Below, piece by piece: positions 1 to 64,000 of a stretch of DNA of 64,000 bases. The notes under the pieces were generated by a model. The model made no database searches and was not told where the DNA came from. It saw nothing but the letters and a program-made list of their open reading frames with translations. The first letter of the stretch is position 1. Each line of letters starts with the position of its first letter. The stretch comes from a virus. Made by a program: the position numbers and the translations under genes. Location: IMG/VR virus record IMGVR_UViG_3300037258_000590, positions 146,384 to 210,383 of that record; one strand, given 5' to 3'.

Positions 1-27
1 CCCTCCATCACCGCTATCGACGCGTAA
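1..27 (+). CDS. 3' end of a gene entering from the left
   Basis: Frame 1 reads P-S-I-T-A-I-D-A then TAA. The stop directly abuts the first leader element, the arrangement seen at several later gene ends. Too short to assign a product. Confidence 0.6.
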   Translation, partial: PSITAIDA

Positions 28-131
28 GGCGAAACGTTCCGGCCTGCCGGTTCTTCCCGCCGGCCGGAACGTCTGTGAGAGCTGACCTCCTCACACTGAC
101 GATGCCAGGTCACCAGAGATCAGGAGACACC
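27..131 (+). promoter_or_regulatory. Leader element 1 (best full-length example)
   Basis: AGGCGAAACG (27-36) overlaps the upstream TAA. A perfect 10-bp stem pairs ACGTTCCGGC (34-43) with GCCGGAACGT (63-72). A second stem pairs TGACCT (83-88) with AGGTCA (107-112). An AGGAG site follows just before the ATG at 132. Type member of the family found through the first 26 kb; function is inferred to be a structured 5' leader or processing/termination site. Confidence 0.75.
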
Positions 132-302
132 ATGCCGAACGCCACCAGTGACCCGCGCGCCGTCGCCCGGTTCGCGACCATGCGCCGCATCCAGGCGGCT
201 GACGCGCCGGCCCGGTACACGCGCAGCCGTCGCCTGGCGGCCATGGGGAAGGGTTACCACGGACCGCTGACCCGCGCGGAGCTAGCCCGTCGAACGGCGT
301 AA
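132..302 (+). CDS. Small basic protein, unknown
   Basis: 56 residues, rich in Arg and Ala (for example YTRSRRLAAMGKGYHG). Start ATG at 132 is chosen because AGGAGACACC lies just upstream and the whole leader precedes it; an in-frame ATG at 75 lies inside the leader hairpins and is rejected. No domain recognised. The basic charge would allow nucleic-acid or ribosome contact, but nothing proves it. Confidence 0.7.
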   Translation: MPNATSDPRAVARFATMRRIQAADAPARYTRSRRLAAMGKGYHGPLTRAELARRTA

Positions 303-406
303 CAGGCGAAACGTCCCACTGATCGGAGGTTACTCCGGCCAGCCGGGACGTCCGCGGGCGCTGAGCACCCCGTACCGAAGAAGATGCCGGATCACCGGAG
401 GTACAC
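303..406 (+). promoter_or_regulatory. Leader element 2
   Basis: AGGCGAAACG at 304-313, stem ACGTCCC (311-317) with GGGACGT (345-351), then GATGCCGGATCACCGGAGG before the GTG at 407. The stem sequence differs from element 1 but still pairs. Confidence 0.65.
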
Positions 407-652
407 GTGAAAATCCAGCAAGCCCACTACGACCACATGGTCACGGAGATAAATACAGCTGTAACCAGGATCGGGCCAGATAGGGTGGCCAGCTTCAAGA
501 CGCATGTATCGCCGAAACGATACCGGTGGGACCTGCTGCGCGCCGCCAACCTCATCCCGTACGTGTGCAGCACGCTCTACCCGTACATGAAGGACGAGCA
601 CATAGACACCGCGCTGCGCCACATCGTAGCCGACCCGTCAAACAAGCTTTAG
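407..652 (+). CDS. Hypothetical protein, 81 aa
   Basis: GTG start at 407 with GGAGG about 8 bases upstream. Predicted mixed helical protein (HMVTEINTAVTRIG, LLRAANLIPYVCSTLYPYM) with one Cys; no signal peptide or membrane segment. Its TAG stop is part of the next AGGCGAAACG box. The opposite strand is also open here but lacks a ribosome site. Family not recognised. Confidence 0.75.
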   Translation: MKIQQAHYDHMVTEINTAVTRIGPDRVASFKTHVSPKRYRWDLLRAANLIPYVCSTLYPYMKDEHIDTALRHIVADPSNKL

Positions 653-769
653 GCGAAACGTCCGTTCCGCGCCTAGGCGAAACGTTCCGATCCTCCCACC
701 GGTCGGAACGTCTACGGGAGCTGACCTACCCGCACTGAAGATGCCAGGTCACCAGATGAGGAGACGGCT
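651..769 (+). promoter_or_regulatory. Leader element 3, with doubled box
   Basis: Two AGGCGAAACG boxes occur (651-660 and 675-684). The second starts a perfect 9-bp stem ACGTTCCGA (682-690) / TCGGAACGT (703-711). TGACCT pairs with AGGTCA downstream, then GAGGAGACGGCT precedes the ATG at 770. The first box, followed by a short stub, looks like a partial duplicate of the element. Confidence 0.7.
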
Positions 770-1354
770 ATGAGTGATCGTGAATGGATACCGGCGGCAG
801 ACGTCCAGGTCGGCGACCAGCTGGCCCACAAGCTGTCGAACACACCGTGGACCTACACGCCGGTTACAGGCTGGTCGGACAAGGTTCTCCACCTCGGGGG
901 CAGCCTCGGGAACGTCACGCAGCGCCGGTTCACCGTATCCGGGGCGCCGTGGTGGGTCACCTCAGATGCGGCCAGTCTCTGGCATTCGCTGGACGGGCAA
1001 GCACTGGTCCTGAACCTGGGCAAATACCCCGAGCCTGAACCAATGCCCGAGCCCGAGCCCGAGCCCGAGCCTGTCACGCGCATCGTCCTGGGCGATGACT
1101 ACTACGGGTTCCGCATGCCGGTACCGTCCGGCTTCACCGATTACCTGCTGGCCAGCACCGACGATAAATGGGCAGTCCTGGAGTCCATCGGCATCACGCG
1201 GCGCGATGACGTCTCCCCGCTGGCCGCGTGGCGCGACGCGGTAGCCGATGAGACCGGGATTCCCCGCGCGCAGCTAGACCCGGCCCAGGGCGGCGTATTC
1301 GACATCGGGTTTACGCCCGCGTACGTCCGCAAATTCGTGTTCTTCCTGGCCTGA
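770..1354 (+). CDS. Hypothetical protein with Pro-Glu linker, 194 aa
   Basis: ATG at 770 after GAGGAGACGGCT. Residues 1-84 form one segment (VQVGDQLAHKLSNTPWTYTP), then a repetitive EPEPMPEPEPEPEPE linker at about 86-101, then a second segment ending in FDIGFTPAYVRKFVFFLA. The linker is encoded by GAGCCC-type repeats (about 1029-1072), so its length may vary. The first segment resembles a small beta domain; no family recognised. Followed by a degenerate leader. Confidence 0.8.
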   Translation: MSDREWIPAADVQVGDQLAHKLSNTPWTYTPVTGWSDKVLHLGGSLGNVTQRRFTVSGAPWWVTSDAASLWHSLDGQALVLNLGKYPEPEPMPEPEPEPEPVTRIVLGDDYYGFRMPVPSGFTDYLLASTDDKWAVLESIGITRRDDVSPLAAWRDAVADETGIPRAQLDPAQGGVFDIGFTPAYVRKFVFFLA

Positions 1355-1461
1355 CCCGCAAAGACGTTTCCCGGCCCTTGATCCCCCGAAGCCGGCCGGG
1401 ACGGCAACCCAGGGGGGCTAACACCACCCCGCTCAGGATCATGAGACAGGAGACAGCAACC
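1355..1461 (+). promoter_or_regulatory. Leader element 4 (degenerate)
   Basis: Contains GACGTTTCCCGGCC and an 8-bp stem TCCCGGCC (1369-1376) / GGCCGGGA (1394-1401), later GATCATGAGACAGGAGACAG before the ATG at 1462. The AGGCGAAA box is not intact. Confidence 0.5.
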
Positions 1462-2034
1462 ATGATCAAGGTGCTAGTTCAGTCCGTCCCGGACGAAATT
1501 CCGGACGGCACGCGCTACGAAGTCGCGGCCGGCCTGCCGGGAGACATGACCGGCTGGTTCCAGATCTCACACGCGGGCCTGGTGCTGGCCACGGGCGAGC
1601 ACAACTACCACGATGACAGCGACTTCTACGCAACCGTATGGGACGGCCAGGGGCCGCGCGAGATCACCTACGCCAGCACGCGCGGGTGGACCTATGCCAA
1701 CAGTGCCACGGCAGACGCCACGCCGGAGGTACAGGCCGCCTACGGCGCGTGGCGCCAGGCCCGCGCGGGCGAGCGTCAGGCCGCAGCCACGGCAGCGGAG
1801 GCGGCCACGCCACGCGCCGGCAAGACAGTCCGGGTGGTCAGAGGCCGCAAGGTGCCCGTGGGCACTGTGGCGGAAGTCGTCTGGTACGGCGAGGGTAAGC
1901 GGTTCAGCCGCCATGCGCCAGTCCCGATGCGCGTTGGCCTGCTGACCGGCGACGAGCGCGTGTTTACTGATGCGGCCAACGTCGAAGTCGTGACGGCCGA
2001 TGAGCCAGGCCACCCGATGAGGAGACACCTGTGA
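1462..2034 (+). CDS. Hypothetical protein with KOW-like C-terminal segment
   Basis: 190 residues; start at 1462 follows GACAGGAGACAGCAACC, so the upstream in-frame ATGs are not used. Residues 1-85 carry many aromatics (DMTGWFQISHAGLVLATG). After an Ala-rich helix, residues about 125-180 (GKTVRVVRGRKVPVGTVAEV) follow the V-x-G-x-x-x-G-x-V pattern of KOW/SH3-like barrels that bind RNA or protein. Its TGA overlaps the next GTG start, implying coupling. Function unknown. Confidence 0.8.
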   Translation: MIKVLVQSVPDEIPDGTRYEVAAGLPGDMTGWFQISHAGLVLATGEHNYHDDSDFYATVWDGQGPREITYASTRGWTYANSATADATPEVQAAYGAWRQARAGERQAAATAAEAATPRAGKTVRVVRGRKVPVGTVAEVVWYGEGKRFSRHAPVPMRVGLLTGDERVFTDAANVEVVTADEPGHPMRRHL

Positions 2035-2372
2035 AAGTCATCAAAGAGATTGACCACGATCCCCGCACTGTTCGCGAGGTCCGTGTGTTCGTCCGTCAGT
2101 ACATTTTCGTTGACGGTGTATCCAGCTACGACGTCCACCTGTCCGAGCTGCGGTACCGCAGCTCAGACGGTGAGCTGACCGACTGCCTGACACTGGACGA
2201 CAGCTTTAGCCACGTGCCCGGAGACGCTGAAATAGAAGCCCTGCCGTACATCGCTCCCAGCGTACGGCGCGAGGCCCCCGGGGTGTTCTACATCCTGACC
2301 GGGCCTTACCGGAAAGGCCCGTACGCAAACCGCAGGGAGGCTAACGCGGACATCAGGGCTGGCCGCTGGTAA
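2031..2372 (+). CDS. Hypothetical protein, 113 aa
   Basis: GTG start at 2031 overlaps the upstream TGA (GTGA). Charged N-terminus followed by probable beta strands (REVRVFVRQYIFVDGVSSYD) and a basic C-terminus (YRKGPYANRREANADIRAGRW) similar in style to small phage proteins. No family recognised. Likely translated together with the KOW-like protein. Confidence 0.75.
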   Translation: MKVIKEIDHDPRTVREVRVFVRQYIFVDGVSSYDVHLSELRYRSSDGELTDCLTLDDSFSHVPGDAEIEALPYIAPSVRREAPGVFYILTGPYRKGPYANRREANADIRAGRW

Positions 2373-2395
2373 CCCCCTGCGCACTACCACTAGCC

Positions 2396-2493
2396 AGGCG
2401 AAACATTTCGATTCTCCCACTGGTCGGAACGTCCGCGAGAGCTAACCTGCCCGCGCCGATGATGCCAGGTCACGAGATAAGGAGACAGGTTCT
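2396..2493 (+). promoter_or_regulatory. Leader element 5
   Basis: AGGCGAAACA box at 2396, weakened first stem (ATTTCGA...TCGGAACGT), then GATGATGCCAGGTCACGAGATAAGGAGACAGG ahead of the GTG at 2494 (given here in pieces: GATGATGCCAGGTCAC, then AAGGAG). Confidence 0.6.
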
Positions 2494-2673
2494 GTGATCT
2501 ACCAGGTCGGCCGGTTCACCCGCGACCAGTTCACATCGGACGCCGCTTTCCACGCGGCGATCAGGTGCCAGATGATCAGTTGCCCCGAGCTGTACCCCGA
2601 GCTGGCAGAGGCCGCCGCCGAGACCGAGCGGCTGGCACCCAAGATCCGCAAGACCGGAAAGAAGACATCATGA
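2494..2673 (+). CDS. Hypothetical protein, 59 aa
   Basis: GTG start 10 bases after AAGGAGACAGG. Helical, with two Cys (IRCQMISCPELYPELAE) and a basic tail (APKIRKTGKKTS). The stop overlaps the next ATG (ATGA at 2670). Its placement straight after a leader and its overlap with the next gene support it despite its size. Confidence 0.7.
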   Translation: MIYQVGRFTRDQFTSDAAFHAAIRCQMISCPELYPELAEAAAETERLAPKIRKTGKKTS

Positions 2674-2786
2674 ACCCCTACCTGGTCCGCGACGAGAACG
2701 GCGAGCCGGTCATGCGGTTGGTCGAACGTGACCGCTACGGCCGGTTCTGCCGACCTTACTACGCCTACATCTGGAAGACATCATGA
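2670..2786 (+). CDS. Small hypothetical protein, 38 aa
   Basis: Begins with ATG overlapping the upstream stop and ends overlapping the next ATG at 2783. Sequence is polar and aromatic (RYGRFCRPYYAYIWKTS). Position between two overlapping genes is the main support; no function can be given. Confidence 0.65.
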   Translation: MNPYLVRDENGEPVMRLVERDRYGRFCRPYYAYIWKTS

Positions 2787-4090
2787 GCGTCAGCCTTAGC
2801 GCGGCAGCATCGGTCCGGCAGCACGCGGAGCGCCTGGAGAAGGATATCCGCAACCAGGCCAAAACCGTAGCCTACGACCTGACCATGTGCGCCCAAGCCG
2901 TGTTACGCGTGCGATCAGCCGGTCAAGTAACCCAGGAAGAAGAGAAGGCTATGGAAGCTAGCAAACTGAGCGCCGCCTACACCAGCGGCCCGCCGCACCC
3001 GCTCGCCGCCCGGCCGCGCGAGTACACCGGCCCGATGGCCCCGGACCACAAGCTGGGCGGCATCTACGCCATCATGGACCGGCACGGCATGCTGCCGGAC
3101 GGACCGGGCGGGATCGCCTGCCTGCGGTGCGCGAAGCCGCTCAACGCTGACGGCGGCCACCCCGCTGAGCTGTACGCCGGGACATACAACGGCCTGTGCT
3201 ACCCGTGCACCTCGGCGCCGGCATTCGTGGCCCGCACGGCCGTCCTGGACGGCGCCCGGGAGGTGTCCTGGCCGCCGCACTGCCCGTCGTGGCGCCGGGA
3301 CCGCGAGAAGCACATTGCCTATGAAGGCTGCCCGGCCTGCGACGGCCTAGGCATCACCCTGGGCACCCGGACCTACAGCAGCGGCGGCCGGTCATGCGAG
3401 CCGTGCCGGACCCGGTTCTGCGGCCACCCGGTACGCGCGGCGGCCAGCCGGTGGAACGAGCAGGCCATGCGGTCTTGCCAGGCCGCCTTCGACCAGGCCA
3501 TCGACCAGGCCGCGGGCGTGCCAGCACGATGCACCAGGAAACGTCGCACCGAGCTGCGTGAGGCGTTCATCGGCCTCGCCGGGAACGGCCGCTCGCCGGA
3601 ATGCGAAGCGCTGCGCCTGGCTCACCTGGCTGGCTACTGGCGCATCCGCGCGCTTATCCGCGCGCACTTCGAGGCGCGAGGCTGGAACCAGTGGTCAGAT
3701 ACCAGCAACGATGAGGCGTGGGCCAGGGCGTACTGCACCTGGCGCGGACTGGATTATGACGCGCTGGCCGCCGGCGAGCCCCAGCCCGGACCGCCTGAGC
3801 CCCAGCCCGAACCGCCTGGGCCGGAAAACCCGCAAGCCGGGCGGATCGCCGTGCTACGGGCCCTGACCTTCGAGCGGGCCGAGGAGTGGTGGCGTACCGG
3901 CCGGATCAGTACCGACGAGTGGGAGGCGTTCGGTTACGCCTGGCGGCGCGGCGCCGTCCGCTTCTCCGGCGTCGGCGCCGGTTTCGAGCACCCCGTCTCG
4001 CAAAAGGTGCGCGAGCTGGGCAACGCCATCATGGGCGGCAATGCACCAGGCACCTGCCCGTGCCCGGCGGGCGAGAACTGCACCCTGTGA
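2783..4090 (+). CDS. Cysteine-rich zinc-ribbon-like protein, 435 aa
   Basis: Three Cys clusters: CLRCAKPL with CYPC (about 112-138), CPACDGLG with CEPC/RFC (about 177-212), and CPCPAGENC at the C-terminus. Spacing of the CxxC pairs suggests structural zinc sites. Residues about 240-330 are helical, followed by a Pro/Glu/Gln linker (PQPGPPEPQPEPPG). N-terminal 60 residues are a helix-rich segment. Starts by ATGA overlap with the preceding small gene. Role unknown; a nucleic-acid or protein adaptor is only an inference. Confidence 0.8.
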   Translation: MSVSLSAAASVRQHAERLEKDIRNQAKTVAYDLTMCAQAVLRVRSAGQVTQEEEKAMEASKLSAAYTSGPPHPLAARPREYTGPMAPDHKLGGIYAIMDRHGMLPDGPGGIACLRCAKPLNADGGHPAELYAGTYNGLCYPCTSAPAFVARTAVLDGAREVSWPPHCPSWRRDREKHIAYEGCPACDGLGITLGTRTYSSGGRSCEPCRTRFCGHPVRAAASRWNEQAMRSCQAAFDQAIDQAAGVPARCTRKRRTELREAFIGLAGNGRSPECEALRLAHLAGYWRIRALIRAHFEARGWNQWSDTSNDEAWARAYCTWRGLDYDALAAGEPQPGPPEPQPEPPGPENPQAGRIAVLRALTFERAEEWWRTGRISTDEWEAFGYAWRRGAVRFSGVGAGFEHPVSQKVRELGNAIMGGNAPGTCPCPAGENCTL

Positions 4091-4131
4091 AGCGACCCAG
4101 CATCACCCCGTAACTACCGAAAGGCCCTGAA

Positions 4132-4380
4132 ATGTCTGACCGGTCTGAGCTGGCTACTCCATCCGGGTACGCCGGCGTTGAATACACGGACGGTAAGGTG
4201 CACGCCATCGACCTGGACACGCTGCACGGTGAGACGCCGGCGTACCCGCGCGGGATGCCGTTGTGGCGCGAACCCGTGGTGTGCGGGGCCGCTAGTGGCG
4301 TGTCCAGCGATGAGGGCGGTCCTGCCGCGTTGCACCGCAAGACGCTCACCTGCTGGATGTGCGTCTCCATCCTGGCCTGA
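4132..4380 (+). CDS. Hypothetical protein with C-terminal CxxC, 82 aa
   Basis: ATG at 4132 after CCGAAAGGCCCTGAA. One Cys at mid protein (VVCGAASG) and a terminal TCWMCVSILA motif, so a half zinc ribbon is possible. Unrecognised. A shortened leader follows its TGA. Confidence 0.7.
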   Translation: MSDRSELATPSGYAGVEYTDGKVHAIDLDTLHGETPAYPRGMPLWREPVVCGAASGVSSDEGGPAALHRKTLTCWMCVSILA

Positions 4381-4434
4381 GATCTTCCCACTGGTCGGAG
4401 CTTCCGGCCGGGCTGCTTACGACAGGAAAACCAC
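4381..4434 (+). promoter_or_regulatory. Leader element 6 (short form)
   Basis: GATCTTCCCACTGGTCGGAGC and CTTCCGGCCGG resemble the hairpin core of the leader family; GACAGGAAAACCAC precedes the ATG at 4435. The AGGCGAAACG box and second hairpin are missing. Confidence 0.4.
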
Positions 4435-4677
4435 ATGACTGAATTCATCAGCGGCTACCGGGACCGCGCGGGCATTGACTCACGCGCCAATTCCGCGCTA
4501 CTGCGCATTGCCGCGATCAGCGCGGACGTGTACGTGCCGGCCGCCGTGCGTCTCGCGCAGGTCGCGCAGGTCATGGCGGGCGAGCCGATCCTCACGGACC
4601 CGTGCCCGGCCGCACGCACCGTACGCGCGGAGCTTGCCGGCCGCACCGCTCTGCAAGACAGAGGGCTGACCTCATGA
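4435..4677 (+). CDS. Hypothetical helical protein, 80 aa
   Basis: ATG after GACAGGAAAACCAC. Predicted helix (LLRIAAISADVYVPAAVRLA) similar in feel to small membrane-peripheral or adaptor proteins, but hydrophobicity is interrupted by charges, so it is not a clear membrane segment. Stop overlaps a tiny ORF at 4674. Confidence 0.7.
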   Translation: MTEFISGYRDRAGIDSRANSALLRIAAISADVYVPAAVRLAQVAQVMAGEPILTDPCPAARTVRAELAGRTALQDRGLTS

Positions 4678-4730
4678 AACTACACGCGGTAATCGAGCAG
4701 CCGTCACTGACCGTGGAACAGCAACAATGA
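4674..4730 (+). CDS. Possible leader peptide, 18 aa
   Basis: ATGA overlap with the preceding stop; reads MKLHAVIEQPSLTVEQQQ and stops 11 bases before the next GTG start. It may only reinitiate ribosomes towards the next gene. Weak but consistent context. Confidence 0.35.
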   Translation: MKLHAVIEQPSLTVEQQQ

Positions 4731-4741
4731 CAGGAGATCCC

Positions 4742-5206
4742 GTGAACCAGCCCGTACCTCCGCGCAAGCGGACCCTTTCCGACCTGGAGATCAACCGGTA
4801 CGCCATGTTCCTGCCGTACCTGCCAGCCGAGGAAAACAACGACGCGGAAGCGATGCCGTGCATCGTGCTGGGCAGCGACGAGGACGGCAACGGCGGCGTG
4901 CAGGTGTACGCCTACTCCGAGAACGGCGTAGTCCGGATCAGCGTGCACACCTACTCAGCCGGACCAGACGAGAACGGGGACGGCCCGTGGGCTTACTACG
5001 ACCAGGGGCATGAGCGCGTGATCCCGGTCGTCATCGACGTCTACGACGCAGTGCCTGTAGGGCAGGCGACAGCTGAGGTGAACCCGCTCGGGCAGCCGCT
5101 CTGGGTGCCGTCAGCCGGGCTGGCCTACGCGGGCGTGCCACTGGACCAGATCCCGGACGACGGCCAGCGTGCCGCCGTGGCGCGTCACCGCGAGGCGGAC
5201 CTGTGA
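4742..5206 (+). CDS. Acidic hypothetical protein, 154 aa, with shared C-terminal module
   Basis: GTG at 4742 is preferred over the in-frame ATG at 4727 because ACAGGAGATCCC lies between them. Acidic central domain (PCIVLGSDEDGNGGVQVYAY). The last ~30 residues contain LAYAGVPLDQIPDDGQRAAV, encoded by 60 bases (5120-5179) that recur with one mismatch at 29247-29306 at the end of an otherwise unrelated protein. Stop overlaps the next GTG. Function unknown. Confidence 0.8.
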   Translation: MNQPVPPRKRTLSDLEINRYAMFLPYLPAEENNDAEAMPCIVLGSDEDGNGGVQVYAYSENGVVRISVHTYSAGPDENGDGPWAYYDQGHERVIPVVIDVYDAVPVGQATAEVNPLGQPLWVPSAGLAYAGVPLDQIPDDGQRAAVARHREADL

Positions 5207-5397
5207 GCGGCAGGGACAAGCTCAACGCCCAACCGGACGAGGACCCGGCACTGAACACGCGTATCGCAGAGCTGGAAGCCGAACAGCAGGCCGCGATCAC
5301 GGCTGGCACGATCAGCGCATGGGAGCGGACGCCGGCATGCGCAGAACTGGACCGGCTGCGCGACGAGCGCGGCTACCGGCCGGGTACTGCCGGATAG
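5203..5397 (+). CDS. Small coiled-coil-like protein, 64 aa
   Basis: GTG start overlaps the previous TGA. Mostly helical with heptad-like pattern (LNTRIAELEAEQQAAITAG; ACAELDRLRDERGYR). Its TAG stop forms the first bases of leader 7. Unrecognised. Confidence 0.75.
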   Translation: MSGRDKLNAQPDEDPALNTRIAELEAEQQAAITAGTISAWERTPACAELDRLRDERGYRPGTAG

Positions 5398-5498
5398 GCG
5401 AAACGTCCAGCCGGCAGGAAACTTCCGGCTCGCAGGAACATCCATGAGAGCTGACCGTCTCACGGAGATGATGCCAGGTCACCACGACAGGAGCTGAC
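5396..5498 (+). promoter_or_regulatory. Leader element 7
   Basis: AGGCGAAACG at 5396, an inner hairpin GCCGGCAGGAAACTTCCGGC, second stem TGACC / GGTCA around GATGATGCCAGGTCAC, then GACAGGAGCTGAC before the ATG at 5499. The outer stem of element 1 is degenerate here. Confidence 0.65.
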
Positions 5499-6053
5499 AT
5501 GAGACTGCACACGAACCTGACCGCAGACAATATCCGGACATGCCTGGACCAGGCCAAGGCAGGCGACATACCCAGTGACATCGTGTTCGACGTATTCGGT
5601 GAAACCGGTTCCAGGTCGCATCCGCACGGCTTCGAGGTCCACCTGGCCAGCACGCAGAAGAACACGCGCGATGATGGCGTGACCCGTAGGACCAACCCCA
5701 TGGCCAGGCACGACGGCCCGCGCTACGCCGCGAGCTACGACGAATGGGGCTGGTTCCTAGCCGAGCTGTTCGCGGCAGACCGGGCCGCCAAAGCAGGCCC
5801 GTACAAGAACGAAGACGATTTCCACGTCAAGACCAGGCACGCCTATACGCCCATGGGCAGGGCCCAGCTGCCGCCGGACCACGCGGGCGACCTGGAGCCG
5901 GCCCGCGCCGAGCCGGACACCGAGCCGGTCAGCGACGCGAGGCTGCCCGTCATCGAGCGGATCGATGCCGTACTGGCCGATTACCCGCCTGACCCGGTTG
6001 TGTTCGGATCCAGCCCAGCACACCTCTCGTTGCGTCCGCGGATGCCGGTATGA
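5499..6053 (+). CDS. Hypothetical protein, 184 aa
   Basis: ATG after a complete leader. N-terminal domain with strands and helices (ADNIRTCLDQAKAGDIPSDI), a middle part with ARHDGPRYAASYDEWGWFLA that resembles a small globular domain, and a Pro/Glu-rich C-terminal region. No catalytic motif recognised. Next gene may start at an overlapping ATG (6050) or 6107. Confidence 0.8.
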   Translation: MRLHTNLTADNIRTCLDQAKAGDIPSDIVFDVFGETGSRSHPHGFEVHLASTQKNTRDDGVTRRTNPMARHDGPRYAASYDEWGWFLAELFAADRAAKAGPYKNEDDFHVKTRHAYTPMGRAQLPPDHAGDLEPARAEPDTEPVSDARLPVIERIDAVLADYPPDPVVFGSSPAHLSLRPRMPV

Positions 6054-6106
6054 GATTACGGTCAGCCCGCGACAAAAGCACAGCAGTGAAAAAGGAAGAG
6101 ACGATC

Positions 6107-6511
6107 ATGGTGATGAACATCCAGGAAGAGGCAGCCAGTCTCAACGATGAACAGCTCGGGCGAGAGGTTGGCGCTATGGCGCTAGCTCGCGCCCTGGATA
6201 CGCGAAAGGGATCGCGCGAGCGGGCGTTCCTTGACGAGATCCACCAGCGGCATCCCGAGCTGTGCCGGTGTCCGGCCCGGGAGCGGTCTCACTGGCTACA
6301 CCAGCGGGTTAACGACCCGTACGGCACCAGCAACCGTCACCCGTTCTGGGAGACGGTCAGCTTCGAGCAGGTAGGCCCGTGGCGCATCTTCAAGCGGGAT
6401 GCCGCCTGGTACGGCTACGAGACCCGGCAGAACGCGTGGACGACCGCCCGGCCATCCCGCGATGACATCATCAAGCATGCCGCCGGGCCGCACGTTGATA
6501 TCTGGGCCTGA
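6107..6511 (+). CDS. Hypothetical protein, 134 aa
   Basis: Start at 6107 is chosen because AAGGAAGAGACGATC lies upstream, a spacing repeated at the 8458 start; an alternative ATG at 6050 overlaps the previous stop and would add 19 residues. N-terminal helix (LNDEQLGREVGAMALARALD), CRCPARE, then an aromatic C-terminal half (PWRIFKRDAAWYGYETRQ). Family unknown. Confidence 0.75.
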   Translation: MVMNIQEEAASLNDEQLGREVGAMALARALDTRKGSRERAFLDEIHQRHPELCRCPARERSHWLHQRVNDPYGTSNRHPFWETVSFEQVGPWRIFKRDAAWYGYETRQNAWTTARPSRDDIIKHAAGPHVDIWA

Positions 6512-6548
6512 CCGCTGACCGACAGGCCGCGCAAGCGCGCCGCGGCGC

Positions 6549-6608
6549 TAGCGCAACGTTCTAACCGGTCGGAGCTTTTCCGGCCGCTCAACGACAGGAG
6601 ACTGATGC
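6549..6608 (+). promoter_or_regulatory. Leader element 8 (short form)
   Basis: GCGCAACGTTCTAACCGG, TCGGAGCTTTTCCGGCCG and ACGACAGGAGACTG before the start at 6609. It keeps the CCGG core hairpin but has no second hairpin. Confidence 0.45.
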
Positions 6609-7178
6609 GTGATGAAGACCGTGCAGACCGTACCTGATGCGCTGGCCAGCGTGAACGCAGCTCAAAGCGCACCCGTGCAATTCGAGCCAGGGCCTCTCCA
6701 TACACTGGTCGCACTGCGTCACATAGCCCGTGAGCTGACCGCGCTGCGTGACCTGGCCGCAGCGGTGCGAGCCGCGCTGGCCGTACCGTCTGACGCAGAT
6801 GAGCTGGCCGACGCGGCGGACCGGGAAGCACGCAGCATGGCCCCGCCCGTACCCGGTGTTACCCGCGTGGGCGGCTACGTGGTCCGGGCACTCATCACGA
6901 CCCCCGGCCGGAACACCGCATGGTTCGTCGCGGCCGAAGGTGACAGCGAGCACAGCACCGGACGCTGGTCCACCTGGCGGGCCGAGCAGGATTCCACCGG
7001 GCACCTGCTGTTCAGCTGCGCCCGGTTCTTTAACGTCCGGGCGGGGCTGACCGCGGCGGATATCCAGGCTGACTTGCACAATGAGCCTGAAACCTGGCGC
7101 CCCGACAGGCCGCACAACCGCACCGCGGCGCTAGCCAGCCTGGCCGGACGAGCGGGCATCACGCCGGCCGCGGAATAG
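6609..7178 (+). CDS. Hypothetical protein, 189 aa, member of a repeated family
   Basis: GTG 6609 or ATG 6612 after ACAGGAGACTGATGC. Helical N-terminus, then ARSMAPPVPGVTRVGGYVVR and a WFVAAEG...WSTWRAE...ALASLAGRAG pattern that also occurs at the C-terminus of the 389-aa protein at 12734-13903 (ARTMAPPVPDVTR, WWVAAE, RAG) and more weakly at 13936-14673. The family is not otherwise recognised. Its TAG is part of leader 9. Confidence 0.8.
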   Translation: MMKTVQTVPDALASVNAAQSAPVQFEPGPLHTLVALRHIARELTALRDLAAAVRAALAVPSDADELADAADREARSMAPPVPGVTRVGGYVVRALITTPGRNTAWFVAAEGDSEHSTGRWSTWRAEQDSTGHLLFSCARFFNVRAGLTAADIQADLHNEPETWRPDRPHNRTAALASLAGRAGITPAAE

Positions 7179-7239
7179 GCGAAACGCCCCCGCCAGCCGG
7201 GGTTTTTCCGGCCGCGCTATGACAGGAGAACAGCACACC
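7177..7239 (+). promoter_or_regulatory. Leader element 9 (short form)
   Basis: AGGCGAAACG at 7177, inner hairpin CCGGGGTTTTTCCGG, then ATGACAGGAGAACAGCACACC before ATG 7240 (read as GACAGGAG plus 12 bases). Outer right arm and second hairpin are absent. Confidence 0.55.
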
Positions 7240-7626
7240 ATGGACGAAACCCCTGGCCGAACCGAGGTGTTCCGCGTCCCGGACAACACGCCGGCTCCAG
7301 ACCAGGCGTTCTACACAATCACCCCCGAAGATGCCGGCCAGCACGAAATCCGCACCACCGCCGGGGTTATCGAAGTCCCCGATGGCATCTCTCCCGCCCG
7401 GACGGGACCTTTCCAGCTCGCAGACGCCGGAACGCGCCTGTACGGCATGGCGAGCCAAGCCTGGCCCGGCACGGGCTGGTACTGGACGACCACGCCTCAT
7501 GAAACCTGCGCAGTATGCGGAAGCCAGCTAGACCATACCGGCATCCGCGGACGCAACGATGAGTTCGTGCACCTGGATGACGACCACGAGGATCACGCCC
7601 CGGTCCGGCTCCGTTCTGAGCAGTAG
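7240..7626 (+). CDS. Putative zinc-binding protein, 128 aa
   Basis: Start 7240 has GACAGGAG upstream; the ATG at 7219 is inside the ribosome site. The C-terminus has CAVCGSQLDHTG and HLDDDHEDH, giving two Cys and several His suited to a zinc site. N-terminal part (FYTITPEDAGQHEIRTTAG) is probably beta-rich. No family recognised. Confidence 0.75.
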   Translation: MDETPGRTEVFRVPDNTPAPDQAFYTITPEDAGQHEIRTTAGVIEVPDGISPARTGPFQLADAGTRLYGMASQAWPGTGWYWTTTPHETCAVCGSQLDHTGIRGRNDEFVHLDDDHEDHAPVRLRSEQ

Positions 7627-7680
7627 TCACAGTAACCGCTGAATACTGCGGCCGGATACGGACGTAGACGACCAGACGAT

Positions 7681-7784
7681 AGGCGAAACGTTCTGGCCAG
7701 CCGGAAATTTCCGCGTGGCCAGAACGTCCGCGGGGGCTGACCTCCTCGCGCTGATGATGTCAGGTCATAGAACAGGAGCTGATC
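7681..7784 (+). promoter_or_regulatory. Leader element 10 (longest perfect stem)
   Basis: AGGCGAAACG at 7681; a perfect 12-bp stem pairs ACGTTCTGGCCA (7688-7699) with TGGCCAGAACGT (7716-7727). Compared with element 1, C-to-T on the left is matched by G-to-A on the right. Second stem TGACCT (7738-7743) / AGGTCA (7762-7767), then AACAGGAGCTGATC and ATG. Confidence 0.75.
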
Positions 7785-7973
7785 ATGTCGACTAAGCACA
7801 ACACCCGGCATCCGGACCGGAACGCCAGCCGGTATCCGGCGCGACTGCACCAGCGCGGCCTTTCCAAGACTCCGCCGATGGCGTCAGCTGAGAGCCTGCG
7901 TACCGTGCAGGAGCGCCGGGCCAGGGAGACGGGCTCGCCGTGGGCACCGGCTCAGGCGGCCGAAGCCAGCTGA
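7785..7973 (+). CDS. Small basic protein, 62 aa
   Basis: ATG directly after a complete leader. Rich in Arg, His and Pro (MSTKHNTRHPDRNASRYPAR), likely disordered, resembling the 56-aa protein at 132-302 in composition (both have RYPAR/RYTR-like and R-rich stretches). Function unknown. Confidence 0.7.
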   Translation: MSTKHNTRHPDRNASRYPARLHQRGLSKTPPMASAESLRTVQERRARETGSPWAPAQAAEAS

Positions 7974-7982
7974 CAGTCCATC

Positions 7983-8088
7983 AGGCGAAACGTTCTGACC
8001 AGCCGGAGATTTTCCGCGTGGCCAGGACGTCCGCGGAGGCTGACCGCCTCGCGCTGATGATGCCAGGTCACGAACAGGAGCGCAGATC
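7983..8088 (+). promoter_or_regulatory. Leader element 11
   Basis: AGGCGAAACG at 7983, ACGTTCTGACCA with TGGCCAGGACGT (one G-T pair and one mismatch), second stem TGACC / GGTCA, then GAACAGGAGCGCAGATC and the ATG at 8089. Close relative of element 10, separated from it by a single 62-aa gene. Confidence 0.7.
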
Positions 8089-8304
8089 ATGCTGAAGGCA
8101 TTCCGCCAGGACGGCACCGAAGTCCGGCCGGGCGACATCATAACCGATTTTCGCAGTGAGACGGCGACCTTCGAGCGTGCTACCCGCGCGCCGCACGGCC
8201 ACCGGACGGGCAGAATCCAGGTGGATGGCCCGCACGGGAGCGAGTTCTACATGACGGTGTTCAACCTAGACGTCCGCGAGGTGCCGGACGCAAACCCCGC
8301 CTGA
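8089..8304 (+). CDS. Hypothetical protein, 71 aa
   Basis: ATG after a complete leader. Short beta-rich domain (FRQDGTEVRPGDIITDFRSE ... FYMTVFNLDVREV) with the look of a small SH3-like or OB-like barrel, comparable to many phage proteins of unknown role. No catalytic residues seen. Confidence 0.75.
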   Translation: MLKAFRQDGTEVRPGDIITDFRSETATFERATRAPHGHRTGRIQVDGPHGSEFYMTVFNLDVREVPDANPA

Positions 8305-8308
8305 CGTC

Positions 8309-8461
8309 GTGGCGCAGCAGCAACAGGTGAGCAAGCGCGCCGCCGCACGGCAGGCTACATCGCGGCGCCGTGACAATACGGCTGAGCCGGAGCCGGCTGA
8401 CTGGCGCCCGCCCTGGTACATACCGCCCGCCCGGCGGGCAGCACGGAGGAAACGATCATGA
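8309..8461 (+). CDS. Small basic protein, 50 aa
   Basis: GTG-started ORF too short for a standard ORF list. It reads VAQQQQVSKRAAARQATSRR then a DWRPPWYIPPARRAARRKRS tail, and its TGA overlaps the ATG at 8458. Codon pattern fits the neighbours; the ribosome site is poor. Unknown function. Confidence 0.5.
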   Translation: MAQQQQVSKRAAARQATSRRRDNTAEPEPADWRPPWYIPPARRAARRKRS

Positions 8462-8685
8462 CAGACGCCGCTAACCAGCGCACTCGCTACGCGCTGATCG
8501 CCATTGAGGTACGCGTGCCTGTGGACCTGCGCCACGACCCGCACGTAGCCAGCGAGATCGCGCTGGCCGCGCAGGAGTACGCCAACGAGACTTACGGCCG
8601 TGACTATGACGGCAGCGAACCTGAGCCGGTCAGCGCTCCAGCAGGCCGGGCCGACGAACAACACAGAGGAAACGCCCGTGACTGA
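8458..8685 (+). CDS. Hypothetical protein, 75 aa
   Basis: ATG after GGAGGAAACGATC. Has the strand-helix pattern RYALIAIEVRVPVDLRHDPH then VASEIALAAQEYANET, as in small alpha/beta domains. Overlaps the next GTG by a few bases. Not recognised. Confidence 0.7.
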   Translation: MTDAANQRTRYALIAIEVRVPVDLRHDPHVASEIALAAQEYANETYGRDYDGSEPEPVSAPAGRADEQHRGNARD

Positions 8686-9133
8686 CAAGAATACCGCTGG
8701 CACGCCTAAGCTTCCTGGCGGCCTGGACGCCCGCGTGCGCCTGGTCAGCCAGCAGCGTGCCGGCATGGGCGGTTACGCCACGCTGAGCCTGTACGGCACG
8801 GCTGCCGCACCGCAGCTGTACGCGGACACCCCGGATACGTTCAGCGGAGTCAGCGTGGCGCCGGATCCGGCTGACCTGATCCGGTTCGCCCGCGGACTGC
8901 TGGCTTTCCTGGGCGAGAACTACGGTGTGCAGCTGCCGCCGTGGCGCCCGGCCAGCAACGGCGCAGGCAAGCGGCACTGGTTCCTGACCCGGTACAGCGG
9001 TCACGATGATCAGAGCGTGCCGCTGGCTGACCGCTACCACTTCGGAGGCGGCGGCCAGCTGGTGCGCTATGCCACCTGCGAGTCGGCGCAACGCGCGGCC
9101 AGCAAGCTAAACGCCGCCGAGGTGACGCCATGA
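8678..9133 (+). CDS. Hypothetical protein, 151 aa
   Basis: GTG at 8678 with AGAGGAAACGCCC upstream; the in-frame ATG at 8600 lies within the preceding gene. Mixed alpha/beta (ATLSLYGTAAAPQLYADTPD, LIRFARGLLAFLGENY) ending in a charged helix. Stop overlaps the next ATG. Family unknown. Confidence 0.75.
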   Translation: MTDKNTAGTPKLPGGLDARVRLVSQQRAGMGGYATLSLYGTAAAPQLYADTPDTFSGVSVAPDPADLIRFARGLLAFLGENYGVQLPPWRPASNGAGKRHWFLTRYSGHDDQSVPLADRYHFGGGGQLVRYATCESAQRAASKLNAAEVTP

Positions 9134-9468
9134 GCTGGACACCAGAGCAGCTGCGTGCGCTAAACGACGAGCGCGCACGCAAGCAGGCCATGCGGGACAC
9201 CGGGGTTGACCCGGCTGAACGCGAAGCGGAGGACGTGCCCCCCGGTTCGCTTGAATGGCACCCGAGCACGGCGTTTCCCGAGCACCAGCAGCGCGATCTG
9301 CACGATTCCCCGTACTGGGCTGAGGTAAGCCCAGACGGGTCGTGGGGCATCTTGTCTCCAGACCAGGACGGCGACGTTACTTCTGGCCGCGCAGCCGATA
9401 TGACCACAGCTAAGCACGCTGTGGCGAACTGGGAAACCGCTCACCAGCAGGCCGCCGGATCCAGCTGA
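9130..9468 (+). CDS. Hypothetical protein, 112 aa
   Basis: ATGA overlap start. Helical charged N-terminus (TPEQLRALNDERARKQAMRD), then a probable small beta domain (SPYWAEVSPDGSWGILSPDQ). Shape resembles the repeated one-domain proteins of this arm; no function can be assigned. Confidence 0.75.
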   Translation: MSWTPEQLRALNDERARKQAMRDTGVDPAEREAEDVPPGSLEWHPSTAFPEHQQRDLHDSPYWAEVSPDGSWGILSPDQDGDVTSGRAADMTTAKHAVANWETAHQQAAGSS

Positions 9469-9502
9469 CCGCACTATCCACCCCTTACGGCAGGAGCCGA
9501 TT

Positions 9503-10207
9503 ATGAATTACAGCGAGATCCTGGATACGCAGGGCCGGTACCGGGCCCGGCTGGTGCTGGACGAGGACGCAGGCGAGCGGTATGACGACGGCGCTTCGCC
9601 ACTACTGCGCATTGACAGCGGCGCCAGGGCTACGCATGTTATGGCTACCGGCCGGCCGCTGGACGCAGACGAAACAGTGGAGCAGGCCATCTCGTACTGG
9701 CATACCACGCCCGGCGACAGTAACTGGCGGCTGATTGAACGCTACCTGCGGGCCTTTCACGGCGTGACCCAGATCGAGACGTGGCACAGCGGATCGTACT
9801 GGTACGTGACGTACGACAGCGCGGCCTGGCGCGAGTACGCCGGCGCGCCGCCGGGCAGCGCGGACATGTCCGAGTACCGCGCCTGGTGCGAGGGCGACGT
9901 GTGGGGCTGGGTCGTGGAGAAACTCGTGCTCTGGACCACTGCGGACGCGGCGGTCTCCCCCGCGTTCAAGGACGAATGGGAGCACGTCAACTCGTGCTGG
10001 GGCTACTACGGCAACGGCGAGTACCTGAAGCAATGCGCTCGCGAGGCCCTGGCGTATGAAGCCGAACACGGCGATGACCTGCCGCACGAGCCTGCCGCGC
10101 CCGGCACAGGCGATGACACGCTCACGCCAGAGCGAATCGCCGCAGCAGTAGCGGACATGCAACGCGTACAGCGCAACCTGGACGCCGACCGCAACAAGGA
10201 GGGCTGA
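9503..10207 (+). CDS. Conserved actinophage-type protein, 234 aa
   Basis: ATG after GGCAGGAGCCGATT. The order YLRAFHGVTQIE ... SYWYVTYDSAAWREYAG ... WCEGDVWGWVVEKL ... VNSCWGYYGNGEYLKQCARE matches, from memory, a family of unknown function frequent in actinobacteriophages (YLR.fhG, D.a.Wre, eGevwG, v.SCWGfYG). Conserved Trp, Asp, Cys and Gly residues suggest a compact fold; no enzymatic assignment. The last ~45 residues form a charged tail. Confidence 0.8.
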   Translation: MNYSEILDTQGRYRARLVLDEDAGERYDDGASPLLRIDSGARATHVMATGRPLDADETVEQAISYWHTTPGDSNWRLIERYLRAFHGVTQIETWHSGSYWYVTYDSAAWREYAGAPPGSADMSEYRAWCEGDVWGWVVEKLVLWTTADAAVSPAFKDEWEHVNSCWGYYGNGEYLKQCAREALAYEAEHGDDLPHEPAAPGTGDDTLTPERIAAAVADMQRVQRNLDADRNKEG

Positions 10208-10211
10208 ACTC

Positions 10212-10562
10212 ATGAGAATCACCCAGAAAACTGTCGGGCACCTGGCCGCCGAGGTGGAACGACTATCCGGCCGGGCGCCCGTAACCGTCATCAGCCGGCC
10301 TGGTGACGGCCGCACCCGTTACGTAATGTCCGAGTCGCTGACGAGCGTCTATTGCGGTGCCCGGCAGGCATGTGCGTACCTGCTCGGCATCCTGGCGGGG
10401 CTGGATCCGGACGGGCCGGTGCACCACGTGGACGCCCGGCAGCAATGGGTCGCGGACGTCGATGCGGCATACGCGTACGGCCGGATCCCGGTTGCGGAGC
10501 GCACGGCTCGTGCGAACGGCAGACGGTACGGCGAGTACCTGCGCACGTACGTCATGCGCTAA
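10212..10562 (+). CDS. Hypothetical protein, 116 aa
   Basis: ATG 4 bases after the previous stop; AAGGAGGGCTGAACTC provides the ribosome site. Two Cys (SVYCGARQACAYLLGILAGL) in a likely amphipathic helix, and an aromatic C-terminus. No family recognised. Confidence 0.75.
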   Translation: MRITQKTVGHLAAEVERLSGRAPVTVISRPGDGRTRYVMSESLTSVYCGARQACAYLLGILAGLDPDGPVHHVDARQQWVADVDAAYAYGRIPVAERTARANGRRYGEYLRTYVMR

Positions 10563-10658
10563 AGGAACGTCCGACCAGTCGGAACTTCCGGCTGGCCGGC
10601 ACACCCCGCAGGCACTAACCGGCCTGTGATGCCGGGTCAGCTAAGACAGGAGCAGGTT
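10563..10658 (+). promoter_or_regulatory. Leader element 12
   Basis: AGGAACGTCCGACC then inner hairpin GTCGGAACTTCCGGC, later TAACCGGCCTGTGATGCCGG, GGTCA and AAGACAGGAGCAGGTT before the ATG at 10659. The AGGCGAAACG box is shortened. Confidence 0.6.
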
Positions 10659-11237
10659 ATGCCAGTAAGCAAGCCGGATATCCGGTTCGCGGTCGCGATC
10701 ACTGAATCCGCATACGGCGGCGGGTCGCGATACGTGCATTTCACGGCACAGGCGATGATCGCCGCCATCGGCCGGTTCGGCAGCGATGAGGGCAAACCGG
10801 GCCTGTTCAGCCCGGCCAGCTACGAGCTGCCGTTCGATCCGGACGTCAAGGCGCTAGCGGGCCTGGAGATTTCCGCGCAGGCAGATGAGAACACCATGCG
10901 CAAGACCGGTCAGGAATTCTACGGCTGGTCGGTGGCTTACCAGCGCCGGTCGGTAGAACTGGCCGACGCGGAAGCCATGGTCAGGGTCCTGCGCAAGATC
11001 GGCCGGGGGATGACCCGGCTGTCTGGCGAGCTGGGCAGGCCGGTGACGCTCGCGCAGTTCGCGACGCACGCCGTCCGGGCGCTCACCGCTGAACGCGCGC
11101 CGTTCACCCGACACGTCGAAGACAACCACGACTTCGGGGGGACCGGGTACCGGTCGATGGACCCGGCCGCGCTGGATCACTACATCTGGTCCGAGTGCGC
11201 CGCGTGGCGCGAGCGCTACGGCGTCCAGGTCACGTAA
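10659..11237 (+). CDS. Hypothetical protein, 192 aa
   Basis: Start 10659 lies after GACAGGAGCAGGTT; the upstream ATG at 10626 falls in the leader. Alpha/beta protein with a central helical region (AEAMVRVLRKIGRGMTRLSG) and aromatic C-terminus (YIWSECAAWRERYGVQVT). The LARVLRKI-type helix and G-x-P-x-x-L-x-Q-F-A-T pattern suggest a conserved fold, but I do not recognise the family. Confidence 0.8.
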   Translation: MPVSKPDIRFAVAITESAYGGGSRYVHFTAQAMIAAIGRFGSDEGKPGLFSPASYELPFDPDVKALAGLEISAQADENTMRKTGQEFYGWSVAYQRRSVELADAEAMVRVLRKIGRGMTRLSGELGRPVTLAQFATHAVRALTAERAPFTRHVEDNHDFGGTGYRSMDPAALDHYIWSECAAWRERYGVQVT

Positions 11238-11277
11238 GACAACACCCGCACCGCAAACAAGACAGGAGCCCGTCAGC

Positions 11278-12339
11278 ATGTCAGGAATTTCCCTGCACGT
11301 ATCTGTCCGGTCAATACAAGATCTGCTCGCAGATGTGCCGCGGCTGACTGGTTTCACGCCAGCCAACAGCCTGGTCATCATCGGAGCAAAGCCCCCGCAT
11401 GACCGCGTGTGCGTCACGCTCCGGTACGACATGCCCGCCGGCGCCGAGACGATAGCCGGGACGCTTGCGCACGCCAGCGACGTCCTGGCCGGCGCGGATG
11501 CCACCAGCGTGGCCGCGGTGATCTACGGAACGCAGGAGCAGGCGGCGCCGATCGTGGCCGGACTGGCCAGCCTGACGGAACTCCAGGCAGAACTCCAGGT
11601 CACCGAGGTCATCAGGGTAGACGCAGGCCGGTACTGGTCGTATACCTGCGATGACCCTGATTGCTGCCCGCCAGAAGGCACCAAGTTCACTGTTGGCGAC
11701 GTTGCCGGCCTGGCAGTCCCGGTACTGGCTGACCGGGAAACGCTGGCGGCCACGCTGGCGCCGGTCACGGGAGCGAGTGCGGAATCGATGCGGGCAGCAA
11801 CGCAAAAGGCCGAGCAGCCTGTCAGCTTGCCGTCAACCGTACACGCCGGGGCAGCCCGTGCATGGCAGCGTGCTACCGCAACTAGCGGGCTGCGTAACAG
11901 CCAGGATCTTCTCCGGCGCTACCGCGCAGGCAATTACGTCATGTCCGACGACGAGGCAGCGCGGATCACGGTGGCGCTGAGCAGCCTGCGGGTTCGCGAT
12001 GACTTGTGGGCAAGGATGGACCCCGCCCACGCCAAAGCTCACCTCGTGCTGCTCACCGACCTGACCCGGCGCGCTCAGCCAGGATACGTAGCAGCCCCGG
12101 CAGGCGTACTCGCATTCGTCGCCTGGCAGTCCGGGAACGGTGCGCTAGCCAATATCGCACTAGACCGGGCGCTGGCCGACCAGCCCAGGTATTCAATGGC
12201 GCAGCTGCTGCGCCAGGTCATCACCGCCGGGGCACCGCCTTCGATGGCCCGGCTGCCGATGACACCAGAGGAGGTTGCCCTCACCTTCGATGAGATGGAT
12301 GACGAAGCCGACCTAGAGGACGAGGCCAGCGAAGAGTAA
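11278..12339 (+). CDS. DUF4192 family protein, 353 aa
   Basis: N-terminal VRSIQDLLADVPRLTGFTPA followed by NSLVIIG and VCVTLRYDMP is the DUF4192 signature (D-L-L-A-x-V-P-x-L-x-G-F-x-P-x-x-S-x-V), a domain mainly in Actinomycetota genomes and their phages; length fits the family. CDDPDCCP (about 124-131) is a possible metal site. C-terminal GVLAFVAWQSGNGALANIAL and an acidic tail complete the domain. ATG after GACAGGAGCCCGTCAGC. Function of DUF4192 is not established. Confidence 0.9.
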   Translation: MSGISLHVSVRSIQDLLADVPRLTGFTPANSLVIIGAKPPHDRVCVTLRYDMPAGAETIAGTLAHASDVLAGADATSVAAVIYGTQEQAAPIVAGLASLTELQAELQVTEVIRVDAGRYWSYTCDDPDCCPPEGTKFTVGDVAGLAVPVLADRETLAATLAPVTGASAESMRAATQKAEQPVSLPSTVHAGAARAWQRATATSGLRNSQDLLRRYRAGNYVMSDDEAARITVALSSLRVRDDLWARMDPAHAKAHLVLLTDLTRRAQPGYVAAPAGVLAFVAWQSGNGALANIALDRALADQPRYSMAQLLRQVITAGAPPSMARLPMTPEEVALTFDEMDDEADLEDEASEE

Positions 12340-12449
12340 AGGTGAAACGTCCCGCTGGCCGGAGCTTCCGGCCGGCGGGGCGTCCGCGAGAGCCAGCCGC
12401 CTCGCCGACCTGAACCGCTCGGAGGATGCCGCAAAGGAAGGACTGACCT
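12340..12449 (+). promoter_or_regulatory. Leader element 13
   Basis: GGTGAAACG, stem ACGTCCCGC (12347-12355) / GCGGGGCGT (12375-12383, one G-T pair) around a second CCGGAGCTTCCGG hairpin, then CCTCGCCGACCTGAACCGCT (12400-12419), a stretch that recurs at 21003. AAGGAAGGACTGACCT precedes GTG 12450. Confidence 0.65.
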
Positions 12450-12719
12450 GTGAGCACAGACCACGAATTCAGCCCGTGGAAGTTCAACACCGAGTACGCC
12501 CCCGTCCGGTGGGCGCGACGATGCAGGACCTGCCACCTCGGCCTGGGTCACGCCGAGGTCAGCCCGTCGCCTCTGCCGCCAGCGTCGGCGCTCGCCGAGA
12601 TGCCGGAGTGGGAGCGCGCAGCGGTAGAGGGCCTTTCAGCGGCGTACTGGGTGACCGCCGCCGCAAGCAGCAGCGGGATCCGGGAACGGTCCGGCTTCCC
12701 GGACTGGCTCAACAAGTAA
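12450..12719 (+). CDS. Hypothetical protein with CxxC, 89 aa
   Basis: GTG start after AAGGAAGGACTGACCT. ARRCRTCHLGLGHAE gives one CxxC and a His. Acidic helix (ALAEMPEWERAAVEGLSAAY) follows. Probably a small metal-binding or adaptor protein, unrecognised. Confidence 0.7.
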   Translation: MSTDHEFSPWKFNTEYAPVRWARRCRTCHLGLGHAEVSPSPLPPASALAEMPEWERAAVEGLSAAYWVTAAASSSGIRERSGFPDWLNK

Positions 12720-12733
12720 AGGAGCACCCGACC

Positions 12734-13903
12734 ATGCACAACACCGGACTAGAAAGCGCAGAGATCCCTGACCCGATAGAGGAAGCGCGCAGGCTGGACG
12801 GGCGCGCCTCCCGCCAGGAAGCGCTGGCGCTAGAGCAGGCCCTGCGCCGCGAAGGCTGGCAGCACACGTTCGCTGCCTACCGCGGCGAAAATTACGACCG
12901 GATGTCCGGCCCGCTCTCAACATCGGTGTCCGGAGCCGGGTACTGGGACCACCCGGACCACCCCGGCGTCGTGATCAGGGCCGGGGAGGGCATCAACTAC
13001 CGGGCGGGGACCTCGTGGGGGGAAGTCTGCATCCTGGCCGGCGAGCGGCTGGCCTCGGTGCAGGCCGAGATCGCGACGGAGCGGGAACGCCGCGCCGCCC
13101 TGGCCGCCGAAGACGCGCGCCTCGCCGCCCTTCCCTCCGTCGCCATCCCCGGTGCCAGCGACACCGATATAGCCGCCCTGTACCGTGCCGTCGGCGAAAC
13201 GCTCGCCGGCCTCAATGACGCGTGCTCAGAGGCGGGCCGCGCGGACCAGCTGTACGGCAACCGGGAAGTATCCCTGCAATGGGATGCCACCAAGGAAGCC
13301 GTCTACGCCGCCCGGCAAGCGGCGGACACGCTCCATCAGCGGCTCATGGTGGCGCAGATCCACCGCGAATCCCTCGCCCGGTCCGAACTCCAGTCCCTGG
13401 CTCCTTACATAGAGGCTGGTGACACCGAGCTGCTGGAAGCGAGCGGCGTGCCCGAAGGCTACGCGGATGAGCTGGCCGCCGAGGCCGAGCACGCCGCCCG
13501 CACGATGGCCCCGCCCGTGCCGGACGTGACGCGAAACGCGGGCTACACCGTGCGCGCGGTCATGCCTGGCCACCCGGCCGGGAACGACCTGCTGGCCAGC
13601 TGGTGGGTAGCAGCCGAAGACATAGCGGACGGCGGATGGGTGACCTGGGAAGCCTACGCACTGAACGGCGAGCAGGCAGGACAGCTGAGTTACAACGCCG
13701 GCCACTACTTCGACGGCACGGATCAGGCCGTGAACCGGCGCGGCGCGCTGGCGAACCTGGCTGTCCGGGCCGGCACGATGCCGGAAATGGCCCACCTCAT
13801 CGCGGCTGAGGTCATGCGGTACGCCGGGAACATACTCCCGCCGTCCGTTAAAGCCGAGGACCAGCGGATGGCGTCCCGCCTGCGCAAGTGGGCTTCGCGC
13901 TGA
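12734..13903 (+). CDS. Hypothetical coiled-coil protein, 389 aa, with repeated C-terminal domain
   Basis: ATG 12734 after AAAGGAGCACCCGACC. Domains in order: N-terminal ~90 residues with WDHPDHPGVVIRAGEGINYR and GEVCILAGERL; a coiled coil (VQAEIATERERRAALAAEDA, about 96-125); a second helical region; and a C-terminal domain from about 255 (ARTMAPPVPDVTRNAGYTVR, WWVAAE) shared with the 189-aa protein at 6609-7178. Fragments of this gene survive as a relic at 21028-21145. Function unknown. Confidence 0.8.
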   Translation: MHNTGLESAEIPDPIEEARRLDGRASRQEALALEQALRREGWQHTFAAYRGENYDRMSGPLSTSVSGAGYWDHPDHPGVVIRAGEGINYRAGTSWGEVCILAGERLASVQAEIATERERRAALAAEDARLAALPSVAIPGASDTDIAALYRAVGETLAGLNDACSEAGRADQLYGNREVSLQWDATKEAVYAARQAADTLHQRLMVAQIHRESLARSELQSLAPYIEAGDTELLEASGVPEGYADELAAEAEHAARTMAPPVPDVTRNAGYTVRAVMPGHPAGNDLLASWWVAAEDIADGGWVTWEAYALNGEQAGQLSYNAGHYFDGTDQAVNRRGALANLAVRAGTMPEMAHLIAAEVMRYAGNILPPSVKAEDQRMASRLRKWASR

Positions 13904-13935
13904 GCGCCGGAACTACTGACAGACAGGAGACGGTC

Positions 13936-14673
13936 ATGACCGATAACACGATCACCCAGCCCGCGCCCGCACCGCGCGATGGAGACGCAGCTGAAATCCG
14001 CGAGCTGCTAGCTGAACTGTCCGGCGCCCTGGATGGCGACTTCGGTGACTGGCCGCAAGGTCGCAGCCTGGTGCGCCAGGTGACCGCGTACCTGGACGGC
14101 GAGGCGAGCCGCCTGCCTGCGCGGGCTGGTTCCCCGGCCCTGCGGGTGATCGCGGCCATCCCGCAGGGCACGGGCCGGGAGATCATCGCGGTGGTGGAGC
14201 AGCCGGGCCCGTATCCGGGCGGCCAGCGTTACGGGACGGTCCGCGGGTACCGGAACGACCTGGATGACGGGACGGTGCGGTGGTCGGCGGAGGCCGGGCA
14301 TTACGACTACCTGGACCTAACCCGGGCGCTGCGCGGCATGTGCAGCCGGGCGGGAATAAAGGTGGTGTGGCCGGATCCGGCAGCACTGACGCCGGACATG
14401 GTGCTGGCCCAGCGGATGGCGGAAACGATGTGGGCGATCGCGACCAGCACGAACCACGCCATCGCGGTGTACAGCACGCCGGTCTACCTGCACATGGAAC
14501 AGGCGTTCCTGAGCGCGGTACAGGTGGCCTACAGCTGCTCGCGACTAACCGCGCGGCGGGTGCGGGATCTGCTGGCCGAGTACGGGCCGGATGAGTCTCT
14601 GCAGGGCACGTCCGGTAGCGGCGTGTGGAGCTACGTCCGGTTCGCGCAGGACCGGGCCAACCGGCGCTACTGA
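13936..14673 (+). CDS. Hypothetical protein, 245 aa
   Basis: ATG after GACAGGAGACGGTC. Helical N-terminus, central domain (ALRVIAAIPQGTGREIIAVV ... WSAEAGHYDYLDLTRALRGM) that looks like a distant third copy of the domain in the two proteins at 6609 and 12734, then a helical C-terminal third (HMEQAFLSAVQVAYSCSRLT). No enzyme motif seen. Confidence 0.75.
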   Translation: MTDNTITQPAPAPRDGDAAEIRELLAELSGALDGDFGDWPQGRSLVRQVTAYLDGEASRLPARAGSPALRVIAAIPQGTGREIIAVVEQPGPYPGGQRYGTVRGYRNDLDDGTVRWSAEAGHYDYLDLTRALRGMCSRAGIKVVWPDPAALTPDMVLAQRMAETMWAIATSTNHAIAVYSTPVYLHMEQAFLSAVQVAYSCSRLTARRVRDLLAEYGPDESLQGTSGSGVWSYVRFAQDRANRRY

Positions 14674-14704
14674 CAACAGAACATCACCGGAGAGCAGGCT
14701 AGCA

Positions 14705-15238
14705 GTGAAATCAGTCCCGATGAAAACCAGTGAGCTAGGCCATTTCATATGCGCAGCGCATGGCGGCTGCCTACACCAGGATCGCACCATCTACTCCAGC
14801 GGAGTCTGGGTGCAGTACACCCTCGGGGGGATAACGCGCCACGGCAGTAGCGCCCATCAAGACTGTTTCGAGGCATGGGCACTCCGGGAAGCCGCACCAG
14901 TTGATCAGATGCCGCAGAGCGCGCCCGCAGAACCCGGCGTCAAGAACGAGCCGTGGCCGATAGCTAACGCCATCGCCTGCCTAGAAGAGGTGCGCGACCG
15001 CGAGAGCGGCAGCAACGCTGATCCCGCGCGTGCCGAGACAGTACGGCTGACCATCGATTACGCCATCGAGGTGGTCAAGGCCCTCAACACGATGCGCGAG
15101 CCGCAGCCGCCGGACCCGGCCGAGGAGGCACGCAAGGCAGTCCGCAAGTTCGCAGGCGAGCTGGGCCAGGCGATCGAGAACCTGGGGCTGGCCATGCAGG
15201 ACATCGCTGACGGGAACATCCCGGAACGCGACGGCTAA
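14705..15238 (+). CDS. Hypothetical protein, 177 aa
   Basis: GTG at 14705 (ATG 14720 is an alternative). N-terminal part contains HFICAAHGGCLHQDR and DCFEAW, a Cys/His arrangement that could bind zinc. C-terminal half is a long helix (ARKAVRKFAGELGQAIENLG). Unrecognised. Confidence 0.7.
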   Translation: MKSVPMKTSELGHFICAAHGGCLHQDRTIYSSGVWVQYTLGGITRHGSSAHQDCFEAWALREAAPVDQMPQSAPAEPGVKNEPWPIANAIACLEEVRDRESGSNADPARAETVRLTIDYAIEVVKALNTMREPQPPDPAEEARKAVRKFAGELGQAIENLGLAMQDIADGNIPERDG

Positions 15239-15257
15239 CCGGAGACAGGAGACCCAG

Positions 15258-15632
15258 TTGAGCAACGCCGACGTCGGCGCGATCACCCCGCAAGACGTAG
15301 AAGCCTTTACCTCCGGCGCCTGCGGGCTGCTGGCTGAGGCGATCCATGAGACAACCGGCTGGGAACCGGCGTGTTTCTGGAACGGGTTCAGCGCATGCGG
15401 GCATGCGTTCGTGCGAATGCCGGATGGTTTGTACCTGGATATCCGCGGAGTGCATACGCACCGGGAGATGCTGGACAGCCACTGGGGGCAGCCAGGAAAA
15501 CGGCACGGCCGCCGCGGGGTCACCACGGCACACTACGCCAGCCCGCTTGCGCTTGGTGACCAGGCGGCCCTGACAGCGCGCGCCCGGCAGCTCGTGCCCG
15601 CCGTACTAGCCCTGGCAGCGCAGCCCGGCTGA
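15258..15632 (+). CDS. Putative papain-like cysteine protease or transglutaminase-fold protein, 124 aa
   Basis: TTG start at 15258, supported by ACAGGAGACCCAG. FTSGACGLLAEAIHETTGW places a Cys at a helix start, followed by CGHAFVRM (His in a strand) and LYLDIRGVH (Asp), the C-H-D order of papain-like and transglutaminase-like folds; small actinobacterial and phage proteins with the same order exist. This is an inference from motif order, with unknown substrate. An alternative is a structural cysteine. Confidence 0.6.
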   Translation: MSNADVGAITPQDVEAFTSGACGLLAEAIHETTGWEPACFWNGFSACGHAFVRMPDGLYLDIRGVHTHREMLDSHWGQPGKRHGRRGVTTAHYASPLALGDQAALTARARQLVPAVLALAAQPG

Positions 15633-15748
15633 CCAGTTTCCGGCGAAACGTCCCGCCGGCCGGAACTTCCGGATAGCGGGGCGTCCGCGGGGGATAGCCG
15701 CCTCGCGCTGATGATGCCGAACCGTTTTTTATGACAGGAGTGCTGATC
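15633..15748 (+). promoter_or_regulatory. Leader element 14
   Basis: GGCGAAACG; outer stem ACGTCCCGC / GCGGGGCGT and inner CCGGAACTTCCGG; then GCTGATGATGCCGAACCG, a T-run (TTTTTT at 15725-15730) and ATGACAGGAG. The T-run after a hairpin is terminator-like, unlike in the other copies. Confidence 0.6.
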
Positions 15749-15841
15749 GTGATCGGTATTTGCATCGGGTTTACGCGAATCGGTGAGGCGGCGACATGGC
15801 GGGAGGCCATGGCCGCTTGCACGACCTGGGCGAGTTCATGA
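15749..15841 (+). CDS. Short ORF after leader 14, possibly a frameshifted gene start
   Basis: GTG correctly spaced from GACAGGAGTGCTGATC; reads VIGICIGFTRIGEAATWREA then stops after 30 residues. It overlaps the ORF at 15796 in another frame. Either a genuine small peptide or the 5' part of a gene broken by an indel near 15800-15830. Confidence 0.35.
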   Translation: MIGICIGFTRIGEAATWREAMAACTTWASS

Positions 15842-15963
15842 AGTCGGCGGCCGGTTTCGAACAGCGGGGCTGGCACGGGTTCGCCGCGGACTCGGCGGTC
15901 AGCGGGGTTCTGGTCCGGCTGATCGATGACGAGACGGTGCAGACCGGTTTCGCGGTGAGCTGA
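15796..15963 (+). CDS. Hypothetical protein, 55 aa (possibly 3' part of a broken gene)
   Basis: Reads MAGGHGRLHDLGEFMKSAAG through FAADSAVSGVLVRLIDDETV, protein-like to its TGA, but has no good ribosome site of its own. A single-base shift would join it to the ORF at 15749. Next gene begins 2 bases later. Confidence 0.4.
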   Translation: MAGGHGRLHDLGEFMKSAAGFEQRGWHGFAADSAVSGVLVRLIDDETVQTGFAVS

Positions 15964-15964
15964 G

Positions 15965-16276
15965 ATGACCACCGCGAAGACAAGCATGGTGCACTGCGGC
16001 GTGCCCCGGTGGGATGCCCGCGTGACAGACGCTGCCGGGAAGCCGGTGCCCGCATGGTACCCGCCATGGTCGCGCAGGTGGTTCATCATCCGCCGGGCGG
16101 CCGGAGAAGCCGGGGTGACACTGGAAACCAGGATCCCGGGATGGCCCAGCGGAATAGCAAAGCACGATAACCAGGCTGCGGCCGAGATGGCGGCACGCGA
16201 AACCTGGCGCGGATACGCGGCAGAGGTGACCAGGATCACCGGCCGGGAACAGGAGAGCGAACCATGGACGAGCTGA
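15965..16276 (+). CDS. Hypothetical protein, 103 aa
   Basis: ATG just after the previous stop (GGTGAGCTGAG upstream). Trp-rich middle (WYPPWSRRWFIIRRAAGEAG) and a helical C-terminus. Overlaps the next gene by 13 bases. Unrecognised. Confidence 0.65.
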   Translation: MTTAKTSMVHCGVPRWDARVTDAAGKPVPAWYPPWSRRWFIIRRAAGEAGVTLETRIPGWPSGIAKHDNQAAAEMAARETWRGYAAEVTRITGREQESEPWTS

Positions 16277-16458
16277 TGGCCCCGGATGATGTCGTGACCC
16301 GGATAACCGAAGCAGCCGCTGATGCGGACGCGCTGGCGATCATGCGCGGCGTTCCGCACGCAATGCTGCTGGCCGTGGCGGACCTGCTGCACATCGACCC
16401 GTACGGCCACCACGACCCGTGGCTGCGCAAGGCCATCGTGACCGAAGCCAGGACCTGA
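16264..16458 (+). CDS. Hypothetical helical protein, 64 aa
   Basis: ATG after ACAGGAGAGCGAACC, inside the end of the previous gene. Helices (VVTRITEAAADADALAIMRG) and a conserved-looking LLHIDPYGHHDPWLRKAI with adjacent His. Unknown. Confidence 0.7.
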   Translation: MDELMAPDDVVTRITEAAADADALAIMRGVPHAMLLAVADLLHIDPYGHHDPWLRKAIVTEART

Positions 16459-16465
16459 TGAGGAG

Positions 16466-17140
16466 ATGAACATTCCCGTGACCAGCGAGAAAACCGCTCT
16501 CGGCAGCTACACCGTATGCGACCCCCCGTTCGACACGTATGGCAGCACCACCGTACCGCTGCGCACGCCGCACGGACCGGTAACGCTGCACGTCACCGAC
16601 GACAGCCATGTATACGCCGACTCCAGCTACCGGGCGCGCGAGTATGACAGCAGCCCGAGCCTGAACGCGACAGTGGAGTGCTTTACCTGGAAAGGCGCCG
16701 ATGTGATCGGCTCTGCGAACTTCTACGCTGACACCGGCTGGATGCCTAAATGCGACGAGCACTTCTCCGGGCGCGGACGAAATATCACCGCGAAGATGAC
16801 CGCGGAAATCATCGCGCACTGGTCAGCGGTGATAACGCGGTACATGACAGAGAACCCGCTGATCCCGGTGCACGCCGGATTCCGGGCTCAAGTGCTGGCC
16901 ATGGGCAAGAAAAGCGCGGAGATCCGCAAGACCACGGAGGTACTGGCCGCATTGCGGGCCGATCACGCCAGGCTGCGCCGCGCGGTACGCCAGGCGCTTG
17001 CCGCCGAGCGCACTCTGCGCGAACCAGGCGGGATGAACGAGCCGCGCCCGTACGCCGATTACCAGAGCCACTACGCCAGCGGTTACGTCGTAGAGCTGGA
17101 GCAAGATGCAGCTCGCAAGGAGCACGACGCGAAATCGTGA
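16466..17140 (+). CDS. Hypothetical protein, 224 aa
   Basis: ATG 16466 after GATGAGGAG; GTG 16478 is an alternative. N-terminal beta-rich domain (TVPLRTPHGPVTLHVTDDSH), middle with helices (AEIIAHWSAVITRYMTENPL), and a C-terminal coiled coil (ARLRRAVRQALAAERTLREP). No known family. Confidence 0.75.
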   Translation: MNIPVTSEKTALGSYTVCDPPFDTYGSTTVPLRTPHGPVTLHVTDDSHVYADSSYRAREYDSSPSLNATVECFTWKGADVIGSANFYADTGWMPKCDEHFSGRGRNITAKMTAEIIAHWSAVITRYMTENPLIPVHAGFRAQVLAMGKKSAEIRKTTEVLAALRADHARLRRAVRQALAAERTLREPGGMNEPRPYADYQSHYASGYVVELEQDAARKEHDAKS

Positions 17141-17180
17141 CCGGAGCCAAGACCCGCCGTACTGAGAACAGGAGACAGGC

Positions 17181-17795
17181 ATGCCCGGAATGACCCCCGC
17201 CGAACAACGTGACAAGCAGTACCGGGAGCTGGCGGCGACCATCGCGAGCCAGGCCCAGGCCATCGCGGACGGCACGCTGACCGGACCGTGTTACGCCCAT
17301 GCGCGATTGATCCTGCGCAACGCTGAGCAGCTTGCAGCCGAGACGCCGGATGACCGGAGCGGCATGCCCGCCGCGGAACCCGGACCGGGTACCGGCACGC
17401 TAACCGAACGACGCAAGGCCGACCGCGCGCTGATGGCCGGCAGCGTAGCCGAGCTGGCCCGCCAGTACGGACTGCGCGCCGTGGTAACAGGCGAGCAGCA
17501 CGGATCGCGGGAAACGTCTGTCAACCTGTCCGGCCCGCACGAACTGAAACTAACTGTGCACTTCCGCGGCGATTCTGTGCAACCAGATACCCACGTACTG
17601 ATCTGGTACAGGGTGGACCACCCGGTACCAGGCTCAGGTATCCAGTTGAACCCGGCGGTTTTCCGCAACGTCGATGCGCATCACGGCGCGGATGCCGCCG
17701 ATGTCGTGCACGGATTCCAGGCGCTGTGCGAACTGCTGAAGCAGCGGTTCGCGGCCATCGCGGACGGGCGTGCGTTCATCATCCCTGACCGCTGA
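17181..17795 (+). CDS. Hypothetical protein, 204 aa
   Basis: ATG after AACAGGAGACAGGC. N-terminal helical region (REQ-like EQRDKQYRELAATIASQA), Pro/Gly linker near 70-80, then an alpha/beta domain (LKLTVHFRGDSVQPDTHVLI) ending in a helix. Not recognised. Confidence 0.75.
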   Translation: MPGMTPAEQRDKQYRELAATIASQAQAIADGTLTGPCYAHARLILRNAEQLAAETPDDRSGMPAAEPGPGTGTLTERRKADRALMAGSVAELARQYGLRAVVTGEQHGSRETSVNLSGPHELKLTVHFRGDSVQPDTHVLIWYRVDHPVPGSGIQLNPAVFRNVDAHHGADAADVVHGFQALCELLKQRFAAIADGRAFIIPDR

Positions 17796-17963
17796 CGGAT
17801 GCGGCGAAACGTCCCGCCGGCCGGAACTTCCGGATAACGGGGCGTCCCTGAGGGCCGGCCGCCTGCCGGACGGCAGCCTGTACGTCGTGATCCTGAGCAC
17901 CCTGGACCAGCGCACCAGCACGTAAGTCAGCACCAGCAGCAGCACAAGACAGGAGAACCCGTA
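17796..17963 (+). promoter_or_regulatory. Leader element 15 (long, diverged)
   Basis: GGCGAAACG, ACGTCCCGCC with inner CCGGAACTTCCGG, CGGGGCGTCC; the second half differs from other copies (GGGCCGGCCGCCTGCCGGAC; later CACCAGCAGCAGCAC) and ends in AAGACAGGAGAACCCGTA before ATG 17964. No ORF with a ribosome site lies in these 168 bases. Confidence 0.55.
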
Positions 17964-18440
17964 ATGATCGGGCTTGAACCGGAAGACGAGATCACCAGCG
18001 ATGAAGACCTGATCCTCCTCGCAGAGGTCCGGGCGCGGATCGCGGCCCTGAAGCCGTACCACGTGGAAGACACGCGGATTCTGCGCCGGTTTGCCGAAGA
18101 GGCATTCGGCACGCGGGAAACCGCGGATAGCTGGCTGGCCGGGCAGGAAGCTGACCTCCGGCCGCACCTGGAAGTGGTGACGTGGAGCGCCGAGGAAGAG
18201 GAGCTGCTGGCGCTAAAGGCGCTGGAAGCGGCGATGGCAGCACTGGGCGAAAACACGACCGCGATCAACGAGGGCTACGTGCGCACGGTTGTCGAAGACG
18301 ACACCGAGGACATCACCGGTGCCGTTGCCATCGAGATCCTGGGCGAGTACGTGGACTGGGAGCGGATGACCGAAGACCGCAAAGCGGTGCTGACCCAGGT
18401 CATGTACCGCGGCACCGGCTTCTACCTGGAAGGACGCTGA
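17964..18440 (+). CDS. Acidic hypothetical protein, 158 aa
   Basis: ATG after GACAGGAGAACCCGTA. Strongly acidic helices (EPEDEITSDEDLILLAEVRA; AEEEELLALKALEAAMAALG), few aromatics. Such acidic small phage proteins often act as inhibitors or mimics, but that is speculation. Followed after 2 bases by the next gene. Confidence 0.75.
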   Translation: MIGLEPEDEITSDEDLILLAEVRARIAALKPYHVEDTRILRRFAEEAFGTRETADSWLAGQEADLRPHLEVVTWSAEEEELLALKALEAAMAALGENTTAINEGYVRTVVEDDTEDITGAVAIEILGEYVDWERMTEDRKAVLTQVMYRGTGFYLEGR

Positions 18441-18442
18441 TC

Positions 18443-18865
18443 ATGCTTGTCACAATTGTCCAGAATTCAGACGAGTACGCGCTCGTGCACCGAGCGGGGT
18501 GCACGGATATCAAGCGCCGGGAAATGCGGCAGCGAGCGTACCTGAGCCAGTGGGATGCCGACGTGGCAACTCAGCAGGAAGCAGCGAATGACGCCTGGTC
18601 GGATTTCATCGCTGAAGACATGACCGAGGAGGCCGCCCTGGGCTACACCACATTCCTGCCCTGCTGCGCTGAACTGCCCGCAGCAGCGATTACCGTGCCG
18701 TGGGACCAAGCGCAGACGAACATCGCAGCGCTAGCCCTGCACCGGATGGCGTTCTCGGCGCCGGATTCCGAAGTATCGGCGGAGATGCGCGAGACCGCGC
18801 GGGCAGCACACCAGACACTGCGAACGGTCCTGGACGCGACCAGGCCCGGAGCCGGCGCGTCATGA
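18443..18865 (+). CDS. Hypothetical protein, 140 aa
   Basis: ATG after GGAAGGACGCTGATC. Two-part: LVTIVQNSDEYALVHRAGCT with D-I-K-R-R, and a helical C-terminal half with FLPCCAELP (adjacent Cys). Stop overlaps a tiny ORF. Unrecognised. Confidence 0.75.
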   Translation: MLVTIVQNSDEYALVHRAGCTDIKRREMRQRAYLSQWDADVATQQEAANDAWSDFIAEDMTEEAALGYTTFLPCCAELPAAAITVPWDQAQTNIAALALHRMAFSAPDSEVSAEMRETARAAHQTLRTVLDATRPGAGAS

Positions 18866-18897
18866 CAGCGGAGCAGCTGCTCGTCAAAAACGCCTGA
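18862..18897 (+). CDS. Possible 11-residue peptide
   Basis: ATGA overlap with the preceding stop, reading MTAEQLLVKNA. May be a chance ORF or a reinitiation peptide; nothing more can be supported. Confidence 0.2.
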   Translation: MTAEQLLVKNA

Positions 18898-18939
18898 TCA
18901 GCTCTTACCAAGAACCATTTCCAGACAGGAGACACCACG

Positions 18940-19314
18940 ATGCAGCAGCACGTCACGATCAGCAAGCGCCGGGAAAGCCGAGAGGGCATTGAACGGGCGC
19001 TGACTCATCACGCAGAACATGGCCGGATCGGTGTCTGGAGCCGCGGAGCGCACGACAGTGGCCACACGATATGCCTGATCGGCGGTCGCTGGCTGGAAAC
19101 GCGCTCGCTGCGGGAGACGGCGCTGGTCGTGCTCGCGCTGGCCAGTGCGGAGCAGGGCAGCCGTCCGCGGAAGCTGAGTGACATGGACCCCGCTGAGCAG
19201 CACCAGGTGGCAAAACGGGCGATGGCGCAAATCGGGGCTGAACTGCAGGCTGCCGCGCCGCAGATCAGCGCGATCATGACCGGCCAGGCCGTGCCGGAGA
19301 CCAGGACCCTATGA
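18940..19314 (+). CDS. Hypothetical protein, 124 aa
   Basis: ATG after AGACAGGAGACACCACG. Alpha/beta start (GRIGVWSRGAHDSGHTICLI) then helices. Its last codons (PETRTL, stop) lie in a 44-bp segment that is repeated exactly at 20406-20449, just before the gene at 20438. Confidence 0.75.
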   Translation: MQQHVTISKRRESREGIERALTHHAEHGRIGVWSRGAHDSGHTICLIGGRWLETRSLRETALVVLALASAEQGSRPRKLSDMDPAEQHQVAKRAMAQIGAELQAAAPQISAIMTGQAVPETRTL

Positions 19315-19337
19315 GGAGAAAGACAATGGATGATGAG
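19294..19337 (+). repeat. 44-bp direct repeat, left copy
   Basis: Begins CCGGAGACCAGGACCCTATG and ends AATGGATGATGAG; identical to 20406-20449. It contains the end of the upstream gene, a GAGGAG ribosome site and the first four codons of the gene at 20438, so the left copy leaves a truncated gene start at 19326. Confidence 0.9.
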
Positions 19338-19341
19338 GGCG

Positions 19342-19406
19342 CTGGGGAAGCTCTGACGGCCCGGAACCGGGCAACTGGCCGGTTCCGGACGGGGAAGCTT
19401 CCCCAG
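19342..19406 (+). promoter_or_regulatory. Long two-tier hairpin before the 76-aa gene
   Basis: Outer arms CTGGGGAAGCT (19342-19352) and AGCTTCCCCAG (19396-19406) are perfect 11-mers. Inner arms CCGGAACCGG (19361-19370) and CCGGTTCCGG (19379-19388) are perfect 10-mers. ACGGGAGACTGAGCACC follows before ATG 19432. Probably a leader-type structure; no T-run, so not a standard terminator. Confidence 0.75.
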
Positions 19407-19431
19407 CCATCACGACGGGAGACTGAGCACC

Positions 19432-19662
19432 ATGCGTATCCACCCGCGCTACCTGCAACTCCGTGACCTCGCGGACCGGGCTGGCATCCACCCGTCACGC
19501 TGCTGGCGATGCAAGAACGACAACAGCGGCTGGAAGATCGGTGAGGATGACGGCCGCGATCCGGACTACGTGGGCTGGCAATGCCAGCGCTGCGGCGCCG
19601 CGAACGGCCTGAGCCGGGGCGCCATCCGCGCTCGCATCCGCAGGGCTGCGGACAAGCAATGA
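19432..19662 (+). CDS. Small zinc-ribbon protein, 76 aa
   Basis: CWRCKNDN and CQRCGAANGL (two CxxC pairs 22 residues apart) suggest one zinc ribbon; basic C-terminus (SRGAIRARIRRAADKQ) could contact nucleic acid. ATG after GACGGGAGACTGAGC. The C-terminal 63 bases are duplicated at 20306-20368. Confidence 0.75.
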   Translation: MRIHPRYLQLRDLADRAGIHPSRCWRCKNDNSGWKIGEDDGRDPDYVGWQCQRCGAANGLSRGAIRARIRRAADKQ

Positions 19663-19688
19663 CCACCGGGACGGCAAGGAGGACGCGC

Positions 19689-19829
19689 GTGCCAGACGAC
19701 CCGTACGGCGATCCTGACGGCCTTACCTCCCGGTGGGTGTCCGCGGGCGAGCCTGATCACCCCTTCAAGGGCGACGGCAAACGGCGCGGCGAATGCGGGT
19801 GCACTCGCCGCGCCAGTCAGCACGACTAA
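19689..19829 (+). CDS. Small hypothetical protein, 46 aa
   Basis: GTG 19689 has AAGGAGGACGCGC directly upstream, better than the ATG at 19659 that overlaps the previous stop. Polar, with CGCTRRA near the end. Unknown function. Confidence 0.6.
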   Translation: MPDDPYGDPDGLTSRWVSAGEPDHPFKGDGKRRGECGCTRRASQHD

Positions 19830-19849
19830 CCAGAACAGGAGGCCCGGCC

Positions 19850-20140
19850 ATGCCGAGGTCGCAAATCACCGTCAACACGAATTGCGTAGCGGGTCAGCAC
19901 GCCAGCGAGAAGAACATCGAATTCAGCTCGCCGGTCGGCGGGGGGCTGATCAACTTCGAGATCACTCCTGATGACCAGCTGAAAGTGCACATCTGCCGGC
20001 AGGACCTCACGGTGCAGGTCTCGGCGGGCGAGCCAGGCCGGCCGGTTCGCTACGGCAATCTGCGCCTGGACCGGGCGCTGTACCGCGCCGCTAAGGCGTT
20101 CGTCACCGACTACGAGGCAAGACAGGAGAACGCGACGTGA
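19850..20140 (+). CDS. Hypothetical protein, 96 aa
   Basis: ATG after AACAGGAGGCCCGGCC. Beta-rich (GGLINFEITPDDQLKVHICR; LTVQVSAGEPGRPV) with a final helix. Stop overlaps the next GTG. Unrecognised. Confidence 0.75.
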   Translation: MPRSQITVNTNCVAGQHASEKNIEFSSPVGGGLINFEITPDDQLKVHICRQDLTVQVSAGEPGRPVRYGNLRLDRALYRAAKAFVTDYEARQENAT

Positions 20141-20337
20141 TCTCAGACCTGACCGCTACCGACCGCGCCGTCAATGCGGCCCGCATCCTTGAGGTGCAGC
20201 AGCCTATCCGCGAAGGCAAGGACCCTGATGAGTCCGCGAGGCTCACCGAGCCCGAGCCTATGTGGAACACGAAGGTCGCCGTCGTGATGAACCTGCGAGC
20301 CAAGGATGCCAGCGCTGCGGGGCGGCGAACGGCCTGA
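20137..20337 (+). CDS. Hypothetical protein, 66 aa, with replaced C-terminus
   Basis: GTG start overlapping the previous stop. The first ~54 residues look native (RAVNAARILEVQQPIREGKD). The last ~12 (DASAAGRRTA) read a relic of the zinc-ribbon gene out of frame, so the original C-terminus has been lost or extended by recombination at 20306. Confidence 0.65.
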   Translation: MISDLTATDRAVNAARILEVQQPIREGKDPDESARLTEPEPMWNTKVAVVMNLRAKDASAAGRRTA

Positions 20338-20390
20338 GCCGGTCCGCTATCCGCGCTCGCATCCGCAGGACAAGGAGCGCAGAACGATAA
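20307..20390 (+). pseudogene. Duplicated C-terminal fragment of the zinc-ribbon gene
   Basis: From 20307 the other frame reads CQRCGAANGLSRSAIRARIR and on to a TAA, matching the end of the 76-aa protein at 19432-19662 with few changes and no internal stop. It lacks the N-terminal CxxC and a start, so it is a fragment overlapping the end of the 66-aa gene. Confidence 0.8.
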
Positions 20391-20405
20391 GCATCCCCTA
20401 CGAGC

Positions 20406-20449
20406 CCGGAGACCAGGACCCTATGAGGAGAAAGACAATGGATGATGAG
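20406..20449 (+). repeat. 44-bp direct repeat, right copy
   Basis: Identical to 19294-19337. Here it leads into the intact gene at 20438. The 1068 bases between the copies hold the hairpin, four genes and the zinc-ribbon relic. Confidence 0.9.
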
Positions 20450-20698
20450 ATAGCGGCGGAACTGACAGCCCCAGAACGCGATGCCCTCTGGGGCATCCTG
20501 AACAGCCGCAGATACGTACCCGCGTATGACCTTTGGGTCAGCCTAGAGGATCGCGGGCTGATCGGCCCGGGTCCCCGCCCTGACCTCGTGGACCCGACTC
20601 CGCTGGGCCGCGCGGTCTGGCACCGGCTGTTCGTCCCCGCAGGAGTGCGGGAGGCCAACGCCCGATTCGCCCGGCACTATGCCGAGTGGCAGGCATGA
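20438..20698 (+). CDS. Hypothetical protein, 86 aa, winged-helix-like
   Basis: ATG after ATGAGGAGAAAGACA. LTAPERDALWGILNSRRYVP followed by LVDPTPLGRAVWHRLFVPAG has the helix-turn-helix spacing and the L-T-x-x-G-x-x pattern of small winged-helix proteins, suggesting DNA binding; this is tentative. Its first codons are duplicated at 19326. Confidence 0.7.
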   Translation: MDDEIAAELTAPERDALWGILNSRRYVPAYDLWVSLEDRGLIGPGPRPDLVDPTPLGRAVWHRLFVPAGVREANARFARHYAEWQA

Positions 20699-20743
20699 GC
20701 CCTGCCAGGGTAGCGGCCCCATGCCTAAGAGAGGGAGTACGAG

Positions 20744-21016
20744 ATGAGCGAGACCGCAGCCGCACTCGCGGCAGCGAAAGACATCCTCGAAAAAAGCAAG
20801 TGGCCCGCTGCCGCGCTGGACAGGGGGAACTTCGCCCCCGGCTGGGGCGTCGTGGACGGCCGGGGCAACTGGCTCGGCTGGTTCAGGATCAGAACCCCGG
20901 GCGGAGACGCCACGTGGACCTACAGCGACCCCGGCGGGATCGCGGAGAAGATGGCCAGCAAGTGGGAGATAGCCCCCGGCGCGGTCCCTTACCTCGCTGG
21001 GACCTCGCCGACCTGA
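20744..21016 (+). CDS. Hypothetical protein, 90 aa, C-terminus at a recombination joint
   Basis: ATG after AGAGGGAGTACGAG. Trp-rich domain (WGVVDGRGNWLGWFRIRTPG). The last residues (YLAGTSPT) and stop lie in DNA that also occurs in leader 13 (CCTCGCCGACCTGAACCGCT), so the end was acquired by recombination. Confidence 0.7.
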   Translation: MSETAAALAAAKDILEKSKWPAAALDRGNFAPGWGVVDGRGNWLGWFRIRTPGGDATWTYSDPGGIAEKMASKWEIAPGAVPYLAGTSPT

Positions 21017-21027
21017 ACCGCTCGGGC

Positions 21028-21145
21028 GCTCCCCGGCCAGGATGCAGACCTCTCCCCCAGGAGGCTCGCGCAAGTACAAGCCGAGATCACGGGGGAACGG
21101 GAGCGCCGGGCCGGCCTTGGACGCCGAGGACGCGCGTCTTTGCCG
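21028..21145 (+). pseudogene. Rearranged relic of the 389-aa coiled-coil gene
   Basis: 21060-21135 reads R-R-L-A-Q-V-Q-A-E-I-T-G-E-R-E-R-R and, after a frameshift, D-A-E-D-A-R-L, matching residues about 93-120 of the protein at 12734-13903. Immediately before, GGCCAGGATGCAGAC (about 21037-21051) is the inverted complement of the adjacent segment of the same gene (GTCTGCATCCTGGCC). No usable ORF remains. Confidence 0.7.
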
Positions 21146-21187
21146 CCAGCGGGATATCAGCCAGCCCGAGACAGGAGAAATGTGATA

Positions 21188-21487
21188 ATGCAAACCATTC
21201 TTACCGTCATCGTCACCACGCCCGACGACACTCCGGCGAACGTGGCCGACGCCATCGCCTACGCACTGGACAACCCCGCGAACTACCCGGATGACGCGGA
21301 GGACGTAAGCGGGTGGGATGTCTATGTCGGTCCCGCAAGCTCCGGCTCTCCCCTCTACCTCTGGGAAGAGATCAAGCCGATCATCCACTCGGACGGGGCT
21401 TGGCCCGGCGACGACCTGGTTCCCGTAGTCGACCTGTGGCTGCAAAAGGCCGGGATCGACACCGGGTGGACACCGGACCCCGAGTAA
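21188..21487 (+). CDS. Hypothetical protein, 99 aa
   Basis: ATG 21188 (or GTG 21182) after GACAGGAGAAATGTG. Begins with a strand and helix (TILTVIVTTPDDTPANVADA IAYAL in order), acidic, with a Trp-rich C-terminus. Small alpha/beta fold likely; unrecognised. Confidence 0.75.
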   Translation: MQTILTVIVTTPDDTPANVADAIAYALDNPANYPDDAEDVSGWDVYVGPASSGSPLYLWEEIKPIIHSDGAWPGDDLVPVVDLWLQKAGIDTGWTPDPE

Positions 21488-21578
21488 ACCTCTAGTGCCT
21501 CCCGGCCGCTGGCTGCGGCGTCTGCCGCCCTGGCGGACGCTGCGGAACGACCAGGACCCGAGAAAAGGAAATCACCTG

Positions 21579-21863
21579 ATGGCTACATTCGCAGTGACCT
21601 ACTGGCAGTCACATCAGTACAGCCTCACCGTGGACACGGCTGAGGTCATCCCGGCCGTACGCGACTGGGCCGGAAAAGCTAGCGACCCGGACGGGCGTAT
21701 CGCGCGCACGCTCGCTGACCTTGAGGCCGGGTGCATCCCGTCTGACCTTTACATCGTGGCCGAAGCGCTCGAAGAGGACGGCCAGCTGGTGGCCGCCGAT
21801 GACGCGGAGCCGGACAGCTCGGACGAGCCCAGCGACTACAACGTGGAAGTTGTGGCGAAATGA
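21579..21863 (+). CDS. Hypothetical protein, 94 aa
   Basis: ATG after GAAAAGGAAATCACCTG. N-terminal strands (FAVTYWQSHQYSLTVDTAEV), acidic tail (DDAEPDSSDEPSDYNVEVVA). Stop overlaps the next ATG. Unknown. Confidence 0.75.
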   Translation: MATFAVTYWQSHQYSLTVDTAEVIPAVRDWAGKASDPDGRIARTLADLEAGCIPSDLYIVAEALEEDGQLVAADDAEPDSSDEPSDYNVEVVAK

Positions 21864-22201
21864 ATCCCGCCGAGCGGCACCAGGCCCAGGCGCGGGCCGC
21901 GGAGCCGCTGATGGAAAACTTGCTGGCCCGCCTGCGCAACCTCGCGGGCGAGCTGGAATCCCGGGGCTGGCAGTGCGAGGTCATTGACGGTTCATGGGTC
22001 TTCACGCTGCCGCAGAAGGGCCACGCAATGGCCCCGGGTGACACCGTAATCCGGGCAGACGACAGTGGCCTGGTCCCGCTCACCGGTGAAGTAACCGGCT
22101 GGGCCACGCGGGATCACGAGAAGGTTTACGTGCTGTGGGGCACCGCAGACACGGCAACCGCCGAATACGCCAGCAAGCTGCGCGTAGTAACCCCCGGCTG
22201 A
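21860..22201 (+). CDS. Hypothetical KOW/SH3-like protein, 113 aa
   Basis: ATGA overlap start. N-terminal helix (AEPLMENLLARLRNLAGELE), then APGDTVIRADDSGLVPLTGE V and strands (EKVYVLWGTADTAT), resembling a KOW-type barrel like those at 1462 and 22217. Function unknown. Confidence 0.75.
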   Translation: MNPAERHQAQARAAEPLMENLLARLRNLAGELESRGWQCEVIDGSWVFTLPQKGHAMAPGDTVIRADDSGLVPLTGEVTGWATRDHEKVYVLWGTADTATAEYASKLRVVTPG

Positions 22202-22216
22202 AACACAGACAGGAGC

Positions 22217-23185
22217 ATGACCATGAGAACTGACTCGCTAGCCGTCGCAGAGCACGAAGCACGAGCCTATGCAGCGTGGCTGATCGCGCACGGCTACCAC
22301 GAGGCCACCACATGGCGGTTCAGCACAGCGCTAAACAACTACGGGCTAGGCCACAGCCGCGCGATCTGTGCAACGGGCTACGCGGTCCGGTACGCGGGCA
22401 CGCTGGTCCGGGACAACGGCAGCACAGCGGAATACCCGACCGCGGGGGTCACGGTGTTCTGCCAGGATGATCAGCTGCCCATCAGCGAGCTGATCCAGGA
22501 CGGCCGTGCGCTGGCCGCGTTCAGCAGCGATTCGGGTGCCACAGACGCGTTCCTGAGCTACACACCGTACTACGTAGCCAGCTGGAACCCGCGCGAGACG
22601 GATCTCCAGCGGAATCCAGCGGTCAACCCGGGCACCCTCCCGCTGGTGATCCTGCATGAACTGACCCCTGGGATCGCCGGAGACGGGCCGATGCGGTTCT
22701 TCGACCTGCGGCTGGTCCCAGCCGGTGACCTGGCCACAGGTGACCGGGTGCGCGTCGTGTCGGGCACGCACGGCGGCCTGCAAGGCGTCATCACGCACCC
22801 TGACGCACGACGACCGATGGTGGAACTGGACCCGGTGTACGACCCGGCTGCGAACACCACCCGGCCATGGGGATCGCTGCACCAGGTCTCCCGGGCTGAC
22901 CTGGAGCCGGGTGATACGTGCGCGGACGGGCATGCGTTGCGGTGGGACGCGGAAAGCTACGCCACCCCGCGCTGGGTGCACGTCAGCGGTGCGGACCTGA
23001 TGACGTGCACCACGGTCATGGCCGATCCAGGCAGCCTGGCCCGCACGATGCCCGACTACGGCGACAACTGGCCAGCGAACCAGCCCGCCGCCTGCCGTCA
23101 GCACCCGGATTACTGCGTGAACTACCCGGACAACGATCACGGCCAGACCACCGCAATACCCTCGGCAGACGACATAGACGGCTAG
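22217..23185 (+). CDS. Hypothetical protein with KOW-like domain, 322 aa
   Basis: ATG 22217 or 22223 after GACAGGAGC. N-terminal ~160 residues alpha/beta with YAAWLIAHGYHEATTWRFST; then ATGDRVRVVSGTHGGLQGVI (about 174-193) is a clear KOW-type pattern (G-D-x-V-x-V-x-x-G-x-x-x-G-x-x-G); C-terminal part has CADG, CTTV, CRQHPDYC. KOW domains bind RNA or RNA polymerase-associated proteins, so a transcription or translation role is possible but not shown. Confidence 0.75.
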   Translation: MTMRTDSLAVAEHEARAYAAWLIAHGYHEATTWRFSTALNNYGLGHSRAICATGYAVRYAGTLVRDNGSTAEYPTAGVTVFCQDDQLPISELIQDGRALAAFSSDSGATDAFLSYTPYYVASWNPRETDLQRNPAVNPGTLPLVILHELTPGIAGDGPMRFFDLRLVPAGDLATGDRVRVVSGTHGGLQGVITHPDARRPMVELDPVYDPAANTTRPWGSLHQVSRADLEPGDTCADGHALRWDAESYATPRWVHVSGADLMTCTTVMADPGSLARTMPDYGDNWPANQPAACRQHPDYCVNYPDNDHGQTTAIPSADDIDG

Positions 23186-23347
23186 GCGTCGCATCCCGCG
23201 TAAGCGGGTTCGCAGGCCGGGCCTGGCCAGGCCCCCGTATCTCCTGCGCCTGCGCTGCGGCGCTGAGCAGAATATACGGGCTGAAAACGCAGCAGCCAGC
23301 GAAACTTCCAGCCAGTCAGGCAATCAGCACGACAGGAGACAGGCATC
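23186..23347 (+). other. Structured intergenic region with palindromes
   Basis: Contains CCCGCGTAAGCGGG, a perfect 16-bp palindrome GGGCCTGGCCAGGCCC (23219-23234) and a 7-bp pair CCCGTAT (23234-23240) / ATACGGG (23274-23280) enclosing GCGC-rich bases. It ends in a type-B leader (GCGAAACTTCCAGCC, GTCAGGCAATCAGCACGACA). It may terminate the upstream unit or encode a small RNA; no ORF or tRNA fits. Confidence 0.6.
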
Positions 23348-23857
23348 ATGCCAGCTGAGACATTCGATGAGTTCATGGCCCGGTACAACCCAGGCGGCAC
23401 GCACCCGGTCACCGAGATCACTGCGCCGCTCAGCGCGGAGCGGAACACGAGCCCGTTCGTCATCGTGCGGGCGGGCCGGTACACGGCAATCGTCAACCCG
23501 CTGCCATTCGAGGAATACCTGGATATCGACGTGCACTCGTTCGCAGACGGCCGGAAAGCAGCAGCCGGAGTGCTGGGCATGACGCAGGGACGCCGGGTCG
23601 CACTGCAGCCGACCGGGCTGACCAGCGCTGGAGCGCCAGCGGCCGGACTGGTCATCGTGCTGATCGGGGAGCAGGGCACCGAGCCGGTCGCGCAGACGCT
23701 GAACGTGAGCATCCCGCTCACCAGCACGATGCGCACGCCGGACGATCTGGCTGACGCGCTGCGGCAAATCGCCTCTGCGGTCCAGTCAGGAACCGGCACC
23801 GGCCAGATCCGCGGGAAGACGGGCAGCAGCGCGGGCAGCTTCGACATCACCGGCTGA
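23348..23857 (+). CDS. Hypothetical protein, 169 aa
   Basis: ATG after GACAGGAGACAGGCATC. Beta-rich alpha/beta protein (FVIVRAGRYTAIVNPLPFEE; LVIVLIGEQGTEPVAQTLNV) with a disordered Gly/Ser end. No motif recognised. Confidence 0.75.
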   Translation: MPAETFDEFMARYNPGGTHPVTEITAPLSAERNTSPFVIVRAGRYTAIVNPLPFEEYLDIDVHSFADGRKAAAGVLGMTQGRRVALQPTGLTSAGAPAAGLVIVLIGEQGTEPVAQTLNVSIPLTSTMRTPDDLADALRQIASAVQSGTGTGQIRGKTGSSAGSFDITG

Positions 23858-23882
23858 CACATCAGCAAGACAGGAGATCACC

Positions 23883-25025
23883 GTGGACAACACCCTCACC
23901 CTGGCTGACGCTGGCTCGCTGGCCGCGATCCTGCACGCAGCGCAGCGCAAGTCGGTCGTCGGGCGGCTAGCCCCAGACGGACAACCAGCATTGATCGGCA
24001 CGGCCCGGTACATCGGCTGTGTCTGGTCCCTGGCAGGGGGACGACCCGATTACGCGGCAGAGGCCGGCACGGACGTACTAGACATGAACCTGTACGTCCA
24101 GTCAGGCAGCGGTACCACCTGGATCTGGCCAGTGCGCCAGCTGATCGCGGAATCGCGCACCGACGCGTTCATCCCGGACTTCGACGTGGCGGCGTTCGAG
24201 GCGGCAGGCGGCCAGGCAGCAGTCCCGGCGTCGGTGGCCGCGTGGAAAACTAGCCAGCCCGTCCGGCCACCCTGCCAGCCGGATAACGCTGACCTGCGCA
24301 ACTGGCCGGCTGAAGACCTGCTCCGGCTCGCGCGGGCGGCCGGGCAGCTGTGGCACAGCACCGGGGGCAGTGATCCGCACGACGTGCTGAACGACAGGCA
24401 GCGCACGCTGTTCGATCGCGCAGCTGCCAGCTACCTGACGGCAGGGACGCCGGATGGCCGATCCGGGCTGAGCCCGGCGCACCCTGATCCTCATGCCGGA
24501 AAGCCGCTATTCGCGGCGGAATTGGCCACTGCGGCAGCAACCAGGCACCCGGACAGCACCGCAACTGCGCCGCTCGGCAGCCAGCCGTTCAAACGAGGCG
24601 ATGTCGTGGAATACGACCTGGCTACTGATAGCCAGCAGGTCACCGCGATCTTCGCCAGCTACCCGGATAACAATCCGGAAGCGGTGTACGCCCACGTCGT
24701 GCCTCTCGGCACGCGTGTCCGCGTGCAAATACGGCAGAGCTGTCTCCGGCACGCCGGCCCGGCGCTGATCAGCGCGGCGCGGTCCTGGGCGGCGGACTGC
24801 CAGTGGGAGGACATCAATTACGAGGAGGACACCGCGGGCCTATCTGACGGTCAGGTAGTACACGGCGTGAACGAGCACTATGCCGGCGGCTGGGAACAGT
24901 TCGTTCGCGACGGCAGTGAAACCCGTTCAGGCTGGTTATTCCCACTGGTCGGAACATCACCTGCGCCAGGTGAGATGCCCTTACCCGGCGCAGGCAGTAC
25001 CAGGTCACGAGACAGGAGCCAGTGA
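23883..25025 (+). CDS. Hypothetical protein, 380 aa, reading through a leader element
   Basis: GTG after GACAGGAGATCACC. N-terminal domain (LAAILHAAQRKSVVGRLAPD), Pro-rich middle, and a C-terminal KOW-like stretch (FKRGDVVEYDLATDSQQVTA). From about residue 345 the frame runs through a leader copy (TTCCCACTGGTCGGAAC ... CAGTACCAGGTCACGAGACA), ending ...STRSRDRSQ, so the original stop has been lost. The next gene's GACAGGAG lies inside this tail. Confidence 0.75.
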   Translation: MDNTLTLADAGSLAAILHAAQRKSVVGRLAPDGQPALIGTARYIGCVWSLAGGRPDYAAEAGTDVLDMNLYVQSGSGTTWIWPVRQLIAESRTDAFIPDFDVAAFEAAGGQAAVPASVAAWKTSQPVRPPCQPDNADLRNWPAEDLLRLARAAGQLWHSTGGSDPHDVLNDRQRTLFDRAAASYLTAGTPDGRSGLSPAHPDPHAGKPLFAAELATAAATRHPDSTATAPLGSQPFKRGDVVEYDLATDSQQVTAIFASYPDNNPEAVYAHVVPLGTRVRVQIRQSCLRHAGPALISAARSWAADCQWEDINYEEDTAGLSDGQVVHGVNEHYAGGWEQFVRDGSETRSGWLFPLVGTSPAPGEMPLPGAGSTRSRDRSQ

Positions 25026-25032
25026 TCATGAC

Positions 25033-25497
25033 ATGACCGGACGACGGAAAAAGCGCGGGGCGGTCTATCTGCTGTGCTGGGCCAAGACGCCGTACAAGCA
25101 CGCCGGGCACTATCTGGGTTTCGCCTACCCGGATGACCCGGCTCATGCCGATGAGAGCATCCTGGCTGAAGTCCGGGCAGCTCTGCACACCCGGGTCAGC
25201 TGCCGCTACCTGACAGCGGAACAGGCCGCCGGGGTGGCTGCCCGGATCGCCCAGCACCGTGCCGGGCACGGCGCCAGGCTGACGGCGGTCATCAGCACAG
25301 CAGGGATCGAATTCACGATCGTCCGGGTATGGGCCAGCGGGACCGAGGGAACCGAGAAGGCCCTGAAAGACCTGAACGACAGGCGCAGGCTATGCCCGCT
25401 GTGCACACCAGGCAGCCAGGCGGGCACGGTCATCACGCCGAAACGGTACCGGCGTGCTCGCTCGCGCAAGCCGGCACCGCAGGCTCTGGCCGCCTGA
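25033..25497 (+). CDS. GIY-YIG-like nuclease-fold protein, 154 aa
   Basis: ATG 25033 follows GACAGGAGCCAGTGATCATGA; an earlier ATG at 25028 stops at once. GAVYLLCWAKTPYKHAGHYL GFAY matches the variant GIY-YIG pattern (V-Y-L-L ... Y-K-H-A-x-H-Y-x-G) known in actinobacteria, followed by AQHRAGHGARLTAV, a late Glu (GTEKALKDL) and CPLC. The classical GIY and Arg/Glu residues are partly kept; nuclease activity is an inference. Role could be homing or DNA repair. Confidence 0.65.
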   Translation: MTGRRKKRGAVYLLCWAKTPYKHAGHYLGFAYPDDPAHADESILAEVRAALHTRVSCRYLTAEQAAGVAARIAQHRAGHGARLTAVISTAGIEFTIVRVWASGTEGTEKALKDLNDRRRLCPLCTPGSQAGTVITPKRYRRARSRKPAPQALAA

Positions 25498-25549
25498 ACC
25501 AGCGAAACTTCCGGCCAGTCAGGCAATCAGCACGACAGGAGAACCCGTC
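25498..25549 (+). promoter_or_regulatory. Type-B leader
   Basis: GCGAAACTTCCGGCCAGTCA GG, CAATCAGCACGACAGGAG before the ATG at 25550. Nearly identical to 23298-23340 and similar to 26111-26162, forming a second leader subtype. Confidence 0.6.
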
Positions 25550-26110
25550 ATGGCCACATGGTTCGTGATCAAGTTCGAAGGCAAACCCACTGAAGCCGAC
25601 TTTGCCCGGGTCGCTGAGCTAGCCGCCCAGGGTTACACCAGCGGCAAGCTGACCAATGAACCCGGCGCCGAGCGTGCTGAAAACGCAGCCTCCAGCTACT
25701 TCGCCGAGCCGCTTATGCACGGTGCGGCAAGGACTGCCATGGACGCGCAGCAGCGGCGTTTCCGTCACTTCACCCAAGATCAGCTCACGACGTGGCTGCG
25801 CCGGCGCGGCCTGGATGTCAGGTGCACCGACCCGGCCACGCTGCGGGCGGCGGCTGGCATCGCGGTCGAGGCGCTGCGGCGCTGTCAGGCCACGGCCGGC
25901 AGTGAGAACCCGCCTGCCTGGCAGGCCGAGGTGCTGTTTACCGGAGATGCCCGGAGAACGACGTTCTACTACCACGAACCAGCCGAACTGGCCAAAGGGA
26001 TTACCGCGCTGCGCAATGACCTGGCCGCTGGCGTGATAGCCGAGCTGAGGGTAAGCAGCCCTGACAGCAAGGTCATCTTCGACAGCACAACCAGCAGCGG
26101 CAAGCAGTAG
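25550..26110 (+). CDS. Hypothetical protein, 186 aa
   Basis: ATG after GACAGGAGAACCCGTC. N-terminal ATWFVIKFEGKPTEADFARV, central LTTWLRRRGLDVRCTDPATL, and a C-terminal beta segment. The lysine/aromatic pattern suggests a soluble alpha/beta protein. Unrecognised. Confidence 0.75.
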   Translation: MATWFVIKFEGKPTEADFARVAELAAQGYTSGKLTNEPGAERAENAASSYFAEPLMHGAARTAMDAQQRRFRHFTQDQLTTWLRRRGLDVRCTDPATLRAAAGIAVEALRRCQATAGSENPPAWQAEVLFTGDARRTTFYYHEPAELAKGITALRNDLAAGVIAELRVSSPDSKVIFDSTTSSGKQ

Positions 26111-26162
26111 CCGGCAAAACTTCCCGCCAGCCGGGCAATTCAATGCGACAGGAGCACTGCCC
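26111..26162 (+). promoter_or_regulatory. Type-B leader (diverged)
   Basis: GGCAAAACTTCCCGCCAGCC, GGGCAATTCAATGCGACAGGAG (in two pieces) before ATG 26163. Confidence 0.5.
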
Positions 26163-27056
26163 ATGACTGCATACAGCTCGTACATCTTCCGGATGCCGGA
26201 AGGCTGCCCGTACCTGGATTTCACCAGCCTGAAAGCGTACATCCGCGCCGCGTACAACAGCGAGGGCCTGCATTTCACCGACCATGCGGAGATCGGCACG
26301 ACCGTCCGTGTCGTCTGGCACGGCAGCCGGCGCCCCCGCCTGGAACTGCCGCCATCTATAGCGTTCGAGCTGTACGGCTTCACCGCGGCGGAGATCTACC
26401 CGGACCGGGTGGGGTTCGCGGCGGCCGATGACCCGCACATGGCGACGACCGCGTGGCTGAGCAGGATCGTCTACGACAACGCGATCGGTCATGGTGTCAG
26501 CCGGGTCCGGCGCCGGAAGGCGGACGGCGAAGGGCCGCCGATTGCGCGCGGCCACGCTGGCCTGCTGGTGATCGACGGGAACCGGGATAAGCTGGTTACC
26601 GGCCAGTCCTACCCGGTGGGCGACATCGAGAGCCAGCGGCGCAAGGATGCTGAACAGCAGACCGCGCGGGCTGCTGCGCGCGAACGCTACGCTGAGGAGT
26701 CCCGGCAGCGGGAAGCGCTGAAAACCTGGCGGCACCCGCAGTACGGCTGGCTCTACGCGGTCGAGGAACACCACCTGGATCACGGCTACCACTGGCGTGT
26801 CATGGACAGTACGTTCTGCGACACGATCGGCTATATCCGGGACTGCAGGGTCGGCCCTGGGCAGCCAGCGCATCAGGCGTCTCCGTACCCGGGCAGCAAG
26901 ATCCCGCTGCTCACGACTCTCGCAGGCGGGGATGCCGCGTGGCTCCCGGTGTTCACTGCCTTCGCGGGCGGCGCAGATCACCGCCAGGACGCGCTAGGCA
27001 CCTTCTGCACGATAGCCGAAGCACTGGCCGCCATAGCCGGTGCGCAGCCAGCCTGA
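26163..27056 (+). CDS. Hypothetical protein, 297 aa
   Basis: ATG after GACAGGAGCACTGCCC. N-terminal alpha/beta domain (YIRAAYNSEGLHFTDHAEIG), a helical linker (RRKDAEQQTARAAARERYAE), then an aromatic C-terminal domain (GWLYAVEEHHLDHGYHWRVM) with several His and Asp. The His/Asp cluster might bind metal, but no known family fits. Confidence 0.75.
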   Translation: MTAYSSYIFRMPEGCPYLDFTSLKAYIRAAYNSEGLHFTDHAEIGTTVRVVWHGSRRPRLELPPSIAFELYGFTAAEIYPDRVGFAAADDPHMATTAWLSRIVYDNAIGHGVSRVRRRKADGEGPPIARGHAGLLVIDGNRDKLVTGQSYPVGDIESQRRKDAEQQTARAAARERYAEESRQREALKTWRHPQYGWLYAVEEHHLDHGYHWRVMDSTFCDTIGYIRDCRVGPGQPAHQASPYPGSKIPLLTTLAGGDAAWLPVFTAFAGGADHRQDALGTFCTIAEALAAIAGAQPA

Positions 27057-27107
27057 TGCCCGCGGCGGTCGCCGTGGCTAGTACCGAGGGAACACGAAAG
27101 GCAGCGC

Positions 27108-27284
27108 ATGAACGAGGCAAGAACCTACGGAACCGTCACCGACTACACGACCGGCGCGGCCCTTCGCCCGGCCACGGCCAGCGAACTGGCGCGCACCGAG
27201 GCCAAGATGGCCTCCGGCGACTCCGACGCCTGCACAGGTGCGTGGCGCGACGCTGACGGGCGCATCGTCTTTGTCGATGCCTGA
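27108..27284 (+). CDS. Hypothetical protein, 58 aa
   Basis: ATG after GAAAGGCAGCGC. Reads MNEARTYGTVTDYTTGAALR on to RDADGRIVFVDA; even composition and codon pattern like neighbours. Unknown. Confidence 0.65.
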   Translation: MNEARTYGTVTDYTTGAALRPATASELARTEAKMASGDSDACTGAWRDADGRIVFVDA

Positions 27285-27309
27285 ACACCTGGCCGGAAGA
27301 GGCAAACCC

Positions 27310-27639
27310 GTGACTGACGTCCCCGGCACCCCGTCGCTAGCGGCATGGGATGAGCAGCTGATCGCGCGTGCGGAGGAGCTGGCGGCGTGCGAAGATGCGG
27401 CGCAGATCCTGGCCTTCTACCGCCGGGCATACGGTGACGAGCACGCGGAGCTGCTAAGCCGCACGCCGTATCCAGCCGCGTTCGGACGGCTGGCCGGGAT
27501 GACGCAGACGCTGACCGGGATCATCCGCGGGTTTCAGCGTGAGCGAGCTGCCGGAGAACACTACGGGCCGGCCGCGGATGCCGCCACGGCCGGCCCGGCT
27601 GCGAACGCCCTGCCGCATCCAGGTCACGGACAGGAGTAA
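27310..27639 (+). CDS. Hypothetical helical protein, 109 aa
   Basis: GTG 27310 after GGAAGAGGCAAACCC (ATG 27277 overlapping the previous stop is an alternative). Helical, with acidic and aromatic residues (EQLIARAEELAACEDAAQIL AFYRRA). Unrecognised. Confidence 0.7.
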   Translation: MTDVPGTPSLAAWDEQLIARAEELAACEDAAQILAFYRRAYGDEHAELLSRTPYPAAFGRLAGMTQTLTGIIRGFQRERAAGEHYGPAADAATAGPAANALPHPGHGQE

Positions 27640-27718
27640 GCGACCCGGGCGCCTGGCAGGCGCATCCCACGATAACAGCAGCCGTACGGCTGGCATGCCC
27701 GTAACAGAGGAGAACATC

Positions 27719-27913
27719 ATGGACAAGCTGATCGCCCGCGTAGCAGAGCTGACGTCGGAAGGCATCTACGAGCCCGGCCAGTACACGAGACAAGGCGGCC
27801 TGTCGGCAAGCGCGCTGACAACGCACACCGATGGCAGCATGAGTTTCTCGGTGTTTACAACGTTCCCGAACATGGACCGGGAAACCGTCAAGGTCACTAT
27901 CAGCCGTCCGTGA
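27719..27913 (+). CDS. Hypothetical protein, 64 aa
   Basis: ATG after AGAGGAGAACATC. N-terminal helix (KLIARVAELTSEGIYEPGQY) then strands (MSFSVFTTFPNMDRETVKVT). Small alpha/beta; unknown. Confidence 0.7.
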   Translation: MDKLIARVAELTSEGIYEPGQYTRQGGLSASALTTHTDGSMSFSVFTTFPNMDRETVKVTISRP

Positions 27914-27996
27914 CCTGAGCGGCCCGAACGTTACTTTCAGCCCGGCGTGCGGGCGTCAGCCGCATCGTCTTCCGAGCCAAGAACTAGGAGGTCCAA

Positions 27997-28362
27997 ATGA
28001 GCGGATGCTACGAAGCGCGGGACGGTTCTGTCTGGCGTGACGGGGAAATCATCCTGACCCTGGCCGGGGCAGGCTGGGAGGCCGCGGATGCGGTTGCCTC
28101 AGCCCTGCGCAACGAGCGCGTGAAGACGGCTGAGGCAATCGCGGACATGATCCGGCACGAGCGCAACGGCCTTGACAACGAGGATCAGGCGTCTGTCACG
28201 CCCGGCTGGATGAGCCACGCACGGGCCAGGAAATGGCGTGACCAGGACCGGGCCAAGATCAGCGGTTACCGGATTGCGCTGAGCTACGCGCTCGGATACC
28301 CAATGGACTTCAGCAAGACCGACGCGTTCATCGACAAGAAAGACTACTGGGAGGCGCTGTGA
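27997..28362 (+). CDS. Hypothetical helical protein, 121 aa
   Basis: ATG after ACTAGGAGGTCCAA (strong ribosome site). Mostly helical (AADAVASALRNERVKTAEAI) with a charged middle; stop overlaps the next GTG. Unrecognised. Confidence 0.75.
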   Translation: MSGCYEARDGSVWRDGEIILTLAGAGWEAADAVASALRNERVKTAEAIADMIRHERNGLDNEDQASVTPGWMSHARARKWRDQDRAKISGYRIALSYALGYPMDFSKTDAFIDKKDYWEAL

Positions 28363-28580
28363 GCAAGGACAGCGGGCCGGTCATGCCCCTAGAGCAAAGG
28401 TGCGTCAGGCCGGGTCGCTGGGTCATCGAAGGCTGGGATGTGCGCAAGGAGGCGAAGCACCCGCATTACGGCTACTGGGTGGCCCGCCGGTTCGGCGAAG
28501 TTTTCGAGCAGCGCACCCTGGCCGGCGTGCGAGAAGAAGTCCGGGAGCGGAGGGACGATCATGACCCTGCTGGATACTGA
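28359..28580 (+). CDS. Hypothetical protein, 73 aa; paralogue of 36819-37028
   Basis: GTG by overlap. VMPLEQRCVRPGRWVIEGWD recurs as VMPLEQRCLYPGRWIIEGYG in the 69-aa protein at 36819, so these are duplicates of one small gene. Basic residues and conserved Trp and Cys suggest a compact domain; unknown role. Confidence 0.75.
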   Translation: MSKDSGPVMPLEQRCVRPGRWVIEGWDVRKEAKHPHYGYWVARRFGEVFEQRTLAGVREEVRERRDDHDPAGY

Positions 28581-28866
28581 ACAGGCAGCGGCCGGCCTGC
28601 GTACCGGGTTCACGGCCACGTTTCCGTGCCACGCCTACGCTGTCCAGTTCCTGGAAGCCATGGCGGGAAACACGCAGGTCACGAGCACCCGGCTCAACCG
28701 GCGGAATGGCCGCGTGGTGTCTTTCGAAGCGCCAGCGGGCAGCCGGGGTGACCTGGCCAGGATTATCGGCGACATCGGGTCCACGCCTGGCGATGCTGAC
28801 GGCTCGCACACGGCATACCTGGACGAGGAGGCGTGTGCGCCGCCAGATGGCTGCCTCCGAAGGTGA
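28561..28866 (+). CDS. Hypothetical protein, 101 aa
   Basis: ATG after GGAGGGACGATC, overlapping the preceding gene by 20 bases. Alpha/beta (FPCHAYAVQFLEAMAGNTQV), ends with EEACAPPDGCLRR. Unrecognised. Confidence 0.7.
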   Translation: MTLLDTEQAAAGLRTGFTATFPCHAYAVQFLEAMAGNTQVTSTRLNRRNGRVVSFEAPAGSRGDLARIIGDIGSTPGDADGSHTAYLDEEACAPPDGCLRR

Positions 28867-28914
28867 CGTATCCCCGGCCCCAGGCCGCCACGCAAGTTTC
28901 CTAGCGCTGACCTG

Positions 28915-28990
28915 GCGTTAAACGCGTGCGGCCTAGGCCGGAGTTGCGCGATATGTATACGCCATGAGACAATACTCATACGAGACAGGA
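28915..28990 (+). promoter_or_regulatory. Candidate promoter/operator region
   Basis: Palindromes GCGTTAAACGC (28915-28925) and GGCCTAGGCC (28930-28939), then TTGCGCGATATGTATACG with the -10-like TATGTA, and an inverted repeat ATGAG (28964-28968) / CTCAT (28975-28979). GACAGGAGACC precedes ATG 29001. AT content is locally high. TGTATACGC recurs near 56327. Assignment as a promoter is inferred. Confidence 0.5.
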
Positions 28991-29000
28991 GACCGCCAGC

Positions 29001-29348
29001 ATGACTACGACGACTCCGGCTGAGATCAGGGAAAAGATCGATCGCGCATTGCGTGACCGTGCCATCGGCATACGGCACGAAGCCGCACTGCGCGGCAATT
29101 CCGGCGAGCACAACGCGGCGTACCGCGCTAGCCTGCGTGCCGAGGCGCAGCTCTGCGAAGACCTCGCGCACGTTGTAGCGCACACGGACCCGCAGCGGCT
29201 GGCGCAGGCACTGGATACGGGCAAGCCAGACCAGATTCCTGCGTGGCTGGCCTACGCGGGCGTGCCGCTGGACCAGATCCCGGACGACGGCCAGCGTGCC
29301 GCCGTGCGGGCGCATCGTGCAATCGCAGCAGACTCCGGGCCGTCATGA
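29001..29348 (+). CDS. Hypothetical protein, 115 aa, with shared C-terminal module
   Basis: ATG after GACAGGAGACCGCCAGC. Helical N-terminus (EIREKIDRALRDRAIGIRHE), then the LAYAGVPLDQIPDDGQRAAV module also ending the 4742-5206 protein. Stop overlaps the next ATG. Unknown role. Confidence 0.75.
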   Translation: MTTTTPAEIREKIDRALRDRAIGIRHEAALRGNSGEHNAAYRASLRAEAQLCEDLAHVVAHTDPQRLAQALDTGKPDQIPAWLAYAGVPLDQIPDDGQRAAVRAHRAIAADSGPS

Positions 29349-29410
29349 GGAAATCGCCGTACATCACGCGTGCCTTCCGGTCAGACGAACCAGGAGCCCC
29401 ACGGCCATGA
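29345..29410 (+). CDS. Tiny protein, 21 aa
   Basis: Overlaps both neighbours by ATGA (start 29345, stop at 29408-29410). Reads MRKSPYITRAFRSDEPGAPR then P. The double overlap argues for translation even at this size; function unknown. Confidence 0.45.
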   Translation: MRKSPYITRAFRSDEPGAPRP

Positions 29411-29829
29411 CTCAGGCAATTTCACCTAGCGCCATTACTCCTGGCCTGCCGTGCCGTACCTGCCAGGGAGCGTCGTTCTTCGATCGTGAGATAGGCAGCG
29501 CATGCCCGGCGTGCGGTGGCCGCGGCCAGGGTTCGGCGGTGCTGCTGCCATTCAGCTGCCTGGCTGAGATCACGCCCGGACTGGCGGGCTGGGCCTGGAC
29601 GATCCTGTGCGAGGGAACCCCAGTCGACGGCGGCGTCCGGGCCACTGAGGAAGCCGCCTTGGCGGCCGTAGCCGGATGGGCCGCAGCGGATAAGGCCCGG
29701 AAGGCAGACGCGATAACAGCGGAGATCCTGTCCGACGCTATCAGCGCACTCGGATTCACCGAGCAGGCGTTCGCTGCCGCGTTCGCGGCGGTGGCGTTGT
29801 CGAGTGCATTTCAAGAGGAGGAAAGCTGA
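29407..29829 (+). CDS. DnaJ-type zinc-finger protein, 140 aa
   Basis: CRTCQGASFFDREIGSACPA with CGGRGQG gives the C-x-x-C-x-G ... C-x-x-C-x-G-x-G spacing of a DnaJ-type zinc finger (about residues 16-41). No J domain, so it is not a chaperone itself; it may bind unfolded protein or act in assembly. C-terminal helical half is Ala-rich. ATG overlaps the previous tiny ORF. Confidence 0.75.
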   Translation: MTQAISPSAITPGLPCRTCQGASFFDREIGSACPACGGRGQGSAVLLPFSCLAEITPGLAGWAWTILCEGTPVDGGVRATEEAALAAVAGWAAADKARKADAITAEILSDAISALGFTEQAFAAAFAAVALSSAFQEEES

Positions 29830-29830
29830 C

Positions 29831-30079
29831 ATGACGGTCGAGCACCGTGAACACCGCGAGCTGAAGGTTAATCCTGAAGGGGTGGAGGATGTGCTGCCGC
29901 GTACGTTCCGGCTGGACGCATTCACGGCCGCGCAGCGCCGGGACGGCCGCCAGAGAACATGGCTGGACGAGACCCCGCGCCAGCGGACCACACTGGCTGA
30001 AGGGATCACCCGTCCGGAAGCCGTAGACCTGATCAGCCAGCTGGCGGACTGGCTGGCCTGGGACGGGAAAAACGGCTGA
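29831..30079 (+). CDS. Hypothetical protein, 82 aa
   Basis: ATG after GAGGAGGAAAGCTGAC. Polar and helical, ends in DLISQLADWLAWDGKNG. Its strong ribosome site and position before the ATPase suggest a shared transcript. Unknown. Confidence 0.75.
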   Translation: MTVEHREHRELKVNPEGVEDVLPRTFRLDAFTAAQRRDGRQRTWLDETPRQRTTLAEGITRPEAVDLISQLADWLAWDGKNG

Positions 30080-30143
30080 CCCGCCGCTGGCAATGCCGGG
30101 CCAGCACGAGAACACGCAAGACACGCAGACAGGAGAAGCATTC

Positions 30144-31484
30144 ATGACGCTCGTTCACGCCAGCCGGCTAGACACCAGCCCGCCGGAATACACGGTAGAA
30201 GCCATGCTCCCGGATATGGGGGTGGGCTTCGGCTACGGCAATTCGTATACGGGCAAGACGATGGTGCTCGGGATCGAGCTGTGCCTGGCCATCGCCAACG
30301 GCGTGCCGTTTTTCGGCCGCGAAAGCGTATACGGGAGCGCCGCGTGGTGCCTCGGCGAGGGGCTGCCGGACGCGGGCGTGCGGATCAAGGCGCGGCTGAT
30401 CCGCGAAGCCCACGACCGGCAGCTCCAGGCGGCGCAGATCGCCAGGAAGGACGGTGACGCCGCGGCACAGGAGTGGCTGGCGGCGTTGCCGACGTACAGC
30501 GATGACCGGATGTTCGTCAAGACAACGGCATTCCAGGTCCCGTTCATCGCGGCTAACGAACCGCCGGAAGACCTGCAGCAGGCGGCCCGCGAACTGGGCC
30601 TGATCGAAGACCTTCGGCTGGTCGTGCTGGACACCGCACGCCGGTTCTCCAGCCTGTCGCTGTCGAACGGCACGACGAGCAACCGGTTCATGCTGGGCAT
30701 GAGCTGGCTGGCCGCGCAGCTGCAGTGCACGGTACTGGCCATCGCGCACCCGGTCAGCAAAGGCCGCGGCGAAGTAGGCCTGCCCGGTGACACCCTGTTC
30801 GGGGCATCGGACTTCGTATGGCGGTTCCAGTCGGCCGACGACAGCACGCCGGACGCGCCGGCCGCCATGATCATCGCGGAGAAGGTCAAGAGCGGGCCGC
30901 TATTCGACCCGATTCCGTATGAACTAGAGCGGATCAAGTGGCGTCAGCCGCCCACCGACCCGGAGACCGGCGAGGACATCCAAGGTGCCGAGCTGCTTGA
31001 GGTCAAGTCCGCTACAGTCCGGCAGCGTGAGAGCCGGCAGGCGCCTGTGAGTGCGATGCTGCTGCCGGGGATGACGCCCCGGAGGACAATGCGGCTGCCG
31101 CAGGCCGAACCGGTACCGCCGTCCAGGCCCCGGCGCCGGACCGGCATTCTCCCGGACACGTCGTTCCGCGCGGTGGTCGCGCCTGCCGAGACCGCGGTCC
31201 CGGACCCGGCCGCGGGCGCACTGGTCGCGGCCCTGATCTCGGGCGCGTGCCCGGAGAGCGCCTGCGCCGCGCTGCCTGGCGCGAGCTGCAACCCGGGCGT
31301 CCGGGGCAGCGGCGTCGTCATGCTGGACCGCGAGCCGCTGATAGCCGCGCACGTCGCGCGGATGGACGAGCGCATCACGGCCGGGACGGCCTCCCTGGAC
31401 GCGGTGCTGGCCCAGTTCCCCGAAGGCACGGCTCCGGCGCTGCTGGCCCAGCGTGCGGACGAGCTGACCGGAGTGCAGGCGTGA
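30144..31484 (+). CDS. RepA/RecA-fold ATPase, 446 aa
   Basis: ATG 30144 after ACAGGAGAAGCATTC. Walker A GNSYTGKT at about 33-40 (G-x4-G-K-T), WCLGEGLPDAGVRIK, Walker B LRLVVLDTARRFS, and LQCTVLAIAHPVSKG with GASDFVWRFQS match the RepA/RecA-fold AAA_25-like ATPases of phages and plasmids, often helicase-like or accessory replication proteins. A C-terminal ~150-residue Pro-rich region and CPESACAALPGASCNPG are added. Role could be replication or DNA delivery; hexamer formation is presumed. Confidence 0.8.
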   Translation: MTLVHASRLDTSPPEYTVEAMLPDMGVGFGYGNSYTGKTMVLGIELCLAIANGVPFFGRESVYGSAAWCLGEGLPDAGVRIKARLIREAHDRQLQAAQIARKDGDAAAQEWLAALPTYSDDRMFVKTTAFQVPFIAANEPPEDLQQAARELGLIEDLRLVVLDTARRFSSLSLSNGTTSNRFMLGMSWLAAQLQCTVLAIAHPVSKGRGEVGLPGDTLFGASDFVWRFQSADDSTPDAPAAMIIAEKVKSGPLFDPIPYELERIKWRQPPTDPETGEDIQGAELLEVKSATVRQRESRQAPVSAMLLPGMTPRRTMRLPQAEPVPPSRPRRRTGILPDTSFRAVVAPAETAVPDPAAGALVAALISGACPESACAALPGASCNPGVRGSGVVMLDREPLIAAHVARMDERITAGTASLDAVLAQFPEGTAPALLAQRADELTGVQA

Positions 31485-31723
31485 CCGTGATGGCGGCTGT
31501 CACGCAGCAGCCCGCCGCGCCAGGTTTCTGGCTGGCGCGACGGGACAGCAGAGAGCCGGTCGCTGAGTGGGCGCTCCGGATGGCCGCGGGTTACGCCGCG
31601 GAGAACCCGGCCGCACTGGCCCGCCTGGCGCTGGCCGACGTCATAGACGACCAGGCGCAATCCCCCTGCCGGCCGGAACATCCCGGTCATCACAGCAACA
31701 GCAGTAACGGAGGTACCCGATGA
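31481..31723 (+). CDS. Hypothetical protein, 80 aa
   Basis: GTG overlaps the ATPase stop (GTGA). Helical core (PVAEWALRMAAGYAAENPAA) and a His/Ser/Asn-rich end. Stop overlaps the next ATG, suggesting one transcript with the ATPase. Unknown. Confidence 0.7.
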   Translation: MTVMAAVTQQPAAPGFWLARRDSREPVAEWALRMAAGYAAENPAALARLALADVIDDQAQSPCRPEHPGHHSNSSNGGTR

Positions 31724-32268
31724 CACGCAGCCCAGCCACGCTGGACATCAACCTCGGCAGCAGTAACTGCCGGCTAGAAGCCCTGGACGACGCGGTGGAC
31801 CTGGCCCGTTTCCAGCACGCGCGTACCGTGATTACATCATTCAGCACGGCCATCGCCGCAGTCGTCACTGCCGAGGACCTGGCGCAGCTGCAAGACCTGG
31901 ACGCTCAGGCTGCGGCAGGCGCGGGCCCGGAAACCGGGGAATCCGGGCCGGCCGGGATAAATCCGGTCAGCGCGAAGACGGCTGGCGCGGAGCCACCGCC
32001 AGAGCGAACCTGGCTCGCTGAGCAGATCCTGTCCGCGCTGACCGGCCGGATCTTCCCCGCGCCCGTAGCTACCCCGGAAAGCTGCCGCACCGTAGACGTC
32101 ATGCGGGCGCACGCGCCTGAACCTGACGCCATCAGCCGGATCGCCTCGCTGTTCAGCGCGCTAGCTGATACCGCGACGCCATTCGGCGTGAGCCTGCGCG
32201 ACGCCATCGGCGACACCAGCCGCGCCTTCTCAGCCGAGGGCATCGAACAGTGGCTGCGTAATGGGTAA
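31720..32268 (+). CDS. Hypothetical protein, 182 aa, containing a repeated segment
   Basis: ATGA overlap start. N-terminal helical domain (EALDDAVDLARFQHARTVIT), then ESGPAGINPVSAKTAGAEPP (from about residue 74), encoded by the three-copy repeat at 31936-32050, then a helical C-terminus (ISRIASLFSALADTATPFGV). The repeat is in frame here and may be its source. Unrecognised. Confidence 0.7.
   Translation: MTRSPATLDINLGSSNCRLEALDDAVDLARFQHARTVITSFSTAIAAVVTAEDLAQLQDLDAQAAAGAGPETGESGPAGINPVSAKTAGAEPPPERTWLAEQILSALTGRIFPAPVATPESCRTVDVMRAHAPEPDAISRIASLFSALADTATPFGVSLRDAIGDTSRAFSAEGIEQWLRNG
31936..32050 (+). repeat. Three-copy ~100-bp repeat, copy 1
   Basis: Starts GGGGAATCCGGGCCGGCC and runs through GAGCAGATCCTGTCCGCGCT to GGCCGGA. 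Matches 40856-40979 along its length and 39720-39807 in part. Here it sits inside an intact reading frame. Confidence 0.85.
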
Positions 32269-32353
32269 CTTCACGCCGACCCCGGACGAGCGCCGGTTCC
32301 TGCGCGGGATCACCACGGTAAGCCCGGATCGCAGACCGGGTGCAGCAGGCTAA
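32261..32353 (+). CDS. Tiny protein, 30 aa
   Basis: ATG overlaps the end of the previous gene by 8 bases. Reads MGNFTPTPDERRFLRGITTV then SPDRRPGAAG. Plausible small basic protein; no ribosome site of note beyond coupling. Confidence 0.4.
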   Translation: MGNFTPTPDERRFLRGITTVSPDRRPGAAG

Positions 32354-32444
32354 CGGTCTCCGGGCGGCCGGGACATCCCGGCAGCCAGGACCTCTGCCTG
32401 CGCTCCGGCGCGGACAAGAACAACGTCTACCAGGAGGAACTCCG

Positions 32445-32816
32445 ATGACACGAATTCAGATCGGCACGGTACAGGTCATCCGGACCCGGAGTTACTGCCT
32501 AGACCCGTACGCAGGTGACATCCCGGGATTCATCCCGTCCGAGGTCCTGGTAGAGCCAGGTGAGTACCCGCTCTACCAGGACGGCCTGAGCCGGTACTGG
32601 CGGATGACCGGCGTCCTGAACCGCAATATCAACCGGATGGGCGACGGCCTGTTCAGCTTTCCTGCGAACGGCAGTGACATGCGCAGCGACGACGACGTGG
32701 TGTTCTACTCGCGCCGGTACGGGCCCGACGACTGGGCCCTCCTGGTCAGCGGCTTCCAGTCCGAGAAGGATCCTGCGCTGGTGTTCAGCATCATTGAAGC
32801 GGTATCCGGTGCCTGA
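32445..32816 (+). CDS. Hypothetical protein, 123 aa
   Basis: ATG 32445 after CAGGAGGAACTCCG. Beta-rich protein with many aromatics (EYPLYQDGLSRYWRMTGVLN; VVFYSRRYGPDDWALLVSGF). Stop overlaps the next GTG. No family recognised. Confidence 0.75.
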   Translation: MTRIQIGTVQVIRTRSYCLDPYAGDIPGFIPSEVLVEPGEYPLYQDGLSRYWRMTGVLNRNINRMGDGLFSFPANGSDMRSDDDVVFYSRRYGPDDWALLVSGFQSEKDPALVFSIIEAVSGA

Positions 32817-33216
32817 CCTGAACCTGGACGCACGGGTAACGATAGAGCGGCTGACCAGCCTGGTCTCGGCCATCGCGCTGGGGATCCAGCTCCCGGCAGC
32901 GGAAACAATTCCAGCGCACTCACTGCCGGGCTACCTCCCTGCCGGAACAGGGGCGGTAACCCGCGCACGCGCAGCACTGACGCGTGCGTTCAGCGTGACC
33001 TGGCCGCACCCTGACTGGGGAACGATCATCCCGGCCCTGGCCGAAGCCGAACAGTACCTGCGTGACGCCGGGCTGATGCGCAAGCCGGAGCTTATGCAGT
33101 TCGTGCACCTGGCTGCGCGAGCTGCCAGCCAGCGCCGGGGCGACGACACCCGGGCGTACATCGATAACATCCGCGGCTACCTGCCAGCTGAAGACAACGA
33201 AAAAGAGGGCCCATGA
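32809..33216 (+). CDS. Hypothetical helical protein, 135 aa
   Basis: GTG overlapping the previous stop. Helical with SLVSAIALGIQLPAAETIPA and a C-terminal helix bundle (RKPELMQFVHLAARAASQRR). Ends by overlap with the Toprim-like gene, so probably cotranslated and a candidate partner of it. Confidence 0.75.
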   Translation: MPDLNLDARVTIERLTSLVSAIALGIQLPAAETIPAHSLPGYLPAGTGAVTRARAALTRAFSVTWPHPDWGTIIPALAEAEQYLRDAGLMRKPELMQFVHLAARAASQRRGDDTRAYIDNIRGYLPAEDNEKEGP

Positions 33217-35285
33217 GCAAGGTCTGCTACGAACAGCAGCGGTTCACCGATGCCGCCGGGGACGTCATCACCCAGGCTGAGGCGTTCTGCGCGCAATACG
33301 CAGCCCAGGGCTGGGAGCTAACGCTGCGCCAGCTGTACTACCGGTTCATCGCCACCAACACTTTCCCGGACAGCCGGACCGATCCGGTGTCGGGCACTAA
33401 GAACACCGAGCGGAATTACAAGTGGCTGGGCGACCTGGTATCCAAGGCACGGGTGGGCGGCCTGATCGACTGGCGGCATATCACCGACAGGGGACGGGGG
33501 ACAGCAGGCGGAGACAGCGGCTGGCAAAGCCCGGAGTCGATGCTGCGCAGCGCAGCGCGCGGCTACGGGATCACCCACTGGGACGGCCAGCCAGAGTACA
33601 TCGAGTGCCTGCCACCTGATCAGGTGATCATCACCAGCGAGGGCGTAAAACCAGTCATCAAAGTGGAAGCCGGCGATCTCGTCCTGACCGGCAAAGGCCG
33701 GTTCCGCCCGGTGACCCGGGTCCTGGCACACGAATACGACGGACCGATGATGACGATCCGCGCAACCGGGCTGCTTCCGTTCCAGGTAACCGCCAACCAC
33801 CCGGTCTGGACAGCTCACTACGACACCTCCAAGCCGGGCTGCAAAGGCGCGACCCGGAAATTCAGCGCAGAGGGATTCGACCGGGCCGACAGCTTGCGCC
33901 CGTTTGACCTGCTAGCCGTCCCGGCACTATCCGAAACCCGCGCAGTCGGACCGGTCACCATGCGGACCAGCGGTAGCCGGGCACGGGTACTCACCATGCC
34001 GTGGAACACCAGCTTGCAAGCACTCATCGGCCTGTACCTGGCCGAAGGCTGCATCCGCAAGGACGGCCGCACCGTCCAGTTCACCATCGGCATGCACGAG
34101 CCTGAGCACTGGACCGCACTGACAAGCTGGGCCGAGTCCGCCGGTGTCAGCACAAGCACTGCGGTGGACGGCGGCGCGCGACAGGTCTACCTGTATTCAG
34201 CCAGCCTGGCTGAATGGCTGCGCGAGCAATTCGACTGCGGCGCGCGGAACAAGCGCATCCCGCGCTGGCTGCTGGAAGCCCCCAGCGAGGAGCAGATGGA
34301 GGTCCTGCGCTGGTACTACCGGGGCGACGGGACCGTGGACTACAGCACCAGCAACAGCCTGGTCGCCACCACCCGCAGCCTGCACCTAGCCCACCAGGTC
34401 GCGCTGATCCTGATCCGCAACGGCTACCTGCCCCGCGTGCAGAGCACCCAAGACCACGGCGATCCCCGGTACAGCATGGCGGTAAGCGGCCAGTCCGGTG
34501 CGGACCTGATGCGGCGCTGGGGTCACGAACCCCGCTCGCGAACCTACTCGTACAACCACATGCGAGCCGGAGACGGCCACATGGCCGCGCCCGTCCGGTC
34601 AGTCACGACCGAGCATTACTCCGGGCTGGTCTACAACCTGGAAGTAGCGGACGACCACACTTACTGTGTGTCAGCGACCGTACACAATTGTTGGGTGGAG
34701 AAGGACGCACTATCCCAGATTATCGACCGGGCAGCCACGCGGTGGGACGTCACCTCATTCGCGTGCAAGGGCTCGCCGTCTACTTCAGCGATGCACGACG
34801 CGGCCTTGCGCCTGCGCGAGCAGGAACGTAACGGCAAGAAAACCACGGTCATCTACCTGGGTGACCATGACCCGACCGGGATCGACATCAGCCGTGACGT
34901 ACAGGCCCGGCTAACCCTGTTCCGTTCGAGTGCGTACGTGGACCGGATCGCGCTGAACATGGATCAGGTACTGGAGCTGAACCCGCCGCCGAGCCCGGTC
35001 AAGGTCACCGACAGCCGGACTAACGGCTATGTCGAGACTTTCGGCACAGAGGAGTGCTGGGAGCTGGACGCGATCGAGCCGGCTGACCTGGACACCCTGA
35101 TCGAAACAGCCATCTTGTCCCACCTGGACCTGGACCTGCGCCAGGCCCGGCTGGACCGCGAGGAGCAGGAGCGGGCCATCCTGACCGCCATTTACGAGAA
35201 CTTCAGCCTTGTCCGCGGGTACCTGCGCGATGAAGGCCTGGCAGGCGATGAAGACGGCAACTACGACGATGACGAGGACAGCTGA
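33213..35285 (+). CDS. Toprim/topoisomerase VI subunit A-like protein carrying an intein
   Basis: 690-residue precursor; exteins total about 329 residues. N-extein TLRQLYYRFIATNTFPDS ... YKWLGDLVSKARVGGLIDWR has the R-Q-x-Y-Y-R and K-A-R-x-x-G pattern of proteins related to topoisomerase VI-A/Spo11. C-extein WVEKDAL (Toprim Glu) and YLGDHDPTGIDI (D-x-D) complete a Toprim-like catalytic set. The intein (33606-34688) breaks the protein just before the Toprim Glu. Inferred role: DNA strand breakage or ligation. No topoisomerase VI-B partner is seen here. Starts by overlap with the preceding gene. Confidence 0.75.
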   Translation: MSKVCYEQQRFTDAAGDVITQAEAFCAQYAAQGWELTLRQLYYRFIATNTFPDSRTDPVSGTKNTERNYKWLGDLVSKARVGGLIDWRHITDRGRGTAGGDSGWQSPESMLRSAARGYGITHWDGQPEYIECLPPDQVIITSEGVKPVIKVEAGDLVLTGKGRFRPVTRVLAHEYDGPMMTIRATGLLPFQVTANHPVWTAHYDTSKPGCKGATRKFSAEGFDRADSLRPFDLLAVPALSETRAVGPVTMRTSGSRARVLTMPWNTSLQALIGLYLAEGCIRKDGRTVQFTIGMHEPEHWTALTSWAESAGVSTSTAVDGGARQVYLYSASLAEWLREQFDCGARNKRIPRWLLEAPSEEQMEVLRWYYRGDGTVDYSTSNSLVATTRSLHLAHQVALILIRNGYLPRVQSTQDHGDPRYSMAVSGQSGADLMRRWGHEPRSRTYSYNHMRAGDGHMAAPVRSVTTEHYSGLVYNLEVADDHTYCVSATVHNCWVEKDALSQIIDRAATRWDVTSFACKGSPSTSAMHDAALRLREQERNGKKTTVIYLGDHDPTGIDISRDVQARLTLFRSSAYVDRIALNMDQVLELNPPPSPVKVTDSRTNGYVETFGTEECWELDAIEPADLDTLIETAILSHLDLDLRQARLDREEQERAILTAIYENFSLVRGYLRDEGLAGDEDGNYDDDEDS
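33606..34688 (+). other. Intein with LAGLIDADG homing-endonuclease domain (361 aa)
   Basis: Residues 132-492 of the precursor. N-junction E/CLPPDQVIITSEG; block B VTANHPVWT; two LAGLIDADG motifs ALIGLYLAEG and VLRWYYRGDG; C-terminal block YSGLVYNLEVADDHTYCVS then ending VHN before Cys+1 of the C-extein. All class-1 intein landmarks (Cys1, block B His, terminal His-Asn, Cys+1) are present, so splicing is likely active. Confidence 0.9.
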
Positions 35286-35287
35286 CC

Positions 35288-35797
35288 ATGACCATCCGTG
35301 AGCACATCACGCACGCCGAGACCGACCTGACCAGGCAGCGCCAGTTCAGCGTCGGTTCACAGGCATACCAGGCTGTGACCCTATCGGCGATCGCGCACGT
35401 CCTGACCGCGATTTCCCTGCAGCTGGCGGAAGCCGAGCGCCCGGCTATCCCGGGCCTGCCGCCAGGCTACAGACTGGACACCGGCCAGGACCCGGCGGGC
35501 GAGCATCGGTGGGCGTACACGGTGACCACGCCGGACGGACGGACCATGACCACGCGGCATCTGTGGACGGCGTACGCGGGCGCCCTGGGTGCTGGCCTGG
35601 ATGTGGCCCGGGAACACGCTGCGGGCATGGCACGAGAGCACGCCGCAGCAAAGGCCGCCGCGGCGTCCGCGAACAGCTGCGAGCACGGACCAGGAGCCTG
35701 TCCGCAGGGCTGCGGCTGCCGGTGCGCTACCTGCATGCGCCAGATGAAACTGAGCCCGGCGTACCCGGGCGGCGCAACGGACGCGCGGTCATCATGA
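35288..35797 (+). CDS. Hypothetical protein with C-terminal Cys cluster, 169 aa
   Basis: ATG 2 bases after the Toprim-like gene. Helical N-terminus, beta middle (YRLDTGQDPAGEHRWAYTVT), Ala-rich helix, then CEHGPGACPQGCGCRCATCM, a dense Cys cluster able to bind zinc or a cluster. Stop overlaps the next ATG. Unknown role. Confidence 0.75.
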   Translation: MTIREHITHAETDLTRQRQFSVGSQAYQAVTLSAIAHVLTAISLQLAEAERPAIPGLPPGYRLDTGQDPAGEHRWAYTVTTPDGRTMTTRHLWTAYAGALGAGLDVAREHAAGMAREHAAAKAAAASANSCEHGPGACPQGCGCRCATCMRQMKLSPAYPGGATDARSS

Positions 35798-36024
35798 CGG
35801 CCAGCCACGACATGCCGCTATCCAGCGAGCAGTGGCCCGCGGGGCACCGGAGCCACACGGGCACCTGGCACACCGGCCAGACTGGCAGGGGCCAGATTTT
35901 CTGCAGCACCCGGGAAAGTGCGCTGGGCCGGGCGGTGCAGCTGGCTTCGATCGGCGGGCCGCTGCGGCTCAAGCACGAGATCATCAGTTACGAGGAGGTG
36001 CTGGCTCATGTGCAGCGCCCTTGA
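35794..36024 (+). CDS. Hypothetical protein, 76 aa
   Basis: ATGA overlap. Polar N-terminus with HRSHTGTWHTGQTGRGQIFC, then a strand-helix end (LRLKHEIISYEEVLAHVQRP). Overlaps the next small membrane protein gene by 17 bases. Unrecognised. Confidence 0.7.
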   Translation: MTASHDMPLSSEQWPAGHRSHTGTWHTGQTGRGQIFCSTRESALGRAVQLASIGGPLRLKHEIISYEEVLAHVQRP

Positions 36025-36094
36025 AAGCGAACTCGCAGTCTGCATAGTCCTCCTGTTCGCCATCTACATAGCCATCCTCTACAAAAAGCCCTGA
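36008..36094 (+). CDS. Single-span membrane miniprotein, 28 aa
   Basis: ATG inside the end of the previous gene (GAGGAGGTGCTGGCTC upstream). Reads MCSALESELAVCIVLLFAIY then IAILYKKP: one hydrophobic helix (about 10-25) with a charged end, the typical layout of phage miniproteins such as lysis or exclusion factors, though none is specifically recognised. Base composition is more AT-rich than neighbours. Confidence 0.6.
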   Translation: MCSALESELAVCIVLLFAIYIAILYKKP

Positions 36095-36144
36095 AAAGGC
36101 AGACCTGACATAAAAAGCAATACAAAAAGAAAGGCAGGCCTGCC

Positions 36145-36822
36145 GTGAAAAGCACAGAAAATCCTGTTACCGGCGAAGACGGATCCGAGCACCACCCGGC
36201 CTTCGGGATGGCTCGCGTCGGCCGGATCATGTCTACCCCGGGACAGGTGCTGTTCCAGTCGGATATCCGGCACGGCGAATACATAGAAATAACCGTGAGC
36301 GAGGCATCGCGCCGCCGCGATCTCAAACACGATTGGGTACATCCTGAGCAGGTACTCATCAAGTTCTGCCTGTCGATAGCACAATTCGCCTCGTTCATCG
36401 CCAGCAGCAGTACCGAAGGTGTTCCTGTCACGATCGGTTACGATCACGGCGACCGCCCGGGACTGCCTGCCGGATCCCGGCTTGCCCTGACCAGCACGGA
36501 AGTACACGCAGCAGCTCATGAGGCGTTCCGGCACATCCAGGAAGCTGAAGCAGCCTACGAGGAAGCGCTGACAGGAAAAGCACCGGCAGCAGAACGCAAA
36601 CGCCTCCTGGCAAACCTGCGCGCTGCGATCAGGGGTGCGGTGCCTAACGTGGATTACGCGGCTGACCAGCTGACCAGGCACGCAGAAGAAGTCGTGGAGA
36701 AATCCCGCGCGGACATCGAGGCAATGGCTGCTGCCGCCAGGAACCGGCCGCAGCTGCCCGCGCAGGAGACACCGCAGCTGCTGCACGCAGAAGCATCCCC
36801 GGCAGAATGCCAGCCGCGATGA
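36145..36822 (+). CDS. Widespread phage protein family, 225 aa
   Basis: GTG after AAAGAAAGGCAGGCCTGCC, with a GGCAGGCCTGCC palindrome at the ribosome site. VLFQSDIRHGEYIEITVSEA then HDWVHPEQVLIKFCLSIAQF and GVPVTIGY match a family of unknown function common in diverse phages (pattern: F.SsI.H...I.l.i..a...r.l..DW......li.v.lS.aQFa.....G.GVPvTl). C-terminal half is a long helix. The intergenic before it is unusually A-rich. Confidence 0.75.
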   Translation: MKSTENPVTGEDGSEHHPAFGMARVGRIMSTPGQVLFQSDIRHGEYIEITVSEASRRRDLKHDWVHPEQVLIKFCLSIAQFASFIASSSTEGVPVTIGYDHGDRPGLPAGSRLALTSTEVHAAAHEAFRHIQEAEAAYEEALTGKAPAAERKRLLANLRAAIRGAVPNVDYAADQLTRHAEEVVEKSRADIEAMAAAARNRPQLPAQETPQLLHAEASPAECQPR

Positions 36823-37028
36823 ACAGACGCGAGCAAGGCAAAGTAATGCCGCTGGAACAACGATGCCTGTACCCCGGACGATGGATAATCGAAGGTTACG
36901 GTGTATACCAGCGCAAAGGCCGCAGAGCAGTGAACTGGCAATCCGAATGGCACGTCATCGGACACCCAGGCGTGATCCGGCGAACCCTGCCAGAAATCAG
37001 GGACTGGATCCGGGAGCAGGCGCAATGA
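36819..37028 (+). CDS. Hypothetical protein, 69 aa; paralogue of 28359-28580
   Basis: ATGA overlap. VMPLEQRCLYPGRWIIEGYG is shared with the 73-aa protein at 28359 (see there). Ends with a helical RDWIREQAQ. Both copies sit at the end of a gene pair and before an overlapping ATG. Confidence 0.75.
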   Translation: MNRREQGKVMPLEQRCLYPGRWIIEGYGVYQRKGRRAVNWQSEWHVIGHPGVIRRTLPEIRDWIREQAQ

Positions 37029-37411
37029 CCAGGCAGCTAGGCAGTTATTACACGGTCACCCCTGGCCAGGGCGAGCCGGAGTTCTTCGATCGCGCGAACG
37101 GCCTGAAGGGCCTGGGGCTGGCCATGGGCCGCGCCGCGCACCTGTCGATGGCCGGGATCGCACAGCAGGTGACGGTGACCGCGAACGGTACCGCCAAAGT
37201 AATTTTCGAGTACCGGGAAGGCAGGGAAACATTGCGCTCGTGCACGGGATTTGTCCCGGCCGGGAAAACGATACCAGCTCCGCCGGTAACGGCTGAAACC
37301 GTGATCACAGACCTGGCGGCCCGTCGCCGGTCCCGGCCGCGCAGGCGCCCGGCCAAGGCAACGTGGCCCGGCCTGGACCTGGCCGACCCGCCATGCAACC
37401 GCACAGGCTGA
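37025..37411 (+). CDS. Hypothetical protein, 128 aa
   Basis: ATGA overlap start. N-terminal YYTVTPGQGEPEFFDRANGL and beta strands (QQVTVTANGTAKVIFEYREG), then a strongly basic Arg-Pro-rich tail (RRRSRPRRRPAK), likely nucleic-acid binding. Unrecognised. Confidence 0.75.
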   Translation: MTRQLGSYYTVTPGQGEPEFFDRANGLKGLGLAMGRAAHLSMAGIAQQVTVTANGTAKVIFEYREGRETLRSCTGFVPAGKTIPAPPVTAETVITDLAARRRSRPRRRPAKATWPGLDLADPPCNRTG

Positions 37412-37413
37412 TC

Positions 37414-37719
37414 ATGCGCACCAGCGAGAGGCTGCTAGCCCGGCTGCAGGAAGCTGGCGCGGACTTGCCGCCGTGCACCGAACTGCGGCGCACGTACCGG
37501 AACCGGCAGACCGGGATCGGTGCCTGGTCGTGGTTCGCGTACTGCCCGCTGTCCCTGGCTGACCCGGAGCACGGACGGCACGTGGACTTGCACGTGGGCT
37601 CGCACTGGCCGATGGCCGCCCTGCTGGCCAGCGAAGGATTCACCTTCCAGGAACTGGACTGCGGCGGCATCTGCGTAGACCCTGCACTGACAGCGAACGA
37701 CAGGAGAACAACCCCGTGA
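37414..37719 (+). CDS. Hypothetical protein, 101 aa
   Basis: ATG 37414 is favoured (37393 is an alternative). Three Cys (PPCTEL, AYCPL, LDCGGICVDP) and a Trp-rich core (TGIGAWSWFAYCPLSLADPE). Stop overlaps the next GTG. Unknown. Confidence 0.65.
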   Translation: MRTSERLLARLQEAGADLPPCTELRRTYRNRQTGIGAWSWFAYCPLSLADPEHGRHVDLHVGSHWPMAALLASEGFTFQELDCGGICVDPALTANDRRTTP

Positions 37720-38120
37720 CCACCGCACCGCAGCCCAGCTGGATACCGGAGATTGCCGCGTCCGAACCGTACCGCGTACCGGTAATGGCCTGTGACATGC
37801 TCGCGTGGCGCCTGCGCCAGATCGGGGTCAGCGCTGCCCTGATCAGCCAGGTAGCCGCGCTGAGCCAGGCGATCCGCACTGAGCTGGGCAACTCCGGCTC
37901 AGTGCCCGCAGAACTTCCCCGGTACGCCATCGGCACGATGATCGAGCACCGCCTGGTGCCCGCGTTCGCGATACGCGTGGAAGCGGTTCGCGAGTGCGAG
38001 ATCAGCCCGAGCCGCCCCGGACCGCACCTGGCCTACCGGGTCACTGACCTGGCGGGAAACCCGAACTGGCTATGCGCGTACGACGTGCAGCTGCCGGGCC
38101 AGAACCTGCCCTGGGCGTGA
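37716..38120 (+). CDS. Hypothetical protein, 134 aa
   Basis: GTG overlapping the previous stop, with ACAGGAGAACAACCCC upstream. Helical N-terminal half (CDMLAWRLRQIGVSAALISQ) and a beta-rich end (HLAYRVTDLAGNPNWLCAYD). Unrecognised. Confidence 0.75.
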   Translation: MTTAPQPSWIPEIAASEPYRVPVMACDMLAWRLRQIGVSAALISQVAALSQAIRTELGNSGSVPAELPRYAIGTMIEHRLVPAFAIRVEAVRECEISPSRPGPHLAYRVTDLAGNPNWLCAYDVQLPGQNLPWA

Positions 38121-38124
38121 TCTC

Positions 38125-38382
38125 ATGACCGAACCGTTCCCGTCCGCCGTAGTCGCTGAGCTGAACCAGCGGCTAGCCGGGTGGAACGAAAGCCTGGACC
38201 GGTGGATAACCGTATTCCGGGAACAGGCGGCTAAAACCGGCGAGCAGCAGGCCCGTGCCAACGCCGGGCTTACGTTGTCCTATTTCGACGCCGATACGAA
38301 AGACTCGCTGCTGCTAACCGCCCTCATCCGGCTAGCCGAGATGGAGCGCGGCGGAACGCGGCAAGAAAACCGGGAAACGTGA
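38125..38382 (+). CDS. Hypothetical protein, 85 aa
   Basis: ATG 4 bases after the previous stop. Helices (SAVVAELNQRLAGWNESLDR) and an Asp-containing motif SYFDADTKDSLLLTAL. Stop overlaps the next GTG. Unknown. Confidence 0.7.
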   Translation: MTEPFPSAVVAELNQRLAGWNESLDRWITVFREQAAKTGEQQARANAGLTLSYFDADTKDSLLLTALIRLAEMERGGTRQENRET

Positions 38383-38801
38383 CCTACGACGACGCGTGGC
38401 GCCCGGCCGTGCCGGACTGGAACCCGCCCGGCCCGGGTACCTACGTGTATTACCTGGAGGTCCGTTACCCACCTGGCTCATTCGAGCCGGGCTGGCGGCC
38501 AGACTTCTGGTCTGACCCGGCGTTCCTGGCCAGCTTGTCCCGCAAAGGACGCAAAGCGCTGGCGAAGCAGACGTTCAGGTGGCCGCGGGAGCACCTGTAC
38601 CTGTCGGCTTCTGGCGCGGCCAAGCGGGCCGGGACGCTGCGCTGGTTCGGCGCCGAGGTGGCGGTGCGCCGGTCAGTGCCGGTCAGGTGGCCGGTACCTG
38701 GCCCGGAGACCTGGATCATCGACCTGAAAGTGCCCGGCACGGAATGGCCCGGGAACCCTTACCCGGAAGAATTCGACGCGTCCGGGTTGCCGAAGACCTG
38801 A
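38379..38801 (+). CDS. Hypothetical protein, 140 aa
   Basis: GTG start by overlap. Trp/Pro-rich, mixed alpha/beta, with ETWIIDLKVPGTEWPGNPYP then EEFDASGLPKT at the C-terminus. This C-terminal segment and following leader are duplicated with mutations at 39802-39905. Unrecognised. Confidence 0.75.
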   Translation: MTYDDAWRPAVPDWNPPGPGTYVYYLEVRYPPGSFEPGWRPDFWSDPAFLASLSRKGRKALAKQTFRWPREHLYLSASGAAKRAGTLRWFGAEVAVRRSVPVRWPVPGPETWIIDLKVPGTEWPGNPYPEEFDASGLPKT

Positions 38802-38819
38802 CGACAGGAAGAAACGACC

Positions 38820-39581
38820 ATGCCGGAGACGGAAGTTATCCTCGATATCTGCATGCCGGAAGGGAAGACCTGGCTGGCGCGCATTACCGGGCCAGACGAG
38901 CGCTGGGGTGTAGTGCGTGCATTCATCAACCCGGTCAGTACAAGCACGTCGAAATCAGGCCGGACCGGCCAGGCCACCTACCTGATCGGTCCCGGCATCT
39001 ACGAGCGGCACGAAGGCCGCCGGAACCTGGCCGGGTTCAACGGGTTCTTCCAGGTAACCGGTGCCGGCCAGGTCGTGCCACTGAACTCAGCGGCGGAAAG
39101 CCTGAACGTCCTGGCAGCGCCAGCAGCCTGGCCAGCGAGCGATCCTGCGTTCAGGGGGGAATCCGGCCTGGACGGCCATCACGCTATCACGCCGGACGGC
39201 GCATTCACCGAGCCGGCTGCGGCAACGGAAGATCAGCTGCTAGCCGAGATAGCCAGCCTGGAGGACCAGCTGGACCGGGCGCATGCAGCACTCCAGGCCG
39301 AGCGCTTCAAAGACGTCCCGCGGTATAGCAAGGGCGACATCATACTGGTACCGCGCAAGCTGTTCGGCAAAATAACGCCGTGGGCAGCCCAGATCGCTAC
39401 CGTGCACCTGGACTATAGCGCAGGTGCGGTACGCGGCGGAAAACGCTGGGAGACCCGCCTCGTCTCCTACAGTGTCTTTCTCCGGCGGCCAGACGGCACA
39501 TTCGGCGGCGCCAGCGAAGGCTACCGGCACGACGAGGTGCGCCTGGCACCACAGGAACCCGCTGAGGAGCACCATGATTAG
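38820..39581 (+). CDS. Hypothetical protein, 253 aa
   Basis: ATG after GACAGGAAGAAACGACC. N-terminal alpha/beta domain (ILDICMPEGKTWLARITGPD), a coiled coil (EDQLLAEIASLEDQLDRAHA, about 140-165), then a beta-rich end (SKGDIILVPRKLFGKITPWA). Not recognised. The gene at 39574 starts inside its end. Confidence 0.75.
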   Translation: MPETEVILDICMPEGKTWLARITGPDERWGVVRAFINPVSTSTSKSGRTGQATYLIGPGIYERHEGRRNLAGFNGFFQVTGAGQVVPLNSAAESLNVLAAPAAWPASDPAFRGESGLDGHHAITPDGAFTEPAAATEDQLLAEIASLEDQLDRAHAALQAERFKDVPRYSKGDIILVPRKLFGKITPWAAQIATVHLDYSAGAVRGGKRWETRLVSYSVFLRRPDGTFGGASEGYRHDEVRLAPQEPAEEHHD

Positions 39582-39840
39582 CCCGGATCAGCGCGCTGGT
39601 GAACTAGCCCGGCAGTACGAGGAAGGCGGCATCACCGCCAGGGCGGCCCGCGGCGGCGGCATCATCTACGCCAGGGACACCGAAACTGAGGCCGTACTGC
39701 GGCAGCTATCCAGGAATCGCGCACCCAGGGGGGAATCCGGGCCGGCCGCGATAGATCCGGTCAGCGCGAAGATGGCTGGCGCAGAGCCACCGCCGAAGCG
39801 AACCTGGGTCATTGACCTGAAGGTGCCCGGCGCGGAATGA
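39574..39840 (+). CDS. Mosaic hypothetical protein, 88 aa
   Basis: Residues 1-50 are unique (DQRAGELARQYEEGGITARA). Residues about 51-77 come from the three-copy repeat (ESGPAAIDPVSAKMAGAEPP). The last ~11 (VIDLKVPGAE) copy the C-terminal segment of the 38379 gene, where TGG has become TGA, truncating the copy. Start ATG after GAGGAGCACC. May be a recent fusion rather than a functional gene. Confidence 0.6.
   Translation: MISPDQRAGELARQYEEGGITARAARGGGIIYARDTETEAVLRQLSRNRAPRGESGPAAIDPVSAKMAGAEPPPKRTWVIDLKVPGAE
39720..39807 (+). repeat. Three-copy ~100-bp repeat, copy 2 (short)
   Basis: CGCACCCAGGGGGGAATCCG then GGCCGGCCGCGATAGATCCG and on to GCGAACCTGG. Followed immediately by the 38711-38809 relic rather than by the GAGCAGATCCTG half, so recombination occurred at about 39802-39807. 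Confidence 0.85.
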
Positions 39841-39905
39841 CCTGGCAACCCGTATCCGGAAGAATTCGACGCCTCCGGGATACCGAGAACCTGACGACAG
39901 GAGAA
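39802..39905 (+). pseudogene. Relic of the 38379 gene's 3' end
   Basis: Shares ATTGACCTGAAGGTGCCCGG, AGAATTCGACGC and CCTGACGACAGG with 38711-38809; several substitutions, including TGG to TGA. Includes a copy of the ACGACAGGAG leader used by the next gene. Confidence 0.8.
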
Positions 39906-39911
39906 ACGCTC

Positions 39912-40070
39912 ATGCCACCCGCGGAAAACGAAAAAAGAAAGAACGCGCTGCCTGCCATTCAGCTGATTGTGTACATCAACGACGCCCTGGCCGCGATAGC
40001 TGCTCAGCTAGAGGCAGCAGGCGTAAGCTCCGCAACCGTAAGAAAACTGCGGAACGCGGGCTTCACCTGA
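39912..40070 (+). CDS. Small helical protein, 52 aa
   Basis: ATG after GACAGGAGAAACGCTC. Charged start (ENEKRKNALPAIQLIVYIND) and helices with a Ser-rich turn. Predicted two-helix peptide; unknown. Confidence 0.65.
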   Translation: MPPAENEKRKNALPAIQLIVYINDALAAIAAQLEAAGVSSATVRKLRNAGFT

Positions 40071-40119
40071 GCAGCGGCGTATAACAGGACGACAACGTAC
40101 ACGAGGAACAGGAGACACA

Positions 40120-40509
40120 GTGGAAGACATCACATGCCTGGGCGGCGCGCCCCGGTACATCAACATGGACGCCGGGCCAGCCGAAGATATCACCCGCGAC
40201 ATCGCCGGGGCCATCGGCGCGGCCCGCGACGGCAGCCGTACCCTGATCCGCTGGGAGGGAAAGACGCTCGCCGTGATCAGCCCGGTGGCGGGCAGCCCCG
40301 GCGCGGAGACCGTCACCGTCACGGTCAGGTTCGCCGACCGGGCCGAGGCCATCCCGCTGGCCGTGAGCCGGGCCCGCGAGCTGTACGGCGACGACGCTCC
40401 CCTTACCGTGGTCAGTGTCGGGAAGATCTGGTCCGGGAACGGGCCGTCCAGGTTCCTGGCCGACGTCACCCTGCGCTGCGATGAGCTGCCCGCGGAGCTG
40501 GCCCCGTGA
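40120..40509 (+). CDS. Hypothetical protein, 129 aa
   Basis: GTG after AACAGGAGACACA. Beta-rich (TVTVTVRFADRAEAIPLAVS) with a conserved-looking Gly-rich start. Stop overlaps the next GTG. Unrecognised. Confidence 0.75.
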   Translation: MEDITCLGGAPRYINMDAGPAEDITRDIAGAIGAARDGSRTLIRWEGKTLAVISPVAGSPGAETVTVTVRFADRAEAIPLAVSRARELYGDDAPLTVVSVGKIWSGNGPSRFLADVTLRCDELPAELAP

Positions 40510-40889
40510 GGCCGCGGGTCCCCGCGCGGCGCGCCGGGAGCATCGTCACCCCGCACGAGGTCAAGGTGCGCCGGTACCTGGAAGGCCAGGGGTACAGTGC
40601 CGACGAGGCACACATGGCCGTCGCGCGGGCCATCACCAGCGAGACCGGCAGCTACCCGCTGCGCGACCACTACGTCTACTTCAACGGCATCCAGTACGCG
40701 TCCGGCCCGGCGGCGGTGCTGACGGCCGCTGACATCGCCGCTGCCGAGGCCCGCAGCCTGGACGCCGCGGTCAGCCGTGCGGTCAGCGGCCGGTACCCGA
40801 CCGCCAGTTCCTCCTACAGGAAGCTGGGCGAGGAGTTCGGCGAGCTGGGAACTCCGCACCCAGGGGGGAATCCGGGCCGGCCGCGATAA
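40506..40889 (+). CDS. Hypothetical protein, 127 aa, truncated by a repeat
   Basis: GTG overlap. EVKVRRYLEGQGYSADEAHM then helices; the last ~11 residues (HPGGNPGRPR) are read from the three-copy repeat, so the natural C-terminus has probably been replaced. Confidence 0.7.
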   Translation: MRPRVPARRAGSIVTPHEVKVRRYLEGQGYSADEAHMAVARAITSETGSYPLRDHYVYFNGIQYASGPAAVLTAADIAAAEARSLDAAVSRAVSGRYPTASSSYRKLGEEFGELGTPHPGGNPGRPR

Positions 40890-40979
40890 GTCCGGTCAGC
40901 GCGAAGACGGCTGGCGCGGAGCCACCGCCGGAGCGAACCTGGCTCGCTGAGCAGATCCTGTCCGCACTGGCCGGCCGGA
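40856..40979 (+). repeat. Three-copy ~100-bp repeat, copy 3 (full length)
   Basis: CGCACCCAGGGGGGAATCCG through GCGAAGACGGCTGGCGCGGA to GAGCAGATCCTGTCCGCACT and GGCCGGCCGGA. Matches 31936-32050 at its 3' side and 39720-39807 at its 5' side. In this copy it contains stop codons in the local frame and is not coding. Confidence 0.85.
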
Positions 40980-41104
40980 ACCGTACGCGGGCCTGCTGCT
41001 GGCAGAAATGGCCGCTAGGCACCTGGTATACGCGCGTCCTGAGCGAAACCGCATTACCTGGTTCCTGGCAGGCACGGCAGTGCCCGCGAGAAGGAGAAGC
41101 GATA
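40980..41104 (+). promoter_or_regulatory. Non-coding gap and leader of the CCA-type gene
   Basis: 125 bases without a supported ORF. GAGAAGGAGAAGCGATA precedes ATG 41105. No clear hairpin or promoter was recognised. Probably material left over from the repeat insertion. Confidence 0.4.
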
Positions 41105-42529
41105 ATGATACTGAAACGTAAGATCACCGGCCCGGACGGAGACCGGGTACTCACGGTCATCCGCGCGGCGGGCGGGCGGCCGGTGCTGGCCGGCGGCTGC
41201 GTGCGGGATGCGATCCTGCACCCGGGGCGGCCTGCGAAAGACATCGACATCGAGGTTTTCGGCCCCGCGGACTTCGAGCGGCTGGCGTACGCGCTCACTG
41301 AGGCCGGATTCGCGCCGGGCCTGACCGGAGTCAGCTTCAGCGTCATCAAGATCCGCAGCAGCGGCACTGAGTTCGATATTGCTCTCGCGCGCCAGGATTC
41401 CAAGACCGGGCCGGGCCACCGCGGGTTCGACGTCATTCCCGATGGGCTTCTCGGGTTCGCAGCGGCGAGTGCGCGCCGGGACTTCACGGTCAACGCGCTG
41501 ATGGCCGACCCGGATACCGGTGAGGTGACCGATTGCCACCACGGACTGGATGACCTGCGCGCGGGCGTCCTGCGGCATACCTCAGGCGCATTCACGGAAG
41601 ACCCGCTGCGGGTGCTGCGGGCGGTGCAGTTCGCGGCCCGGTTCGGTTTCCGGCTGCACCCGGAGACCGCGGCGCTGTGCGGCAGCATCTCGGGGGCGTT
41701 CACCGAGCTGGCCGCCGAGCGGATATGGGGTGAGTTCATCAAGCTGGGCACCCTGGGCACCGACATCAGCGCCGGGCTGCGGGTGCTGGCCGAGACCGGG
41801 TGGGAGCGGCATTTCCCGCCTCTTGGCGCGCTGCACGGCGTGCCGCAGGAGCCGCAGTGGCATCCCGAAGGAGATGTCTGGACCCATTCCGGGCTGGCGG
41901 CCGGCCAGGCGGCCCGGCTGGCTGATGAAGCGGGCGTGACGGGCACTGACCGGCTGGTCCTGGTCCTGGCGGCGCTAGCCCACGATTTCGGGAAGGTCAC
42001 GACTACCCGGACGGTGAAAGGCCGGATCATCTCGCACGGTCACGCAGCGGCCGGGGTCGCGCCGGCGGTCGCGTTCCTGCGCGGCGCCGGGTGCCCGCAT
42101 GCTATAGCCGCCCGGGTGGCCACGCTGGTCCGGGAGCACATGAACTGTGCCGGGCGCCCCTCGAAAACAGTGGTCCGCAGGATGGCCCGGCGGCTCGGCG
42201 GCACGTCGCTGACTGAGCTGGCCCTGGTGATCGGCGCTGATCATGCGGGCCGCGGAGACCCGGGCGCGCCGAACCCGGCCCTGGCGTGGCTGGAGATGGC
42301 GGCCGGGCTGGGGGTGACCGGGCAGCCGGCGAGAAGACTGCTGGCCGGGCGGCACCTGATCGCGGCCGGGATGACGCCGGGCCCGGCGTTCGGGCCTGTC
42401 CTGGCCGCCGCCCTGACCGCGCAGGATGACGGCGAATTCACCGATGAGGCCGGCGCGCTGGCGTGGCTGACCCAGCTGACCGGGCGCACAGCACAGACCG
42501 CGCAAGCACGAGAAGGGAATTTCTCATGA
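41105..42529 (+). CDS. CCA-adding enzyme / poly(A) polymerase family protein with HD domain, 474 aa
   Basis: RPVLAGGCVRDAILHPG and AKDIDIEVFG give the class-II nucleotidyltransferase motif (G-G-x-V-R-D and D-x-D). RRDFTVNALM, TFXEDPLRVLRAVQFAARFG (residues TEDPLRVLRAVQ) follow, then a C-terminal HD phosphohydrolase motif LAALAHDFGKVT with HGHAAAG. Such enzymes repair tRNA 3' CCA ends or add poly(A). A phage copy could protect or rebuild tRNAs after host cleavage; that role is an inference. Ends by overlap with the next gene. Confidence 0.85.
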   Translation: MILKRKITGPDGDRVLTVIRAAGGRPVLAGGCVRDAILHPGRPAKDIDIEVFGPADFERLAYALTEAGFAPGLTGVSFSVIKIRSSGTEFDIALARQDSKTGPGHRGFDVIPDGLLGFAAASARRDFTVNALMADPDTGEVTDCHHGLDDLRAGVLRHTSGAFTEDPLRVLRAVQFAARFGFRLHPETAALCGSISGAFTELAAERIWGEFIKLGTLGTDISAGLRVLAETGWERHFPPLGALHGVPQEPQWHPEGDVWTHSGLAAGQAARLADEAGVTGTDRLVLVLAALAHDFGKVTTTRTVKGRIISHGHAAAGVAPAVAFLRGAGCPHAIAARVATLVREHMNCAGRPSKTVVRRMARRLGGTSLTELALVIGADHAGRGDPGAPNPALAWLEMAAGLGVTGQPARRLLAGRHLIAAGMTPGPAFGPVLAAALTAQDDGEFTDEAGALAWLTQLTGRTAQTAQAREGNFS

Positions 42530-43365
42530 CATCCACCCCGGCGCTGGATCTGTGCCGCAAGATCAGCACCTGGCAGGAAGCTGACGGCGCTTCGTCCGGG
42601 CTGCCGATGCTGATGCCGGCCCGCGAGCAGGCCGACCTGGACCACATCCTCGCCCAGGTGCGCCAGGCCAGCACGGCCGGGCTGCCGCCTCTGGAAGAAC
42701 GGGCCAGGTACTGGCTGGTCGGGTACCGCGAGCTGGAGCGGCAGCAGCGGGTGCTCACCGAGCAGCAGCGCACGGAACTGAACGCGGTCGTAGACCGGCT
42801 GGCACCCGCGCCGCGAAAAACACGCCAGCGCCAGATCAGGCAGCGAACCGGTGAACCCGTCATCCTCGCCGTGATAATTGCCTTGACCAGCATCCTGATC
42901 CTCGTCGGGGTCCTCGGCATCCGGATGCTGGTGACCAGCGGCAACGGCAGCCCGCCTGCCGCCGGAGCGCCCGCGGATCCCGGCCAGCAGCCGGCCCCGG
43001 GCGCACTCACGGACCTGCAGCAGTTCCGGGCTGACTGGAACGTGCCGGCCGGAGCGAGCGCGTCAGCCGGGCACCCGGCCCAGCTGGTCCTGCTGCAGAA
43101 CGGCCTGTACTACCCTGCCCCGTGGTCGGTCCCGGCCGGCGACGCGGGCTGGGTGCCTGACACCACAGGTACCCTCGCCGGGCAGCCGGCGATCCACGGC
43201 AACCAGGCGGATGTGACCGACAGCGACGGAACTGCCTGGACTGTCGCTGTCGGCCAGCCGTTCGTGCTGGCCGCCAACCCCCAGGTGGTGCTCCGCGTGC
43301 TGCGGGATGCCGCCGTCCAGTCCATGCCGCAACCGCACGCCATCGCGGTGCGGACCAGTTCCTGA
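42526..43365 (+). CDS. Single-span membrane protein, 279 aa
   Basis: ATGA overlap start. Cytoplasmic helical part (about 1-110, DLDHILAQVRQASTAGLPPL), one membrane segment (PVILAVIIALTSILILVGVL), then an extracellular Pro/Ala-rich and beta region (NGLYYPAPWSVPAGDAGWVP; VALN-like strands). Probably part of an envelope-associated complex with the following protein. Unrecognised family. Confidence 0.75.
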   Translation: MTSTPALDLCRKISTWQEADGASSGLPMLMPAREQADLDHILAQVRQASTAGLPPLEERARYWLVGYRELERQQRVLTEQQRTELNAVVDRLAPAPRKTRQRQIRQRTGEPVILAVIIALTSILILVGVLGIRMLVTSGNGSPPAAGAPADPGQQPAPGALTDLQQFRADWNVPAGASASAGHPAQLVLLQNGLYYPAPWSVPAGDAGWVPDTTGTLAGQPAIHGNQADVTDSDGTAWTVAVGQPFVLAANPQVVLRVLRDAAVQSMPQPHAIAVRTSS

Positions 43366-43386
43366 CCCAAGACAGGAGATCAGTTC

Positions 43387-45321
43387 ATGCCAGCTGTACT
43401 AGCAGGCCTCATCGCGGGCCTTGTCCTCGGCGCCGTCAGCGGCGCCCTCTCCCTCATCAGGTCGAAGGGCGACGGCAAGACGGCCGCCAAGGTCAATTTC
43501 TTCGCGAACCTGGTCGTCACCGGGCTCATCGTCACCTGGCCGGTCGCCGGCCTGACCTTGCCGACCGCGACGTTCGCGGGAGTCCTGCCGCTGATCGTGC
43601 TGGACCTGACCCTGGCCATGGTGATCGCGGCTCTCGCGGACGGGTTCGCGGAGGGCCTGTCCGCGGCTGCCGTGATCATGGCCCTCGCGGTGATCGCCGC
43701 GGGAGGCACGTGGCTCGCGGTGCACAACGGGCCGCATAACGCGCAGGAAGCGGCGCACATCGTGCACGTCACTGTCGCGGCGGATGACGCACTGCCTGCC
43801 AGCGTCACCTCCGACCTGGTGGTCGTCACCCCGGATGAGGCAGCTACCCGGGCGTCCCAGGCGATGTCGAGCGGCATCGCGGCGACCCGTAACTTCGCCA
43901 CGTTCACGAACCTGGGGCCGGCCACGCTGCAGCGGGTGGACGGGAAGATGTGGTACGTGTTCCAGCTGGAATTCGACGGCGCGGGCAACAAGGCGCGGCT
44001 GCACGCGATCGTGCCCGGCTACATCATGATCAGCGCAGAGGACCCGAACCCGGACGCGGCTCCGGTAGAGCGGTACGACGGGCAGTGCAAGGACAGCTGC
44101 ACGATGATCGTCAGCCTGGCCGGCGGGCAGGGTTCTGAGCCGATGCGGTGGGTGCGGGATCACCTGGCCGGCGCTGGCCAGTACACGCTGCAGGATCCGA
44201 CCCTGGAAATCCAGGACGGCACCGGCGACCCGTACTTCACGGTGACCATGCTGAAGCCTCAGCTCGGCACGACGTTCCCGGCCCCGGTGGCCGTCGCGGT
44301 GATCAACGCCCACACCGGGCAGGTCACGAAGTACGACCTGCCCGGCCACGGCCCGGACCAGCTGGCCGCGCACGCGCCGTGGGTTGACCGGGTGTACAGC
44401 CAGGCCACGGCTGAGCAGATCGTCAACTGGTACGGCTACTACGCCCAGGCCAGCTGGCCCGGTCTCGGCGGCAGCAACGCCAACCGGTTCCAGGTATCCG
44501 GCGACCCGGTGCTGACCTACACCGGGGACGAGAACCCGTCCTGGCGGATGCTGCTGACCAGCTTCAACGCCGAGACATCGGTCTACCGGATCGTGGAGAT
44601 GGACTCGGCGACCGGGGCGATGACCATTTACGCGCCGGCCAGCGCGATGGGCATCGAGTCCACCGTCGCGAGCGCCTTCTGCAATGCGCAGGGGGTCGGC
44701 GCGGGCAACGTCAGGTCCAATCACCTGATCCCTGAAGACATGACGCTGCACGTGATAGACGGCCAGCTGGTCTGGATGACCAGCTACGAATCGTCGCAGG
44801 CCAGCGGCTCGTCAACGGACAGTCCGGCGCAACAGGAAGGCGACACGGACGACCCGTGCGGGACCGGCGAGGCCCCGGTGAGCAATCCCACGTTCACCGG
44901 GATCGGCTTCGTGCCGGCCTACAACGCCACGGCGGCCAGCGCGGTGTTCGGCGCTACCCGGGAGCAGGCGCTGGCTAACCTGTTCACCGGGATCGCCCAG
45001 CAGGGCAGCAGCAACGGGGCCAATCCGGGCGCAGGCGCTGCCGAGATCACCATCACCGGAACGATCTGCGGGAAAGCCCCGGACACCGAGAACGGCAACA
45101 CGGTGTACTACGTCACCTTGTGCGGAGCAGGCGGCAAGCCGGACAGCACCAAGGTCTACACCGGCACCAGCGCGGCCAGCTCGGGCGGTCCGGCGCTCGT
45201 CCTCGCGGGCACCGGCGATGACGTCGTGATCAAGGTGCTCAGGGTGAGCGCCAGCAGCTCCCAGCAGCAGATCCAGGGGTTCAGCGACACCCAGCACCCG
45301 GTCACCACCCCAGGAGGCTGA
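43387..45321 (+). CDS. Multi-span membrane protein with large outside domain, 644 aa
   Basis: ATG after GACAGGAGATCAGTTC. Four to five membrane helices in residues 1-115 (MPAVLAGLIAGLVLGAVSGA; VVTGLIVTWPVAGL; ALAVIAAGGTWL), then a long exported region with WVDRVYSQATAEQIVNWYGYYAQ, VLTYTGDENPSWRMLLTSFN and repeated structural motifs. This matches, from memory, large membrane proteins of phages and plasmids that combine a CvpA-like region with a conserved outside domain (pattern W-x-D-R-x-Y ... W-Y-G-x-Y). Function unknown; membrane remodelling or exclusion is possible. Confidence 0.7.
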   Translation: MPAVLAGLIAGLVLGAVSGALSLIRSKGDGKTAAKVNFFANLVVTGLIVTWPVAGLTLPTATFAGVLPLIVLDLTLAMVIAALADGFAEGLSAAAVIMALAVIAAGGTWLAVHNGPHNAQEAAHIVHVTVAADDALPASVTSDLVVVTPDEAATRASQAMSSGIAATRNFATFTNLGPATLQRVDGKMWYVFQLEFDGAGNKARLHAIVPGYIMISAEDPNPDAAPVERYDGQCKDSCTMIVSLAGGQGSEPMRWVRDHLAGAGQYTLQDPTLEIQDGTGDPYFTVTMLKPQLGTTFPAPVAVAVINAHTGQVTKYDLPGHGPDQLAAHAPWVDRVYSQATAEQIVNWYGYYAQASWPGLGGSNANRFQVSGDPVLTYTGDENPSWRMLLTSFNAETSVYRIVEMDSATGAMTIYAPASAMGIESTVASAFCNAQGVGAGNVRSNHLIPEDMTLHVIDGQLVWMTSYESSQASGSSTDSPAQQEGDTDDPCGTGEAPVSNPTFTGIGFVPAYNATAASAVFGATREQALANLFTGIAQQGSSNGANPGAGAAEITITGTICGKAPDTENGNTVYYVTLCGAGGKPDSTKVYTGTSAASSGGPALVLAGTGDDVVIKVLRVSASSSQQQIQGFSDTQHPVTTPGG

Positions 45322-45322
45322 C

Positions 45323-45475
45323 GTGGACGAGACGACCATCACGAAAATAGCTGACGACATCGTGCACCTGCGCGACGCGCTCCTGACGCGCGAGCTGCCA
45401 GTGGCCGAGATCGGGCCGGTCCTGGCCGCCTGCGCGCTCGGCATCGTCATCTTCGAGACCGAGAACGCGCTGTAG
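45323..45475 (+). CDS. Small membrane-associated protein, 50 aa
   Basis: GTG after CAGGAGGCTGAC. N-terminal amphipathic helix, then VLAACALGIVIFETENAL at the C-terminus, hydrophobic enough to associate with a membrane. Last gene of the rightward array; converges with the leftward HNH gene after 13 bases. Confidence 0.65.
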   Translation: MDETTITKIADDIVHLRDALLTRELPVAEIGPVLAACALGIVIFETENAL

Positions 45476-45488
45476 GTTACCCGCTGGA

Positions 45489-45857
45489 TTACCAGGGGCG
45501 CCCGGCTTCCGTATCCGGTTTCGGCGGGTACCGGGGCCGGGCGCCCTGGCGTGCAGCGGCCCATTCCGCGATGATCCGCCGGGCTCGCTGGACCGAGAGG
45601 GCGCCGCGGACCTGATTGCAGTAGACCGGGCGCCCGCATTCCGCGGTGCACACCGGGCACGGGTTCCCGGGCGCGCCGTGTGCGGGCCGGCAGTTATCCA
45701 GGCTCCACAGCAGGTCAGGACGGTCCGCAGCCGGCTGAAGGTGATCTACTTGCCTAGCGCCTCCGCAGCCGCACACATGACACAAGCCGCCGTAGTACTG
45801 GACCACGTGCCGGGCGAACGCTTCCCAGCGATGACCGCGAGGATGCGGGATGCTCAC
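45489..45857 (-). CDS. HNH endonuclease, about 122 aa
   Basis: GLCHVCGCGGARQVDHLQPA then LDNCRPAHGAPGNPCPVC contains the HNH pattern (C-x-x-C, D-H at the active centre, N and H later) plus two more zinc-type Cys pairs. GTG at 45857 is chosen because upstream residues are low quality; GTG at 45872 or 45875 are alternatives, and the start region overlaps the divergent gene at 45892. Role could be homing, packaging or defence. Confidence 0.75.
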   Translation of the reverse strand: MSIPHPRGHRWEAFARHVVQYYGGLCHVCGCGGARQVDHLQPAADRPDLLWSLDNCRPAHGAPGNPCPVCTAECGRPVYCNQVRGALSVQRARRIIAEWAAARQGARPRYPPKPDTEAGRPW

Positions 45858-45891
45858 CGTCTCACTCAACACCACGAACGGAAGTGACCAC

Positions 45892-46290
45892 GTGAAGGCA
45901 GTTAAGATACCGGCCGCGCAGCGATCCCTGCTGCTGGCAGGCGCAGGACACGTCACCGGCTGGGAGCTGTGGCGCGCCCGGCGGCTCATGCGCTGGTGCG
46001 GGCAGCTCCCGGCTGGCGGCGTGCTGACGGCGGACGGCGGCATGGCCGCGGGGTGCTGCATGCACTACTCGTTCTTCCGCTGGCGGATCTGGCTGCACCG
46101 CCACCCTGGCACGCGCCCGGTTCCGGCTGACCTGCGAGCAGCGCTGGACGGCAGGGGGCCGATGCCGGAATGGTTCAGGAAGGAAGCCCCCGCAACAGAG
46201 CACGAAAACCCGGCGGCAGCTGAGCCGCCTGCCGGACGTCAGCGCCCCGCAAAAGCCGGAAGCCACCCGATCACACCACCCAGGGCCTGA
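45892..46290 (+). CDS. Hypothetical protein, 132 aa
   Basis: GTG at 45892 with GGAAGTGACCAC upstream; ATG 45850 has no ribosome site. LMRWCGQLPAGGVLTADGGM, CCMHYSFFRWRIWLHRHPG and a Pro-rich tail. It lies between leftward genes, so it may be an insert. Its end converges with the leftward 46314 gene at a terminator. Confidence 0.6.
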   Translation: MKAVKIPAAQRSLLLAGAGHVTGWELWRARRLMRWCGQLPAGGVLTADGGMAAGCCMHYSFFRWRIWLHRHPGTRPVPADLRAALDGRGPMPEWFRKEAPATEHENPAAAEPPAGRQRPAKAGSHPITPPRA

Positions 46291-46294
46291 AAAC

Positions 46295-46328
46295 GCCCCT
46301 GGGCCCAGCACGGTCAGCGTGCAGGGGC
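46295..46328. terminator. Bidirectional terminator hairpin
   Basis: GCCCCTG (46295-46301) pairs with CAGGGGC (46322-46328), with an inner GCACG (46308-46312) / CGTGC (46318-46322). It separates the rightward gene ending at 46290 from the leftward gene ending at 46314, as expected for convergent units. No long T-run. Confidence 0.7.
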
Positions 46329-46664
46329 ACTGCGGCGGCTCAGGTTCATGCGGATAAACCGCTCGCGCTCGCGAGCCCGGCGCGCGAGCCCGGCGGACGT
46401 CTGCCAGACTCCGCGGCCGTCCTGGACGAGCCCGAGGCCGGCGGGGGTACGGCAGACGATGGCAGGCGTGCGCTCGTAATCAGCGTCCTGATGCGCGGTG
46501 AACGACTCCAGCGAACCGAAAGCCGTCTTGCACAGCCCGCATGCACTGAAGCTGCCCGCCAGCTGAACGGCCCCGCGAGGCTGGCACCCGGTGCAGTACG
46601 CCGAACCCGGGTTAGCCGGGTACCCGGAAGGTTCCAGGCAGCAGCCGAAACATAGCGCGGTCAT
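46314..46664 (-). CDS. Zinc-binding phage protein, 116 aa
   Basis: CFGCCLEPSGYPANPGSAYC and CGLCKTAFGSLESFTAHQ contain two CxxC sets and a C-terminal His, resembling small phage proteins of the FDXHR-type putative zinc-binding group, though the key motif is not exact. Basic C-terminus (ARRARERERFIRMNLSRRSA). ATG at 46664. Confidence 0.65.
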   Translation of the reverse strand: MTALCFGCCLEPSGYPANPGSAYCTGCQPRGAVQLAGSFSACGLCKTAFGSLESFTAHQDADYERTPAIVCRTPAGLGLVQDGRGVWQTSAGLARRARERERFIRMNLSRRSAPAR

Positions 46665-46693
46665 ACAGCAATGCTACCGCTAAGGACAAGCAC

Positions 46694-47629
46694 TCAGCGG
46701 TTGTGCAGTTTCGTCCAGGTGTCCCGGCCGCACACGCCGTCCGCGGCGAGACCGCGGGAATGCTGGAACGCGGTGACGGCGGCACGGGTGCTCGCGCCGT
46801 ACTGGCCGTCAGCAGCAACCGGGTAGCCGCGGGCGCCCAGCAGGCTCTGCGCGGATTTCACGTCTTCCCCGGACGCTCCGAAGGCCAGGATGGCCAGTTC
46901 TGCGATCAAGGCTGCGGTCCAGTTCTGCGAGGGTGCGGGGGCCGGCTGGCCGCCGTGGGCCAGGGAAGCCAGCTGGTCGATGGTGCCGTGGTACAGCGAG
47001 CAGTCGGCGCTGCCGACGCCGGGTACCGGGCAGGCGTCGGTGAACTGCCATAGCGCGTGCGCGGGGGCGGGCTCGGCGGCCTGATAGGCGGCGACCCAGC
47101 TGACCGGGGCAATCTTCGCGGCAGCGGCGAAGTACAGCCCGGAGTACGTCCACGGCGTATCGCCCAGCTCAGAGGTGATGACGTGGGCCCAGGATGACAG
47201 CCTGGGCAGCTGATCCCCGGCGCCTTCCTCCAGGTCGCAGACGACCACCTCGCCCGTGTTTAGCTTGCCGCCGAGCAGCTGGACGAGCACCTTGGCCTGC
47301 GCCGCGGGGTCCTGGCCGGCGACGAGGTACTGGTAGACGGCGAGGAACCTGGCGCCGCCTTCGAGCAGGTCCGCGCGGCGTGCCCCGCCGTACCAGGCCC
47401 GGTCGGCATGCGCGTCACCGTAGGCGGCCCGGATGGCGATGGCCTGGGACCACTTCAGGTAGGCGGCATCAGCGATATCGGGTTCGAACTCGGAGATGTC
47501 GGCCAGGCGCACGGACGGCCCGGCGGCTCGGGCGGCCATCACGCTGCCGCGGAGACCAGCGGCGGCGGGATACTCAGCAGCCCTGCGGCCGGCGCGGAAC
47601 GGCGTCGTCATGACGGGTACGCCGGTCAT
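46694..47629 (-). CDS. Endolysin: GH25-type muramidase plus peptidoglycan-binding domain, 311 aa
   Basis: After ~30 variable residues, VRLADISEFEPDIADAAYLK (D-I-S start of the GH25 barrel), AIAIRAAYGDAHAD, ARFLAVYQYLVAGQDPAAQA, DLEEGAG (catalytic D-x-E pair) and TPWTYSGLYFAAA match GH25-like lysozymes. HALWQFTDACPVPGVGSADC fits the GH25 end. C-terminal LGARGYPVAADGQYGASTRA AVTAFQHSRGL is a PG-binding-1 domain. It cleaves the host cell wall at lysis. Its ribosome site AGGGGAG is inside a hairpin (47632-47664), so timing may be translational. No holin is obvious nearby. Confidence 0.85.
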   Translation of the reverse strand: MTGVPVMTTPFRAGRRAAEYPAAAGLRGSVMAARAAGPSVRLADISEFEPDIADAAYLKWSQAIAIRAAYGDAHADRAWYGGARRADLLEGGARFLAVYQYLVAGQDPAAQAKVLVQLLGGKLNTGEVVVCDLEEGAGDQLPRLSSWAHVITSELGDTPWTYSGLYFAAAAKIAPVSWVAAYQAAEPAPAHALWQFTDACPVPGVGSADCSLYHGTIDQLASLAHGGQPAPAPSQNWTAALIAELAILAFGASGEDVKSAQSLLGARGYPVAADGQYGASTRAAVTAFQHSRGLAADGVCGRDTWTKLHNR

Positions 47630-47631
47630 GC

Positions 47632-47664
47632 GCCAGGCTCCCCTCGGGGGTAAGGGCGCCTGGC
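47632..47664 (-). promoter_or_regulatory. Hairpin covering the endolysin ribosome site
   Basis: GCCAGGC (47632-47638) pairs with GCCTGGC (47658-47664) and inner CCCC with GGGG (47640-47643 with 47646-47649). The leftward ribosome site GAGGGGAG lies within the stem, 6 bases from the ATG, so the structure should hide it. Confidence 0.65.
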
Positions 47665-47753
47665 TCCGCGCACGGCCGCAGGCTTACCCCGCTAGCGTAG
47701 CGCTACCGCGGGCTTCCTGGCGGCAGCTGCGGCAGTTCCCCCGCGCTGTGCCA

Positions 47754-47897
47754 TCACGCGGGCCCGCTGCACGGCTCGTCCGGCAGGCAGCATTGCGGGC
47801 ACCGCCCGCACGGCACGCAGATCCAGGCGCTCGGGAACCCGCAAGCAGGGCATGCCGGCAGGTGCTCCGGCACAGGCTCAGCACGGCCGGATGTCAT
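47754..47897 (-). CDS. Small zinc-type protein, 47 aa
   Basis: ATG overlaps the end of the preceding gene (47878). CPACGFPSAWICVPCGRCPQ with C following carries two close CxxC pairs, enough for one zinc site. Followed by 124 bases with the lysin ribosome hairpin. Confidence 0.6.
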   Translation of the reverse strand: MTSGRAEPVPEHLPACPACGFPSAWICVPCGRCPQCCLPDEPCSGPA

Positions 47898-48285
47898 CGC
47901 CGTCCCACGGCGCCTGGCCCGGACCCCAGCCTGCGTCCCGTTCCCCGGCAGCCATGACTTCCCAGTCGGCGTAAGCCTGGGTGTCTTCCGGCGGCGCCGG
48001 GTAACTCCAGAAACTGTCACCGTACCCGGGCGGCTGCCGCCAGAACTGGTCCAGGTGCGGCTGCACGGCCAGGCCGGTGCTGGCGGCGTCCCAGATCCGC
48101 TCGGGCCACTGATAGACGAAAAACGGCCCTTCTGGCACCTGCCACGGTTCCAGGCCTTCCCGCCAGGCCATCCGGGCCGCGGTCAGGCCCAGCACCTTCA
48201 GGTAGTCCAGGCTGACCGGGAGGCCGCGGGCCTGGGCATACCAGAAAGCTGAGCAGCGAAAAAACGGAGGCAGAAGCCCGGCCAT
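47878..48285 (-). CDS. Hypothetical protein, 135 aa
   Basis: Trp/Pro-rich soluble protein (YLKVLGLTAARMAWREGLEP; FFVYQWPERIWDAASTGLAV) with an acidic end. ATG at 48285. No family recognised; conserved Trp pattern may be useful in searches. Confidence 0.75.
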   Translation of the reverse strand: MAGLLPPFFRCSAFWYAQARGLPVSLDYLKVLGLTAARMAWREGLEPWQVPEGPFFVYQWPERIWDAASTGLAVQPHLDQFWRQPPGYGDSFWSYPAPPEDTQAYADWEVMAAGERDAGWGPGQAPWDGDDIRPC

Positions 48286-48310
48286 AACGCTGTCCCTGGC
48301 AAGAGCCCGG

Positions 48311-48637
48311 TCATCCTGCCAGCGCCCGCCCGGCCCGGCGAGCGCGCATCAGCGGCGGCACCCAGTCGCGGCCGTCCTGCTCGGCGCAAGCCCGGCCCTG
48401 GTTGCATTCCAGGCACGCGAGCACGACAGCGTGACCCTGCGTGCGCTGCGGCCGGCCGGCAGGCCACGCGATCCGCGAGTGCAGGTGATCCCGGGTAGCC
48501 AGCTCCGGCGGGTACCGGGACATCAGCCGCAATGCCGCCTGCGAGATCATGACGACAAGCCGCCCGCACCAGAAACAGTACGGGTAACGCTGGTACAGCC
48601 GCCGCAGGACAGCGCTGCCCTGCCGGCCCCTGGTCAT
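48311..48637 (-). CDS. HNH-like zinc protein, 108 aa
   Basis: YCFWCGRLV then RDHLHSR and VLACLECNQGRACA place C-x-x-C, D-H and a late C-x-x-C-N as in small HNH endonucleases of phages. ATG 48637 sits 6 bases after the helicase stop, so the two are probably cotranslated. Nuclease activity is inferred. Confidence 0.7.
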   Translation of the reverse strand: MTRGRQGSAVLRRLYQRYPYCFWCGRLVVMISQAALRLMSRYPPELATRDHLHSRIAWPAGRPQRTQGHAVVLACLECNQGRACAEQDGRDWVPPLMRARRAGRALAG

Positions 48638-48642
48638 GCCGG

Positions 48643-50025
48643 TCACCACCCCACGACGGTCAGCTGCTTCACGGCCCGGGTGACGGCGGTGTACAGCCAC
48701 CGGCTGCGGATCTCGCCCGGGGGCGGCCAGCTCTCCTCGATAACCAGCACGTTATCCGCGGCACTGCCCTGAGATTTGTGGGTCGTAAGGGCGTAACCCC
48801 AGTCGAACAAGGCGATACTGCGGTCGCGGATCGAACGGGCGGCTTCCGGCAGCTGGCCGAACGGGGCGGCGGCGACGGCGCCTTCCCAGGACAGGTCCTG
48901 GCCGTCCATGTCGACCGCCAGCTGCCAGGCGTCCGTCCCGTTCACGCAGGCGGCGCCGCGGTTCTCGCGGACGGTGCCGCGCTGGCCGTTGAACAGGCCT
49001 TCGCCGTAATTGTTGCGCAGGCAGATCACGACATCGCCGGGCGCCGGCGGCCCGCTGCGGCCGTGCCAGGCGCGCATCGCGTCGTTGTGCCAGGCCCGGG
49101 TGGCGTTGGTGGCGCACAGGATCATGTTCGCGTCGCCCGGGTGCAGGCCCTCGTGCCCCATCCGGTCCGGCGTGGTCTTCACGCAGGACGGCCCGTACCA
49201 GCCGCCCGGGATGTACCCGTGCTCACGGGCCCAGCGGGACATGTTCAGGATCGCCATGCCGTCCGGGTCGGCGGCGCTCTGCCGGTGGATTTCCTCCAGC
49301 CGCAGGTCCGGGCTGGACATCAGGCTGAACGCGGACTGGACGGGCGGCAGCTGGCCGTGGTCGCCGATGGCCAGGACGGGCACGCCGTGGCCGGTCAGGT
49401 CGGCCCACAGCTGCTCCGGGATCATGGACGCCTCGTCGGCGACCACCAGGTCGAGCCCGGCCAGGGGGTCGGGTGCCGGGGTGAAGCTGACCTGCTGCCG
49501 GGCCGGGCACGGCGGCCTGATTCCCGGCATGTCTTTGCGCAGGCGGTGCGCGTCGCACGCCGTTTCCCGGCCGCGCAGCTCCAGGCCGGATTCGGCGCAC
49601 AGCGTCATCACCGCCGGGCGGTACAGCAGCCGGTGCAGCGTGGACACCACCTCGGCCCGCGCGCCCAGGCCGCCGAGCGAGCCCCGCAGGACATGCACGG
49701 CCTTGCCGGTGTACGCGGTGTACGCGATCTTCGCGCGGTTGAGCACCGCGGGCAGCAGCCCGGCCACGGTGGTCTTCCCCGTGCCGGCCAGGCCGCCCAG
49801 GATCAGCGGGACGCTGCCGCCGTCCTGGTGCCACGCGGCGATCTCGCCGAGCGCGTCACGCTGGCCGGCCGACAGCTGCCGCAGCCGCTCCGCCTGCCCC
49901 CGGCTGAGCGTAACCGGCCACGCGCCCCAGCCGCGGAGCATGTCCCGCACAGCCGGGTCGGTATCCGGCGGCGGCAGCCGCAGCTCGCTGTCCGCCGCGG
50001 GGGCGGCCTCGGCAGGCGCGGTCAT
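48643..50025 (-). CDS. RecD/Dda-type SF1 helicase, 460 aa
   Basis: Walker A GGLAGTGKTTVA, motif Ia TAYTGKAVHVL, Walker B LVVADEASMI, motif III GDHGQLPPV, motif V-like TTHKSQGSA and VI YTAVTRAVKQL define an SF1B helicase of the RecD2/Dda group. Phage Dda-type helicases act in replication start and recombination. N-terminus is short. ATG 50025 lies inside a 35-bp tandem duplication that also carries the previous gene's stop, so an alternative in-frame start further upstream is unlikely. Confidence 0.85.
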   Translation of the reverse strand: MTAPAEAAPAADSELRLPPPDTDPAVRDMLRGWGAWPVTLSRGQAERLRQLSAGQRDALGEIAAWHQDGGSVPLILGGLAGTGKTTVAGLLPAVLNRAKIAYTAYTGKAVHVLRGSLGGLGARAEVVSTLHRLLYRPAVMTLCAESGLELRGRETACDAHRLRKDMPGIRPPCPARQQVSFTPAPDPLAGLDLVVADEASMIPEQLWADLTGHGVPVLAIGDHGQLPPVQSAFSLMSSPDLRLEEIHRQSAADPDGMAILNMSRWAREHGYIPGGWYGPSCVKTTPDRMGHEGLHPGDANMILCATNATRAWHNDAMRAWHGRSGPPAPGDVVICLRNNYGEGLFNGQRGTVRENRGAACVNGTDAWQLAVDMDGQDLSWEGAVAAAPFGQLPEAARSIRDRSIALFDWGYALTTHKSQGSAADNVLVIEESWPPPGEIRSRWLYTAVTRAVKQLTVVGW

Positions 50026-50075
50026 GACGGGCTCCAGGGCGCCTCGGCGGGCGCGGTCATGACGGGCTCCAGGGC
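50006..50075 (-). repeat. 35-bp tandem duplication over a stop/start junction
   Basis: Two copies (50006-50040 and 50041-50075), differing by one base, each with the sequence ...GGTCATGACGG... that carries the ATGA overlap of the DUF1643 stop and the helicase start. The period is not a multiple of 3, so only the second start leads into the helicase. Confidence 0.85.
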
Positions 50076-50596
50076 GCCAGCAGCGCGTCGTCCGGGACCC
50101 GGTGACGGCCGCGGGCCAGCGGGTGCACCGGGCTGCCGTCACTGGTCGTGCCCAGGCACGCCAGCGTGACCCCGGCGGCGGTAAGCACGGCGGTCACTTC
50201 CCGGGCCCTGGCGGCGGCCAGCGGGTGCGCACCCCAGCAGGCGACGACCGGGCCGTCCGCTGCGGCCAGGCCGGCCAGCCATGCGTCGTTGTCCGGGCCT
50301 GCCGGGTCGGTGCCCGCCTTCAGGGCCGCCCGCAGCGCCGCCGGGTGCGGGGAGCGCAGCGCGTACAGGTTGAGCACGCAGATGCCGCGGCAGCCCTCCC
50401 GGCGCGCGAACGCGCACATCCGGCGGATCGTCGGGTCATCGGTGCTCGCGTCGGCGGTGGACGGGTTCAGGCCGATCCAGGCCATCACCGGCCCCCAGGT
50501 ACCCCAGCGGCGGTTCAGCACGTACCGGTACAGGCGGTCGTCACTAAGCACGGTTTCCGCCGCGCATCCGGGCGCCGGGCAGCTGGCCGCGGTCAT
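50057..50596 (-). CDS. DUF1643 protein, 179 aa
   Basis: AETVLSDDRLYRYVLNRRWG with GPVMAWIGLNPSTADASTDD and PTIRRMCAFA is the DUF1643 signature; length fits. Found in phages and mobile elements, function unknown (sometimes near restriction or toxin genes). ATG overlaps the preceding 26-aa ORF stop. Confidence 0.85.
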   Translation of the reverse strand: MTAASCPAPGCAAETVLSDDRLYRYVLNRRWGTWGPVMAWIGLNPSTADASTDDPTIRRMCAFARREGCRGICVLNLYALRSPHPAALRAALKAGTDPAGPDNDAWLAGLAAADGPVVACWGAHPLAAARAREVTAVLTAAGVTLACLGTTSDGSPVHPLARGRHRVPDDALLAPWSPS

Positions 50597-50673
50597 GACG
50601 GCAGCCCGTCCCCGCGTGGCGCCGGCGCGTCGCGCTGCACGCCGGCTGCGGCCACGATCTCCGGCGGGGTCAT
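50593..50673 (-). CDS. Tiny protein, 26 aa
   Basis: ATG overlaps the previous stop and its own stop overlaps the DUF1643 start. Reads MTPPEIVAAAGVQRDAPAPR then GDGLPS. Real translation is plausible because of both overlaps; role unknown. Confidence 0.4.
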   Translation of the reverse strand: MTPPEIVAAAGVQRDAPAPRGDGLPS

Positions 50674-50801
50674 CGCCGGTCCTCCGCGTGCACGGCCAGG
50701 CACCGCGCATTGCGCGCGTACGGGATCCAGCCGGCCAGCACCGCGCGCCAGCGGCAGACGCAGCCTCGCGGCACGCATTCGTCCCAGGTACGCACGGCCA
50801 T
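50670..50801 (-). CDS. Small Cys-rich protein, 43 aa
   Basis: ATG overlaps the methyltransferase stop (TGATG) after ACAGGAGGTCAG. DECVPRGCVCRWRAVLAGWI has three Cys and a Trp; might bind zinc. Unrecognised. Confidence 0.55.
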   Translation of the reverse strand: MAVRTWDECVPRGCVCRWRAVLAGWIPYARNARCLAVHAEDRR

Positions 50802-51383
50802 CACTGACCTCCTGTCAGGTCTCTTACCGTATGCAACACCAACAGCGTACGCGCTAATCCCGCGCCAGCCCGGCTGCGGCTGCTGCCGGGCCACTGGCGC
50901 CTGGCGAACAGCTCCAGGTACGGGCCGGGACTGACTTGCTCGGCAAGCCTGCAGAACTCCTCCGGCTTGCGCGAATGACTCCCGCGCGGCCACTCGTACC
51001 AGCTGGGCATCGCCGCGCTGGCCGGAACCATCGGCTTGCCGCGCGTGGCCAGCAGGCAATGCTCGGTGTTGTTCCGCACGTAGTAGCCCATCCCCGGCCC
51101 GCGCTTGCACCAGGTGATGAGCGTCATCGGGGTGAAGCCCCAGGCGCGGGCAACGTCATACGCGGAGCCGAGCAGCCGGTTGACGCCCCAGATCCACAGG
51201 TGCGCGTCATCGGCAGCCAGTTCCCTGACAGGCAGCGCGGCAATGTCGTCCACGGCCATCACCGGGTAGTGCCGTTGCGGCTTGCCCCGGTGGTACGTGC
51301 TGCGCCCGTGCATGGCCGGCCACCGGCGGGTCAGCCAGTATGCACCGGTACCCGCCAGGCGGAGACTGCGGCATCGAGATCAT
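50801..51383 (-). pseudogene. MT-A70 family adenine methyltransferase, frameshifted in its catalytic motif
   Basis: ATG at 51383 overlaps the polymerase stop (ATGA). The frame reads SPPGGYRCILADPP and would continue W-P-A-M-H-G-R-S-T-Y-H, but an extra G at 51323-51324 turns DPPW into DPPV and shifts frame. From 51313 onward the second frame is intact (HYPVMAVDDIAALPVRELAA; HLWIWGVNRLLGSAYDVARA; EHCLLATRGKPMVP; SWYEWPRGSHSRKPEEFCRL; PYLELFARRQWPG), the MT-A70 signature of N6-adenine methyltransferases. Could be a real mutation, a programmed shift or a sequence error. Confidence 0.8.
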
Positions 51384-52642
51384 GAGCTGTCCGGCCACGC
51401 CTGGAACGGCTCAACGGCCTTGGCTTCGATCGGCACGCCGAAGATGTCTTCGAACTGCTGGTTGTGCATGCATTCCTGCAGTACCAGGCGCGCCTCGGCG
51501 GCTTCGGCAGCGGGCACGAACATGAACAGCTCGTCATGGATGGGCAGAATCGGGTACCTACCCCACCGGGTCTGGCCCCAGCGCAGTGCACCATCCACGA
51601 GGATTTCCCGGGCCGTTCCTTGTATACCATAATTACCAGCTGCGTGCGGACGGCCTTCCGGCAGCCATATAGTCCGGCCAGAATACGCTTTAAAAGCCCG
51701 GTTACCGGCTTTTACGTATGCGCGCATCTGCTGGTCCCAGTCGGTGAACACCGGGGCTATCTGCGCGAACGCGTAATGAATGGCGGCCCCGGATTCAACC
51801 GGAATCCCGACCTGCCGGGCACCTGATTCTGCTCCCCCGCCGAACATTTTACTGAAGATCACGCGTTTGCAGTTATACCGGTCTTCGACAGTGGCGTCTG
51901 GGCCGAATGCCATTCTCGCGGCCATCCAGTGCAGGCCCTTCTGGTTTTTCCCGCAAGCCTGCGGGTCGCACGGGTCGTGCCCGCAAGCCTGGCACCGGGT
52001 GGACAGCTCGGCGGCGAGGAGACCCATGTCACCGGACAGGGCAGCCCCGACCCGGATTTCCACGCCTGCGAAGTCGGCACTGATCCCGGCCATGGGCACG
52101 CCCCAGGGGCTGGTGTGCTCGTCGTCGGCGGTGACGCAGGCCCGGATACCGCCCTGGCGGCTGAACTGCATGCCGTTCGGACGTCGGCAGCTACATCGGC
52201 CAGTGTCGGCTTCCAGTGTGTAAACGGTAGGGCGCATCCGGCTGTCGCCGCGTTCGCACAGCAGGTTCAGCGGTTCGAGCAGCAGCCCCAGGGTCGTGAC
52301 GTCATGCCGGTATTCCAGGATCTGGCGCAGCAGCTCGGCGTGCTCGTAACCGGGATCGCCGGCCAGGCGTTCCAGTTCGCCCTTAGCCGCGGACAGGTTG
52401 CCGGCTTTGGTCGTGCCGAGCGGGACGCCGAGCGCGACCAGGGCGGCGGGAACCTCTTTGGTGGATGACGGATTGCTGATGGCGGGACACAGCTGGGTGA
52501 CCCGGGCCTGGGCGGTGTCCCGGGCGGCGGCGTACTCGGCGATCTTGGCGCCGGTGTGGTGATGATCGAGCCTGAACCCGGTCAGGGCGACCCGGGCGCA
52601 CATGGCCTGGAACTGCCGTTCACGCCGGAGCACGTCAACGCC
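51380..52642 (-). CDS. Family A DNA polymerase (palm and fingers only), 420 aa
   Basis: ATG 52642 with GGAGACCAGTT upstream. Motif A SADFAGVEIRVGAALSGD (about 185-202), motif B CKRVIFSKMFGGG (about 257), motif C ILPIHDELFMFVP (about 370), and a CQACGHDPCDPQAC insert (about 217-230) suited to zinc. Residues from VALTGFRLDHHHTGAKI form the usual thumb start. No 3'-5' exonuclease residues are present; that domain ends the preceding protein. It follows the primase fusion by 16 bases, so both are made together. Confidence 0.85.
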   Translation of the reverse strand, partial: GVDVLRRERQFQAMCARVALTGFRLDHHHTGAKIAEYAAARDTAQARVTQLCPAISNPSSTKEVPAALVALGVPLGTTKAGNLSAAKGELERLAGDPGYEHAELLRQILEYRHDVTTLGLLLEPLNLLCERGDSRMRPTVYTLEADTGRCSCRRPNGMQFSRQGGIRACVTADDEHTSPWGVPMAGISADFAGVEIRVGAALSGDMGLLAAELSTRCQACGHDPCDPQACGKNQKGLHWMAARMAFGPDATVEDRYNCKRVIFSKMFGGGAESGARQVGIPVESGAAIHYAFAQIAPVFTDWDQQMRAYVKAGNRAFKAYSGRTIWLPEGRPHAAGNYGIQGTAREILVDGALRWGQTRWGRYPILPIHDELFMFVPAAEAAEARLVLQECMHNQQFEDIFGVPIEAKAVEPFQAWPDSS

Positions 52643-52658
52643 CATAACTGGTCTCCGT

Positions 52659-55600
52659 TCAGCCGGCCGGGGGACGGGGGAGCACGCGGAGCACGGCGGC
52701 CAGGTCCAGGACGTCGGATCCGGCGTAGCGCAGGAACGTCTCGCAGTTCTTGCGGACCTGGGCCCAGCCGGAACGCTCCAGCGGGGTCTGCGGCTTGGTT
52801 TCCACGAGCCAGCCGCCGGTTTTGAACAGGGCGTTCTTGGCGACTTCAGCGGGCGGACTGACGGCATACGGGCCGAGCAGGTCGGCGGAGAGTTTCTTCA
52901 GCTGGCTTTCGTCCGATCCTGCCAGGGCCGGATCGGCGAGCTTGGCGATAAGCACGGAGTCCACCATCCGGTCCCACAGCGAGTCCGCGTCGGCCAGGCC
53001 GGCCCAGGCCAGCGGGATCAGGTCGGCGATTGCGGAATGGGCGTGCAGCGTGCGTGCCTGGGCGAGCAGCCCGCGGACCGCTTCGGCTTGCGCCGGGTCA
53101 TCGGGGTCGAAGACGGCGGCCACGTGCTCGCCGCCCGCCTGGATCAGCCGGAGCTTGTATTCGACGCGGCCCGGCCCGAATCCGGTGTGCTCCACGTCCA
53201 CGCACAGCCCGTCCAGGTACTGGCTAGCCAGCAGGACCGCCTCATCCGGCGTGCACGGCACCACGAGCGGCGGGCCGCCTGCCGGGTCACGCGCCACGAT
53301 GACCGGCAGCTGGTGCACCGGGCCTTCAGCGGCGGCCAGCTTCGCGGCTTTTTCCGCGGCCTTGCGAAGCTGGGCGCGGGCCTTAGCCGTTCCGGCGGCG
53401 GGCTCGGTAACCGCCGGTGAAGTAACAGCCAGTGACGACCCCGGGTTTTCCGCCGCGGGGGGGTCCGGCACCGGCTCTATGGAGGGATGGGGGGTATGGG
53501 GGGTTGAGCCCTTACCCCCCTGCATGTGCGTGTGTGTGTGCGTGTGTGTGTGCGCGCGTGTGTGCGCTATAAAGGTTGACTTACCTTCCATACCCTCCAT
53601 ATGGATAGTTTCATGGATGGTTTGACCTGCAGTATTTCCGTTCATGGATGGTTGAGGAGAAGGTCCTGAACCATCCATGAACCCTCCATTTTCAGGTTCA
53701 GACCCTCCATGCGGACGAGCAGAACCACCGCTCGCGCCGCTCAGCGCGGCCGGTCCCGGCATGAAAACCTGCGGAGGCCTGATCCGGAGGAATCTGTAGT
53801 TCGCATCCGTCCGTTTATATGGGGGGTAGCCCAGTTCGGTCAGCCGCCGTCCCCAGCGTGTTTCCGAGGGCATCGTCGCCGGATTCACCTGCATGCTGCG
53901 GCAACTCTCCGTGAACGCTCGGTAGAGATCGCGGCTCCTGGTGCCGCGCCCGGAGTCCTCGCATTCCTCCCGCAGCCAGCTCAGCACGAGATCCTGACTG
54001 GTCATGATCTCCAGGGCTGCCTGGGCCGCAGAATCTGGCGCAGCCTCGTTCCCGGCGCTGTGCGGGTCGGCCAGCCAGCGGGCGGCCTCGATCATCATGA
54101 GGGCCAGCACGCCGGGGGCCTCAGCCCGCCACGGGGCCCCGTGCTCCGCGCCGATCGCGGCCCTGGCCGCCCGGACCGCGCCCGGGTTGCCGTCGCACGG
54201 GATCAGCCGGACCCGGCGGCGGATCGCCGCGTCGGTCAGCACCGGCTCGTGCTCTGGGTTCGCGGTCAGGATCAGCGTGTGCGTGGTGGGAAACGTGATC
54301 GGGTTCTCCCCCATCCGGTTGCCGGTCAGGTCGGCCCCGCCGGTAATCTGCTTCAGCCGCTCGGTAGCCAGCGACCCGGTGCGCGGCGCCTCATCGATGA
54401 ATGACAGCCGCCGCCCGCGCAGCGCGTACACGATCGAGGCGTGCGACCGGTCAGCCGGGGCGAGCAGCCGGGCGTCGGCCACGTGGGCGTAGCTGCCCAG
54501 CACCGACATGAGCAGCATGAGGATGCTGGTCTTGCCTTTATCCGTATCGCCGAGCAGGATGGGCAGCGCCTTGTCTGAATAGCCGGTGAACGAGATGGCC
54601 AGGATGCGCAGCGCCCAGGCCCGCACCGCGGCATCTGGCCAGACCGCGGCCAGGAACGTCTCCCACAGCGGGACCGGCCGCAGTTCCGGGACGACGCCCG
54701 CGCTGTGCAGGTGCGGCGTCCCCGGATCGGTCCACCGCGAGACCGCCGGACCCTGGTCCGAGTTCCGCAGGTCGTACGGGCGCCCGCCCGCCCACAGGAT
54801 CTCCCGTTCGGTGTCCAGCGCGGCCAGCTCCACCGCGGAGGGGTGCTGCCCGGCGGCGACCTGCGCGTTCATTTTCCCGGCGACCGCGTTGGCCGAGGTG
54901 TTGCTCATGAACCGCTTGCGCCGCTCGGCCTGCAGCCGCGGCGGGCTGCCCTGGGCCGCATCCGGGTCGCCGGGCGGCATGAGCACGCTCACCAGGTCGA
55001 CGCCCCATTTGGCCAGGTCGCCTTTGATCACGTCCCATTTACCCGGGCCGCGCCTGATCCACGCGCCGGCGTCGGGAGCGTAGCGCAGTACCGGCCAGGT
55101 CCGGCCCAGCACCTCACGGCCCAGCATCCCGTCCAGCCCGGACTGCGGGTCGAACGGGGTGATGCCGATGCCGTCGTCGCCCCACGGTGACCAGGACTGC
55201 GGCTCCTCGGGCGGCGGGGGCAGCTCGTCGTCATCGGTGCCCGGCGGGACGTCCGGGGCAGGCGGCGCGAACCGGGGCAGCCCGCGCCCGAACACCCGGC
55301 ACGGATCGGTTGCCTGCGGGACCGCGCCGTGAGCGGTAACCGCCTTGCGCGCGGCGGTGGTGATCATCTCCGTGAACTCGGCGTGCCGGTCCCGGCCTTC
55401 CCCGGCGGTCATCTCGTTCCACAGCGTTTCCAGCTGCGCGATGACAGTGCCGTAGCCGCCGTGGCCTTCGGCGCTCAGCTGGACCAGCTCGTAGATGCTC
55501 CTGGTCATCAGGTCGTGCCGGGAACCCGGCTGCACGGCCGTGACCTCAGCCAGCGCCGCCGCCGCCGCGTGCGCCATGTCGGTGCACACCTGCCCGGCTT

Positions 55601-56273
55601 CGGCGTTCAGGTAATCCAGCAGCTGCCCGGCTTCTCCGGGGCTGGCCGCGGCCGGGCTCGGTGCCGCGGCGCCCTCAGCCAGGCCGGCGACCCAGCTTTC
55701 CGGCAGGGCGGCCAGCTCACCCGGGCGGGGAACCCTGCCTTCCAGCCGTACGCCGTCCGGGCCGTACCACGCGTACGCCGTGCCGGTCTCGTAGTGCGGT
55801 GACGGCGCGACGACGGCGTAGCGGTGATGCCGCTGGATGATCTCCGCATCAGGGCCGAGCTGGGCGGCGTAGCGCCGGGGCGGCACCCGGAAGAACCAGA
55901 TGCGGCTGGGCTGGCCCTGACCCCGCGCGGTGGAGGAGTACGTCGGCGGCAGCACTCCCCACTCGGTGATCCTGGCCGCCAGGGTGGCCGCGCCGTGCTT
56001 CGCGGCGCCGCCCTTGACGTACTCATCGACGTCGATGCCGATCACGCCGTCCGGCATCCGGAGCGCGATCGAGGCACCTGGCTGCTGTTCCGCCCAGTCC
56101 GCGATGTCTTCGGGTGCGGTGTCGCGGCCGTCCGCCCCGGTGAAGCCGCCGGGCGGCGGGAACTTGGCTTCCGGCGGCACCGGGATCACGCATTTCCACC
56201 CGGCCAGGAAATAATCCGCGCACGCGCTTTCGTATACTCCGGCTGGCGGGGCGAGGTTCTGAGCGTCGTTCAC
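52659..56273 (-). CDS. Primase-polymerase / SF3 helicase / 3'-5' exonuclease fusion, 1204 aa
   Basis: N-terminus (about 10-200): FLAGWKCVIPVPPEAKFPPP, GIDVDEY, SRIWFFRVP and RYAVVAPSPHYETGTAYAWY match the bifunctional primase-polymerase domain (catalytic Asp pair in GIDVDEY). Residues about 570-690: Walker A GDTDKGKTS, FIDEAPRTG, LILTANPEHEP, RRRVRLIPC of SF3/D5-type helicases. A low-complexity linker (about 830-940), partly from simple-sequence DNA (AHTRAHTHTHTHTHMQ), leads to CVDVEHTGFG, LHAHSAIADLI and RYAGSDVLDL (about 1020-1190), a DEDD 3'-5' exonuclease as normally fused to family A polymerases. GTG start at 56273 is uncertain. Confidence 0.8.
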   Translation of the reverse strand: MNDAQNLAPPAGVYESACADYFLAGWKCVIPVPPEAKFPPPGGFTGADGRDTAPEDIADWAEQQPGASIALRMPDGVIGIDVDEYVKGGAAKHGAATLAARITEWGVLPPTYSSTARGQGQPSRIWFFRVPPRRYAAQLGPDAEIIQRHHRYAVVAPSPHYETGTAYAWYGPDGVRLEGRVPRPGELAALPESWVAGLAEGAAAPSPAAASPGEAGQLLDYLNAEAGQVCTDMAHAAAAALAEVTAVQPGSRHDLMTRSIYELVQLSAEGHGGYGTVIAQLETLWNEMTAGEGRDRHAEFTEMITTAARKAVTAHGAVPQATDPCRVFGRGLPRFAPPAPDVPPGTDDDELPPPPEEPQSWSPWGDDGIGITPFDPQSGLDGMLGREVLGRTWPVLRYAPDAGAWIRRGPGKWDVIKGDLAKWGVDLVSVLMPPGDPDAAQGSPPRLQAERRKRFMSNTSANAVAGKMNAQVAAGQHPSAVELAALDTEREILWAGGRPYDLRNSDQGPAVSRWTDPGTPHLHSAGVVPELRPVPLWETFLAAVWPDAAVRAWALRILAISFTGYSDKALPILLGDTDKGKTSILMLLMSVLGSYAHVADARLLAPADRSHASIVYALRGRRLSFIDEAPRTGSLATERLKQITGGADLTGNRMGENPITFPTTHTLILTANPEHEPVLTDAAIRRRVRLIPCDGNPGAVRAARAAIGAEHGAPWRAEAPGVLALMMIEAARWLADPHSAGNEAAPDSAAQAALEIMTSQDLVLSWLREECEDSGRGTRSRDLYRAFTESCRSMQVNPATMPSETRWGRRLTELGYPPYKRTDANYRFLRIRPPQVFMPGPAALSGASGGSARPHGGSEPENGGFMDGSGPSPQPSMNGNTAGQTIHETIHMEGMEGKSTFIAHTRAHTHTHTHTHMQGGKGSTPHTPHPSIEPVPDPPAAENPGSSLAVTSPAVTEPAAGTAKARAQLRKAAEKAAKLAAAEGPVHQLPVIVARDPAGGPPLVVPCTPDEAVLLASQYLDGLCVDVEHTGFGPGRVEYKLRLIQAGGEHVAAVFDPDDPAQAEAVRGLLAQARTLHAHSAIADLIPLAWAGLADADSLWDRMVDSVLIAKLADPALAGSDESQLKKLSADLLGPYAVSPPAEVAKNALFKTGGWLVETKPQTPLERSGWAQVRKNCETFLRYAGSDVLDLAAVLRVLPRPPAG

Positions 56274-56442
56274 AGGGCCCCCGGGCTCTGGCAGGAATAG
56301 GACCTGTCCCGGCGGGGTATCGTGTATACGCTAGATTCCTCGCAGGGAAGGATGTTCCGGGCACTTACCGGCCGGGACCCGCAACGGCAGTGGCGAATCC
56401 CGGCCGGCCCGGATCCTGGTCCGCGCGCCCTCGGCGTGATCG
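56274..56442 (-). promoter_or_regulatory. Promoter/leader region of the primase fusion
   Basis: 169 bases without a credible gene. Reading leftwards: CTAGCGTATACACGATACCC contains a -10-like TATACA and the palindrome GTATAC; GAGCCCGGGGGCCCT precedes the GTG. TGTATACGC also occurs at 28953. A rightward ORF here (from 56322) has no ribosome site and is rejected. Confidence 0.45.
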
Positions 56443-56661
56443 TCACCGGCCGCTCCCCGCCTTCGCCTGCTGCCTGGATGTTCCCGGCTCCGGCTGGAGC
56501 TGCGTGTACGCGTCGCGGCGGTCCGCGTGCAGGTAATCCCAGAGCACGTGCCCGGTCCGGCTCACGCACGGCATCCCTGCTCGCGCCTGGCAGTACCAGC
56601 AGGGCACCGCCGCGATGATCGCCGCCCGGCTCTGCGCAGCCCGCGACGGGTACCTAGCCAT
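56443..56661 (-). CDS. Cys/His-containing small protein with repeat tail, 72 aa
   Basis: ATG 56661 overlaps the previous stop. RAAIIAAVPCWYCQARAGMP C, VSRTGHVLWDYLHADRRDAY suggest a compact zinc-type domain (C-x-x-C and two His). Ends in QPEPGTSRQQAKAGSGR; the PEPGTSRQQAKA tail is shared with the next gene upstream and lies next to the hexamer repeat, suggesting a shared, possibly variable tail. Confidence 0.65.
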   Translation of the reverse strand: MARYPSRAAQSRAAIIAAVPCWYCQARAGMPCVSRTGHVLWDYLHADRRDAYTQLQPEPGTSRQQAKAGSGR

Positions 56662-56879
56662 CAGCTCCCCGCCTTCGCCTTCGCCTTCGCCTTCGCCTTC
56701 GCCTTCGCCTTCGCCTTCGCCTTCGCCTTCGCCTTCGCCTTCGCCTTCGCCTGCTGCCTGGATGTTCCCGGCTCCGGCCGGAACAGCACGCGGCAGCGCG
56801 GGCACCAGATCTTGCCGCAGTCCGGGCACCGCCACCAGCCGGCCGCGGCGTATGTCCCGCACTCACGGTGAACAGTCAT
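56661..56879 (-). CDS. Zinc-ribbon-like protein with (Lys-Ala) repeat tail, 72 aa
   Basis: ATG overlaps the RuvC-like stop. RCPDCGKIWCPRCRVLF (C-x-x-C ... C-x-x-C) gives one zinc ribbon, then PEPGTSRQQA followed by a Lys-Ala run (13 GCCTTC units on the + strand) ending in GS. Hexamer copy changes would alter tail length without frameshift. Tail basicity suggests DNA or RNA contact, unproven. Confidence 0.7.
   Translation of the reverse strand: MTVHRECGTYAAAGWWRCPDCGKIWCPRCRVLFRPEPGTSRQQAKAKAKAKAKAKAKAKAKAKAKAKAKAGS
56671..56748 (-). repeat. 13 x GCCTTC simple-sequence repeat
   Basis: Perfect hexamers from 56671 to 56748, flanked by GCCTGCTGCCTGGATGTTCC (56749-56768), which also occurs at 56465-56484 where the array has only one unit. 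Lies in the C-terminal codons of the 72-aa gene at 56661-56879. Confidence 0.95.
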
Positions 56880-57388
56880 CAGCTCCTCGCCTCCCGGGCC
56901 GTGCGCCACACCGCGGACAGCGGGTCGGGCAGCCCGCATTCCTCGCAGGCGGTAAACAGTGCATGACGCGCGGCATCACGGGCGTCGGTGAATTTCTCGG
57001 TCGGGGCGGCCAGGCCCGCCACGGCCAGGCGCCGGCCGGTGGCCCAGGGCTTGACCAGCCCGGCGGGCCTGGCCCGGACCGGCACCCCGGCACCCGCGAG
57101 CACCACGGTCAGCTCGGAGATCACCGCGTTCATCGCGGCGGTACTGACCCCGCGCAGGGACTGGGACCGGCCCCTGGCCACGAACGCCTCTATCCCGGCC
57201 GCGCGTACCAGGCGCCCGTACGGCGTGCTCAGCAGCAGCGCCAGCAGCTTCGGGGCCATGCTCGCGGTGCATTCCAGGGCCAGGCACTCAGCAAGCTCCA
57301 GGGACTCGCGATCCCAGGCGGCCAGCAGCAGCCCGGTGGTCGGGCCCGGGTCGGCACCCAGGACCGCCACCTCGCGGACGCCTGCCAT
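56879..57388 (-). CDS. RuvC-like Holliday-junction resolvase, 169 aa
   Basis: VAVLGADPGPTTGLLLAAW is the first RuvC motif (D-x-G-x-x-x-G), SLELAECLALECTAS carries the Glu segment, IEAFVARGRSQSL the second acidic region and TDARDAARHAL the C-terminal Asp pair, as in phage RuvC-like resolvases. It resolves branched DNA before packaging. ATG overlaps the preceding gene's stop. Sequence is shorter than host RuvC, normal for phages. Confidence 0.8.
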   Translation of the reverse strand: MAGVREVAVLGADPGPTTGLLLAAWDRESLELAECLALECTASMAPKLLALLLSTPYGRLVRAAGIEAFVARGRSQSLRGVSTAAMNAVISELTVVLAGAGVPVRARPAGLVKPWATGRRLAVAGLAAPTEKFTDARDAARHALFTACEECGLPDPLSAVWRTAREARS

Positions 57389-58260
57389 CAGTGCATCACC
57401 GCCACGATGGTCAGGGCGGCCACGAGCCAGAACAGCACGGCGGACAGCAGCACGGCCAGCCGCGGGTCCGGGTACGGGTACGGGTAAGCAGGGCCGCCGC
57501 ACCGCCGGCAGCTCCCGTCGCTGATGAACCGCTGCCGCCTGCCGCCGTGATCGCAGGTACCCGCCAGCCGCGTAAAACCGGGCGCTGACCGTGACGCGTG
57601 CCGGACCTGCGGCGCCGGGGGCACCGTGATGACCCCGCCGGGCAGGTCGCCGGTCAGCGTGATCAGCTCACCGTAGGTTGCCGCGGACGCTGCCGCCTCG
57701 ATCCGCTCGTCCAGCTCGCCGGTGCCCAGCCGCCCGTCTCCCGCGGCCTGCCGCAGCAGCTCGATCACGTTGTCGCGATCCGCATGCGATACGCGCAGCG
57801 CGGCGCCGGGCACCGTCCCGGCTGGCTCAGGCGCTTGCTGCCTTGCGGGCTGCTCAGGCCCGGCTGACGCGGTTACGGCGATAGTCCTGGCGTGCGCTAC
57901 GGTACCCTGGCCGCCGTGCGCGGTGACCGTGACGCTGTTCCCGGCGAACACGGAGCTGGCACCTGCGGCTTCCACGGCGCTGGCGGGGCGGGGTTCGCGG
58001 TACGCCGGGAATGCCGGGCAGCCCGGGGCGTGGGCCAGGTTCACCTGGAAGGACCCTCTCGCCTCCTGGACGTACACCTGCGGTGAGCAGGCACAGCCGG
58101 GTGCCGCGGCGCAGGCGGCGATCCCGGCGAGTGTCACCGTGTAACCCCGCGGGTCCGGGAAGCTTCCGGCCTGAGCCGCAGGTACCCAGACGCCAGGCCG
58201 TACCTCGGTTACTTCTAGCAGGGAGCTGCCGTCCGGGGACTGCAGGTAGTGCGGGATCAT
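57388..58260 (-). CDS. DUF1707-containing membrane protein, 290 aa
   Basis: Residues about 155-207 (RVSHADRDNVIELLRQAAGD; GRLGTGELDERIEAAASAA) match DUF1707, a short helical domain in actinobacterial membrane and signalling proteins; CRRCGGPAY follows, then a membrane helix (LAVLLSAVLFWLVAALTIVA) near the end. N-terminal ~130 residues (CSPQVYVQEARGSFQVNLAH) are extra. Such a domain in a replication block is unusual; it may tether replication or lysis factors to the membrane. Confidence 0.75.
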   Translation of the reverse strand: MIPHYLQSPDGSSLLEVTEVRPGVWVPAAQAGSFPDPRGYTVTLAGIAACAAAPGCACSPQVYVQEARGSFQVNLAHAPGCPAFPAYREPRPASAVEAAGASSVFAGNSVTVTAHGGQGTVAHARTIAVTASAGPEQPARQQAPEPAGTVPGAALRVSHADRDNVIELLRQAAGDGRLGTGELDERIEAAASAATYGELITLTGDLPGGVITVPPAPQVRHASRSAPGFTRLAGTCDHGGRRQRFISDGSCRRCGGPAYPYPYPDPRLAVLLSAVLFWLVAALTIVAVMH

Positions 58261-58448
58261 GTTCCTATACCTCTATTCCCCAGGCCGGCGTGCCAGGCTT
58301 CCCGTACGGCCCGCACCTCGGCGGCCGGGAACCGGGACCGGATACCGATGAGCCGGCAGCGCGGCGCACGGCGAGCGCGATCACAGCGCGCCCCCGGGCG
58401 CTGCGCCGGAGCAGCAGGTGCCGCAGACCGCTGATCCTGACGCGCCAT
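58257..58448 (-). CDS. Small basic protein, about 63 aa
   Basis: The frame ends with an ATGA overlap onto the DUF1707 gene, which argues for translation; CRLIGIRSRFPAAEVRAVRE then AWHAGLGNRG look natural. Start ATG 58448 is one of several options and overlaps the previous gene. Unrecognised. Confidence 0.45.
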   Translation of the reverse strand: MARQDQRSAAPAAPAQRPGARCDRARRAPRCRLIGIRSRFPAAEVRAVREAWHAGLGNRGIGT

Positions 58449-58575
58449 GGCACGCGCACCCGCCGTCACAGCCCTTGAAGACGATTTTCGGCCCCGGGCA
58501 GGCGTGGCAGCCGCTGTCGCGGGGCTCACCGCATACCGGGCAGATCTGCGGGTCCCGCGGCGGGGCCATGGTCAT
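58381..58575 (-). CDS. Cys-rich zinc protein, 64 aa
   Basis: ATG overlaps the previous stop. ICPVCGEPRDSGCHACPG, then GCDGGCACHG and CGTCCSG: at least four Cys pairs, likely one or two zinc sites. Ends Gly/Ala-rich. Unknown role, probably nucleic-acid or protein adaptor. Confidence 0.7.
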   Translation of the reverse strand: MTMAPPRDPQICPVCGEPRDSGCHACPGPKIVFKGCDGGCACHGASGSAVCGTCCSGAAPGGAL

Positions 58576-59696
58576 AGTTCCTCCCCGGCGGACGTGACCG
58601 GTGGTGATCCGGGCTGAGCCGGGACCCGGCTGCGTGCCTTGGCCAGCGCTTTGAGGAACACGCACCAGGTCTCGTCCGGGTCCTTGGTGATCGACTGGAT
58701 GCCCAGCAGCCCGGCCACGACGGTATCGCCCAGCTCACCCAGGATGGTGCTGTCGTCGCCGGTGACGCCTTTGCGCGGGTTGCCCCCGGAAGCCAGGTTC
58801 AGCGCGTCTACGGCCTCCTGGCCTTCGGAGGCAGGACCGCCCGCGATCCGCCGCCACCGGTTGGCCAGCTTGCTGGCCGGGTGGTCGCCCCGGTAGATCT
58901 CCGGTGCGGCGGCGTCCAGGTGCGCGTCGACAAGATCGATGTCGGCCAGGATGGCGCTGATGCCAGGGTCGCGCCAGGGCCCGGCCAGGCCGGGGTCAGC
59001 CGCCCAGGGCCCGGCCAGGCCGGGGTCAGCCGCCCAGGGCCGCGCAGGGGTGCCGGAGATCTGCCGCGCCCAGTCCGCGAGCAGTCCCGGGACGGTCAGG
59101 TCTGCTTCGGTGCGGCCGTCTTCGCTGCAGAAGGCGTGGCACGGGTCGTGCAGCGGCTGGACAGCGCAGTTGGCCCCTCCGGTGTGGGTCAGCCCCGCTG
59201 CGCTGTCCGCTCCTGGCGGAAGCTGGCTGGCGGGCAGGTCATCGAACTGCGCCGGCTCGGGCGACGAGCGCCGCCGGGCGCGGGCAGCTTCCGGACCGGG
59301 GCACCGGACCGGGAGGGCGCGTGCTGGCGGCCACGGCTCGATCCGGAACCCGCCGGGCCCGGCCCTGAGCTGGTGATCACCGATGACGTACCGGTAGCCC
59401 TGGCCGGGCACGCCCGCGATCTCGGCCGCGTGCCCGGCTGCCTCCCGGTCGTAGCCGAGCCGCCGCAGTTCGATGACGGCCTGCTCGGCGCCCATCTCCA
59501 GCAGCGTGCCGGCCGGAGCCCCGGTGCCGTCGCCTGTCCAGGCCTGCGGGGTCAGCTGGAACCCGTTTTCCTCGTCCCAGGTGAGCAGGTGCCGCGCTAG
59601 CGGGCAGCGGCCGGTTTCCATGGCGGCCTGCATGTGCCGGGCGCTGCGGCTGTAGCCGCGGCGGCGCAGCGCGTCGATCGTATCGGCGGCGTTCAC
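58572..59696 (-). CDS. Hypothetical protein with internal repeat, 374 aa
   Basis: GTG at 59696 is preferred to the long upstream extension of the same frame, which is Arg/Gly noise overlapping the SNF2 gene. ADTIDALRRRGYSRSARHMQ and LDRGRRLGYDREAAGHAAEI-like helices (VIELRRLGYDREAAGHAAEI) occur twice in style; a 30-bp repeat gives AADPGLAGPW twice (58974-59033). Acidic helical C-terminus (AILADIDLVDAHLDAAAPEI) and LGELGDTVVAGLLGIQSITK. Unrecognised; the GYxR pattern also appears in the 144-aa protein at 59693. Confidence 0.75.
   Translation of the reverse strand: MNAADTIDALRRRGYSRSARHMQAAMETGRCPLARHLLTWDEENGFQLTPQAWTGDGTGAPAGTLLEMGAEQAVIELRRLGYDREAAGHAAEIAGVPGQGYRYVIGDHQLRAGPGGFRIEPWPPARALPVRCPGPEAARARRRSSPEPAQFDDLPASQLPPGADSAAGLTHTGGANCAVQPLHDPCHAFCSEDGRTEADLTVPGLLADWARQISGTPARPWAADPGLAGPWAADPGLAGPWRDPGISAILADIDLVDAHLDAAAPEIYRGDHPASKLANRWRRIAGGPASEGQEAVDALNLASGGNPRKGVTGDDSTILGELGDTVVAGLLGIQSITKDPDETWCVFLKALAKARSRVPAQPGSPPVTSAGEEL
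58974..59033 (-). repeat. 30-bp tandem repeat, two copies
   Basis: CAGGGCCCGGCCAGGCCGGG then GTCAGCCGC repeated; encodes AADPGLAGPW twice in frame, so copy number would change protein length by ten residues. Confidence 0.85.
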
Positions 59697-60127
59697 GGGG
59701 CCTGCCTTTGCGTGTAGTCGCGGCACCAGATCGTGATTTCCATGGTGAATACGGTCCGCCCCGCGGAGGTGCGGGCGGACACGGAACCTTCGCAGACGAT
59801 CACCAGGTCCGCGTCCGCGCCGTACAGGAGCTGCCCGGCGGTCAGGGCGTTCTCGCGCAGGCCCGGCAGGCTGGCCGCGCTGGCCGTCACGATCAGGACG
59901 TGCGGCCCGGCCTGCCTGGTCTCCAGCTGGAATGTGCGGGCGCCGTGCTCGTACTGCACGTCGTGCTGGCCGAGCGTGAACGAGCCGTGCTCCCGGGCTC
60001 TGGCTGGCGCTTCGCGGGCCAGGCCCGGGTCGTAGCCCAGGCGGGCCAGCGCGATGGTGATCTCGGCCGCGCACAAGCCTGCGCGGGCTGCCGGGAAGCC
60101 CGCGGCAAGATCTGTCACCCTGTTCAT
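59693..60127 (-). CDS. Hypothetical protein, 144 aa
   Basis: ATG with GACAGGAGACGATC upstream, a full-strength site between the SNF2 gene and its downstream neighbour. Helical and beta segments (AAEITIALARLGYDPGLARE; VLIVTASAASLPGLRENALT; LVIVCEGSV). Its GYDPGLARE resembles GYDREAAGH in the next protein. Unknown. Confidence 0.75.
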   Translation of the reverse strand: MNRVTDLAAGFPAARAGLCAAEITIALARLGYDPGLAREAPARAREHGSFTLGQHDVQYEHGARTFQLETRQAGPHVLIVTASAASLPGLRENALTAGQLLYGADADLVIVCEGSVSARTSAGRTVFTMEITIWCRDYTQRQAP

Positions 60128-60151
60128 GATCGTCTCCTGTCTGGTGTCCTG

Positions 60152-62035
60152 CTACTTGATGCCGCCGAGGATGTCTTTGACCAGCCGCCGGTCCCGTACG
60201 AACTGGCCGAGCATGCCGGCCTTTTCCCGGAGGCGCTGCCTTACCCTGTCTTCCACCGTCCCGCGGGCCACCACGTCGATGATCTCCACGCAGTCGTGCT
60301 CCTGGCCGAGCCGGTGCGCCCGGTCTTCGGGCTGCGTGCCGTGATCCAGCTCCCAGTCCCGTTGCAGGAACACCACTGTGCTGGCCGCGGTCAGCGTGAT
60401 CCCGGTGCCGCCGACTTTGGCCATGGCCACGATGACGTCCAGCTTGCCCGCCTGGAATTCCCCGATCGCGGCCTGCCGGGTCCGGTTCGTGATGCCGCCG
60501 CCGATCCCGGCGATGTACCCGGTCCGGTAGCCGGCGTCCTGGCAGTATTTCCCGGTGATCATGGCCAGCTGCCGGGACGCGGTAAAGCACACGACCTGCT
60601 GGCCGGGCCGTTCGGCCATGATGCCCAGCAGCGACTCGGCCTTCCAGCTCGGCGCTTTCAGCGTGACCGCGTATTTCGCCGTCATCAGGCCGGTCACCGG
60701 GTCCAGCTCCTCGGTGCGGGTCACGTCGGCCGCGGAGCTGGCCAGCTGGGACAGCCGCATCAGCTGGACCAGGACCGACATGACCGGCAGCTCATCGCCG
60801 TCTGGCAGCTGGGCCAGCATGTCCTCCTCCATGCTCCGGTACGCCTTGACCCACTCGTCCGGGATCTCGGGCTTGCGCACCGAGTAGATCTTCGGCGGCA
60901 GCTGCGGCAGCACGTCGGCTTTAGCCACCCGTCGCATCTGCCGGTCCATGATCGCGAAGAACTCGGTCTCGGCGGCCGGGTTCAGGCCGGTGATCCGCTC
61001 GTTGTACTCATCGGTGATCCGGGCGCAGAACCTGGCCACCATCCGCTCTTTGGACGGCCAGGAGGCCGGGTCCATCGCTTCCAGCATCGGGTGCACGTCA
61101 CCCGTGTCGTGCTTGATCCCGGTACCGGACAGGCCGGTGACGGTGGCGGCATGCCGGGCGACCCGGCGCAGCGCGAGGGACTGCTTGCTCGCGTTGTTCA
61201 TCGTCAGGTGGAATTCGTCCGCGGTCACCGCCGCCGGGCGCAGCCTTACCAGCGGGCCGCGCATGTCCGCGGCGTCGATCCGGAGTGTCGCGTACGTGGT
61301 GATGAACACGGACTCGCCGGGGGGCGGCCCCTTCGGCCGCTCTGCCCTGCCGAACCGCTGCGGTCCCCGGTGCAGGACAGGTTCCGGCCAGTCCAGCCCC
61401 CAGGCCGCGATCTCATCGATCCAGGCCTGCCCGACTTCCCAGGACGGCACGACGATGAGCAGCGGGAAAATCCCGGTACCTGCCTTGCGGCGAGCCTGCA
61501 GGCCGAGCAGCATCGTAGCCGTCTTGCCCACCCCCGGGTCATCCAGGAGCAGGAATTTTCCTTCGGCGGCGATCTGCGCGGCACCGTCCAGCTGGTAGTC
61601 CCGCGGGGTCCGGGTCACCCAGGGCGGGTACAGCCCGGCGGGCAGCGGCGGAACCGGGCTGGTCTGGCGGACCGTCTCGGCGATGGTCCACTCGGCCAGC
61701 CGCGGCTGCGGTTCCCAGGAGAACCCCGGGTAGCCGTTGAAGCTGAACCCGAGCTGGACGACCGTCGCCCAGGTGGCGGGCACGATCGCCGCATCGGTAG
61801 GACGCCCGTCCTCCTGCACCAGCTTGACGGCCGGGGTCAGGGTGCGCAGCCGCGCCGCTATCTGGTCCAGCTCCCAGTCGTCCCCTTGAGCCACCAGGAC
61901 AATTGACTGATTATCAGGGGTCAGCTCACCGAACAGGACCGCTACCACGTCAGGACCAGCTCCCGGCCGGCGGAGCACGTGCACCACGGGCCTCGCCGTG
62001 CTTCCCGGCGCCGCTGCCGGAATCCTCTGAGCCAT
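60152..62035 (-). CDS. SNF2-family DNA helicase/translocase, 627 aa
   Basis: Motif I DDPGVGKTATMLLG, Ia LIVVPSWEVGQAWIDEI, II TADEFHLTMNN (DEFH, not DEAH), III VTGLSGTGI, IV VVCFTASRQLAM, V VGGTGITLTAAS and VI QPEDRAHRLGQ define an SNF2-type ATPase, the group common in phages for replication, recombination or chromatin remodelling. N-terminal ~120 residues are a distinct alpha/beta part. Start 62035 is inferred; the ribosome site is weak. Confidence 0.85.
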   Translation of the reverse strand: MAQRIPAAAPGSTARPVVHVLRRPGAGPDVVAVLFGELTPDNQSIVLVAQGDDWELDQIAARLRTLTPAVKLVQEDGRPTDAAIVPATWATVVQLGFSFNGYPGFSWEPQPRLAEWTIAETVRQTSPVPPLPAGLYPPWVTRTPRDYQLDGAAQIAAEGKFLLLDDPGVGKTATMLLGLQARRKAGTGIFPLLIVVPSWEVGQAWIDEIAAWGLDWPEPVLHRGPQRFGRAERPKGPPPGESVFITTYATLRIDAADMRGPLVRLRPAAVTADEFHLTMNNASKQSLALRRVARHAATVTGLSGTGIKHDTGDVHPMLEAMDPASWPSKERMVARFCARITDEYNERITGLNPAAETEFFAIMDRQMRRVAKADVLPQLPPKIYSVRKPEIPDEWVKAYRSMEEDMLAQLPDGDELPVMSVLVQLMRLSQLASSAADVTRTEELDPVTGLMTAKYAVTLKAPSWKAESLLGIMAERPGQQVVCFTASRQLAMITGKYCQDAGYRTGYIAGIGGGITNRTRQAAIGEFQAGKLDVIVAMAKVGGTGITLTAASTVVFLQRDWELDHGTQPEDRAHRLGQEHDCVEIIDVVARGTVEDRVRQRLREKAGMLGQFVRDRRLVKDILGGIK

Positions 62036-62044
62036 GTCATGGCG

Positions 62045-62365
62045 CTAAGCCCCGGTGGCGTTGATGATGTCGGCGATCTCATCCGGGCTCTGGCCGTAGC
62101 CGGGCGGTCGCGCGGGCTCAGCCGGAGGCTGCGGGAGCCAGGGCCGGCAGTCGCCGGCGCGCGCGTACCAGCGGGTGCACATCGGCTGGCCTGGCGGCAG
62201 CCCGTGCACGGCCAGCGGCGCGCTGCCGTCCAGGACCTGGACCACGCCGGGCGGGGCAGCCCCTTCATGGCATTCCGGGCAGCCGCAGTGGGCTTCGCGG
62301 GTCATCGTGCTCTCGGCGCTGGCGCGGATACCGCAGTGATGCCCGCATTCAAGGGTAATGCTCAT
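62045..62365 (-). CDS. Small Cys/His protein, 106 aa
   Basis: ATG overlaps the previous stop (ATGA). ITLECGHHCGIRASAESTMT and HCGCPECHEG contain several Cys and His, a plausible zinc site. C-terminus PPGYGQSPDEIADIINATGA. Followed 9 bases later by the SNF2 gene. Unrecognised. Confidence 0.65.
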   Translation of the reverse strand: MSITLECGHHCGIRASAESTMTREAHCGCPECHEGAAPPGVVQVLDGSAPLAVHGLPPGQPMCTRWYARAGDCRPWLPQPPAEPARPPGYGQSPDEIADIINATGA

Positions 62366-62622
62366 AGCGGCAGCCGCCCTGCTCGCGCCAGCCAGCCGCG
62401 CACCCGGGCTTCGATCCGGCCGGCGATCTCGAACGGCCACAGCACGGCAGGCAGCTCACGGGTCTGGCGGGGCGGCTGTCCGGGGGCAGCGGCCTGGCGG
62501 TGACCGCAGTGCGGGCCTGTGCAGCGGGGAGCGGCCGTCCAGTACGGCGTGCGGTGATCGCAGGGCGGGCGGCCCCGGAAGCTTCCGGGATGCAGGCGCT
62601 TGATGGCGGCGGCAATGGTCAT
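62362..62622 (-). CDS. Hypothetical Cys/His protein, 86 aa
   Basis: ATG after CCGGGAGTAACCAGATC. RPPCDHRTPYWTAAPRCTGP HCGHR contains Cys and His that may bind zinc, then a helical basic end (WPFEIAGRIEARVRGWLARA). Unknown. Confidence 0.7.
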   Translation of the reverse strand: MTIAAAIKRLHPGSFRGRPPCDHRTPYWTAAPRCTGPHCGHRQAAAPGQPPRQTRELPAVLWPFEIAGRIEARVRGWLARAGRLPL

Positions 62623-62701
62623 GATCTGGTTACTCCCGGGTACGGAGACAGGTCCGGCCGGGGTACGGGATAGCCCGCGTCCCCGGCCGGAACGGCGGGC
62701 G

Positions 62702-64000
62702 TTACTGCTGCGGTGGCGCGCCCTGCTGGGCGCCTTGCTGGGTGAGAAGGCGGTTCATGAGCGCTTCCCGGCGCGCGGACATCTGCCCTGGCCCGCCAGG
62801 CGGATCCTGCGGGTACTGCTGAGCCGCGGCATACCCCTGGGGAGAGCCTGGCGGCAGCCCCTGGGGAGAGCCTGGCGGCAGCCCCTGGTGCGCTGCCGCG
62901 GCGGCCATCCCGGCCTGCGTGGCCATCGCGACCTGGGCACCCGGGCTCACGTACTGCCCCGGGTTGCCCTGCAGACCGGGCTGACCTTGATACGACGGCT
63001 GCTGAGGCGCCGTGTTCGCGTCAGCCTGGTACTGCTGCTGGTACTGCGGCTGCCCCTGATCTGGCGGCGGAACCTGATACTGCTGCTGGTACTGCGGCTG
63101 CCCCTGATCTGGCGGGGGAGCCTGATACTGCTGCTGGTACTGCGGCTGCCCCTGATCTGGCGGGGGAGCCTGGTACTGCGGCTGGTACTGCGGCTGCCCC
63201 TGATCTGGCGGCGGAACCTGATACTGCTGCTGGTACTGCGGCTGCCCCTGATCTGGCGGGGGAGCCTGGTACTGCTGCTGGTACTGCGGCTGCCCCTGAT
63301 CTGGCGGCGGAACCTGATACTGCTGCTGGTACTGCGGCTGCCCGTTAACCGGCTGCTGCGGGTAGGACTGCTTACTGGCTGGGTGCTGCCCGCTGGCGGT
63401 CGCATCCGGGCGGCGGTAGACGATCGCGTACTGCTTGGCCGCGTTCATGCCGGGTACCTGCCGGTAACCCGTGAACTCGATCTGGATCCAGGCACCGCTT
63501 TCCGGCACCAGGTTCCCGTGCTCATCCGGCGGGGCCTGCGCTTCGGCCATGGCTCGCGCCAGCTCGTCTTTGGCCTGGCCCTTGACGTACCAGGCCGCCC
63601 TGCCGTCCGTGAACAGCTGGCTGGGCTGAACTTGCAGCGGCACGATCATGTGCCATTTGAAGGATCCGTCCCGGTAGGTCTGTGCCTGCCCGGTCTGCAT
63701 GTTGGTCTGGATTTGTATATCCGCGTCTGTTAGGGGGCGGGCGACGATTCCTGCGATCTTCTGGCCGGGATTCGTAAAAAATTTGCCGAGTGACGCCCCG
63801 GCTGCGGCGGGCTGGTCGAAGAACCCGCCGAGTGTGCCCCGGGGGCGCGGCGGCCCTTGCGGCTGCCCCTGGGGAGGACCGTAGCCCTGCCCCTGGGGAG
63901 GACCGTAGCCCTGCCCCTGGGGAGGACCGTAGCCCTGCCCCTGGGGAGGACCGTAGCCCTGCCCCTGGGGAGGACCGTAGCCCTGCCCCTGGGGAGGACC
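62702..64000 (-). CDS. OB-fold ssDNA-binding-like protein with two repeat arms (partial, 5' end off the window)
   Basis: The frame is open to the right edge, so the start is missing. Order: N-terminal GPPQGQGY repeats (63869-64000), LGGFFDQPAAAGASLGKFFT, then PGQKIAGIVARPLTDADIQI and QTYRDGSFKWHMIVPLQVQ, AAWYVKGQAKDELARAM, IQIEFTGYRQVPGMNAAKQY, the strand pattern of actinophage OB-fold-type DNA-binding proteins; then six QPQYQQQYQ(V/A)PPPDQG repeats, a Gly/Pro-rich PPGSPQGLPP part and a basic end. Probably a single-stranded-DNA-binding protein for this replisome; confirmation needs the missing start. Confidence 0.75.
   Translation of the reverse strand, partial: GPPQGQGYGPPQGQGYGPPQGQGYGPPQGQGYGPPQGQGYGPPQGQPQGPPRPRGTLGGFFDQPAAAGASLGKFFTNPGQKIAGIVARPLTDADIQIQTNMQTGQAQTYRDGSFKWHMIVPLQVQPSQLFTDGRAAWYVKGQAKDELARAMAEAQAPPDEHGNLVPESGAWIQIEFTGYRQVPGMNAAKQYAIVYRRPDATASGQHPASKQSYPQQPVNGQPQYQQQYQVPPPDQGQPQYQQQYQAPPPDQGQPQYQQQYQVPPPDQGQPQYQPQYQAPPPDQGQPQYQQQYQAPPPDQGQPQYQQQYQVPPPDQGQPQYQQQYQADANTAPQQPSYQGQPGLQGNPGQYVSPGAQVAMATQAGMAAAAAHQGLPPGSPQGLPPGSPQGYAAAQQYPQDPPGGPGQMSARREALMNRLLTQQGAQQGAPPQQ
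63029..63348 (-). repeat. 48-bp tandem repeats, Gln/Tyr/Pro-rich
   Basis: About six and a half near-perfect 48-bp units, each encoding QPQYQQQYQxPPPDQG (x is V or A). Base changes fall mainly at that x and in a QYQPQYQ variant. In frame, so copy changes keep the frame. Confidence 0.9.
63869..64000 (-). repeat. 24-bp tandem repeats, Gly/Pro/Gln-rich (continuing off the window)
   Basis: Units reading GGTCCTCCCCAGGGGCAGGG then CTAC encode GPPQGQGY, at least five copies, reaching the window edge. The first unit near 63869 has diverged to GPPQGQPQ. Confidence 0.9.

Follow-up and report, generated by a model that had tools for sequence, protein, structure and literature searches.

A probable phage single-stranded DNA-binding protein with disordered Gln/Pro/Gly/Tyr-rich arms on both sides of its predicted OB-like core

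Main finding

The gene that runs off the end of the 64,000-nucleotide window (positions 146384-210383, the terminal part of a virus record of 210,383 bp; its genome is called G000 below) encodes a protein that is, in our judgement from sequence and structural models, very likely a phage single-stranded DNA-binding protein (SSB). The source is a large virus of actinobacteria. The assignment relies on the predicted fold, the annotation within the family, the SSB-like C-terminal tips of relatives, the gene context and the lack of a Pfam SSB. Two low-complexity arms flank the core. The variant is real and conserved, was probably selected for its composition, and belongs to a phage SSB family that has received little annotation.

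The complete gene and its two arms

The gene and its parts are as follows.

62702..64000, minus strand: SSB-like gene, reading frame open at the 5' end, 432 of 502 codons in the window
L005:128-337 (opposite end of the record), minus strand: remaining 5' 70 codons of the gene, recovered by joining the ends
63839..64000, minus strand: part of the N-terminal arm within the window, GPPQGQGY repeats (Tandem Repeats Finder, TRF; protein repeats)
63863-64000, minus strand: 24-bp tandem array of the N-terminal arm (TRF: 5.8 copies, 100% match, score 276)
63404..63838, minus strand: OB-like core of about 145 residues, distant phrog_1911 member (profile match, AlphaFold2, Foldseek)
62705..63403, minus strand: C-terminal arm, Q/P/A/G/Y-rich, predicted unstructured (composition, AlphaFold2)
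63023..63343, minus strand: 48-bp tandem array of the C-terminal arm (TRF: 6.7 copies, 94%, score 572)
62826..62888, minus strand: minor 24-bp repeat, QGLPPGSP, in the C-terminal arm (TRF)
62738..62776, minus strand: predicted C-terminal helix SARREALMNRLLT (AlphaFold2, conserved family motif)

The first-pass annotation stated that the gene continues beyond the window and called for the upstream sequence. The gene does continue: the 70 further codons at the record's other end complete an open reading frame of 502 residues, which begins with GTG and is preceded by a strong Shine-Dalgarno sequence, CAGGAGGAGTACAC. The two ends of the record are identical over exactly 127 bases, inside the 24-bp repeat, which suggests a circular map broken within that repeat; 127 bases would be a length typical of an assembler k-mer overlap. 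Since the break falls in the repeat, the true copy number of the N-terminal array is uncertain. The join itself is sound, because a relative, L007, shows this gene order as well, with a closely similar and uninterrupted N-terminus, on a single contiguous contig of 139.6 kb, which rules out a frame or assembly artefact; the starts of L007 and G000 are homologous (MTYPQQGYG vs MNYPQQGYG). The joined frame contains no in-frame ATG, GTG, TTG or CTG between codons 1 and 171, so that the N-terminal arm is translated if the whole core is. An untranslated N-terminal arm is thereby ruled out.

The N-terminal arm (124 residues) consists of 31% Pro, 29% Gly, 21% Gln and 11% Tyr and has no acidic residue, and the C-terminal arm (233 residues) of 31% Gln, 20% Pro, 11% Ala, 10% Gly and 8% Tyr; together they hold six Arg/Lys in about 357 residues. 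The repeats described earlier, GPPQGQGY upstream and six QPQYQQQYQ(V/A)PPPDQG downstream, both in tandem DNA repeats, are recovered by TRF and by counting in the protein. The full gene has nine complete, perfect GPPQGQGY units, eight of them identical in DNA, with one synonymous base change. The 48-bp array encodes QPQYQ[Q/P]QYQ[V/A]PPPDQG in six complete copies and a partial one. Among the complete copies four codons vary, and at two of these the change is synonymous. Both arrays are products of tandem DNA duplication, which was recent, given the near-identity of their units. The protein is a clear outlier in its genome: Q+P+G+Y reaches 0.98 in a 60-residue window, and the next value among 226 non-overlapping reading frames is 0.60. 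AlphaFold2 leaves the arms unstructured (pLDDT about 35-50) except for a lone short C-terminal helix (409-421). Predicted disorder combined with spaced sticker residues, a feature of condensate-forming disordered regions, is found in the arms.

The core and its family

The open frame matches the phrog_1911 profile with an E value of 1.2e-12, and L007 with 2e-15 in one search and 5.8e-12 in another. When the whole 432-residue frame is run through hmmscan, the E value is only 0.13, probably because of the low-complexity arms. The AlphaFold2 model of the core, built on a shallow alignment of 20 relatives, has a pLDDT of 87.2 and a pTM of 0.80, and its order of strands and helices is OB-like. The OB-type beta barrel and helix of bacterial SSB are present in this predicted core, the matches to PDB structures being weak: the best Foldseek hits are mostly RPA, bacterial and mitochondrial SSB and gp32, all with E values of 0.07-0.4. 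The match in BFVD to the "SsDNA binding protein [Gordonia phage Parada]" is much clearer (E 3.9e-7, probability 1.00, TMq 0.70). A sequence search of the PDB with the protein returned nothing meaningful. The earlier description of an OB-fold, ssDNA-binding-like core thus holds as a prediction, by AlphaFold2 and Foldseek, of an OB-like core of the ssDNA-binding type within a phage replication block.

The family is listed as "unknown function" in PHROGs, and relatives of the core are nearly all "hypothetical" in GenBank; one of them, gp47 of the Arthrobacter phage PeggyLeg03, carries the annotation "ssDNA binding protein". The G000 protein has no match to PF00436, the Pfam SSB family, and no separate canonical SSB was found elsewhere in the genome. 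A search for PF00436 found no SSB in nine family-bearing records and was positive in 11 of 14 controls. The C-terminus of G000, ...REALMNRLLTQQGAQQGAPPQQ, lacks the acidic DDDIPF tip. SSB-Ct-like tips are confined to other family members: ends of the -DVPF, -EPPF or -MPPF types close 8 of 18 unarmed relatives, a count that reduces to three lineages and is given without a probability, since most of these sequences are related and not independent. Among the papers searched, none treats phrog_1911 as an SSB family or describes a phage SSB with two arms. No experiment on any phrog_1911 member was found either, which counts against the explanation that we favour below.

Gene neighbourhood

The SSB-like gene belongs to a replication block, in which a gene for a Cas4-type exonuclease precedes it and one for an SNF2 helicase follows.

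G000:C1:569-3451 (L005:569-3451), minus strand: Cas4/RecB-type exonuclease, phrog_1674, upstream gene
60152..62035, minus strand: SNF2-type helicase, phrog_62, downstream gene (an arrangement shared by relatives)
52659..56273, minus strand: primase/polymerase-type replication protein, phrog_1156, same block
51380..52867, minus strand: family A DNA polymerase, phrog_17
48643..50142, minus strand: Dda/RecD-like helicase, phrog_325

G000 has the order exonuclease, family member, replication genes that goes with phrog_1911. In most of the loci compared, the exonuclease adjoins the SSB-like gene or is found a short way upstream (Aminay, Krili, Reyja, PeggyLeg03, L007, L015, L039, L045, L046 and the Labedaea locus L066), and the SNF2 helicase lies downstream of the armed gene in L007, L015, L039, L044 and L046.

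Phage exonucleases often come paired with annealing proteins, and the nearest conserved neighbour of this gene is such a nuclease; the protein might then be an annealing or mediator protein of recombination instead of a replication SSB. We consider this very improbable, since the OB-like fold and the SSB-Ct-like tips of relatives indicate an SSB, and primase, polymerase and helicases share the block; an SSB may, besides, serve both roles.

Several other features of this region were observed. The exonuclease is apparently split by two inteins, the first directly ahead of a conserved Cys (GPSEIGSA / CDRQVVGKF); the L007 copy has none and that of L045 apparently one, at the first site. Between exonuclease and SSB lies a CTGAGA microsatellite of 19 copies (L005:349-463), which ends just before the Shine-Dalgarno sequence and is possibly an expression-tuning repeat. 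Another perfect array of a hexamer, CGCCTT with 13.8 copies (window positions 56670-56752), precedes the primase gene on that gene's strand, and a TG-rich repeat (window positions 53525-53566) encodes (His-Thr)n in the primase frame, ahead of its exonuclease-like C-terminal part. On the Labedaea rhizosphaerae chromosome contig L066, the gene that follows the two-armed SSB (6805-7521) resembles, by eye, a DNA polymerase sliding clamp, and an SNF2-like helicase comes after it.

Outside the window, the genome carries a CRISPR array (G000:C1:94144-97133; L061:14144-17133) with 20 copies of a 36-nt repeat and spacers mostly of 30-42 nt. It directly adjoins a gene for a 550-residue Cas12f/TnpB-type protein (Pfam Cas12f1-like_TNB, 5.9e-17; PADLOC Cas12u4, 8e-40). 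Three spacers compared with viral contigs gave no exact 22-nt match, and a blastn search of phage records with the array returned no hit.

Conservation of the arms

Both arms occur also in L007, L012, L013-15, L039, L044, L045 and L046, and at two loci in actinobacterial genomes: L065, in a Jatrophihabitans MAG, and L066, in Labedaea. The latter two were found by scanning genome contigs with the L039 protein; no match came from scanning with alignments A2 or A3. One of two plasmid searches gave a weak, probably chance match and the other none. The disordered Gln/Pro/Gly/Tyr arms that the first-pass annotation placed on both sides are therefore part of the protein and kept in relatives. In the core tree, all armed proteins fall into one clade (support 98/99), of which L025, with a different N-terminal extension, is a divergent member. 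Within this clade the N-terminal arms measure 46-124 residues, their Gly content varies from 0 to 29% and their sequences cannot be aligned in detail, but across eight lineages they contain 11-15% aromatics, 7-15% tyrosine and 0-2% Lys/Arg, and their charge stays near zero despite the turnover in length and sequence. The end of the C-terminal arm is conserved as a motif, [GDQ][LM][STD]...ALL..[LM]T, in most of the clade.

It may be that this is an ordinary SSB whose arms are passive spacers or tethers, grown longer as GC-rich repeats slipped during replication, and with no role in self-association. The recent expansion of the arrays is in line with this, as are the absence of such arrays from L007, whose core is 75% identical, and the many other tandem repeats in the genome, coding and non-coding. 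However, unrelated arm sequences have kept their high tyrosine and near-zero charge in eight lineages, drift in a genome of 68% GC would not give Tyr and Gln, and no loss of the arm is seen within the single clade of armed proteins. We therefore regard passive tails as a possible but rather unlikely account. Since the make-up of the tails was kept while their sequences changed completely, the tails probably do something: we read selection as acting on arm composition and on the end helix, and the repeats as passing products of slippage. Against this, selection may tolerate the arms instead of favouring them.

What the arms may do

The arms had been called prion-like. The label is a poor one, because prion domains of the yeast type are rich in Asn and Gln and poor in proline, and the arms have 20-31% proline, about 1-2% Asn and 21-31% Gln. 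The SSB of E. coli, whose condensation depends on its oligomeric state, offers a closer comparison. Its disordered linker, rich in Gln and Gly, has 56 residues, of which two are aromatic and two basic; it drives condensation and is required for it (PMC12143593). Aromatics make up 8-11% of the G000 arms vs 3.6% of this linker, that is, two to three times as much; Gln is similar, as is Gly in the N-terminal arm, proline is higher and the basic fraction smaller. A beta-turn comparison with the E. coli linker was also made, a crude one that used Chou-Fasman values. By this analogy, self-association or condensation through the arms is plausible, while the few Arg/Lys, which limit cation-pi contacts, and the high proline, which favours solubility, both speak against it.

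The idea proposed earlier, of a replication factory seeded by the phage SSB, here taken to mean that the two-armed protein would phase-separate on exposed ssDNA, has in its favour this comparison and the Tyr-bearing disordered arms on both sides of the core. The arms are proline-rich, however, and ssDNA inhibits the condensation of E. coli SSB (PMC11947617), so that an ssDNA-nucleated factory is not the default expectation. We consider it improbable; by analogy, a storage or clustering role would be more likely than an ssDNA-nucleated droplet.

The explanation that we favour, with some reserve, is that of the phage's own SSB with a second, self-associating tail. The OB-fold core would coat ssDNA during replication and recombination, alongside the Cas4-type exonuclease and the SNF2 helicase. 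The C-terminal arm would be the usual disordered SSB linker, whose short, conserved, amphipathic end helix probably docks partner proteins, and the N-terminal arm, particular to the armed clade, would be a second disordered tail. The near-uncharged arms, with tyrosines evenly spaced among Gln, Gly and Pro, would most likely act by composition, through many weak Tyr/Gln/Gly contacts that tie SSB molecules locally to each other and to partners, at least in clusters.

A bolder proposal, which we find rather doubtful, is that this actinophage clade evolved its SSB as a two-armed condensate scaffold, in which an added Tyr/Pro/Gln arm at the N-terminus and the SSB linker would together concentrate exonuclease, helicase, primase and polymerase in a replication compartment that has no membrane and also lacks the protein shell built by nucleus-forming phages. 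As for a nucleus-type jumbo phage with tubulin, this candidate was rejected, as a search limited to tubulin found none.

Comparison with known systems

Members of phrog_1911 include gp65 of Angelica (a cluster K mycobacteriophage), gp65 of Aminay, gp15 of Krili and, more distantly, gp47 of PeggyLeg03. Like these phages, G000 has a homologous core, an exonuclease upstream and a C-terminal tail of low complexity whose end is conserved; unlike the small phages of this family, the G000 clade has an N-terminal arm, and its C-terminal arm is much longer and repetitive. Hundreds of mycobacteriophage records list the phrog_1911 protein as "hypothetical"; the results are evidence that it serves these phages as SSB, an idea that is directly testable with M. 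smegmatis phages. The armed clade is also a natural experiment, in which one clade has a second disordered arm whose composition is kept while its sequence drifts, and arm swaps could probe its function.

The best named structural match, the Parada ssDNA binding protein (BFVD A0A411BY27), shares 21% sequence identity with the G000 protein. With bacterial SSB (E. coli, M. smegmatis), G000 has in common, by prediction, the OB-fold architecture, the Gln/Gly/Pro-rich disordered linker and the conserved C-terminal end; it differs in having neither a PF00436 match nor the DDDIPF tip, and in its extra N-terminal arm and greater tyrosine content. Tyrosines spaced among Gly, Gln and Pro are also found in FUS-type prion-like domains, in the tails of annexins A7 and A11 and in cephalopod rhodopsin tails. 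Compared with FUS, the G000 arms are low in Ser and Asn, high in Pro and set in a viral ssDNA-binding context, and the likeness is one of composition, for which we claim no homology.
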